DNA from: Candidatus Segetimicrobium genomatis | GTDB lineage: Bacteria > Sysuimicrobiota > Sysuimicrobiia > Sysuimicrobiales > Kaftiobacteriaceae | Reading direction: 5' to 3' | Assembly: GCA_005882295.1 (NCBI GenBank) | Contig: VBAI01000072.1 | Coordinates: 1-32,313, forward strand | Length of the DNA stretch: 32,313 nt | Translations under genes and position numbers: made by a program | In this document: piece after piece, positions 1 to 32,313 of the stretch | Numbering within the stretch: position 1 is the stretch's first letter | How the letters are laid out: each line of letters starts with the position of its first letter | The notes under the pieces: model-generated | Told to the model about the DNA's origin: nothing | Database searches by the model: none | What the model saw: the letters and a program-made list of their open reading frames with translations, nothing else

Positions 1-2312
1 AGAGAGGCCGGATTGACCACCAGGGTGTAGTCGCCGGGCGGCAGGTGGGAAAAAGCGAACGTTCCGTCGTCCGTGGACGTCGCAAACTGCTGGCGTGGCC
101 CCTGCAACTCGAAGACGACACCGCCGATGCCCTCCTCGTCGGGATCGCGGACACCGTTCCGATCGGCATCGAGGTAAACGATCCCGCTGAGCGTGGCGTC
201 AGGGACGAGGGCAAACTCGACGTTCGTACGGGCGCCGTCTGTGACCTGCACGGTGATGCGGGGCTGGGTCGTGACCAAGCCCACCGGGACGGTGTCGCCA
301 TCAAGTGTCAGGCGGTACTCGCCCTCCCTCAGTGCGTCGATGGACAGCCGCCCGTCGCGATCCGAGATCGCAGCCCGACGACCTTCGATCCGCATGATGA
401 CACCCGGCACACCAGGCTCATCGGGATCTTGTCTGCCGTTCTCGTTGCGATCCTGAAACACGACGCCCTCGAGCCGGCCGTTTGGAACGATCCCATAGGT
501 CATGATCGGATAACCGTATTGGACAGAAAGACTCGTGGTCGTACTTCCGGTGGAGTCGAACTGTATTCTAGGCCCCACCGAAAGGCGCGCGCCACCCGGC
601 AGGGCCGACGACACGCTCAACTCGACTATCGTCTGGCTGAACTCGGTCGGCAGGGTAAACACGTTGTTCTGCAGCTGAGCGATCAGATCGAGTTGGCTCG
701 ACAATCGAAAGCTCCAACCCGTTCCGACGCCCCAGCTCTCTGTGGCCCCAATCTGGCGCGAAATCTCCGCCCAGGCAGGCAGTCCCGTTTCCAGCGCGTA
801 CATAGTCTGCAATCTGAATGTGGCGCTGCTGCTCGTGGCACTGGTGAGCAGATCCGTCGTGTCGTTCTGGTTGGCGGCCAGCGTGAATGTCCACCGGTCC
901 TGCGTGTAGAATGCCGCGGCCTGCGTCCCGACGTTCCGCGTACTCACCCCTGTCGCGACATCATCGGTGAGGCGTGTCCCCAACGCGATCCCCCATCCGG
1001 GGGCCGGGCGGAAGCCCATCAGCAGGTCGTAGGACTGTCGGTTCGGCAGACCGCTGGCGCTGCCGTCGAGCAGCGCGGCGCTGCTGGAGATCGTCCAGCG
1101 GGGGTCCGGCATATACGCGAGTTGCAGCAGCGGGCCGCTGCGGCCAGTGAACAGCGTCGCGTTCCCGACCGCCGGGAAGTCTGCACCCACCACCAGGTAG
1201 CTGAGGGATGTTGACAACGTTGGCGAGGAGGCGACCGCGCCGATCCGCCACGCCGGCCCAGAGCCGGGACCGGACGCCCCCAGGGCCGTCTCGCCGAAGA
1301 TAGCCAGGCCCGGCGCCATCTCTCGGTCGGCGCGTACACGGGTGAGCAGCACCCCGATGGTGGGATCGTACAGAAGACCCACTTCAGACTGCCAGGGCCC
1401 TGACTGGGGGAAGAGCATCGTCATGCCGTAGACCTGACTGCTGGAGTCGGCGAGCGACCCGCCGAAGAACCGTGTCCCAGAGGCCCCCGCGTTCCCCTCG
1501 TAGGCGACGCCCAGGATGCCCTGCTGGTACAGCGTGAAAGGAGACTCATCGAGTACAAGTCCACCCACCGTGAATGTGTAGGCCGGGTTCCGGAGAACGA
1601 CCACCCCTGACGCATCGAGCGGACCGTTGCCCACGCCCACCCTCAGCAGGCCTTCAATATTCTCGGGGGCGCCGAACGACTTGTATTGCACGGTTGCCGT
1701 CGCGCTGAGCGTACCAGCTCCCGACGTCAGCCCCACGGCGATGTAGCCCGACGACGTGACGGGCGGCGTGAGATCCTGCTGGAACTCTAGGGCAAATGGA
1801 CGCGCAGTTGGCACGGGCGCCGTGACCTGGGGAGGGCGCGGAGGCTTGGCCGCCACTGCCGTCTGAAAGGGCGCGCGGGTGACGATGCTCACCAGGCCCT
1901 CCTGCGGATCCCAGGTGGTCAGCGTGTCGAACAGCGCGTCCACCGCGCCCCTGGGGATCATCGTCGCCCCGTTGACGAGACGCACCGGCGCGTCCAGGAG
2001 GGTGGTGACGACGTCGCCCGACCACACCTCCAGGCGATCGAGGCGCAGCGTCAACGTTGAGTCGTCGATGCGGTGGACCTCGACGGTCGGGGCGTTGAAC
2101 TTTGTCGTCGCTTGGAATCGCCTCGCCAGCGCGGCAAGGGGCAGGTAGACCGTACCGTCTTGCAGGAACCCCGGAGGGCTGACACTCAGCGGAACGTCGT
2201 CAACGACGACGCGGATCGGCGGCGCCGTACCCTGGCTGGGCACGGTCAGTCCCAGCGCCAGCATCGCCGCGCCCGTGACACCTATCCACCACCTGCGGAC
2301 ACGGGGCGTCAC
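1..2312 (-). CDS. Outer-membrane usher-like / beta-barrel protein: N-terminal copper-amine-oxidase-N-like stalk domain, central barrel-like region, C-terminal SdrD/SpaA-like B repeats; truncated by left window edge
   Basis: Not in the ORF track because it runs off the edge. Manual reverse translation from GTG at 2312 is open to position 1: VTPRVRRWWIGVTGAAMLALGLTVPSQGTAPPIRVVVDDVPLSVSPPGFLQDGTVYLPLAALARRF... and ends ...GRLEGVVFQDRNENGRQDPDEPGVPG...SGIVYLDADRNGVRDPDEEGIGGVVFELQ...DGTFAFSHLPPGDYTLVVNPAS. Confidence 0.8.
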   Translation of the reverse strand, partial: MTPRVRRWWIGVTGAAMLALGLTVPSQGTAPPIRVVVDDVPLSVSPPGFLQDGTVYLPLAALARRFQATTKFNAPTVEVHRIDDSTLTLRLDRLEVWSGDVVTTLLDAPVRLVNGATMIPRGAVDALFDTLTTWDPQEGLVSIVTRAPFQTAVAAKPPRPPQVTAPVPTARPFALEFQQDLTPPVTSSGYIAVGLTSGAGTLSATATVQYKSFGAPENIEGLLRVGVGNGPLDASGVVVLRNPAYTFTVGGLVLDESPFTLYQQGILGVAYEGNAGASGTRFFGGSLADSSSQVYGMTMLFPQSGPWQSEVGLLYDPTIGVLLTRVRADREMAPGLAIFGETALGASGPGSGPAWRIGAVASSPTLSTSLSYLVVGADFPAVGNATLFTGRSGPLLQLAYMPDPRWTISSSAALLDGSASGLPNRQSYDLLMGFRPAPGWGIALGTRLTDDVATGVSTRNVGTQAAAFYTQDRWTFTLAANQNDTTDLLTSATSSSATFRLQTMYALETGLPAWAEISRQIGATESWGVGTGWSFRLSSQLDLIAQLQNNVFTLPTEFSQTIVELSVSSALPGGARLSVGPRIQFDSTGSTTTSLSVQYGYPIMTYGIVPNGRLEGVVFQDRNENGRQDPDEPGVPGVIMRIEGRRAAISDRDGRLSIDALREGEYRLTLDGDTVPVGLVTTQPRITVQVTDGARTNVEFALVPDATLSGIVYLDADRNGVRDPDEEGIGGVVFELQGPRQQFATSTDDGTFAFSHLPPGDYTLVVNPAS

Positions 2313-2336
2313 AGCGATTCGTTTCCATCCCGCACA

Positions 2337-3167
2337 TCACGGCCCGCGGTAGACAAAGGTCAGCTCGCCTGATACCAGCACGTCGGCGCCGTAGTCGATG
2401 ACGGCGCGGACCGTGTAGGTCCCGGGACCCAAACTCTTGTCCCACGAGATCTTGAACTCTCGGACGCTGGCCGGCAACACCACGGCCTCAGGAAGCGGCA
2501 GCTTTCCGATGCGCTGGCCAGAGGCGTCGAGGAGTTCGATCTCGCCTCGAGTGTGCAGATGCACGTTACCCTTGTTGCGAAACGTGACCCTGATATCTGC
2601 GCCCGCACCGCGGGGCCGGGGGGCGGCAAGCATGTTTACGATGGCCCCCTGGACGACTTCCGTGCCGCGGATGGCGACCAGCAGGCGAGCCGCGAGCCGC
2701 GGCGCCACCACGACGAAGGTCGCCTTTCCCCCAGCCGGAGTCTGCAAGACCGGGGTCGAGCTAACGACGATCATCCCGTAGAGTCCACCCCGGGCGCCCG
2801 GCGGAACCGTCACCGCGATCCGCACCGGCATCTGCCGCTCCGGCTCGAGATCGAACTCGGCCGGCTGCACGCGCGTGTACCTGGCGACCGACCAGGGCAA
2901 CTTACCCGGCTCCAGCACATCGGCGACGCCATCGGGACGGATGTTGAGATCCTCCACGACCACGCGCATGCGCGCGGTATTCGGCGCTTTGTTGTATACG
3001 ACGAGGACGGCGCTAGCGGTTCCCCCGGAGGCCGGCACCAGTTCGATTTCACCAGGGCTGATGCCATACCGAATCGGTTGCGCGCCCGCGGGCAGGCTGC
3101 CGACGCCAAGCAGTGCGGCGAGGGGAACCAGCATGAGCCAAACCGTTGACCGGATGCGTCGTGTCAT
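2337..3167 (-). CDS. Secreted pilus-chaperone-like (P-pilus assembly chaperone-type Ig fold) protein
   Basis: 276 aa with signal peptide; IELVPASGGTASAVLVVYNKAPNTARMRVVVEDL... and a second Ig-like half; sits between pilin-like genes and the usher-like gene. Confidence 0.65.
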   Translation of the reverse strand: MTRRIRSTVWLMLVPLAALLGVGSLPAGAQPIRYGISPGEIELVPASGGTASAVLVVYNKAPNTARMRVVVEDLNIRPDGVADVLEPGKLPWSVARYTRVQPAEFDLEPERQMPVRIAVTVPPGARGGLYGMIVVSSTPVLQTPAGGKATFVVVAPRLAARLLVAIRGTEVVQGAIVNMLAAPRPRGAGADIRVTFRNKGNVHLHTRGEIELLDASGQRIGKLPLPEAVVLPASVREFKISWDKSLGPGTYTVRAVIDYGADVLVSGELTFVYRGP

Positions 3168-3200
3168 GGGCGTTTCAGGACCGCCTCAGGCACCGCTTCA

Positions 3201-3662
3201 TCAGAGCTCTGCGAGCAGGTAATCCACCCCGATCGTAAAATTCCCTGCGCTGTCGCCCCAGTCCACGCACTGCCTGTAGTAGACGGTGTGGTTGATGTTT
3301 GAGCCTTTTGGCTGGTTGGAGAAGACGTTCTGGTAGACGGCTGTGATAGGGAGGAACGGCCCCCCGGCCGCGGTGGCGAACCCGAAGGCATTGAACATCT
3401 CGGCGGAGGAGGCGTCCTTCGCCTTGCCGTTCGGGTAGGTCGCCGGCGTTGAACGGATGCGCAGATCGTAGTTCCTTGAGTTGCTGGTGACGGTGATGGT
3501 GGTTGAGGTGGTGCTGCAGAATGTCGGCAGGGTCGACCCGATCGTCGCAGCCGCCGGGACGGTGATGGTGAGGGCCGCCTCCGCATGGGGGGGCACCAAC
3601 AGTGTCACCAGCAGGGTCACACTGCAGGCGGCGACGATTTTCAGGATCCTGGGATGCATCAT
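3201..3662 (-). CDS. Secreted pilin-like / spore-coat-U-like subunit
   Basis: Part of tracked ORF 3201..3716; likely start at MMHPRILKIV with signal peptide (PHAEA). Paralogue of 3804..4301 (ITVPAAATIGS..., YPNGKAK, VYYRQCVDWGDSAGNFTIGVDYLL). Confidence 0.65.
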   Translation of the reverse strand: MMHPRILKIVAACSVTLLVTLLVPPHAEAALTITVPAAATIGSTLPTFCSTTSTTITVTSNSRNYDLRIRSTPATYPNGKAKDASSAEMFNAFGFATAAGGPFLPITAVYQNVFSNQPKGSNINHTVYYRQCVDWGDSAGNFTIGVDYLLAEL

Positions 3663-3720
3663 CCTCATCGGTCCCATCACCCTTGCCGAGGTCGCCCGGA
3701 CCATGGGCGCCGACACACAC

Positions 3721-3771
3721 CAGGGAGGCCGTTGCCGCCGGATCGCGACCGGTCGCGCATCAGCCTCCCTG
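3721..3771 (-). other. Intercistronic hairpin between the two pilin-like genes
   Basis: Perfect 9-bp arms CAGGGAGGC (3721-3729) / GCCTCCCTG (3763-3771) enclosing a perfect 14-bp palindrome CGCGACC|GGTCGCG (3744-3757). Confidence 0.6.
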
Positions 3772-3803
3772 CAGTTCTCTTGTTGGAGCGATCCCGGACG
3801 TGA

Positions 3804-4301
3804 TCAGTTCGAAGCCTGATACTCGGCGACGATCGTGTAATCACCTGCATCGTCGTCGTATGTGACACACTGCTTGTAGTAGACCGTCTTCGCAACACCC
3901 GCGCTTCCTGTCTTTGCCTGGCCGGTGAAGACATCCACGTAACTGGTGGTGATGTTGCTGAATGACGAGTTGTCGCCGCTCCACTGGAACTGATTCGTCA
4001 ATTCCACGCTGCCGTTCTTCGCCTTGCCGTTGGTGTATGCTGCGTTGGCCCGGACCTGCATGCTCCATACTTTGTTGCTCTTCAAGGTGATGCTGGTATT
4101 CGCCGTCCCGCAGCCCCCGGCGACTCCGGCATTGGCGCCGATTGACGCTGTGCCCGGGACTGTGATTTCGATCGCGTTCGCCGCAGTGATCGTCACTGTC
4201 TGGCTGCCCGTGGCCGTCGCCCCGTACCCGGCGCCGACCGCCACGGCAACGATGATCACGGCACCCAGGATAATCTGTATGAGTTTTGTCTGGCTCCGCA
4301 T
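3804..4301 (-). CDS. Secreted pilin-like / spore-coat-U-like subunit
   Basis: 165 aa, signal peptide, ITVPGTASIGANAGVAGGCGTANTSITLKSN...YTNGKAKNGS...VYYKQCVTYDDDAGDYTIVAEYQ; GGAGGAAGCACAG RBS. Confidence 0.7.
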   Translation of the reverse strand: MRSQTKLIQIILGAVIIVAVAVGAGYGATATGSQTVTITAANAIEITVPGTASIGANAGVAGGCGTANTSITLKSNKVWSMQVRANAAYTNGKAKNGSVELTNQFQWSGDNSSFSNITTSYVDVFTGQAKTGSAGVAKTVYYKQCVTYDDDAGDYTIVAEYQASN

Positions 4302-4379
4302 CTGTGCTTCCTCCGCATGCCTCGCGTTTCCCAGCCGGCCTGGTTGAACGCAGGCTACCGGGTCCGATGCAAAGAGTGA

Positions 4380-4395
4380 AGCAAGTCGCGTGCCA
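4380..4395 (-). promoter_or_regulatory. Sigma-54 (-24/-12) promoter for the pilin/usher operon
   Basis: Minus strand TGGCACG-CGAC-TTGCT, about 80 nt upstream of the ATG at 4301. Confidence 0.75.
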
Positions 4396-4599
4396 GCTTG
4401 GTGACGCCCGTCCGAAGGTCCTAGGGGCCCAGCAGACGGATTTTGGGCGTCCGGCGCGCGGCTTGCGAGTTGTCCCCCAAGGGAAACTTGCCCGGCCGCG
4501 ACAATAGCTAGACGGCCACATTCACAATGAGGTGTGAACGAATACTCAACGGGAGCCTTTAGAAGGTAACGAAGCTACTCAGCGGCGAGCGCGTCTCAG

Positions 4600-5196
4600 C
4601 TATACGAGCCCGGGATTGATGCGCATACTCGAGAGGTCTTCGCCAGTCAGGGAGTCATCGCCGTCGTCCGGCGAGCCATTGGTGCCGGAGAGCTCAGGAT
4701 TACTACCCTGAGGTCCGGAGGCCAGCGCTCCCCGGAGTGCGGCATTCAGATCGTCCAGGTAGCGCGCCAGGGTCAACCGCAAGACCCCGAGTTGCGAAGC
4801 GGCGCCGATCACGACCGCCACCACTGGCCCCAGCGGCGCCATCACCACGGCACGTCCGCCGTACACCACCATCACGGCTTCGGGCGCGCCAAACGCGGCA
4901 CTCTCTCCCAGACGCTCTCCCACCATCACAGCACTGGCCGCGTAGGCCGCCAGGGCGTCGAGGTCGGCGTGGATGTCACCCACGGAGTGCAACACCGCCC
5001 CATCACCTGACAGTAGCAGGACGCTCTGAGCCGCCGACTGCCGCCGCAGCTCGGTGAGCACACCCTGCAGTTGTGCGTGGGATTGCGATTCGTCGGCCAC
5101 AGCAGTGTTGTACCCGCGGCGTGCGTCCACTAGCCCAGCGTCAGGCCACGACCGTGGCGTTCGAATCTCCGCGGTCTGGGCCACGGCTCTCCCCAT
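4600..5196 (-). CDS. Roadblock/LC7-domain protein (true start uncertain; may begin at GTG 5130 or 5100)
   Basis: LQGVLTELRRQSAAQSVLLLSGDGAVLHSVGDIHADLDALAAYAASAVMVGERLG...EAVMVVYGGRAVVMAPLGPVVAVVIGAASQLGVLRLTLARYLDDL resembles roadblock/LC7. Confidence 0.6.
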   Translation of the reverse strand: MGRAVAQTAEIRTPRSWPDAGLVDARRGYNTAVADESQSHAQLQGVLTELRRQSAAQSVLLLSGDGAVLHSVGDIHADLDALAAYAASAVMVGERLGESAAFGAPEAVMVVYGGRAVVMAPLGPVVAVVIGAASQLGVLRLTLARYLDDLNAALRGALASGPQGSNPELSGTNGSPDDGDDSLTGEDLSSMRINPGLV

Positions 5197-5950
5197 CCAG
5201 CCACGACCGCAGGGCGAGGTGGGTGCGCAGCGATTGCAACGCCTCCCCGCGCATCTGACTCACCCGCGACTCGGTCACGCCCAGGACACGGCCAATCTCC
5301 CACAATGTAAGTCCCTCGCAGTAGTATAGTCCGACCACGACCTTATGCCGAACCGGCAGTGCCTCGATGGCATGCCACAGGTCCGCATCACGCGCCTGTT
5401 GTTCGATGCTCCCCATGACGTCGCCGCCGGCATCTCGGGCCAGCGCCTCGGGGAAACGGCCGGCGTCCCCGAACTCGTCCAGCGACAGCGGCAATGCCGC
5501 GTGCTGATCGGTGCGGGCCTTGCCCAACTGGCGGGTGGCCATCCCGGTCGCCTTAGCCAGCTCGTCGTCGGTGGGGAGACGGCCGAGCCGCCGCGTCAGC
5601 GCGTGTATCTGCGCCTGCACCCGGTGCACGTTGCGCCGCGCGATCCGCGGCAGCAGGTCCAGCGTGCGCAGATAGTCATACATGGCGCCGCGGATTCGCA
5701 GCCGGGCGAACGCCTCAAACGGGATGCCGCGGTCGGTATCGAACCGGTCGATTGCCTCCAGGAGACCGATCATGCCGTAGCCTTCCAGATCTTCGCTCTT
5801 CACCGTGGGCGGGACACGACCAGTCATCTGCCTGGCTTGCGTGCGGACCAGGGGAAGATATGCCAGGGCCAGACGCTCGCGCACCACCGCGGTGCGCGCG
5901 TCTTTGAACGCTTGCCACAAGGTTGTGACAGACTGGGGATCCCTGGCCAT
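5141..5950 (-). CDS. FliA/WhiG-family RNA polymerase sigma factor
   Basis: MARDPQSVTTLWQAFKDARTAVVRERLALAYLPLVRTQARQMTGRVP...DLEGYGMIGLLEAIDRFD...RIRGAMYDYLRTLD...GLTLWEIGRVLGVTESRVSQMRGEALQSLR; regions 2 and 4 clear. Confidence 0.88.
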   Translation of the reverse strand: MARDPQSVTTLWQAFKDARTAVVRERLALAYLPLVRTQARQMTGRVPPTVKSEDLEGYGMIGLLEAIDRFDTDRGIPFEAFARLRIRGAMYDYLRTLDLLPRIARRNVHRVQAQIHALTRRLGRLPTDDELAKATGMATRQLGKARTDQHAALPLSLDEFGDAGRFPEALARDAGGDVMGSIEQQARDADLWHAIEALPVRHKVVVGLYYCEGLTLWEIGRVLGVTESRVSQMRGEALQSLRTHLALRSWLDGESRGPDRGDSNATVVA

Positions 5951-5960
5951 GCACCGCTCC

Positions 5961-7004
5961 TTAGGAAATGTCGGCCAGCGCTGAGGCGGCGCGCTGCAGC
6001 AGCGCGTCCGGCGATTCATCCTGTTCGGCGCTGCCGACGACGCTCAGGCGCATGGGCAGCGGCGACACCGTGGTCTGCCGCAGCTCTCGTTGCGCCACAC
6101 GGACCACGCGGTCGACGATGATCGAGGCCTTCTCCCGGTCGAGGCCGGCGAACAGCAGGCCAAATCGCCGCCCGCCCAAATTTGCCGCAAGATCGCAAGT
6201 GCGCATCGCCGCCGCGACATGGTGGGTCAGCGCCCCGACGACCGCGGCGCGTTCGGGTCCCGCAGCGATGTCCACCTCCAGCAGCGCCACGGCGAACTCG
6301 GTGGTGTGCTGGCGGGTCCGCTGCAACTCCTCCTCCAGGCGGGCCGTGAAGTGATGGCTGTTGCTGAGTCCGGTCTCGCCATCCTGATAGACCAGTTCGC
6401 GCAGCCGTTCCTCCCGGCGGAGTTTCGAGAGAGTCTGTGCCAGTGACTCCGCCAGCCGGCCCAGCCGCTCGAACTCGCCCTCGGTGAAGGTGCGGTCCGT
6501 GCGGGCGAGGGCCAGGACGCCGGCGACGATGCCCTGCTGCACAAGGGGAAAGGCCAGGAATGCGCGCAGCGCCGCGTCGCCAAACGGTGAACGGTGTCCG
6601 TTGGATCCGGGATCGGGGATCACCACCGGCCGGCCTTCCTGCGCCACCCAGGCGGAGAGCCCTGAGCCGCGGGCGAACCGGATCCGGTCGGCCAGCTCCA
6701 CGCGGTTCCCGCGAACCGCCACAGGCAGGAGCCGCCCGCTGGTCCATTCAGTGACGTACAGGGTGCCGTGTTCAAAGGAAAGAGTCCGGTGAACCAGATC
6801 GAGGTAGCGGGTGTAGGCCAGCCGCAGCGGCAACTGCTCGTCGGCGAGCTTCACGCACTCCAGCCGCAGCGCCATCTCCTCCGCCTCCGTGGCGAGGCCC
6901 TGGCCGTTGCGGGGCGCTGACTCACCACCGGCACTACCGGAGTCGGGCGCGTACGCGGGTGCCCGTTCAGGCTGAGACCGACTGCGTCGACTGCGTTGCG
7001 CCAT
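5961..7004 (-). CDS. GAF-domain protein with degenerate GGDEF domain (GGRRF)
   Basis: GAF region ARGSGLSAWVAQEGRPVVIPD...; GGDEF-like region LVYQDGETGLSNSHHFTARLEEEL...LGGRRFGLLFAGLDREKA. Start ATG 7004 preferred because the sigma-54 promoter at 7064-7079 puts the start site near 7052. Confidence 0.75.
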   Translation of the reverse strand: MAQRSRRSRSQPERAPAYAPDSGSAGGESAPRNGQGLATEAEEMALRLECVKLADEQLPLRLAYTRYLDLVHRTLSFEHGTLYVTEWTSGRLLPVAVRGNRVELADRIRFARGSGLSAWVAQEGRPVVIPDPGSNGHRSPFGDAALRAFLAFPLVQQGIVAGVLALARTDRTFTEGEFERLGRLAESLAQTLSKLRREERLRELVYQDGETGLSNSHHFTARLEEELQRTRQHTTEFAVALLEVDIAAGPERAAVVGALTHHVAAAMRTCDLAANLGGRRFGLLFAGLDREKASIIVDRVVRVAQRELRQTTVSPLPMRLSVVGSAEQDESPDALLQRAASALADIS

Positions 7005-7063
7005 GGCCGTCCTCCGGCATTCGAGTAACGATGAGACCGTTTCGTTGCTCCACAAAATACAGG

Positions 7064-7079
7064 AGCAAGGAGCGTGCCA
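7064..7079 (-). promoter_or_regulatory. Sigma-54 promoter upstream of the GAF-GGDEF / FliA-like sigma / roadblock genes
   Basis: Minus strand TGGCACG-CTCC-TTGCT. Confidence 0.75.
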
Positions 7080-7089
7080 CGAGGACTGC

Positions 7090-7240
7090 CGTTGAACCGT
7101 TGGAACGTTGAACCGTTAGAACGACAGACCAGATCAGGGAAGGTCTGCAGAGGCTGAACTTATGGACAGCGGCGTGCGCTACGAGGCGGGCTGCCGGCGG
7201 ACTCGCTTCAACGTTTCAACGCTTCAATGTTTCGACGTCG
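7090..7240. repeat. Facing short-tandem-repeat element 1 (8-bp units)
   Basis: CGTTGAAC CGTTGGAA CGTTGAAC CGTTAGAA (7090-7121) facing CGCTTCAA CGTTTCAA CGCTTCAA TGTTTCGA (7204-7235). Confidence 0.7.
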
Positions 7241-8608
7241 TTATTTCGCTTCCGCCAGCGGACCCCGGGCCGTCGACGGCGGGACGTTCATCTCTTCGCG
7301 GTACTTCGTCACGGTGCGGCGGGCGATCTTCGTGCCCTCGGCCGTCAGCAGGCGGGCCATCTGCTCGTCGGTGAGCGGGTCTGTCTCCGCGGCGATGAGC
7401 GCGCGGATCCGCTCTTTCACGGGCAGCGATTGATCGAAGAAGAGCTCGAAACTCACCACACGGCCGCTGGGGAGCTGTGCGAACTTGCCGTCCAGCGCGC
7501 GGCTAACCGTGGACTCGCTGATGCCGAGCTCCGCAGCGATCATGGCCTTGGTCAGCGGCTTCATGTGCGCCTCACCGCGCTGGATGAACTCCCACTGCGT
7601 CTGCACGATGGTCTTCACGATGCTGGCGAACGTCCAGTTGCGGCGCGCCAGGACCTCGATGAACAACTTGGCGCGGCCGACGTAGTCGCGGACGTGATCA
7701 CGGGACTTGTCAGAATAGCCGGAGGCGGCGCGGCGCATCTGCCGCCGCAAATCACCGTAAAAGGCGTTGACGCGGAGCGCGAAGGCATCCTGCCGGCACA
7801 GCTCCACGGCGAAGCCTTCCTCGGTCTGGCGGATGATGACATCGGGGCGCGCCACTTCGGCCGGGCGGACCGCCCCGCCGTCCTGCTCGCTGCGGTACCG
7901 CTCACCCGGATAGGGGTAGCAATTGGCCTTCACGAACTCGTGCGCATCTTTGACCTCGGGGATGGTCACCCCGAGATCCTTGGCTACTTTCTCAAACCGC
8001 CGCGCGGCCAGGTCCGGCAGATGGGTCTCCACCAGCCGCTGGGCCAGCCGGTTCGCGGCGCCTGGCTCCATCACCCGGAGTTGCAAGAGCAGACACTCTT
8101 CCACGTTGCGCGCGCCGACGCCGACGGGCTCGAAGCGCTGGATGCGAGCCAGGACCGCCTCGACCTCTTCGACCTCGGCGTTCAGCTCCTGGGCCACCTG
8201 CACCGCGGTGGCTTCCATGTACCCGTTGTCGTTGATGTAGCCGATGAGCCGTTCACCGATGGCGTGGTCGCGGGCGGAGAGCCCCTGCGCCTGCAGCGTC
8301 ATCAGCAGGTGCTCCTGCAGCGACACCGGCGCCGCCATGCGGGCGAAGGGATCGAACTCCTCGTCGTCAGGCGTCCAGTTCGTCAGCGACTGCCCGCCTT
8401 CGTCACCCGACCAGTCGGCGTCCGCAGAGGCGGGCACCTCGTCCAGTTCCAGAGCAGGGTTCTCGGAAAGCTCCTGCTCAATGCGGGCCAGCAACTGATG
8501 GAGGGGCAGGACCAGGAGCGCATTCACCATCATCAGCTTGGGCACCATGCGCTGGTGCAGCTGCGGGTTGACGCCGAGTGATGCGTGAATGCGCGGATCC
8601 ATCGACAT
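7241..8608 (-). CDS. rpoN: RNA polymerase sigma-54 factor
   Basis: Full-length RpoN: region I, core-binding domain, HTH (MIAAELGISESTVSRAL) and RpoN box ARRTVTKYRE. Confidence 0.95.
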   Translation of the reverse strand: MSMDPRIHASLGVNPQLHQRMVPKLMMVNALLVLPLHQLLARIEQELSENPALELDEVPASADADWSGDEGGQSLTNWTPDDEEFDPFARMAAPVSLQEHLLMTLQAQGLSARDHAIGERLIGYINDNGYMEATAVQVAQELNAEVEEVEAVLARIQRFEPVGVGARNVEECLLLQLRVMEPGAANRLAQRLVETHLPDLAARRFEKVAKDLGVTIPEVKDAHEFVKANCYPYPGERYRSEQDGGAVRPAEVARPDVIIRQTEEGFAVELCRQDAFALRVNAFYGDLRRQMRRAASGYSDKSRDHVRDYVGRAKLFIEVLARRNWTFASIVKTIVQTQWEFIQRGEAHMKPLTKAMIAAELGISESTVSRALDGKFAQLPSGRVVSFELFFDQSLPVKERIRALIAAETDPLTDEQMARLLTAEGTKIARRTVTKYREEMNVPPSTARGPLAEAK

Positions 8609-8623
8609 GGTGGTGTTCTGTCC

Positions 8624-10132
8624 TCAGGCCGTCTCCGGCACGCCGACGGCCTCGTCGTCCATCCCAAGGGGGCGCAGGTCGCCGGCCTGCAGGCAGGCCA
8701 GCAGGGCGCCGATCACCTGCGGGTCGAACTGCGTCCCCCGCCCTCGTTCCAGTTCTGCCAGCGCCTTCGGCACCGGCATGGCCGGCCGGTAATAACGCGG
8801 GCTGGTCATGCTCTCCAATGCATCAACGCCGGCGATGATGCGCGCCTCAACGGGGATCTGATCGCCCCGCAGTCCCATCGGGTACCCCGAGCCGTCGAAC
8901 CACTCATGGTGAAACATCACCGCCTCCACGACGCGCGGCGGGAAGTCGGCCATGGCCAGAATCTTCGCCCCCATCAGAGTGTGCGTCTTCATGCCATCAT
9001 ATTCCTCAGCGGTGAGGTGTCCAGGCTTTCGCAGGACTCCGTCTCCAATGCCGATCTTGCCGATGTCATGGAGCAGGGCGGCCGTCTTCAAATCCTCGAG
9101 GCGATCGGCACTCAGCCCCATCCGGGAGCCGATCGCTAGCGCGTACGTGACCGCCCGGTTGGAGTGTTCGCGCGTAGGATGGTCGCGCAGGTCGACGGTC
9201 GCGGCCAGCGCGTAGACGGTGTTCCAATACGACCGGCGTAGCTGTTGGGACAACCGGATCTTCTCGATCTCGCTCGAGCCCTGGGCCGCGATCACCCGCA
9301 ACACGTCGCGGTCGGAGCCTCCGAACGCCGTCGTGGACCGCAGCGCGGTGACGACGCCCACGACGCGGCCTCCGAACTGCAGCGGGACCGACAGCATCCG
9401 ACCCTCGTCGTCGGCTGTCGCTTCCGCCAGGCCGTCGGCTCTGAACAGGTCCTCCGGGGCCACCCTCCACGACGCCGAGCTCTTAGCTGCCGAATGCCTG
9501 GCCCCATCCGCCTGGCCGGTCGTAGTCACGGTCCCGGCATCGCCCGTCGCGGATGTCGTCACCATCAGCTCCTGTCCATCGTCGTCCAGCGTGACGAGGG
9601 TTACGCGCTCGGCGTTCAGTTCGTGCAGCACGGCCTCGGTGATAATCTGAAACACTCGGCCCTGATCCACGTCTCCCAGCCGGTTGCTGTGGAGATCCAG
9701 CAGGGGCTGCAGCGCCCGCAGGCGGGTGTTGCGCTTGAAGTACAGCCCTTTGCGCAGGCCCTCCTCGACGGTCTTGCGCAGGTCGTCAGGCGTAAACGGC
9801 TTCATCAAGAACCCGTTCACGCCGAGCTTCACGGTTTCCAGCAAGTTGTCAAACTCGCTGAACCCGGTCATGACCACGACGGAGACGTCGGGCGCCTCCG
9901 CCACGATCTGCCGGGCTGCCTCCAGCCCGGTCATGCCTGGCATGCGGATATCGGTGAGCAGGAGATCCGGAGTCTGCGCGCGGGCCATGCTGATCGCCGT
10001 GGGGCCGTCGGGAGCAGGGCTGACCTCATAGGTCCGGCCGAGAATGCGGACGCACAGCTCCCGGATGGACGTTTCATCGTCAACGACCAAGATTCTGGCT
10101 TTGGGGAGCACCATGGACTCCTTGTCGTTCAT
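8624..10132 (-). CDS. Response regulator with REC + GAF + HD-GYP (putative c-di-GMP phosphodiesterase)
   Basis: ARILVVDDETSIRELC...LLTDIRMPG; REHSNRAVTYALAIG...LLHDIGKIGIGDGVLRKPG...HHEWFDGSGYPMGLRGDQIPVEARII. Confidence 0.92.
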   Translation of the reverse strand: MNDKESMVLPKARILVVDDETSIRELCVRILGRTYEVSPAPDGPTAISMARAQTPDLLLTDIRMPGMTGLEAARQIVAEAPDVSVVVMTGFSEFDNLLETVKLGVNGFLMKPFTPDDLRKTVEEGLRKGLYFKRNTRLRALQPLLDLHSNRLGDVDQGRVFQIITEAVLHELNAERVTLVTLDDDGQELMVTTSATGDAGTVTTTGQADGARHSAAKSSASWRVAPEDLFRADGLAEATADDEGRMLSVPLQFGGRVVGVVTALRSTTAFGGSDRDVLRVIAAQGSSEIEKIRLSQQLRRSYWNTVYALAATVDLRDHPTREHSNRAVTYALAIGSRMGLSADRLEDLKTAALLHDIGKIGIGDGVLRKPGHLTAEEYDGMKTHTLMGAKILAMADFPPRVVEAVMFHHEWFDGSGYPMGLRGDQIPVEARIIAGVDALESMTSPRYYRPAMPVPKALAELERGRGTQFDPQVIGALLACLQAGDLRPLGMDDEAVGVPETA

Positions 10133-10185
10133 GCCGCGCGTGCAACCTCGCGTCCCATGCGGCTTCTCGCGTACCGCTCTGCTAG

Positions 10186-10201
10186 AGCAAGTTTCATGCC
10201 G
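10186..10201 (-). promoter_or_regulatory. Sigma-54 promoter upstream of the HD-GYP gene
   Basis: Minus strand CGGCATG-AAAC-TTGCT, about 50 nt upstream of the ATG at 10132. Confidence 0.6.
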
Positions 10202-10222
10202 AACACATGTCTACCCGGTCGG

Positions 10223-11581
10223 TTAGCCGGTTTCCGCCGAAATATTATGTTCCTGGATTTTCGCGTGAAGCGCCGCGCGGTCGATCCCCAGCACCTTCGC
10301 GGCCTCATCCAAGTTCCAGGCCGTCATCTTCAAGACGGCATTGATGTGCCGGCGTTCAGCGTCGCCCAGCGAGAACGCCTTGGGAAACTTCGCTCCCGGG
10401 GACGGCTGTTCGTCCAGCCAGATCTCCTCGGCGTCGATGAGTTCCCCGGTGGCCAGGATGACGACCCGCTGCACGGTGTACTCCAGCTCCCGAACGTTCC
10501 CCGGCCACTGGTGGCTGCGCAGCCGTTTCATCGCCGCGGGGGTGAAGCCTTTGATCCGCTTGCCGAACGCCACCGCGTACTTGTTGACGAAGTGGTAGGC
10601 CAGCACCTGAATGTCCTCTTTGCGGTCGCGCAGCGCCGGCAACTCCAGCGGCATGACGGCCAGCCGGTAGTAGAGGTCCTCGCGGAACCGGCCGTCGGCG
10701 ATGGCCTTCTTCAGATCTTTGTTCGTCGCCGCCACGACGCGGGCGTTGACATCGATGGGCTTGTTGCCGCCCACCCGCTCGATGACCCGCTCCTGCAACA
10801 CGCGCAGCAGCTTGACCTGCATCGAGAGGCTCATGTCGGCGATCTCGTCCAGAAAGATCGTGCCGTCCTGGCCGCGCTCAAACCGGCCCACGTGGCTGGT
10901 GATGGCGCTGGTGAACGCGCCCTTCTCATGGCCGAAGAGTTCCGTCTCCAGCAGCGTCTCGGGAATGGCTCCGCAGTTGACCACCACGAATGGGCCGTTG
11001 GCGCGAGGGCTCTGGAAATGGATCGAGCGGGCCAGCAGTTCCTTGCCCGTCCCCGTCTCCCCGTAGATCAGCACGGTGGCGTCGGTCGGGGCGACCGCGG
11101 CGGCGAGCCGCAAGACGTCGCGCATTTTCGGAGATTCCCCGACGATCCCCTCGAATTTGAAGGTGCGCATCAGTTCCTGCTGCAGCGCCCGGTTCTCTTG
11201 CATCAGGCGGCTGCGTTCCAGCGCCTGGTTCACCACGATCATCAACTCTTCGGGCCGGAACGGTTTGCCGACATAATGGTAGGCGCCAAGCTTGATCGCC
11301 TGGATCGCGGTGTCGATCGTGGAGAACGCGGTGATGATGATGACCAGAGCGTCGGGGTTGAATTCCTTGATCGATCGCAGCACACTCATCCCGTCGAGCT
11401 TGGGCAGCTTGAGGTCCAGGAGCACGAGTTGGTAGCGACCGGCCTTGTACTTGGCCAGCCCTTCTTCGCCGTCGGCGGCAGTCTCCACCGCATAGCCGTC
11501 CTCGCGAAGAATCTTGGTCAGCAAATTCCGCAGATTCTCCTCGTCGTCGACCACGAGGATGGACGTACCGTCGGTGACCAT
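10223..11581 (-). CDS. NtrC-family sigma-54-dependent response regulator (REC-AAA+-Fis HTH) with GAFTSA loop
   Basis: [21 protein letters not shown]...[15 protein letters not shown]...[20 protein letters not shown]...[11 protein letters not shown]...C-terminal [19 protein letters not shown]. Confidence 0.93.
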
Positions 11582-11678
11582 CAGCACTCTCTTCTTGGGC
11601 CGAAATGGGGGTCCTGCGAAATCATGCCTCTGTGGCGCGGAGGTTAGACGCGCCGCAAGCGCGCCCGAGTGCACCACC

Positions 11679-11791
11679 GCGTCTACCTAGTCTACCTGGT
11701 CTACTTAGTCTGCTTGGTCTCACTGCGGGGCCGACGGAACTAGGCATGTAGACCGGGAAGACCAAGTAGACCAAGAAGACCAAGTAGACGC
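11679..11791. repeat. Facing short-tandem-repeat element 2 (9-bp units)
   Basis: GTCTACCTA GTCTACCTG GTCTACTTA GTCTGCTTG GTCTC (from 11681) facing GTAGACCGG GAAGACCAA GTAGACCAA GAAGACCAA GTAGACGC (11748-11791). Confidence 0.8.
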
Positions 11792-11802
11792 AGTTGTCGT
11801 GT

Positions 11803-11903
11803 AAAAAGCCCCGCCGTCTCTCTCCCGTGCGGGCGGCCTTGCAGCGTCCCCCCTGAGGTTCGCCTGCACCCGGTTCCCGCGTTCAGAAGAGCGGACGGCG
11901 GGG
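11803..11903 (-). terminator. Terminator-like structure downstream of the FlgN-like gene, unusually long loop
   Basis: Minus strand CCCCGCCGTC ... GACGGCGGGG (10-bp perfect stem, arms 11894-11903 and 11809-11818) followed by C and TTTTT. Confidence 0.5.
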
Positions 11904-11918
11904 AGTTCTATCGATCCA

Positions 11919-12299
11919 TTAATTCAGGCGGGCCTGCGCCCGTGAGGTGGTCGCCGACGCGACAGCCGCCAGGGCCGGGGTCAGGACCCGCTGTGCCCAC
12001 AGGGCGCGGTTCGCGCGTTCCACCGCACCGAGCCCCCGGAGGAGCGTGCCGATCTGACGGGTGAACGCGGCCACATCCGGGACGCTGGTCGAGGTTTTGT
12101 GGCGCACCTGGCGACGCCTGGCTTCAAGATCCCGCAGGGTGACGATGTAGGCCGCCTCCAGGACAACCAGGTCTGCGGCTTCGTCAAAACGCCCCTGCTT
12201 CAGCAAGAGGTGCCGGGCCCGAGCCAGCCGCAGCAGTTCACGGTGCACGGCCAGCTCACGTTCGAGAATCTGGCGAAGTTGTCCGGCTGTGGAGCCCAT
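11919..12299 (-). CDS. Small helical protein, FlgN-like flagellar export chaperone family (tentative)
   Basis: MGSTAGQLRQILERELAVHRELLRLARARHLLLKQGRFDEAADLVVLEAAYIVTLRDLEARRRQV...; FlgN-like heptad and charge pattern. Confidence 0.45.
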   Translation of the reverse strand: MGSTAGQLRQILERELAVHRELLRLARARHLLLKQGRFDEAADLVVLEAAYIVTLRDLEARRRQVRHKTSTSVPDVAAFTRQIGTLLRGLGAVERANRALWAQRVLTPALAAVASATTSRAQARLN

Positions 12300-12345
12300 C
12301 GCATCACACCTCGACACGTCACCAGGGAAGTCTAGCCGGATGAAG

Positions 12346-12361
12346 AGCAATTCCCATGCCA
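12346..12361 (-). promoter_or_regulatory. Sigma-54 promoter upstream of the FlgN-like gene
   Basis: Minus strand TGGCATG-GGAA-TTGCT, about 47 nt upstream of the ATG at 12299. Confidence 0.7.
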
Positions 12362-12450
12362 CCTACCGGGGCCGCTGGCGGGACAGCGCTAACACCTCGA
12401 GCTTTTGGGTATGTAGCCGATAGACAGGGTGAAGGACAGTTACGCGTTCG

Positions 12451-12479
12451 TTGACAGCATGAAGAGGCTGTGGTAGAGT
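12451..12479 (+). promoter_or_regulatory. Sigma-70-type promoter upstream of small peptide 1
   Basis: TTGACA (12451-12456) - 17 nt - TAGAGT (12474-12479). Confidence 0.55.
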
Positions 12480-12593
12480 CAGCGAGCCATGAGTATGGAG
12501 ACCGGCTCACATCTCGATTCGGAAGGCCGCAGGCACTTAGTTCCTTGCCGGCGAGATGACGGGTCTATCTCAGCAGGAAGAGGGAGCAAATCA

Positions 12594-12740
12594 ATGCGCA
12601 AGGCGATCGCTGTATTCTTGTTCGCGTCCCTGATGTTTGTGGCGGCATCCGTGTCGTGGGGCCAGTCGGCCTCGACGGAGGCCACGTGGGAGTCGGCCAC
12701 CTGGGAGACTCTCGACGCCGTCCCCGCAGTCTGGGAGTAG
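12594..12740 (+). CDS. 48-aa secreted peptide 1 (TWES family)
   Basis: MRKAIAVFLFASLMFVAASVSWGQSASTEATWESATWETLDAVPAVWE*. The tracked 83-aa ORF (12489..12740) is an over-extended start. Paralogue at 12962..13111. Confidence 0.85.
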   Translation: MRKAIAVFLFASLMFVAASVSWGQSASTEATWESATWETLDAVPAVWE

Positions 12741-12774
12741 TTTCGGCCGTATCCAGACATCAGGACTGTTCGTG

Positions 12775-12812
12775 ACGAGGGGGTCCCACCGGACCCCCTC
12801 GTTGTTGTTCTT
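12775..12812 (+). terminator. Rho-independent terminator after peptide 1
   Basis: ACGAGGGGGTCC CACC GGACCCCCTCGT (12-bp perfect stem) then TGTTGTTCTT. Confidence 0.8.
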
Positions 12813-12900
12813 CTGGAGTTGATCCCCGCATCTAACCCTCCCTCAGGCCGGGCATGACTCTTTTAGGATCCCTCCAGGGAATCTGCGCACCGAAGGGGTT

Positions 12901-12916
12901 TGGTACGAAAATTGCT
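12901..12916 (+). promoter_or_regulatory. Sigma-54 promoter upstream of small peptide 2
   Basis: TGGTACG-AAAA-TTGCT, about 46 nt upstream of the ATG at 12962. Confidence 0.75.
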
Positions 12917-12961
12917 CTATTTAGACGGTAGAAACGTTTCATCACACGGGAGGGAATCACA

Positions 12962-13111
12962 ATGAAAAAGGTCCTGACTGTCGCGGTCATGCTGATCCTG
13001 GCAGTGTGCCTGGGGGCGTCGGTGTCATGGGGCCAGACGGCCTCGACGGAGGCGACATGGGAGTCGGCCACCTGGGAGACTCTCGACGCGGTGCCCTCAG
13101 TCTGGGAGTAG
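12962..13111 (+). CDS. 49-aa secreted peptide 2 (TWES family)
   Basis: MKKVLTVAVMLILAVCLGASVSWGQTASTEATWESATWETLDAVPSVWE*; GGGAGG RBS. Missing from the supplied ORF track (too short). Confidence 0.88.
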   Translation: MKKVLTVAVMLILAVCLGASVSWGQTASTEATWESATWETLDAVPSVWE

Positions 13112-13229
13112 CAACGAACTGCGCCTGGTGGAGGATTCCGCCGGGCGGTAGTCTAACAGGGGTTGCCCGGGAGGCCGCCTGCACACGCGGGGTGGCCCCG
13201 GGCCATTTGCCTTCTCTCGCGGCGGGAAT

Positions 13230-15527
13230 ATGAAGAACCTCTCAACGCCAGCCCGCGTCTACGTCCTAGGGGTCATCATCGCCGGCGGCATCCTGGCGGC
13301 CCTTGTGCCGCAGCTTCCGGGTGCTGCCCCGCGGCTGGATCTGCCATTTGCGGTCTTCGTCGCGGCGGCGCTGCTGACGCAGCTGGTCGGCGTCCGGGTG
13401 ATCATGCCCGGCCGGGAGGGCATCGCCTGGTCGCTGATCAACGCGGTAATCGTCGCCACCGTATTGCTCTTCCCCGCCGGCAACAGCATCCTGCTCGTCC
13501 TCATCACCTTTACCGCCTACGGGTTCAAGCGCCGCGAACTGCCCTGGTACCAGGGGGCGTTCAACGTGGCGCAGCATGTGCTGTCGGTCAGCCTGGCTGA
13601 GACGTTGTGGGCGATCGCGCGGCCGGAAAGCCTGGTCGGCGCAATGGCGGTGCAGTGGTACGCGGCGGCGTTCTCTGCCGGCGTCGTGTTCTACGTCGCC
13701 AACGGCGCCCTGGTCACGCTGGCCATCACCCTGGTGGCCGGCAAGCCGTTCCGGCAGGTCGGCGTGATCTCACGGTCCAGCTTCTACCGCGAGATGGTCC
13801 TGATCTGGCTTGGCGCCGCGGTGGCCGACTTCTGGATCGTGAACCCGTGGCGCACGGTGCTGCTGACCCTTCCGCTGGTGGGACTGTCCCAGATGCTGCG
13901 CTTGCAGATCGAGGACGCGGAGCGCATCCGCCGCAGCCAGCAGGAGGCGGAGGGCCGCGCCCAGCAGCTGGCCAGCTTGAACGAGCTGGCCCGGGCCCTG
14001 ACCAGCAGTCTGGAGCTGGAACAGGTTTGTGACGCGCTCTATGCCCAGATCCGCAAGGTCGTGCCGGCCGACGCCTTCGGCGCCGGCGTGTACGAACCAC
14101 ACGCCGACCTGATCAGGTTCAGCGTGTGGCGGACGGAGGACGAAACGTTCCCGGCGTTCACCCGCAACGCATCCGAGCCGATCTTCCGGCGCGTCCTGCA
14201 GGCCCGGACGCCGCTGGCGCTCGAACAGGGGCGCGATCATGAAGACATCGCCCAGCTCAGCCAGTACGGCCGGCTTCCTCGCGACGCGATGGTGGTCGCG
14301 ATTCCGATGACCGTTGGCGATCGCGCCGTGGGCATGATCATCGTCGGCACACGCCGGGCGCTCACCCCGCAGGAGATGGACCTGCTCTCTACCATGGCCA
14401 GCCAGACGGCCGTGGCCATGGAGAAGGCCCAGCTCTTCGACCGGGAGCGCCGGAAGAGCGCGCAGCTGAGTGCCATCACACAGGTCAGCAAGAAGATCGT
14501 CACGATCCACAGCGTGGACGTGCTGCTGCAGCAAACCTCGCGCCTGATTGAGGAAACATTTGCCTTCGAACGCGTGCAGGTGCTGCTGGCGGATGAGGCG
14601 GAGACCGCGCAGGCCGACCCCGCGGCGACCGACATCCCTGTCCTCTACCGCGGGGAGTCCATCGGCGACCTGCGGGTGTGGCTGCGTCCGGGCACCGGAT
14701 TTTCTCCGGATGACCTCTCGATGCTGCAGACGCTGGCGGACGAGATCGCCGTGGCCATCGAGAATGCGCGCCTCTATGAAAACCTGCAACGCCAGATGGC
14801 CATGCTGGAGCAAACGCAGTTCCAGCTCATGCAGTCGGCCAAGCTGGCCACGATTGGCGAACTGGCCGCGTTCGTCGCCCACGAGATCAACAACCCGTTG
14901 ACCAGCGTCCTGGGTTACGCCTCGCTGATCCTGAGCGAAACGCCCCCAGACGACAGCAAGCGGGGCGACCTGGAGGTCATTGAGAAGGAGGCGTTGCGAG
15001 CGCGCGCCATCGTGCGAGATCTGCTGGGCTACGCGCGGCAGACCGACTCCGCGATGGAACAGACGCGCATCAACGAGGCGCTGGAGAGCGTCCTGCCGCT
15101 GATCCGCCGCCGCGCCGAGGCGCAGCATGTCAGCATCACCGCGAACTTCGATCCATCGGTCCCCCCGATCCTGGGGGATGTCAACCAGCTCAAGCAGGTC
15201 TTCATCAACATTCTGAACAATGCGATCGACGCCATGCCCACGGGCGGCGTCGTGGAGGTCAGCACGCGAGAGGTCAGAGGGAACGGCACCGGGCCGCAGG
15301 TGGAGATCGCATTCCAGGATGGCGGCGTGGGGATTCCCGAGGACAAGCTCGAACGTATTTTTGACCCCTTCTTCACGACGAAGGAGGACGGCAAAGGCAC
15401 CGGGCTTGGGCTCCCGATCAGCAAACGCATCGTGGAGCGCCACGGCGGATCCATTTCGGTGAAGAGCGTCGTTGGGGCAGGGACCCGGTTCACAGTCGCG
15501 CTCCCGGTCGCGGTCACCTATTCATGA
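13230..15527 (+). CDS. Membrane histidine kinase: multi-TM N-terminus, two GAF-like regions, HisKA, HATPase
   Basis: N-terminal multi-TM region, GAF segments, FVAHEINNPLTSVLGYASL H-box, NQLKQVFINILNNAIDAM, GGVGIPEDKLERIFDPFFTTKEDGKGTGLGLPIS. Confidence 0.92.
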   Translation: MKNLSTPARVYVLGVIIAGGILAALVPQLPGAAPRLDLPFAVFVAAALLTQLVGVRVIMPGREGIAWSLINAVIVATVLLFPAGNSILLVLITFTAYGFKRRELPWYQGAFNVAQHVLSVSLAETLWAIARPESLVGAMAVQWYAAAFSAGVVFYVANGALVTLAITLVAGKPFRQVGVISRSSFYREMVLIWLGAAVADFWIVNPWRTVLLTLPLVGLSQMLRLQIEDAERIRRSQQEAEGRAQQLASLNELARALTSSLELEQVCDALYAQIRKVVPADAFGAGVYEPHADLIRFSVWRTEDETFPAFTRNASEPIFRRVLQARTPLALEQGRDHEDIAQLSQYGRLPRDAMVVAIPMTVGDRAVGMIIVGTRRALTPQEMDLLSTMASQTAVAMEKAQLFDRERRKSAQLSAITQVSKKIVTIHSVDVLLQQTSRLIEETFAFERVQVLLADEAETAQADPAATDIPVLYRGESIGDLRVWLRPGTGFSPDDLSMLQTLADEIAVAIENARLYENLQRQMAMLEQTQFQLMQSAKLATIGELAAFVAHEINNPLTSVLGYASLILSETPPDDSKRGDLEVIEKEALRARAIVRDLLGYARQTDSAMEQTRINEALESVLPLIRRRAEAQHVSITANFDPSVPPILGDVNQLKQVFINILNNAIDAMPTGGVVEVSTREVRGNGTGPQVEIAFQDGGVGIPEDKLERIFDPFFTTKEDGKGTGLGLPISKRIVERHGGSISVKSVVGAGTRFTVALPVAVTYS

Positions 15528-15937
15528 CATCAGTCCAACCTGCCCAGCCGCAGCCCTCCGCCTCCCGCGTCCTTGTGGTCGACGACGAGGAGTCCATTCG
15601 CGACCTGTGCGCCCGCGTGCTGAGCCGCGCCGGCTACAGCGTCAGCACCGCCCCCAACGGCGAAGACGCCGTCGCCCTGCTGACCCGGGAGGCCTTCGCC
15701 CTGGTGATCTCCGACATCCGCATGCCGGGAATCTCCGGATTGGAGGTGCTGGAGCGCGCCAAGGCGACGCATCCGGCGATCCGGGTGGTGCTGATTACCG
15801 GTTTCGGCACTCCACAGATGTTGACGCGCGCCCAGCAATCCGGCGCCGACCGCATTCTCACCAAACCCTTCAACCCCATGGAGTTGCTGGCGGCCGTCCG
15901 AGAGATCCTCCCGAGCGGAAACGCGGAACCGCGGTAA
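15524..15937 (+). CDS. Stand-alone receiver-domain response regulator
   Basis: RVLVVDDEESIRDLCARVL...LVISDIRMPGISGLEVL...VVLITGFG...RILTKPFNPMELL; 4-bp overlap with the kinase. Confidence 0.92.
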   Translation: MTSVQPAQPQPSASRVLVVDDEESIRDLCARVLSRAGYSVSTAPNGEDAVALLTREAFALVISDIRMPGISGLEVLERAKATHPAIRVVLITGFGTPQMLTRAQQSGADRILTKPFNPMELLAAVREILPSGNAEPR

Positions 15938-15940
15938 GCT

Positions 15941-16024
15941 GCATTGCGCATTGTGGATTGACAATTGTGGATTGATCCTGTCTGCATTTCAATCCGCAAT
16001 CCACAATCCGAAATCCGCGATTTC
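15941..16024. repeat. Facing short-tandem-repeat element 3 (7-bp units)
   Basis: GCATTGC GCATTGT GGATTGA CAATTGT GGATTGA (15941-15975) facing CAATCCG CAATCCA CAATCCG AAATCCG (15990-16017). Confidence 0.75.
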
Positions 16025-16040
16025 GTAGTACGATGGGGGC

Positions 16041-16940
16041 GTGACCGCCGTCGACGCCCTGAAGGCGTTTTTCTCCCGCGAACGAGACGTCGCCGCCGCG
16101 TACCTGTATGGGAGGTATGCGGACGACCGCACCTGGCCCGACAGCGATATCGAGATCGCCATCTTGTTTCCGGATCGGGTCGGCGAAGAGGACATGAGCG
16201 GCTACCTGGAGCGCCTGTCGGCGGCCAACCCTCTGGCAGACGCTCCGGGAATCCTGATGCCCTCCGCGCTGAACACGCACATCCTGCCGGTGATCCACGA
16301 GATCCTCAGTGGCGCGGACGTCCTTGTCGTCAATGATCCTGAAACCAGGGATGCCTTTGCCCGACGAGCCGCGGCGCGGCTGGACGACGAACGGACGGCG
16401 TTGCTCGACGACGCCAAAGAGTCGATCCTGCAGGCCCGCAATCTCGGGCTGGGGCTCCTCGGCAGTCCCGGGTTTGTCCTGCCGCAACCCCCACGCTTCC
16501 TCGATCCCATCCGGATTGGTTGGCGCCTGGCCAGGATTCTCGGATCTTCCGCCGTGCTCGAGGCCTCGACGCGTGACGCCGACGCTGCGGGCAGAGACCC
16601 CGAGTCGCTGGGCCAGTTGATCGGATGGTTCAGCAACGGGACCGGCGCGGCAACCGGCATCGCCAAAGCCATGCTGAACATCTTCGGCATGCCGCGCCCC
16701 AGCCGCCGGTGGGAGGTGTTTCTGCCGCTGGCGGATGCCAAGATGATAACAATGGATCTGGCCCTGCAGCTCGGGGCGGCGGTGGAAGCCCGGTGGCAAC
16801 TTCTGACCGGAAGCGGACTGGCTGCTCCGGAGCGGATCGTCACGTCCATCCGCGCGTCGCTGCCGCCGATCCTGTCGTTCGCGCGCTTGGCCGCGTGGTA
16901 TTGCGAGGTGCCCGGGGTCCGCGACCAGAAACTGCACTAA
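16041..16940 (+). CDS. Nucleotidyltransferase-fold (MNT-like) protein with C-terminal helical domain
   Basis: GTG start; AAAYLYGRYADDRTWPDSDIEIAILF resembles the NTase motif G[GS]-x(n)-[DE]h[DE]h, with GR in place of GS. Confidence 0.6.
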   Translation: MTAVDALKAFFSRERDVAAAYLYGRYADDRTWPDSDIEIAILFPDRVGEEDMSGYLERLSAANPLADAPGILMPSALNTHILPVIHEILSGADVLVVNDPETRDAFARRAAARLDDERTALLDDAKESILQARNLGLGLLGSPGFVLPQPPRFLDPIRIGWRLARILGSSAVLEASTRDADAAGRDPESLGQLIGWFSNGTGAATGIAKAMLNIFGMPRPSRRWEVFLPLADAKMITMDLALQLGAAVEARWQLLTGSGLAAPERIVTSIRASLPPILSFARLAAWYCEVPGVRDQKLH

Positions 16941-17041
16941 CGGAAACGCGGAAGCAGGGAAACACGGAAACGCGACGAGAACTGCGGCGAACTGTGACCT
17001 CGCGATTCCGCGCTTCCGTGTTTCCGCGTTTCCGTTGTTTC
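16941..17041. repeat. Facing short-tandem-repeat element 4 (8-bp units)
   Basis: CGGAAACG CGGAAGCA GGGAAACA CGGAAACG (16941-16972) facing CGATTCCG CGCTTCCG TGTTTCCG CGTTTCCG (17003-17034). Confidence 0.8.
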
Positions 17042-17418
17042 TAAAGGAGCCCTCGTTCCAGCAGTTTGGCCACCATCGCGGCCCGCGACCCTACCCCCCA
17101 GCGGGCATAGATGCGACGCAGGTGCGTGCAGACCGTCCATCCGCTAATGCAGAGCGCTGCGGCGATGGCCTTCGTCGGCAGCCCCTGCGCTACAAGCGCG
17201 GCAATCTCCCGCTCCCGCGGACTGAGTCCTCCTGCTGGCGGAGCCGCCCGGACGCGAGAAAGCGTATAGCGCGCCCCGTCCAGGTCGATCTCGCACAAGA
17301 CCTCCTCCAGCCGCCCGCCGTCGACGCGCACGCGCACGGCCGCGCTCCCGGCCGCCTCCCCTACCACCGACCGCAGCAACGACGCAACATCCGCGCCCCG
17401 CATTCTGCGTGCCGTCAT
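17041..17418 (-). CDS. LuxR-type HTH transcriptional regulator
   Basis: GLSPREREIAALVAQGLPTKAIAAALCISGWTVCTHLRRIYARWGVGSRAAMVAKLLERG; start overlaps the stop of the upstream XRE-TPR gene. Confidence 0.88.
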   Translation of the reverse strand: MTARRMRGADVASLLRSVVGEAAGSAAVRVRVDGGRLEEVLCEIDLDGARYTLSRVRAAPPAGGLSPREREIAALVAQGLPTKAIAAALCISGWTVCTHLRRIYARWGVGSRAAMVAKLLERGLL

Positions 17419-18755
17419 GGCGCGCGGTCCATGGACAGGACCGTTGTGGGGCTCTGGTGTGAAAACGCGAGCGCAAACCAGCGCGCGGCCTCCTCGCCCT
17501 TTTCCTGTTGCATCAGCAGGAAACCGAGGTCGCGGCAGACCCGGATCAGGTCGCCGGTCATGCCCAGGGCCTGGAAGCCGGCCACCGCCTCCTGGTAACG
17601 GACGGCCGCCTCGTCGCGCCGGCCTGCGACGGCCAGCGCGTCGGCCAGCGCCGCCCTGGCCCGAGCCAGCTCGGCCTCGTCACCAATCCGCGTTGCCAGC
17701 GACGCGGCATCCTCCGCCGCACGCAGGGCGCCGCCCGCATCGCCCGCGCGAGCCCGGAGCCGCGCCAGTTCCACGAGCGTCTGCGCCACCCCCTCGTCGT
17801 CGCCGCACTGGCCGGCCAGCCGCAGGCTGGCGTCCAGATCTTCTTGCGCGGCAGCCAGCGCGCCCTCTTCAATATGCAGCATCCCCAGGCTGCGCTTCAC
17901 CATTCCCAGCAGCCGGATGTTCTCGTGGACGGCGAATAACTCTGCCGCTCTCTGCAGGAACTCGCGGGCGCGCTCAAACGAGTGCTGCCGCTCCCAGGCG
18001 ACGCCGACGTGAAAGTACAGCAGGCCGAGGTGAAATGGGTCGGCCGCGGCGGCCAGCGTCTCTGCCGCCTGCCGGAGGTAGTCCAGCGCCTGCGCCGGCA
18101 GCCCCAGTTCCACACAGACGCGACCGAGGTTGGCGAGCAGCTTCCCATAGACTTCCGTCTGCTGCAGCCCCGCGGCGGCGAGGCGTTGTAGCGCCTCGTG
18201 AAAAATCTCGTGCGCCTGGGCAAACCGGCGCTGGCGGAATGCCAGAAATCCCATCGCGTTCGCCGCCGCCGCCATCAACTCTGCATCACCTGAGGTAGCG
18301 GCGCGGCGCGCGGCGGCTTCCAGGTGGGCCCCAGCCTCCTCGAACCGGCGGAGACCGGCCAGCGCCTGGCCCGCACCGAGGGCCCATCGCGCCTGGTCGG
18401 CGGTGTGAGGAGGCGCCGAGGCAGCGGTGAACGCTTCCAGAGCCTCGGCGAACCGGTGCTGGCGCAGGAGCGCCTCTGCATGGTGCAGTTGCACTTGTGC
18501 AGAGGGCGCAGCCTCGTCGTCAAGAAAATGGCTGAGCGGCTTGCCCAGCCGCTCAGCCAGGACCTTCAGCGTCGCCAGAGATGGACGCACCAGATCGTGC
18601 TCGACCATGCTGACAAAACTGATCGAGCAGGCCCCCCTGGCCAGTTCGTGCTGCGTCATCCCACGCGATTGACGCGCCGCCCTGATCCGCCGGCCTAGGG
18701 AGACGGTATTCTTCCCCGCCAGGGCTGACCGCCGGCGCCGCTTCTGTGAACGCAT
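17415..18755 (-). CDS. XRE-family HTH + TPR-repeat regulator (RRNPP-like architecture)
   Basis: LGRRIRAARQSRGMTQHELARGACSISFVSMVEHDLVRPSLATLKVLAERLGKPLSHFL followed by multiple TPR-like repeats. ATG at 18755 with GGAGGG upstream preferred over the tracked GTG at 18767. Confidence 0.9.
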   Translation of the reverse strand: MRSQKRRRRSALAGKNTVSLGRRIRAARQSRGMTQHELARGACSISFVSMVEHDLVRPSLATLKVLAERLGKPLSHFLDDEAAPSAQVQLHHAEALLRQHRFAEALEAFTAASAPPHTADQARWALGAGQALAGLRRFEEAGAHLEAAARRAATSGDAELMAAAANAMGFLAFRQRRFAQAHEIFHEALQRLAAAGLQQTEVYGKLLANLGRVCVELGLPAQALDYLRQAAETLAAAADPFHLGLLYFHVGVAWERQHSFERAREFLQRAAELFAVHENIRLLGMVKRSLGMLHIEEGALAAAQEDLDASLRLAGQCGDDEGVAQTLVELARLRARAGDAGGALRAAEDAASLATRIGDEAELARARAALADALAVAGRRDEAAVRYQEAVAGFQALGMTGDLIRVCRDLGFLLMQQEKGEEAARWFALAFSHQSPTTVLSMDRAP

Positions 18756-18774
18756 GCCGCCCTCCACGACCCCA

Positions 18775-18805
18775 CCCCAGAAAATTCGCAGACGAATTTC
18801 TGGGG
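18775..18805. promoter_or_regulatory. Inverted repeat upstream of the XRE-TPR gene (candidate operator or attenuator)
   Basis: CCCCAGAAAATTCG CAGA CGAATTTCTGGGG; 13-bp arms with a single-base bulge. Confidence 0.6.
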
Positions 18806-18849
18806 ACCCCCGGGGCCCACCCTGTCATGCGGGACACCGGAAGCGTGAT

Positions 18850-18978
18850 CTACAGGAGTTCCCCTCCTCCGTGTCCCGCGATCTTGACCTGCGCCTTCGC
18901 TGACTCTGCCAGCCATCCTACCGGCAGCGCCGCGAACAGGATCACCAGTGCCAGCACCACAACTGCAACCTTCCCCAT
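18850..18978 (-). CDS. 42-aa exported peptide, candidate signalling propeptide
   Basis: MGKVAVVVLALVILFAALPVGWLAESAKAQVKIAGHGGGELL*; strong RBS AGAGGAGG 7 nt from the ATG; AKA|Q signal peptidase I-like site. Missing from the supplied ORF track. Confidence 0.75.
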   Translation of the reverse strand: MGKVAVVVLALVILFAALPVGWLAESAKAQVKIAGHGGGELL

Positions 18979-19112
18979 GGGAAAGCCTCCTCTTGCCCTC
19001 CCATGCGCACAGTTCGACTCCTGCACTGAATATCCTGTGAGTGTATTTCAGTAGGAGTGAATTGAAATGACGAGTGGCTCAAATCGGTCACCGAACGCCT
19101 GTGCGGAGACAG

Positions 19113-19149
19113 AAAACCCCGCGGCAGGATCACGACCTGGTCGCGGGGT
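19113..19149 (-). terminator. Rho-independent terminator after the cold shock gene
   Basis: Minus strand CCCCGCGACCAGG...CCTGCCGCGGGGTTTTC. Confidence 0.7.
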
Positions 19150-19177
19150 GGAGACGACCTAGAAGCCGGGGAAGAGG

Positions 19178-19384
19178 CTAGCCGGCGACGCGGACCTTTG
19201 TGGCCTGGGGACCCTTCTGTCCCTGCGTGGCCTCGTACTCGACCTTCTGCCCTTCGCTGAGGGTCCGGTAGCCGGTCCCCTCAATACCGGTATAATGCAC
19301 GAACAAATCCCGACCGCCGTCGTCGGGTGTGATAAAGCCGTAACCCTTCTCTGCGTTGAACCATTTGACTGTACCGGTTGCCAT
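19178..19384 (-). CDS. Cold shock protein (CspA family)
   Basis: [66 protein letters not shown]. Confidence 0.97.
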
Positions 19385-19528
19385 CGACCACTCCCCTGCC
19401 CTTCCCGCTATACTATCCGTGGTTGCCCCCCGGACGCGATTACGCCCATCCCCATTCCCCGGCTCCTTCCGGCAGTCCTGCTCGTAACAATCGGAGCGGA
19501 AAGGCGAATCCTTCCCCCTCCGATCGAT

Positions 19529-20041
19529 CTATCTGAAAAGCTGGGGTTGCCCCGCCACGAGTGTCGAGTAGTCGATCCGCCAGTGACCAGACCCGTTTTT
19601 CTCGGCCTGCGCCTCCATCGAGGACCGGAGGGTAGACTGCCCGCCGTCGGTGCGCATGGCGACCGTCGCGGTGAATGTCGCCCGCGCGCGATCGGCATTC
19701 ACCTGTACGCGGAGATCCTCCAGCGTGAACCCTGCCAGCCGGCTGCGCTGCAGCGGCTGCGGCCATTGTGTCGGCGTGTTGGTCAAGAACCACTCCGCCC
19801 ATCCCCGCGCGGCCGGATGGCCCGCGTGCGCAAACGCCTCGTACACTTGAACCAGGGCGTTGGCCACGAGTTCACTGTCAGCGGTGGGGTATCCGGTGAA
19901 GATCCCCGCGGTCGACCCCTGTTGCACCGCATCAAACGCCCAATGCCAGGGCGGCACATCCACAAAAGCCGACGGACCCTGCGCCCAGGCCGCGCTGCCG
20001 GCCAGGACCACCAGCGCCAACCCTATCGCACACCACCGCAT
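19529..20041 (-). CDS. Secreted protein with N-terminal SLH-like domain
   Basis: MRWCAIGLALVVLAGSAAWAQGPSAFVDVPPWHWAFDAVQQGSTAGIFTGYP... Confidence 0.75.
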   Translation of the reverse strand: MRWCAIGLALVVLAGSAAWAQGPSAFVDVPPWHWAFDAVQQGSTAGIFTGYPTADSELVANALVQVYEAFAHAGHPAARGWAEWFLTNTPTQWPQPLQRSRLAGFTLEDLRVQVNADRARATFTATVAMRTDGGQSTLRSSMEAQAEKNGSGHWRIDYSTLVAGQPQLFR

Positions 20042-20117
20042 GGATCTCGCCTCCTCATCTTCTAATATACTCCTGCCCGAGAGAACCGGACCTAGGCGAA
20101 CCTGGGAGCAGCGAACA

Positions 20118-21014
20118 TTATCCCCGGGCCCCGGCCCGTGGATCGAGCGCGTCGCGCAGACCGTCGCCGACCAGGTTGAACGCCATGACCACGAGAAAGA
20201 TGGCCAGACCCGGAAACGTGGCGATGAACCAGTAGGACAGCAGGTAGGTTTGCCCCTCGCCGAGCATCGTTCCCCACTCCGGGGTGGGCGGCCGGACACC
20301 CAACCCGAGGAACCCCAGGCCGGCGGCGGTCAGGATCGCCGCCCCCAGTTGCAGCGTCGACTGCACGATCACCGGCGTCAGGCAGTTGGGGAGCACATGG
20401 CGCAGGATGATGGCCCTGTCGCCCGCCCCCAGGGCTCGTGCGGCCTCGATGTACGTCTGCTCGCGGATCACCAGCGTCGCCCCCCGGACCAGCCGGACGT
20501 ACACCGGTATCGCGGCCACCGCTACCGACACGACCACATTGGTCACACCCACGCCCAGCACCGCGATCAGGGTGAGCGCCAGCAGGAATCCTGGAAAGGC
20601 CAGCAACAGGTCCACCCCGCGCTGGACGAGGAGATCTACCGTGCCCCCAGCGTAGCCGGAAATCACCCCCACGGGGATCCCCGCGGCCAGCGCCAGCAGC
20701 ACCGCCAGGGCTCCGATGAGAAAGGAAATCCGGCCGCCGTAGATCACGCGCGTCAGCAGGTCGCGGCCCAGTTGGTCGGTCCCCAGCGGGTGCGCCGGCG
20801 ACGGGGACTGCAGGACCGCCGCGAAATCAACGGCATCGGGATCGCCCATGAGCAGCGGCGCGGCCAGAGAGGAGGCCAGCAGCATGCCCAGGACGACCAG
20901 GCCGGCGGCGGCGGTCCGCCGCCGCCGCAGGCGATCCCAGGCCGATCTCCCGGCGGAGGGAATCGTGGATCTGACCCCTTTATCCGTATCGGATGCGCGG
21001 GTCGACGGCGACAT
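20118..21014 (-). CDS. Oligo/dipeptide ABC transporter permease (DppC/OppC type)
   Basis: HPLGTDQLGRDLLTRVIYGGRISFLIGALAV...EAARALGAGDRAIILRHVLPNCLTPVIVQ... Confidence 0.93.
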   Translation of the reverse strand: MSPSTRASDTDKGVRSTIPSAGRSAWDRLRRRRTAAAGLVVLGMLLASSLAAPLLMGDPDAVDFAAVLQSPSPAHPLGTDQLGRDLLTRVIYGGRISFLIGALAVLLALAAGIPVGVISGYAGGTVDLLVQRGVDLLLAFPGFLLALTLIAVLGVGVTNVVVSVAVAAIPVYVRLVRGATLVIREQTYIEAARALGAGDRAIILRHVLPNCLTPVIVQSTLQLGAAILTAAGLGFLGLGVRPPTPEWGTMLGEGQTYLLSYWFIATFPGLAIFLVVMAFNLVGDGLRDALDPRAGARG

Positions 21015-21912
21015 ACAGCAGGTCGGTGACCAGGTTGACCACCACAAACATCGCGGCAAAGACGATCACAATGCCCTGGATGACCGGATAGTCCCGGGCG
21101 GTGATGGCTGAGACGAGCAGCCGTCCCAGTCCCGGCCAGGCGAACGTCGTCTCGGTCAACACCGCGCCGCCCAACAGCGTGCCAAACTGCAGGCCGACCA
21201 CCGTGACGACCGGAATCAACGCGTTGCGCAGGGCGTGGCGGATGATCACCGCCCCCTCGCCGATCCCCTTCGCCCGCGCGGTGCGCACGAAGTCCAGATT
21301 CAACGTCTCCAGCAGGCTCCCGCGGGTCATGCGGGCGACGATGGCCGTGGAGAACGCCGCCAGGGTCACCGCCGGCAGGATGAGGTGGGCCGGTGTGCCG
21401 CTCCCGCCGGCCGGCACCCAGTGCAGGTGCACGGCGAAGAGCAGCATGAGCATGATCCCCAGCCAGAACACCGGGACCGATACGCCGCCCAGGGCAGCCA
21501 TCATCACCGCGTAGTCTACGGCGGTATTGTGATACGCGGCGGCCAGCACGCCGGCGCTGAGACCGGCCGCCACCGCGAGGGCCGTACTGGTGACCGCCAG
21601 CGTCAGGGTGGCCCGCATCCGGATGCCGATCTCCTCGATCACCGGGGTGCGGGTCACCGCCGAAAGTCCAAAGTTGCCGGCCAGCACGCTGGCCAGGAAT
21701 CGCGCGTACTGCTCGGGCATCGGACGATCCAGGCCCAACTCCACCCGCAACCGCTGCACCTCATCGTCAGACGCCAGCAGGCCCGCGATGAGGCGGGCAG
21801 GATCGCCGGGAATCAGGCGCACCAGCAGGAAGACGGCCAGGGTGACCCCCAGCAGCGTCGGCAGCGCGTAGAGAAGCCGCCGCACCACATAACGGCCCAG
21901 AGGAGCGCGCAT
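20980..21912 (-). CDS. Oligo/dipeptide ABC transporter permease (DppB/OppB type)
   Basis: RYVVRRLLYALPTLLGVTLAVFLLVRLIPGDPA...RTARAKGIGEGAVIIRHALRNALIPVVTVVGLQFGTLLGGAVLTETTFAWPGLG. Confidence 0.95.
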   Translation of the reverse strand: MRAPLGRYVVRRLLYALPTLLGVTLAVFLLVRLIPGDPARLIAGLLASDDEVQRLRVELGLDRPMPEQYARFLASVLAGNFGLSAVTRTPVIEEIGIRMRATLTLAVTSTALAVAAGLSAGVLAAAYHNTAVDYAVMMAALGGVSVPVFWLGIMLMLLFAVHLHWVPAGGSGTPAHLILPAVTLAAFSTAIVARMTRGSLLETLNLDFVRTARAKGIGEGAVIIRHALRNALIPVVTVVGLQFGTLLGGAVLTETTFAWPGLGRLLVSAITARDYPVIQGIVIVFAAMFVVVNLVTDLLYVAVDPRIRYG

Positions 21913-21914
21913 CA

Positions 21915-22021
21915 GAGGAGATTGCTTCGCGGAGTCCCGTGCTCCGCGCGGGGCTCCGCTCGCAATGACTCGCCGCCAGTTAGTCCATGCACGTGCCTGA
22001 CGTCATCACCAGGCGGCGAGT
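21915..22021. repeat. REP-like palindromic region downstream of the SBP gene
   Basis: GAGATTGCTTCGCGGAG...CTCCGCTCGCAATGACTC, then GACTCGCCGCC ... GGCGGCGAGTC (11-bp perfect inverted repeat). Confidence 0.6.
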
Positions 22022-23580
22022 CACTTCCACGTCGCGTAGATCGCGTCCCACTTCTCGATGGGCGTAATGGATACACCGACCAGGCTCTTTACCGTGGCCA
22101 CGTACCAGTTCTGCGCCCAGAGGAAGATCCATGGAGCGTCGGTCCAGATTCGCTGCTGGGCCTGGCGATAGAGGGTCTTCCGCTTCTCGACGTCCACCGT
22201 CGTGCGGGCTTCATCCAGCCAGGAATCCACCTCCGCGTTCGTGTAGAACGCGGGCGCCAGCCCGCGCGGCGGGTGCTGGGATGAGTGAAACTGGCCGAAC
22301 AGCACGCCGTCGCAATCCAACACCACCCACGCCCACCCCAGCACGAACATCTGCAGGCGGGTGCGCTCAGGCGGCGCGGTGATCTCGGCGACGTAGCTGG
22401 GCCACTCCATCGTGCTGACCGACGCGCGGATGCCCACGTTACGCAGCTGGGCGGCGACAGCCTGCGCGACCTGGAAGTCCTGGATGTAGCGGCCGGTCGG
22501 GGTGAAAAAGGTGACCTCGAAGCCGCTGGGATACCCGGCTTCGGCCAGCAACTGCTTGGCTTTGATCGGGTTAAACGGCCACCCGCCGGCCTGCACCGGG
22601 CCGTACCCGAACATCCCCGCCGGACACGGCGAGTCCACCACCGTGCCCAGGTCGAACAGGACGCTGCTGAGGATGGCTCCTTTGTTGACCGCATAATTGA
22701 AGGCCTGCCGGACGCGCGCATCGCGGAGCGGACCCCATTGAGTATTCAGCCCGATGAAGATGACGCGGTCGGTGGGGGCCTGCACCAGCGTGACATTCGG
22801 ATTCTCCCGCAGCCGGCGGACATCGGGCGCCGGGGGGAGCATCGCCATGTGCACGTCGCCGGCCAGCAACATCGTTTCCCGCGTCCCAGCATCGGGCACA
22901 ACGCGGAACATCACCTCGTCAAACGCCGGAGCCTTCCCCCAATACCCGGGGTTGCGGGTCACTAGAATGGACGTGCCGCGGACCCACTCCTTGAACTGGT
23001 ACGGACCGGTTCCGGCTGCCGTGGCGTCGCGAACGAGATTCGCCGGACCGATTTTCGCCGCGGCGGCCGGCGAGATAATGGCGGTGGTGGTGTAGGTTAG
23101 GTTGCTGAGCAGCATCGGACTGGGCCTGCTCAACACGAAGCGCACCGTCAACGCATCGAGCACCTGCACCTCTTTGATGGCATCGACCAGGAACCGCAAC
23201 GGCACTCGCGTTTTGGGATCCAGCAGCCGTTCGAACGTGAACTTCACGGCGTCGGCGTCAAACGAGGTGCCGTCCTGAAACGTCACGCCCCTCCTGAGCC
23301 GGAACGTATACATCAGACCGTCCCGACTGACCGTCCAGCTCGTGGCCAGCTGAGGCGCGACCGTGCCCCCCGCGTAGTCGGGGCGCAGCAGTGTTTCGTA
23401 GATGTAATCCACCATGTTGGCCACGGTTGTCGTCGTCTGACCGGCGGGATCCAACGTGTCGGCATCAATCCCCACGGCGATGTGCAGCGTCTTGGGGGGA
23501 GGCTGCGCCTGCACCGCCGCTCCGGGGACTGCGACCAGCACAGATGCGGCCAGCAGCACCCATGCAGAAATCCGTCCCAT
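22021..23580 (-). CDS. ABC transporter substrate-binding protein, family 5 (oligopeptide-binding type)
   Basis: MGRISAWVLLAASVLVAVPGAAVQAQPPPKTLHIAVGIDADTLDPAGQTT...ETLLRPDYAGGTVAPQLATSWTVSRDGLMYTFRLRRGVTFQDGTSFDADAVKFTFERLLDP. Confidence 0.95.
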   Translation of the reverse strand: MGRISAWVLLAASVLVAVPGAAVQAQPPPKTLHIAVGIDADTLDPAGQTTTTVANMVDYIYETLLRPDYAGGTVAPQLATSWTVSRDGLMYTFRLRRGVTFQDGTSFDADAVKFTFERLLDPKTRVPLRFLVDAIKEVQVLDALTVRFVLSRPSPMLLSNLTYTTTAIISPAAAAKIGPANLVRDATAAGTGPYQFKEWVRGTSILVTRNPGYWGKAPAFDEVMFRVVPDAGTRETMLLAGDVHMAMLPPAPDVRRLRENPNVTLVQAPTDRVIFIGLNTQWGPLRDARVRQAFNYAVNKGAILSSVLFDLGTVVDSPCPAGMFGYGPVQAGGWPFNPIKAKQLLAEAGYPSGFEVTFFTPTGRYIQDFQVAQAVAAQLRNVGIRASVSTMEWPSYVAEITAPPERTRLQMFVLGWAWVVLDCDGVLFGQFHSSQHPPRGLAPAFYTNAEVDSWLDEARTTVDVEKRKTLYRQAQQRIWTDAPWIFLWAQNWYVATVKSLVGVSITPIEKWDAIYATWK

Positions 23581-23772
23581 GGCCTTCCCTCCCCGTGCAG
23601 TCGGACCCGGTGTGAGTTGTCGGTCCTTCGTGGGAACGTACGGGCTCTTCATACGGGATGCCCGGCACCCGTCCCTGCCGCCGACACGAAACGGCCACAG
23701 CGCACGGGCTCCCCCCGGAGCGGGAACGATGGGGTTGGGGGCCCCCTCAGATGGCTGGGCGCTGCCGCGCCC

Positions 23773-24126
23773 TCACGACCGGAACTGCTGCAGCGCCTCG
23801 TCCAGCGTCCGGCAGAGGGGAACGGTCTTGTCCACCTGTGTCAGCAACAGGACGCGACGAATCACCGAGCGCTCCGGCAGGACCAGGGCCATCTGTTGCT
23901 GGCTGGTCCGCAGGCGTTCGGCCAACTCCAGAATGAGGTGGACACCGCGGCTGTCCAGGTACGTCGTCTGCGACAGATCGAGAATCAGGCCGGGCGCGGT
24001 GTTGGGGACGACCGAGATGAGCTGAGCCCGGCAATCCGCCACATTGGCCAGGTCGATCTCGCCCTCCGGTGCCGCGACCGGCACCCCGTTCCGTTCGATC
24101 ACCTTGACCATTGCCGTCACCGTCAT
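23773..24126 (-). CDS. STAS-domain anti-sigma factor antagonist
   Basis: MTVTAMVKVIERNGVPVAAPEGEIDLANVADCRAQLISVVPNTAPGLILDLSQTTYLDSRGVHLILELAERL. Confidence 0.93.
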   Translation of the reverse strand: MTVTAMVKVIERNGVPVAAPEGEIDLANVADCRAQLISVVPNTAPGLILDLSQTTYLDSRGVHLILELAERLRTSQQQMALVLPERSVIRRVLLLTQVDKTVPLCRTLDEALQQFRS

Positions 24127-24593
24127 GTCGTCACCTGCCTTCGTGTTCGTTGCATGTGGACCGTGGTGCCGTCGGGCCGTGGCGTCACCGTCACATGGCG
24201 CATCAGTTCCTCGATCAGCCGCAGACCGCGGCCGCGGTTCATCCCGCGCGGCGGGCGCCAACGTCCCCAGTCGCGCACGGTCATTTCCACCTCATGCTCG
24301 GTCATGTGGCCGCGAACTTCGACGTCGCCATCTGCGGCTCCATAGGCGTGCTCGATCACGTTGCTGCACGCTTCGCAGCAGGCCACCAGGATCTCATAGG
24401 CATCCTCGTCGTTCGTCTGCGCCGCCTCCATCCACCGGCGCAACGTATGCCGCAGCATCGGCAGCGACGAGGGCACCGCCGGGAGCCGGACATGGAACCG
24501 GGTCGGGTCGGGGATTTCCGCACGCAGGGCCAGGAGCGCGATGTCGTCCCCGCCGGGACGACCGCGGGTCACCTCGCCCAGCACGCGGTCCAC
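24123..24593 (-). CDS. C-terminal part of SpoIIE phosphatase fused to RsbW-like HATPase; separated from 24569..26170 by a frame change
   Basis: N-terminus VDRVLGEVTRGRPGGDDIALLALR is a typical PP2C C-terminus; then ILVACCEACSNVIEHAYG...VRDWGRWRPPRGMNRGRGLRLIEELM. Confidence 0.75.
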   Translation of the reverse strand: MDRVLGEVTRGRPGGDDIALLALRAEIPDPTRFHVRLPAVPSSLPMLRHTLRRWMEAAQTNDEDAYEILVACCEACSNVIEHAYGAADGDVEVRGHMTEHEVEMTVRDWGRWRPPRGMNRGRGLRLIEELMRHVTVTPRPDGTTVHMQRTRRQVTT

Positions 24594-26170
24594 CAGCTCG
24601 TCCAGATCCTCATTGGGATCTGCGGCGGCGGCGCGATGCAGAGTCCGTCAGTGTAGAGGAGGAGTGTACTGCCGGGCCATAGCTGCGCTGATTGCTCATG
24701 GTACGACGGCATCCGCAGCGCCCCCAGCGGCGGCGCCCCACCCTCCAGGTACGCCGCGCGGCCGTCAGGGGCCACGGCCAGCGGCGGGGGGTGGCCGGCG
24801 TTGGTGAAACGCACCGTCTGGGTGGCCGGATCGAAGATGAGGTAGACCAGCGTCGCCATCTCCCCCGGCTCGATCAACATGGCCAGCCGCTGCACCACCT
24901 CGGCAGGGCTGTATCCTTCCACCGCGTACGCCCGTAGGGCGCTGCGGAGCTCGGCCATCAAGGCGGCCACGCGCACACCCCGCCCGGCGACGTCACCCAT
25001 GACCAGCCCGACCGTGCCACGCGGCAGCACGAAGAGATCGTACCAGTCGCCGCCCACCGCCTCCGGGCTCGCCGCCAGATACCGGGCGGCGGAGGCGAGG
25101 CCGGGAATCGGCGGAAGGCGTTGCGGCAGCAGGCTGCGCTGCAGCGTTTCGGCGATGCGCCGCTCCTGCTCGTACAACCGGGCGTTATCGATCGCCAGCG
25201 CCGCCCGGCGCGCCAGTTCCTCCACCAGGGCCAGGTCGTCGCGCGTGTACTGGCGGTTGGACTCGGCGGTGAGAAACGCGATGACACCCAGCGTGCGGCC
25301 GCGCGCCACGAGCGGGACAATGATCAGCGAGACCGAGCCCAGCGTGCGAGCCACACTGAGCTCCTCGGTGTGGGGCCCCAATCCGCGGGCCCATTCCTCA
25401 GAAATCTCCGGCACGAGTAACGCCTGGCCGGTCCGCAGCACCGTGGCCGTGGGCTCGGAGACGACCGCGTTGAATGGATACCGCTCCAACAGCTTGCGCA
25501 GCCGCTGTTCTTTGGCAGGATCCGAATGCACAACTTCCACGCGGCGCACCTGACCGTCGGATTCGGCCAGGAAGGTCATACACATGTCGGCGAGCCGCGG
25601 GACCGCCAGCCGCGCGATGCTCTTCAGCGTGGCCTCAGAATCCAGCGAGGCGGTGAGGATGCGGCTGGCATCGGCCAGGAACTGCAGTTCGCGGGTGCGC
25701 TCCTGGATGGTCCGTTCCAGATCGCTGGCGTGCCGCTCCAGCGTGTGCTGCTGGTCATCCAGCTGGCGCTTGTACTGCCTGGCCTGCATGGCCCGGATGA
25801 GCGAGGCCACAAAGTACTCGCGGTCAATAGGCTTCTGGATGAAGTCGTAGGCGCCGCCGCGCAACGCCTGCACGGCCAGATCGTGCTCGCCGTGCCCGGT
25901 GATCAGCAGCGTCGGCGTGTCCGGCCGCAAGGCCTTGATCTGCGCCAGCAGGGCCAAGCCGTCGGTCCCGGGCATCTTGATGTCCGTGACGATAGCCTCG
26001 TAGTCGACCTCTGTGATGCGCTGCAGCGCCCGCTCCGCGGAGTCGCAGGTCTCCACGTTCACCTCCTCCATCCGCAGCCGCAACGCCTCCGGCAGCGCCT
26101 GCAGCAGCACGGGGTCGTCGTCGACCAGGAGGATCAGTTTTGTGGAGACCCGTTCAGGAGCCACGATCAT
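24569..26170 (-). CDS. REC-GAF-SpoIIE (PP2C) phosphatase, prematurely terminated
   Basis: REC (LLVDDDPVLLQAL...IVTDIKMPG), GAF, PP2C (GGDWYDLFVLPRGTVGLVMGDVAGRG...GSTLLLYTDGL) then non-homologous tail CIAPPPQIPMRIWTSWWTACWAR*. Confidence 0.85.
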   Translation of the reverse strand: MIVAPERVSTKLILLVDDDPVLLQALPEALRLRMEEVNVETCDSAERALQRITEVDYEAIVTDIKMPGTDGLALLAQIKALRPDTPTLLITGHGEHDLAVQALRGGAYDFIQKPIDREYFVASLIRAMQARQYKRQLDDQQHTLERHASDLERTIQERTRELQFLADASRILTASLDSEATLKSIARLAVPRLADMCMTFLAESDGQVRRVEVVHSDPAKEQRLRKLLERYPFNAVVSEPTATVLRTGQALLVPEISEEWARGLGPHTEELSVARTLGSVSLIIVPLVARGRTLGVIAFLTAESNRQYTRDDLALVEELARRAALAIDNARLYEQERRIAETLQRSLLPQRLPPIPGLASAARYLAASPEAVGGDWYDLFVLPRGTVGLVMGDVAGRGVRVAALMAELRSALRAYAVEGYSPAEVVQRLAMLIEPGEMATLVYLIFDPATQTVRFTNAGHPPPLAVAPDGRAAYLEGGAPPLGALRMPSYHEQSAQLWPGSTLLLYTDGLCIAPPPQIPMRIWTSWWTACWAR

Positions 26171-27168
26171 TGCCGCGCCAATGGCAACTGAATCATGAAT
26201 GTGGCGCCCTCGCCTGGAGGGCTGCTCGCCTCGATGGTGCCTTGATGATCTTTGATGATCCCGTAGGCGATGGAGAGGCCCAACCCCGTCCCGTGCCCGA
26301 CTTCCTTGGTCGTGAAGAACGGGTCGAAGATCCGCTGCTCCAACCCCTTCGGGATCCCCGGGCCGGTGTCGGAGAACGTGAGGTCCACGCGCTCCTGGCT
26401 GACCGCGCTGCGGATGCGGAGCACCTTGACGGGCGCGCTGGCCAGCGCATCCCGGGCGTTGGCGAGCACGTTCATGAACACCTGCTCGAGCTGGATGGGG
26501 CTGCCCGTGACCACGGGATTGGCAGTACTCAGGTCGAGGTCAATGGTAATATCCCGCAGCCGCAGCTGCTCGCGGAGGAGATCCAGCGCACGCAGCACAA
26601 CCTCGTTGATCGCCACCTCTTCGTACCCGACCGGAGCGAGGCGGCCGAAGGTACGCAGGTGCGAGATGATCTCCGTGGCCTTGCGTACTTGTTGCACCGC
26701 GGCATGGAGGTCGGCCAGCACGCGCCCCTTGTCCAGCCGGCCCAGTTCCACGAGGTCGATGATGTTCCCCAGGAAGAGCCCGATGTTGTTCAGCGGGTTG
26801 TTCAGCTCGTGGGCAATGCCGGTGGTCAGTTCGCCGAGCGTGGCCAGCTTGCCGGCCTGGACCAGTTGCTCCTGTTTGTCACGCAGCTCCTGCTCGCGCC
26901 GGGCGATTTCCTCCGTGGTCTTGCGCAGATCGTCCATGATGTGGATCAACGCCTTGCGCGCGTGCTCCAGCCGGAGATTGGACTGGTGCTGGTCCTGCAG
27001 GATGTGCAGCATCGCGCGGCGGTGGTCCTCGCGCAGCCGCAGCCGCTGGTCCAGGGTCTGCACCAGCCGGCGCAGCCGATCGACCTCGAGCCGTAGCTCG
27101 GCGTCGCGCGGTTCAGCGGGGCCGGTCGCCGCCGCCCGGACAGACGGGGCCACCTGCGCGGTGGACAT
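26167..27168 (-). CDS. Histidine kinase (HisKA-HATPase)
   Basis: LGELTTGIAHELNNPLNNIGLFLGNI...QLEQVFMNVLANARDAL...FSDTGPGIPKGLEQRIFDPFFTTKEVGHGTGLGLSIAYGII. Confidence 0.94.
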   Translation of the reverse strand: MSTAQVAPSVRAAATGPAEPRDAELRLEVDRLRRLVQTLDQRLRLREDHRRAMLHILQDQHQSNLRLEHARKALIHIMDDLRKTTEEIARREQELRDKQEQLVQAGKLATLGELTTGIAHELNNPLNNIGLFLGNIIDLVELGRLDKGRVLADLHAAVQQVRKATEIISHLRTFGRLAPVGYEEVAINEVVLRALDLLREQLRLRDITIDLDLSTANPVVTGSPIQLEQVFMNVLANARDALASAPVKVLRIRSAVSQERVDLTFSDTGPGIPKGLEQRIFDPFFTTKEVGHGTGLGLSIAYGIIKDHQGTIEASSPPGEGATFMIQLPLARQ

Positions 27169-28508
27169 CAGGACGCGCCTCGCTCGGTTCGCAGGCGCGC
27201 GACGTCCGCCCGCACCTGCTCCAGCTCCTTCTCCAGCGCGATCATCTTCAGCTCACGGCCGACCACGACTTCCTCGAACTTTTCCAGCTCCAGGACCTTC
27301 TCTTGCAGCTCGGTGCGCGACTTCACCAGATCGCGCACCACCTGCTCGTACTCGCGCATATCCCGCAGGATGCCGATCGCGCCGATCACGCGGCCATCCA
27401 GGTCGCGTAGGTTGCTGGCGTTGAGGGTCGTGGGAATGACCTCGCCGCTGGCGCTGCGGGGGTTCAGGCGGACGTTGCGCGTGACCCCACGCTCCACGAC
27501 CTCCCGCAGGGCGGCGACAAACTCCTGCGTCTCCTGAGGGGAGATAAACCGCGACAGCGACTGCTCGATCAGTTCATCCGGCCGGAACCCCAGCAGCTCG
27601 GAGCAGGCGTCGTTGACCTGGAGGATCTTGCCTTCCAGGTCGGACACGAACACCGGGTCTGGGGCGTTCTTGATCAGGCTCTCTGCGTAGGCGCGCGCCT
27701 TGTCCAGCTCGCGCATGTCCCGCAGGATGCCGATCGCGCCGATCGCCCTCCCCTCCACATCGCGCAGGGCGCTGGCGTTGAGGGTCGTAGGGATGACCTC
27801 GCCGGTCGCGCTGCGGGGGTTCAGACGGGCGTCGCGTGTAACCCCGCGCTCCACGACCTCCCGCAGGGCCACGACGAACTCTTTTGTCTCTTGGGGAGAG
27901 ATGAACCGCGACAGCGACTGCTCGATCAGTTCATCCGGCCGGAACCCCAGCAGCTCGGAGCAGGCGTCGTTGACCTGGAGGATCTTGCCTTCCAGGTCGG
28001 AGACGAACACCGGGTCTGGGGCGTTTTTGATCAGGCTCTCTGCGTAGGCGCGCGCCTTGTCCAGCTCGCGCATGTCCCGCAGGATGCCGATCGCGCCGAT
28101 CACGTTCCCATCACCGTCCCGCAGCGCGGACGCGTTCAGCGTCGTGGGGATGACCTCGCCCATCGCGCTGCGTGGGCTAAGCACGACGTTGCGCGTGACG
28201 CCACGCTCCACCACCTCTCGCAACGCCGCCAGGAACTCTTGCGTCTCATGAGCCGAGATGAAACGCGACAGCGACTGCTCAATGAGTTCGGCCGGCCGGA
28301 ACCCCAGCAGTTCATACACCGCATCGTTGGCCTGCAGAATCTTCCCTTCGAGATCGGCGACGAACACCGGATCCGGGGCGTTGCGGATGATGATGTTTGC
28401 GTCTAGTTGCGCGTGCGACCTGATCCCATCCCTCTCTGCATCTGTCATCGTCTCCGGCACGCCGACAGACGTGCCGGCCTTGTCGATGACACCCTTACGT
28501 CTGGCCAT
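27168..28508 (-). CDS. Protein with three tandem near-identical PAS domains and C-terminal coiled coil
   Basis: Three copies of NAPDPVFVxDLEGKILQxNDAxxELLGFRPxELIEQSLSRFIS...GAIGILRDMRE. Confidence 0.92.
   Translation of the reverse strand: MARRKGVIDKAGTSVGVPETMTDAERDGIRSHAQLDANIIIRNAPDPVFVADLEGKILQANDAVYELLGFRPAELIEQSLSRFISAHETQEFLAALREVVERGVTRNVVLSPRSAMGEVIPTTLNASALRDGDGNVIGAIGILRDMRELDKARAYAESLIKNAPDPVFVSDLEGKILQVNDACSELLGFRPDELIEQSLSRFISPQETKEFVVALREVVERGVTRDARLNPRSATGEVIPTTLNASALRDVEGRAIGAIGILRDMRELDKARAYAESLIKNAPDPVFVSDLEGKILQVNDACSELLGFRPDELIEQSLSRFISPQETQEFVAALREVVERGVTRNVRLNPRSASGEVIPTTLNASNLRDLDGRVIGAIGILRDMREYEQVVRDLVKSRTELQEKVLELEKFEEVVVGRELKMIALEKELEQVRADVARLRTERGAS
27355..28440. 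repeat. Three ~360-bp intragenic tandem repeats (PAS-coding units)
   Basis: Block cgcatRtcccgcaggatgccgatcgcgccgatc recurs at about 27355, 27714 and 28074. Confidence 0.85.
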
Positions 28509-28760
28509 CGCGGGATCCCCCTTTTCCCATCGCCGGAAGAGAATCCGGCGTCAGACCGGCGCCAAGATCAATAAATTTTTCCCCCCAGACACTGGGGGTT
28601 AACCCTCCAAGCGGACATGAAAAAGCCCTGGCGGGACGTCTTCCTAACTCGCGGCCATTGAACTGCTGTTTGTAGGTAATTCGAGGGATGCGAGAGAGGG
28701 AAAGACCCGATACGATTGGTCACGAGCCGCCTTCGAGACGACTCAAAAGGCTTGCGGAAC

Positions 28761-28858
28761 GACCCCATCCGATAAAGGCAAACCCGTCGTGAGGCGGGGA
28801 CGCAAAGCCGCGGGTCAGGTGGGAAACCTGACAGCCGGGCTGCCGAAGAAGGGGAAGT
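28761..28858 (+). promoter_or_regulatory. Cyclic di-GMP-I (GEMM-I) riboswitch aptamer 1
   Basis: GACCCCATCCGATAAAGGCAAACCCGTCGTGAGGCGGGGACGCAAAGCCGCGGGTCAGGTGGGAAACCTGACAGCCGGGCTGCCGAAGAAGGGG: conserved GGCAAACC, GGACGCAAAGCC, AGCCGGGCTGCCGA. Confidence 0.93.
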
Positions 28859-28866
28859 TCGGACTT

Positions 28867-28894
28867 GGCGGTCTTCCGCACCGAGGAGACCGCC
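28867..28894 (+). promoter_or_regulatory. Shine-Dalgarno-sequestering hairpin (riboswitch 1 expression platform)
   Basis: GGCGGTCT TCCGCACCGAGG AGACCGCC immediately before ATG 28895; the purine-rich GAGGAG lies in the 3' arm. Confidence 0.7.
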
Positions 28895-31570
28895 ATGTTT
28901 TGTGTTCGAGCATCTGGTATTCGCCGGTGCGTGCCTGCCGTGCTGATTCTGGTGATGGCTGCGGCGACGGTGTCTATCCCCGCGCCCGCCGTCGTCCGGG
29001 CCGCCACCCTCCCCGAACTCCCCCGCGTGTACCTCGACACCACTGTGATCCCGCCCACCGGACGCATTCTCACCGTCCCCGCCGGCGGTGATGTGCAGGG
29101 TGCGCTGAATGCAGCCCAATCGGGCGATGTCGTCGAACTGCAGGCCGGCGCGGCATTCCTCGGATCCTTCTCGCTGCCCCGCCGCACCGGGTGGGTGACC
29201 GTGCGCTCCTCAGCGTGGGCCAGCCTCCCCCCGCCCGGGACCCGCGCCACCCCTGCTCACGCGCCCCTCATGGCCAAGCTCGACGGCGGGGGAAGTGTCG
29301 TCCTGCAGGGTGGGTCGCATGTCCGCCTGATTGGCCTGGAGCTCACCAGCGCCACCACCGGCAGCATCGTGGAGCTGGGAGGCGCGGACAACATCGTCGT
29401 GGATCGATCCTGGATTCACGGCACTCCCACGGGCGACGTCCGGCATGGGATCCAGGCGAACGGCAGCAGGATTGCGGTTGTGGATTCTGCCATCACCGAC
29501 ATCCATCACCGCAGCGCCGACGCGCAGGCCATCGACGCCTACGATGGGTGGGGACCCTTCAAAATCGTGAATAACTACCTCCAGGCCTCCGGGGAGAACG
29601 TCCTCTTCGGCGGCTGGGATCCCAGCACGTCGGGGCTGGTGGCCTCCGACATCGAGGTCAGGGGCAACTACTTCACCAAGCCCCTGTCCTGGAAGGCCGA
29701 CGATCCCTCCTATGCGGGCACCCGCTGGGTGGTCAAAAACCTCTTCGAGCTCAAGAACGCGCAGCGCGTCGTGATCGATGGCAACATCTTTGAGTACAAC
29801 TGGACTCAGGCGGATCAGGGCGGCTTCGCGATCCTCTTCACCCCCCGCAATCAGACCGGAGCCGCCCCCTGGTCCACAGTGCAGGACGTCACCTTCATCC
29901 ACAACATCGTGCGGCACTCCACCGCCGGCGTCCAACTCATGGGCTGGGACAACCTCTACCCCAGCCAGCAACTCCAACGTGTCCTTATCCAGCACAATCT
30001 CTTTCTCAACATCGGCGAGTTCCCCGATTCGGTGTATGGGGTCTACACGGGTATGCTCTTTAACGTCTGGGATGGACCCGCCGACCTGACCATCGACCAT
30101 AACACGACCTTCCAGACTGCGCTTCCTCTCTACGCCATGACCCATATCGCCAGTTATTGGCCGGGCACTGGATTCCGGTATACCAACAGCATCACCAACA
30201 GCGCCGCCGGCAACTGGACCACGTGGTTGAATACCTACTTCCCCGGCGCGGTCTTTACCAACGATGCGATGATCGGGGGTACGGCGGGGAGCTACCCGGC
30301 AGGCAACTTTTTCCCGGCCTCGCTCGATTCGGTCGGCTTCGCCAACCTCGCCGGGGGGGACTACCACCTCGCCCCCACGAGCCCCTACAAGAACGCCGCT
30401 ACCGACGGCAAAGATCCCGGCGCCGATATCGATGCCTTGACGGCGGCCACGGCCAGCGCCCTCAGCGGGGGTGGAACCGGGGGCGGCCCTGCTCCCTCCC
30501 CAGTCTCAGTCTCCCCAAGTAACGTCGCTTTCGGTCTAGTGACGGTAGGCACGACCAGCCCGGCGGCGGATATTCAGGCTTTCAATCCCAGCGCGGCCGG
30601 GGTGACGCTCAGCAGCGTCGCCATTACCGGCCCGTTCGTGATCACCCAGAACCATTGCCTGGCGACGAACACCTGGAACGGCGTCATCCCTCCAGGCACA
30701 CACTGCGACATGTTCGTGGTCTTTGCCCCGGCGGTGGGCGGCGCGGCGACCGGCAGGCTGAACATCAGCGTGGCGGGCAGCGTGTATCCGGTGATGCTGT
30801 CCGGCACAGGCGCGGCTGCGGCGGACACCACGCCGCCGTCAATCCCATCCGGCCTGACCGCCACCGTCATCAGTTCCTCGCAGATCACCCTGGCCTGGTC
30901 GCCGTCGACCGACAATGTGGCGGTCTCCGGGTACAACGTCTTCAGAAATGGCACCCTCATCGGGATCGTCAGAAGCACGACTGGCTATCAGGATGCGGGA
31001 CTGTCGGCAGCGACGACCTATGGCTACATGGTGGCAGCGTTTGATGCGGCCGGCAATACATCGGCACCGTCGTCGCCGGCATCGGCCACCACCACGCCGG
31101 CGGGGAGTCGGTCGCCCTATGGAGGGGCGCCCTGGGCCATACCTGGGGTGGTCCAGGCCGAGAACTTCGACGTCGGAGGGGAGGGTGTCGCGTACCATGA
31201 CACCACGCCGGGTAACCAGGGCGGGCAATACCGCATGGATGTCGACGTCGATATCATTGCCGACAACGGCCGCTACGTTATCAATAACTTCCAGACTGGG
31301 GAATGGCTGGAGTATACAATCAACGTCACGGCGACGGGAGTATATCGGATCGAGGTGCTGGTCAGCAGCCAGTTCAGTGCAAGCCGGTTTCGCATGGCGC
31401 TCGACGGACAGAACGTGACTGGCTCGCTATCTGTTCCGAATACGGGGAGTTGGCACACCTTCCAATGGGTGGGGGCGAGCGGGGTGGGGCTGACGATGGG
31501 TCTGCACGTCCTGCGGGTCTATGCGGACCAGCAGTACTTCAACCTCGATGCCATCCGCATCAGAAAATGA
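28895..31570 (+). CDS. Large secreted protein: parallel beta-helix, ASPM/SPD-2/Hydin-like domain, FN3, C-terminal CBM6-like domain
   Basis: Signal peptide; beta-helix repeats (RVVIDGNIFEYN, VLIQHNLFLNI); SPSNVAFGLVTVGTTSPAADIQAFNPS; FN3 DTTPPSIPSGLTATVISSSQITLAWSPSTDNVAVSGYNVFRNG; CBM6 AENFDVGGEGVAYHDTTPGNQGGQYRMDVDVDI...NLDAIRIRK. Confidence 0.88.
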   Translation: MFCVRASGIRRCVPAVLILVMAAATVSIPAPAVVRAATLPELPRVYLDTTVIPPTGRILTVPAGGDVQGALNAAQSGDVVELQAGAAFLGSFSLPRRTGWVTVRSSAWASLPPPGTRATPAHAPLMAKLDGGGSVVLQGGSHVRLIGLELTSATTGSIVELGGADNIVVDRSWIHGTPTGDVRHGIQANGSRIAVVDSAITDIHHRSADAQAIDAYDGWGPFKIVNNYLQASGENVLFGGWDPSTSGLVASDIEVRGNYFTKPLSWKADDPSYAGTRWVVKNLFELKNAQRVVIDGNIFEYNWTQADQGGFAILFTPRNQTGAAPWSTVQDVTFIHNIVRHSTAGVQLMGWDNLYPSQQLQRVLIQHNLFLNIGEFPDSVYGVYTGMLFNVWDGPADLTIDHNTTFQTALPLYAMTHIASYWPGTGFRYTNSITNSAAGNWTTWLNTYFPGAVFTNDAMIGGTAGSYPAGNFFPASLDSVGFANLAGGDYHLAPTSPYKNAATDGKDPGADIDALTAATASALSGGGTGGGPAPSPVSVSPSNVAFGLVTVGTTSPAADIQAFNPSAAGVTLSSVAITGPFVITQNHCLATNTWNGVIPPGTHCDMFVVFAPAVGGAATGRLNISVAGSVYPVMLSGTGAAAADTTPPSIPSGLTATVISSSQITLAWSPSTDNVAVSGYNVFRNGTLIGIVRSTTGYQDAGLSAATTYGYMVAAFDAAGNTSAPSSPASATTTPAGSRSPYGGAPWAIPGVVQAENFDVGGEGVAYHDTTPGNQGGQYRMDVDVDIIADNGRYVINNFQTGEWLEYTINVTATGVYRIEVLVSSQFSASRFRMALDGQNVTGSLSVPNTGSWHTFQWVGASGVGLTMGLHVLRVYADQQYFNLDAIRIRK

Positions 31571-31817
31571 CACCGCAGAAAAACCGGCGCTGACGAGGGA
31601 GGGTTATCCCCCAGGCAGCATACCAAACGCGTGTGCGGTTCGTAAGCATCCGCGTCGCTAATTTGAGCGAGATAAGAGAGAAGATCGCCCGTATAGCGAA
31701 CAACCGCTTCCCTTGACGTAAAGTAAGCCCCGTGGTCCAATATAGGAGAAACCCTTAAATATCGGCTGGAATTCACCTTACTTGAATCGTGAAGTTTCAG
31801 CTAGCATACCGCGGATA

Positions 31818-31913
31818 GACCCCATCCGATAAAGGCACCCCGCCTGTGAAGGCGGTCCGCAAAGCCACGGGTCAGGTGATGAACCTGACAGCCGGGCTGC
31901 CGAAGAAGGGGAT
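31818..31913 (+). promoter_or_regulatory. Cyclic di-GMP-I (GEMM-I) riboswitch aptamer 2
   Basis: GACCCCATCCGATAAAGGCACCCCGCCTGTGAAGGCGGTCCGCAAAGCCACGGGTCAGGTGATGAACCTGACAGCCGGGCTGCCGAAGAAGGGG. Confidence 0.92.
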
Positions 31914-31923
31914 ATTCGGAGCT

Positions 31924-31951
31924 GGCGGTCTTCCGCACCGGGGAGACCGCC
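31924..31951 (+). promoter_or_regulatory. Shine-Dalgarno-sequestering hairpin (riboswitch 2 expression platform)
   Basis: GGCGGTCT TCCGCACCGGGG AGACCGCC immediately before ATG 31952; same as copy 1 apart from the loop. Confidence 0.7.
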
Positions 31952-32313
31952 ATGTTTGTTGCTGGCCAAGCCATACGCGTCCGCACGCTACCCGCGCTGT
32001 TGATCGTCGCGGTCGCGATGCTTTCGCGGCCCGCTCTCCTGCCCGCGGCGAACGCTTCCGTGCTTCCGGAGCGTCCACGCGTCATTCTCGATACGACCTA
32101 CGTCCCCCCGACGGGCCGGACGCTGGCGGTGCCTGCCGGCGGCGATCTCCAGGCGGCCCTGAATGCCGCCGTCGGAGGGGATGTCATCACCCTGCAGGCC
32201 GGGGCGACGTTCTCGGGCCCGTTCACGCTTCCCAACAAGAGCGGCACCGGGTGGATCATCGTGCGCACCAGTGCCGCGGATAGCACCCTCCCGCCGCCGG
32301 GGACCCGCATTAC
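31952..32313 (+). CDS. Secreted beta-helix protein, paralogue of 28895..31570; truncated by right window edge
   Basis: MFVAGQAIRVRTLPALLIVAVAMLSRPALLPAANASVLPERPRVILDTTYVPPTGRTLAVPAGGDLQAALNAAVGGDVITLQAGATFSGPFTLPNKSGTGWIIVRTSAADSTLPPPGTRI. Confidence 0.85.
   Translation, partial: MFVAGQAIRVRTLPALLIVAVAMLSRPALLPAANASVLPERPRVILDTTYVPPTGRTLAVPAGGDLQAALNAAVGGDVITLQAGATFSGPFTLPNKSGTGWIIVRTSAADSTLPPPGTRI

Follow-up and report, generated by a model that had tools for sequence, protein, structure and literature searches.

Classical and alternative chaperone-usher pili are known from Proteobacteria, and the archaic type is also found in Cyanobacteria and Deinococcus-Thermus (PMC4654587). The archaic and alternative loci are arranged in the order pilin-chaperone-barrel. 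Their chaperones, such as CsuC, CfaA and EcpB, share a double-Ig fold, and ushers such as FimD and PapC consist of an N-domain of the PapC_N type, a large barrel (PF00577) with a plug, and two C-terminal beta-sandwich domains. A second system of relevance is WxLIP (DUF916-DUF3324; Enterococcus faecium 9i25/9i1y), which has two Ig domains, a flexible hairpin, a C-terminal membrane helix, and small secreted beta proteins as gene neighbours. WxLIP has been reported to bind and stabilise WxL at the cell wall, and its hairpin is predicted to complete WxL (PMC10599100); the members studied act at the cell wall and not in transport. Among open-licence papers, we found nothing joining WxL with chaperone-usher systems or with a donor strand.

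The stretch of DNA analysed here, referred to as the window, is a 32,313-nucleotide contig from a MAG of Candidatus Segetimicrobium, a soil bacterium of the little-known phylum Sysuimicrobiota, and carries a four-gene operon of putative surface-fibre type on the minus strand. We consider that this operon probably encodes a pathway for fibre assembly that resembles the chaperone-usher type and relies on a WxLIP-family chaperone, which, as far as we have searched the open-licence literature, is undescribed. The earlier note had matched the gene order of the locus to that of archaic chaperone-usher loci. Its four ORFs were confirmed in position and strand on the ORF coordinates, the peptides that it quoted all occur in the translations, and the gene order pilin-chaperone-barrel stands; by sequence it is no archaic chaperone-usher locus, as it lacks PF00577, PapD_N and detectable similarity to the FimD barrel.

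Subunits, promoter-like site and candidate chaperone

Gene order, domain content, conservation, linkage and the promoter site were all read directly from the DNA. The first gene (3804..4301, minus strand) encodes P0001, a pilin-like subunit with a signal peptide, conserved Cys64 and Cys145, and homologues at the equivalent place in seven relatives; its N-terminus contains a candidate donor strand, GSQTVTITAAN. The second pilin-like subunit, P0002 (3201..3668, minus strand; start set by homology to L009:12037-12501, the longest ORF beginning at 3716), has a mature N-terminus without a donor-strand extension and is a candidate tip subunit. The system contains no two-domain tip adhesin. P0001, P0002 and their relatives matched no Pfam family, and no match came from comparing the subunits with PDB sequences or FimA-type pilins. 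The sole match of the subunits was to those of L022, an Actinomycetota MAG with anchored chaperones (hhalign, 96%).

A sigma-54 promoter-like site, TGGCACGCGACTTGC (4381..4395, minus strand), is an exact match and precedes the first pilin-like gene by 94 nt. Two exact matches of this kind were found in the window against 0.10 expected from shuffling, and each of the seven loci of the operon's own family has a copy, with one mismatch allowed, 69-100 nt ahead of its pilin-like gene. On the same strand lie genes for a small roadblock-looking protein (4600..5196, assigned by eye; a syntenic neighbour in L009, L010, L012, L013 and L014) and for a FliA-like, flagellar-type sigma factor (5141..6019, assigned by reading of the sequence; syntenic in L009, L010, L012 and L014).

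The third gene (2337..3167, minus strand) encodes a candidate periplasmic chaperone of 276 aa, with two predicted Ig-like domains. The earlier note had called this protein a chaperone, and its AlphaFold model of two Ig domains (pLDDT 86) is in keeping with that claim. In Foldseek, the model matched WxLIP 9i25 best (chain 9i25_C, E 1.4e-11), followed by the chaperones of chaperone-usher systems at E about 1e-8 (CfaA 6.8e-9, CsuC 1.3e-8, FimC 2e-8, with EcpB also alike in fold). WxLIP is also the best sequence match (E 3.3e-8 with a wide profile; 15% identity) and hence the nearest known relative by both sequence and fold, a relationship not suspected in the earlier note. DUF916 (PF06030) was not found in the window chaperone and scored above cut-off in the family member L030 (32.1 bits). 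At the end of domain 1, residues about 138-156 (2700..2756, minus strand) form a candidate donor hairpin, itself modelled with low confidence in the monomer, and by analogy this may be the equivalent of the WxLIP hairpin. Unlike WxLIP, the chaperone has no hydrophobic C-terminal segment, the protein ending in FVYRGP, and it has an outer-membrane barrel partner and is borne by Omp85-positive genomes.

Since WxLIP is the closest match, the locus could instead encode a WxL-like surface layer, in which a two-Ig scaffold holds small WxL-type proteins, the barrel serves as anchor or porin, and no strand-exchange polymerisation takes place. The reported action of WxLIP on WxL would fit such a layer, as would the anchored homologues of the chaperone in Patescibacteria and one Actinomycetota MAG, which adjoin similar small secreted proteins. 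However, the membrane anchor is absent in 20/20 chaperones from Omp85-positive genomes and present in 5/5 from Omp85-negative ones, the WxL domain PF13731 was not found in P0001, P0002, their relatives or ten subunits from other loci, and the structure predicted for the linked barrel protein resembles an usher. We therefore regard a surface layer of this kind as unlikely.

Architecture of the barrel protein

The gene for the usher-like outer-membrane barrel protein (3..2312, minus strand) is open at the window edge, with 770 of about 810 codons present. The last 40 codons (..PGKPIIKQTFP*) are found on contig C130, from the same MAG, whose end shares 44 identical bases with the window; an Nfu-like gene follows them, as in relatives. 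This continuation contains none of the parts for which the earlier note had suggested looking left of position 1, namely a tip adhesin, a plug or more C-terminal domains. Pfam bore out the proposed copper-amine-oxidase-N or stalk-like start, with Cu_amine_oxidN1 (PF07833) at residues 37-143 (1884..2204, minus strand; E 1.4e-8, 35 bits against a cut-off of 24.2), as well as the SdrD-type repeats, with SdrD_B (PF17210) in two stretches (E 7e-20, 71.7 bits against a cut-off of 29.7). The first of these C-terminal domains (195..485, minus strand) is conserved outside the phylum, and the second (3..194, minus strand; residues 708-766) is cut by the contig end, its remainder lying on C130. Both families are present in 7/7 family barrel proteins scanned.

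The barrel domain itself (495..1760, minus strand) was modelled with AlphaFold2 on the full-length L017 orthologue, which is 80% identical. The model places about 26 strands in residues 186-607, compared with 24 in the usher, at low depth (7-sequence input, pLDDT 75, pTM 0.45, with three of the five models near pLDDT 50). No inserted plug domain is seen in this model, the longest inter-strand gap being about 15 residues, and since the strand count is even, both ends of the protein would be periplasmic. In Foldseek, ranks 1-11 were taken by FimD and PapC (best E 3e-17, with low TM-scores of 0.3-0.4), which favours the putative usher of the earlier note at the level of predicted structure. Part of the FimD lead is due to the extra beta domains, because barrel-only usher entries (2e-8) scored little better than porins (1.4e-7). 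The outcome that the earlier note had named as refuting, neither an usher-type large barrel nor a double-Ig fold, was not returned by structure prediction, and the predicted folds of the two proteins lend support to its reading of a divergent secretion or adhesion pathway.

The barrel protein has its N-domain, its large barrel and its C-terminal pair of beta-sandwich domains in the same order as FimD and PapC, and the Foldseek rankings of both proteins would suit genuine membership in the chaperone-usher superfamily, with sequences that have diverged beyond detection. A canonical usher was rejected, as PF00577 is absent from the window protein, all relatives scanned, the genome itself and the 22 chaperone-bearing genomes searched. 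Homology to the FimD barrel, sought with hhalign per domain and with far relatives, gave no match, nor did the N-domain against that of FimD, and the SdrD domain pair matched the FimD C-terminal domains weakly and co-linearly (9%); these comparisons covered four E. coli ushers and have low power. Several far barrel proteins have in common the motif GDxxxxxSxL..G, which resembles the LGD hairpin before the FimD plug; it was dropped as a FimD-like feature, since shuffled sequence scored at least as well against its profile as E. coli ushers did. For the chaperones, PapD_N (PF00345) was matched in 0/8 family members and PapD_C (PF02753) in only one (E 0.009), neither at cut-off. The relation of barrel-linked chaperones to E. 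coli FimC-type chaperones is only suggestive, with hhalign giving 58% for a co-linear match that spans the two domains and 0.4% for the reversed control. With no chaperone-usher Pfam match at threshold, no plug in the model and N-domains drawn from other families, hidden membership seems distinctly improbable.

Conservation and linkage of the gene pair

Within the phylum, all eight chaperone-bearing genomes retain the operon, and in the seven that belong to its own family it is preceded by the sigma-54 site. Beyond the phylum, the chaperone and barrel pair was found in 17 of the 342 genomes sampled, recurring among many unrelated bacteria with outer membranes. In all 18 loci of these genomes, the chaperone gene precedes the gene for N-domain, barrel and SdrD pair on one strand, mostly with fewer than 90 bp between them; in some barrel proteins other than that of the window, the N-domain is T2SS-T3SS_pil_N or NPCBM-Ig. 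Searched for independently, the chaperone and the C-terminal domain pair turned up together in 12 genomes against 2.1 expected (p 3.6e-8, uncorrected for relatedness). The chaperone also lies upstream at L130, L131, L134 and L135, four loci that the domain-pair search alone had found, and L133, the sole domain-pair locus read with flanks that lacks it, shows no barrel signal either. No SdrD-tailed barrel gene lies beside the chaperone at L111, L115, L118-L120, L122 and L127. At L023 and L035, in Omp85-positive genomes, anchorless chaperones of the same family adjoin a secretin (PF00263) instead. An intimin-like or adhesin-type barrel displaying its SdrD domains outside the cell, with the remaining genes unrelated, would agree with the MSCRAMM matches and with SdrD_B being best known from surface adhesins, but it is highly improbable given the constant linkage with the chaperone and about 26 predicted strands, far above the 12 of the intimin barrel.

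Proposed assembly pathway and its meaning

For the chaperone-usher-like pathway that we favour, we infer strand donation, export and a fibre as the product. The operon would be expressed under sigma-54, and its subunits would be secreted to the periplasm. There, the soluble WxLIP-like protein would lend a hairpin strand to these incomplete beta sandwiches and so keep them ready for assembly. The barrel protein would receive the complexes through its N-domain and the SdrD-type pair at its C-terminus, all of which an even number of barrel strands would place in the periplasm. Subunits would then leave through the pore, with the N-terminal strand of the next subunit displacing that of the chaperone. 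P0001, which has such a strand, would polymerise, and P0002, which has none, would sit at the tip.

We tentatively suggest that the WxL/WxLIP system of one-membrane bacteria and the chaperone-usher pili of two-membrane bacteria may be branches of a single machine for strand donation. The present operon would then form a third branch that retains traits of both, with a WxLIP-type chaperone and a plug-less, SdrD-tailed barrel; the chaperone would be anchored in bacteria that lack an outer membrane, and in those that have one it would be soluble, with a barrel or secretin as its partner. PF00577, PF00345 and the NCBIfam models miss the system, and a chaperone-usher counterpart in 17 of 342 sampled genomes would mean that strand donation serves fibre assembly in far more bacteria. 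The locus also offers a direct way to test shared descent of the Gram-positive WxL system and chaperone-usher pili, and, as its barrel seems plug-less in the model, the minimal requirements of an usher may become addressable.

An operon for two small secreted proteins, a candidate chaperone and a predicted barrel

Within bases 1-4301 of the window, on the minus strand, lie the genes of two small secreted, pilin-like proteins (P0001, 3804-4301; P0002, 3201-3668), a 276-aa two-domain protein, here called the chaperone (2337-3167), and a barrel protein open at the edge (3-2312). The source MAG (2.86 Mb) comprises 317 contigs, and the window is the entire contig C137. The final 40 barrel codons were found on contig C130, which is identical to the window's first 44 bases, and are followed there by an Nfu-like gene. 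Since the resulting total of ~810 aa agrees with the ~796-811 aa of its relatives, nothing large is missing from the barrel protein.

Of the phylum's 43 genomes (Candidatus Sysuimicrobiota), 8 encode the chaperone, and the loci read (L009-L015) keep the order pilin-like gene(s), chaperone, barrel. Upstream of family loci there is usually a gene for a FliA-like sigma factor and one for a small roadblock-looking protein, and downstream an Nfu-like gene, all names assigned by reading the sequence. In two relatives the barrel gene lies in two frames, frame-shifted at L013:14436-16836 and split at L016:1509-3943, from either mutation or sequencing error. The first pilin-like gene is preceded, at 94 nt, by an exact sigma-54 site. 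Each of the family's seven loci has such a site, with no more than one mismatch, 69-100 nt upstream; the same search found none upstream at the more distant locus L015. Genes that look like rpoN and NtrC are also present in the window.

A second exact sigma-54 site (7065-7079, minus strand) lies directly upstream of a GGDEF-looking gene, adjoining the rpoN-looking gene (7241-8608), at a distance kept equal in L009. Two c-di-GMP-I-GGC riboswitches on the plus strand (28768-28848, 75.7 bits; 31825-31905, 63.4 bits) each lie directly before a gene whose product looks secreted (28865-31570; the other starting at 31952). A minus-strand protein at 27168-28508 carries three PAS-looking tandem repeats of ~115 aa, whose near identity suggests recent duplication.

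Relatives of the chaperone

The window chaperone matched no family in a Pfam scan. A PDB search with a profile of 25 homologues gave the Enterococcus WxL-interacting protein (WxLIP) as the sole significant family (E 3.3e-8) and no PapD-type chaperone; with a narrower profile of the eight nearest homologues WxLIP was still top, but at E 0.04. The AlphaFold model predicts two Ig domains (pLDDT 86) with one uncertain stretch at about residues 138-156, and Foldseek placed WxLIP first, followed by CfaA, CsuC, FimC and Caf1M. The chaperone is related to WxLIP. One hairpin of WxLIP has no structure by itself and, by prediction, takes on order as it closes a gap in the WxL sandwich (PMC10599100), the same logic as donor-strand complementation. 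When a profile of 23 barrel-linked chaperones was aligned by hhalign with five E. coli FimC-type chaperones, the score was 58% across both domains, against 0.4% for the reversed control and 1.1% for chaperones with a C-terminal membrane anchor, which is suggestive of common descent rather than proof of it. The chaperones L121:7653-8675 and L138:3147-4274 carry a dockerin-like EF-hand tail (FDFDNSGRVDERDVDALAALL), unusual for the family.

The barrel protein and its pairing with the chaperone

All seven family members scanned have an N-terminal PF07833 domain and C-terminal SdrD_B domains. The model of a full-length orthologue (pLDDT 75, pTM 0.45) predicts ~26 strands across residues 186-607 and no inserted plug, and only two of the five models made of it were good. 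FimD/PapC ushers took Foldseek ranks 1-11 (E 3e-17 to 1.7e-13), above all porins and TonB receptors, with TM-scores of just 0.3-0.4, and barrel-only usher entries scored near porins. Sequence profiles gave no similarity to FimD barrels.

In 385 genomes searched, the chaperone and the C-terminal SdrD pair had 35 positives each. Outside the phylum both occur in 12 genomes against 2.1 expected (p 3.6e-8, counting genomes as independent). A chaperone followed on the same strand by a gene encoding an N-domain, barrel and SdrD pair was found at 18 loci spread over 17 genomes from 16 families (L112, L113, L114, L116, L117, L121, L123, L124, L126, L128, L129, L130, L131, L134-L138). This count rests on the loci read; it leaves out weaker, mostly single-domain matches and L139, where the two genes share a contig in differing orientations. 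The gap is mostly below 90 bp (~480-660 bp in L135-L137), and in L113 a short ORF intervenes and the pair match is weak; elsewhere it is as strong as E 1e-33. The N-domain is PF07833 in L126 and L129 (the latter slightly below cut-off), T2SS-T3SS_pil_N in L114, L116 and L117 (the last below cut-off) and Ig/NPCBM in L121 and L124. The usher family PF00577 was found in none of ten barrel proteins scanned outside the phylum, and no NCBIfam model names those of them that were tried. Most show excess polarity alternation N-terminal to the pair, as FimD barrels do. Small secreted proteins precede the chaperone in most loci, many with a C-terminal GxYxxxIxYT-like strand.

After the SdrD domains, barrel proteins of L009, L010, L011, L014, L112, L128 and L137 have a similar C-terminal motif of about P[IV][RK] with F within the next few residues (..KPVIKKTFP, ..RPIRRVEF, ..MVKKTFPN), recurring even between unrelated genomes.

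Envelope context and proposed mechanism

The window's own genome encodes Omp85, so its bearer is expected to have an outer membrane. Among 25 genomes compared, the chaperone lacks a C-terminal hydrophobic segment in 20 of 20 with Omp85 (highest 19-residue mean 1.72) and has one (2.4 or more) in the five without, an Actinomycetota MAG and Patescibacteria and allies (Fisher p 1.9e-5, counting genomes as independent). In some Omp85-bearing genomes a secretin adjoins the chaperone instead of a barrel; L023 and L035 are the only such loci with PF00263 demonstrated. Tandem double chaperone copies, or a secretin, stand in the barrel's place at L111, L118, L120, L122, L023 and L035. On a tree of 47 chaperones these labels cluster (7 changes against a shuffled mean of 20.2). 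The window's family lies nearest the secretin-linked group with weak support, so the barrel pairing possibly arose once or more than once. In an Actinomycetota MAG (L022:3100-8246) three WxLIP-like genes encode anchored proteins, and two subunits there match the window's pilin-like family (hhalign 96%).

Linkage, gene order, domains and promoter sites are observed, and the folds of chaperone and barrel are predicted. In the proposed mechanism the chaperone would lend a strand. P0001, whose mature N-terminus has an alternating stretch ahead of the aligned core, may polymerise, and P0002, whose mature form starts at the core, may be the tip. The barrel's periplasmic domains would receive the complexes and the fibre would leave via the pore. 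As the predicted strand number is even, both barrel ends should lie in the periplasm, which disfavours an exposed SdrD passenger.

This combination was not found described in the open-licence literature, and a description elsewhere is possible. By defining tests the system is outside the described chaperone-usher families; its most likely mode of action is that of a chaperone-usher pathway.

Follow-up and report, generated by a model that had tools for sequence, protein, structure and literature searches.

In the usual physiology, c-di-GMP activates matrix proteins. Among GEMM-I riboswitches, the variant for 3',3'-cGAMP is marked by an A at position 20. Vc2, a riboswitch of the c-di-GMP-I (GEMM-I) class, contacts its ligand through G20, A47, and C92 (PMC4744006), and translational platforms of c-di-GMP-I riboswitches that work by sequester and anti-sequester pairings have been mentioned in general terms (PMC11218506). 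A narrow search of the literature found no described platform in which the 5' strand of the antisequestor lies upstream of the GEMM aptamer, and a literature search found no paper naming both Rokubacteria and riboswitches. The locus described here belongs to this known riboswitch class and has a lineage-specific platform.

The stretch of DNA that was analyzed (32,313 nucleotides; the window) covers contig C137 from end to end in the 2.86 Mb draft genome of Candidatus Segetimicrobium genomatis, such that its right edge is the contig end. Among relatives, a protein search pointed to a Candidatus Rokuibacteriota genome (QHTB01000120). Searches with RF01051 gave matches in 43 of 43 genomes of the order and five aptamers in the source genome, two of them in the window and the others on contigs C115, C47, and C7. 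The C115 aptamer precedes the gene of a secreted protein, with LuxR-type, NusG-type, and Wza/Wzc-like genes behind it (an exopolysaccharide operon); the C47 aptamer precedes sigma factor and PilB-like genes, and the C7 aptamer a small secreted protein that has an HD-GYP-like gene nearby (names of such neighbors without a Pfam match were read off their translations). The genome also has 10 GGDEF matches, which indicates that c-di-GMP can be made. An initial annotation of the window had listed HD-GYP and degenerate GGDEF proteins; the former was recovered as an HD_5 response regulator (8624 to 10132, minus strand), and the latter amounts to a weak match (5973 to 6230, minus strand).

Two c-di-GMP-I aptamers

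Both aptamers lie on the plus strand, copy 1 at 28768 to 28848 (77.6 bits with RF01051 and 75.7 bits with RF03167) and copy 2 at 31825 to 31905 (64.9 and 63.4 bits), and both exceed the Rfam gathering cut-offs of the two models (35 bits for RF01051 and 59 bits for RF03167). These are the two GEMM-I aptamers that the initial annotation had placed at 28761 to 28858 and 31818 to 31913, limits that take in the outer P1 pairs CCCC/GGGG, and the RF01051 covariance-model score that it had named as a check bears it out. The equivalents of the Vc2 ligand contacts, read from the sequence together with the Rfam alignment, are G20 at 28777, A47 at 28804, and C92 at 28843 in copy 1 and G20 at 31834, A47 at 31861, and C92 at 31900 in copy 2. 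All three are canonical in both copies, and c-di-GMP is therefore the likely ligand of both aptamers, in preference to cGAMP. A retained G20 had already been taken to favor c-di-GMP, and A47 and C92 now add to it; with G rather than A at position 20 in both copies, we rejected an identity as 3',3'-cGAMP riboswitches.

Clan competition in Rfam gives both aptamers the label RF03167 (c-di-GMP-I-GGC), whose gathering score both exceed. We did not adopt this label: the variant-defining G (a G at the A47 position, which we read as the source of the variant's name) is absent, and both copies have an A there. Where the variant consensus runs GACGC-G-AAGCC, the copies read GACGC or UCCGC and then A-AAGCC, and both score slightly more bits with RF01051 than with RF03167. 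A GUGA loop (a GNRA tetraloop) is present in each copy, and the interhelical C44-G83 pair is kept, with its C in GACGC and UCCGC and its G in CAGCC. The P2 internal loop of copy 2 is unusual, with ACC/UCC in place of AAA/GAC; a loop survey found one further similar case in the order.

SD hairpins and their target genes

Each aptamer is followed by a hairpin of 11 to 12 bp that directly abuts an ATG (at 28895 and 31952) and holds the Shine-Dalgarno sequence (SD) in its loop-proximal stem. The copy 1 hairpin spans 28867 to 28894 on the plus strand (SD GAGGAG at 28883 to 28888; MFE −20.1 kcal/mol, z −5.0), with its 3' arm, strand D, at 28885 to 28894; the copy 2 hairpin spans 31924 to 31951 on the same strand (SD GGGGAG at 31940 to 31945; −24.6 kcal/mol, z −5.9). 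None of 200 shuffles folds as well, and z-scores across nine sequences range from −2.4 to −6.7. The near-identical hairpins with the RBS in the stem, as reported initially, are confirmed (27 of 28 positions are identical). A near-exact copy of the hairpin sequence occurs at four sites in the 43 genomes, all just after aptamers (two here and two in the sister genome G020).

The initial annotation had read the hairpin as translational control. The burial of the SD stands; the hairpin alone shows no ligand control, and in folding calculations, P1 hardly alters the cost of opening the SD (13.8 kcal/mol with and without P1 in copy 2, and 10.2 with versus 7.3 kcal/mol without in copy 1). Complementarity between the P1 3' strand and the hairpin arm (GAAGA/UCUUC) is apparent by eye in most members, but purine-rich P1/SD strands constrain both sequences.

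The gene of copy 1 (28895 to 31570, plus strand) encodes a secreted beta-helix-type protein of 891 aa with a signal-peptide-like start and choice-of-anchor-D/ASH-like, FN3, and CBM6 domains. Of the domains assigned earlier, CBM_6 (1.5e-16) and fn3 (8.5e-8) exceed the Pfam cut-offs, and the ASH/HYDIN-like and Beta_helix matches fall below them. The gene of copy 2 (31952 to 32313, plus strand) is truncated because the contig ends at the right edge of the window; its product is a paralogue, as had been claimed, with 70% identity to copy 1 over the 79 residues compared. The conserved N-terminal domain has a mean column identity of 66% among 12 sequences, and the family profile has a weak match to alginate lyase 6kfn (E = 3e-4). 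AlphaFold2, run on the single sequence of the beta-helix domain, gave no usable model (pLDDT 35.5). The target proteins may bind or modify polysaccharide.

A strand upstream of the aptamer can pair with the hairpin arm

Three further strands, all read on the plus strand, complete the platform. In copy 1, strand A (GCGGAACGACCCCATCCGA, 28754 to 28772) consists of an upstream extension plus the P1 5' strand and is complementary to 28858 to 28879, making it the switching strand; strand B (CCGAAGAAGGGG, 28843 to 28854) is the P1 3' strand and pairs with CCCC.UCCG of strand A; and strand C (TTCGGACTTGGCGGTCTTCCGC, 28858 to 28879), which joins the 3' part of the linker to the 5' arm of the SD hairpin, has both A and D as possible partners. 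In copy 2, strand A (GCGGATAGACCCCATCCGA, 31811 to 31829) is complementary to 31915 to 31936 with −27.9 to −28.1 kcal/mol, strand B (the P1 3' strand, 31900 to 31911) was placed by sequence and folding, and strand C (TTCGGAGCTGGCGGTCTTCCGC, 31915 to 31936) by its complementarity to strand A. A promoter scan found no sigma-70 site, and strand A is assumed to be part of the RNA.

The pairing of strand A with strand C is specific, covarying, and lineage-specific. In copy 1, the duplex has 21 pairs (17 of which are tabulated across relatives) and an energy of −28.7 to −30.2 kcal/mol (p < 0.004 versus shuffles), and energies in most members lie between −25 and −31 kcal/mol. When A:C pairing was compared with that of shuffled A strands at 135 aptamer loci across the order, the SD-hairpin class took 9 of the 11 top ranks. 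Among seven representatives, the assignment of each A to its own C has the lowest total energy, ranking first of 5,040 assignments, and two-sided changes that keep the pair occur at 6 of the 17 homologous A:C pairs (seven sequences, from f1 and f4 genomes); both tests draw on few, partly related lineages, in which related members are not independent. The pair table was compiled manually from the duplex output, with readability from the sequences as its only check; a MAFFT alignment of the hairpins misplaced the distant members and did not enter the pair counts. The fit is weak in g20c (p = 0.18), and the AR17 relative is without strand A. The observation in the initial annotation is borne out and its interpretation partly supported, but it had missed the antisequestor strand 5' of the aptamer. 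We also considered a hairpin between the P1 3' strand and the linker (CCGAA..UUCGG) as a general anti-P1 element and rejected it as a feature of the class, in that UUCGG shows no clear enrichment (23 of 109, versus 17 and 20 of 109 for words of equal composition).

Direction of the switch

The A:C duplex uses nucleotides of both P1 (A:B) and the SD hairpin (C:D) and therefore excludes both, which means that P1 and the SD hairpin form in the same state. We consider it reasonably probable that each copy is a translational c-di-GMP-I riboswitch that operates by three-strand exchange and is turned off by its ligand. Strand A would pair either with B, forming P1, or with C, whose own alternatives are A and the SD arm, D. 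Bound c-di-GMP would lock A:B and free C for D; with C:D formed, the SD would be buried and the secreted protein not made (OFF). When ligand is lacking, A:C would form once C has been transcribed and before D appears, leaving the SD open (ON).

For a transcript that ends after strand C, A:C is more stable than P1 in 10 of 10 sequences, with a margin of 3.8 to 11.8 kcal/mol. In the full-length transcript, P1 plus the hairpin and A:C differ by −0.6 to +8.3 kcal/mol, such that ligand and timing can determine the state; P1 plus the hairpin is favored in most members (by 5.8 kcal/mol in copy 1 and 8.3 kcal/mol in copy 2), and the others are near balance. Since equilibrium folding favors OFF in most members even without ligand, control is probably cotranscriptional, and the modeled energies fit a kinetic switch that is set during transcription and do not fit a simple equilibrium switch. 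Ligand binding, the OFF direction, and kinetic control are what we infer from this arrangement. The same energies also speak against this model, in that the gene would always be off if folding equilibrates, as does physiology: repression of matrix-like proteins by c-di-GMP is the reverse of what is usual.

The opposite direction would agree with common physiology, in which c-di-GMP activates matrix proteins. Here, A:C would stack outside a partly formed P1, and the ligand-bound P1 would join A and C and thereby free the SD. The outer part of A:C (GCGGAA.GACC) does flank P1 directly, in a nested arrangement. However, six or all seven of the tabulated sequences retain the inner pairs (p1 to p5), which covary and cannot coexist with P1 because they occupy the UCCG of its 5' strand; the outer CCCC/GGGG of P1 competes with A:C as well. 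We therefore regard an ON switch as unlikely.

Transcriptional control, with the hairpin and the U-rich first codons forming an intrinsic terminator that overlaps the start codon, appears very unlikely. Both hairpins are called terminator-like, with tails TGTTTTGTGT and TGTTTGTTGC, and a simple criterion finds terminator-like platforms at 32 of 136 aptamers across the order, yet g20b, g20c, g29a/b, g30a, and g31 keep the hairpin and A:C without a U-rich tail, and it is SD burial that is common to all members. The small effect of P1 on SD opening would also suit a hairpin that is uncoupled from the aptamer and acts as a constitutive brake or one controlled by other means (protein, helicase, or temperature), but the covariation of strand A, its complementarity to the hairpin arm, and the occurrence of the hairpin sequence only after aptamers make this highly improbable.

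Probable duplication and recurrence of the cassette

Identity between the two copies is 96% in the hairpin, 86% in the aptamer, 65% at the coding start (first 360 bases), and 49% in the 100 bp upstream, making the hairpin the most conserved element. The pair in the window fits the earlier proposal that the whole regulatory-coding unit was duplicated, with the qualifications that the upstream DNA is not alignable and copy 2 is truncated. The other contigs of the source genome yielded no further hairpin-type aptamer with a beta-helix gene. The aptamer before the exopolysaccharide operon on C115 shows the same A:C design (−28.6 kcal/mol), and in G029, G030, and G031, other genomes of the order, hairpins that are laid out alike but have diverged further stand before beta-helix homologues. 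In G020, a tandem array of three cassettes (C39:56454, 58965, and 61962) precedes members of a different secreted family, not homologous to that in the window, whose domains include Big_7; from this array, we conclude that the cassette is separable from the coding part.

A broader reading, which we offer tentatively and as somewhat less than an even prospect, is that of a lineage-specific, transferable, kinetic OFF cassette that in Rokubacteria was copied before an exopolysaccharide operon and before genes for large secreted proteins that bind carbohydrate, from two or more unrelated families, and through which high c-di-GMP would repress, not promote, part of the matrix program. If the OFF direction is true, such repression of part of the secreted matrix program would run against the usual expectation. 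More generally, aptamer-only searches and simple folding miss the pattern seen here, in which the switching strand of a GEMM-I riboswitch can sit upstream of its aptamer and covary with the arm of the SD hairpin. The platform also offers a testable, sequence-level mechanism by which c-di-GMP could exert control in this uncultured lineage of soil bacteria.

Comparison with known platforms

The copies resemble RF01051 riboswitches such as Vc2 in their aptamer fold, in the G20, A47, and C92 equivalents, in the GNRA tetraloop, and in their site before secreted or surface genes, and they differ from them in that the P1 5' strand is extended upstream to serve as the switching strand. With the known sequester/anti-sequester platforms of c-di-GMP-I riboswitches, they share a hairpin that competes with an antisequestor and buries the SD, a burial predicted here to depend on the ligand; the difference is in the 5' strand of the antisequestor, which is placed upstream of the aptamer and takes in the P1 5' strand.

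Closer at hand are platforms with the SD in P1 (G000:C7, G020:C56, G021:C177, and G013:C93), which have the same aptamer class, occur in the same genomes, and likewise use the P1 5' strand as a switching strand. In these, unlike in the window copies, the SD lies within the P1 3' strand, and there is no separate SD hairpin; C7 and its orthologues have an upstream GGATGAGG..CCTCATCC anti-P1 hairpin. By sequence logic, platforms of the C7 type would also be OFF switches. Overall, the sensor and the general principle of the system are already known, and what appears to be new is the upstream, covarying antisequestor and the spread of its cassette before unrelated secreted genes.

Features of the window and related modules

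Both Shine-Dalgarno (SD) hairpins of the window are terminator-like by score, and the first codons that follow them are U-rich (regions 28866-28905 and 31923-31962). The contig also carries many signalling genes, including those for a GAF histidine kinase (13230-15527), a sigma-54 activator (10223-11677), RpoN (7241-8608), and a response regulator whose domains include GAF and SpoIIE phosphatase (24569-26170). Two more beta-helix paralogues are encoded elsewhere in the same genome (G000:C90:1424-2857 and G000:C90:8804-10252), and neither has an aptamer upstream.

Three aptamer-hairpin-gene modules stand in tandem in the sister genome (locus L044, G020:C39:56454-64421); their secreted gene family has Big_7, FN3-like, and LamG domains and shows no kinship with the beta-helix proteins of the window. 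In the AR17 relative (L014:2718-2894), the SD hairpin is followed by a 58-codon mini-ORF, and the start of the beta-helix gene lies ~80 bases past the mini-ORF stop; this layout may reflect a leader peptide, or else an N-terminus that has been broken. Strand A, the proposed antisequestor, is absent from this locus.

Aptamer layouts and variants across the order

A second platform, found at loci L013 (8249-8774, minus strand), L045, L047, and L050, places the SD within the P1 3′ strand, with a perfect anti-P1 hairpin (GGATGAGG..CCTCATCC) upstream and a gene for a small secreted protein downstream; judged by its sequence, this arrangement looks like a simple OFF switch. Tandem GEMM-I aptamer pairs precede single genes at G019:C4:11974-12163 (loci L016 and L051) and G013:C93:6086-6407 (locus L050).

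In our survey of the order's GEMM-I aptamers, AGAGC replaces GGC in 3 of 136 (L100, G033:C250:672-751; L148, G012:C375:8251-8366; and L049, G013:C4:10785-10874), apparently placing an A at position 20 (Vc2 numbering), as in cGAMP-type variants.
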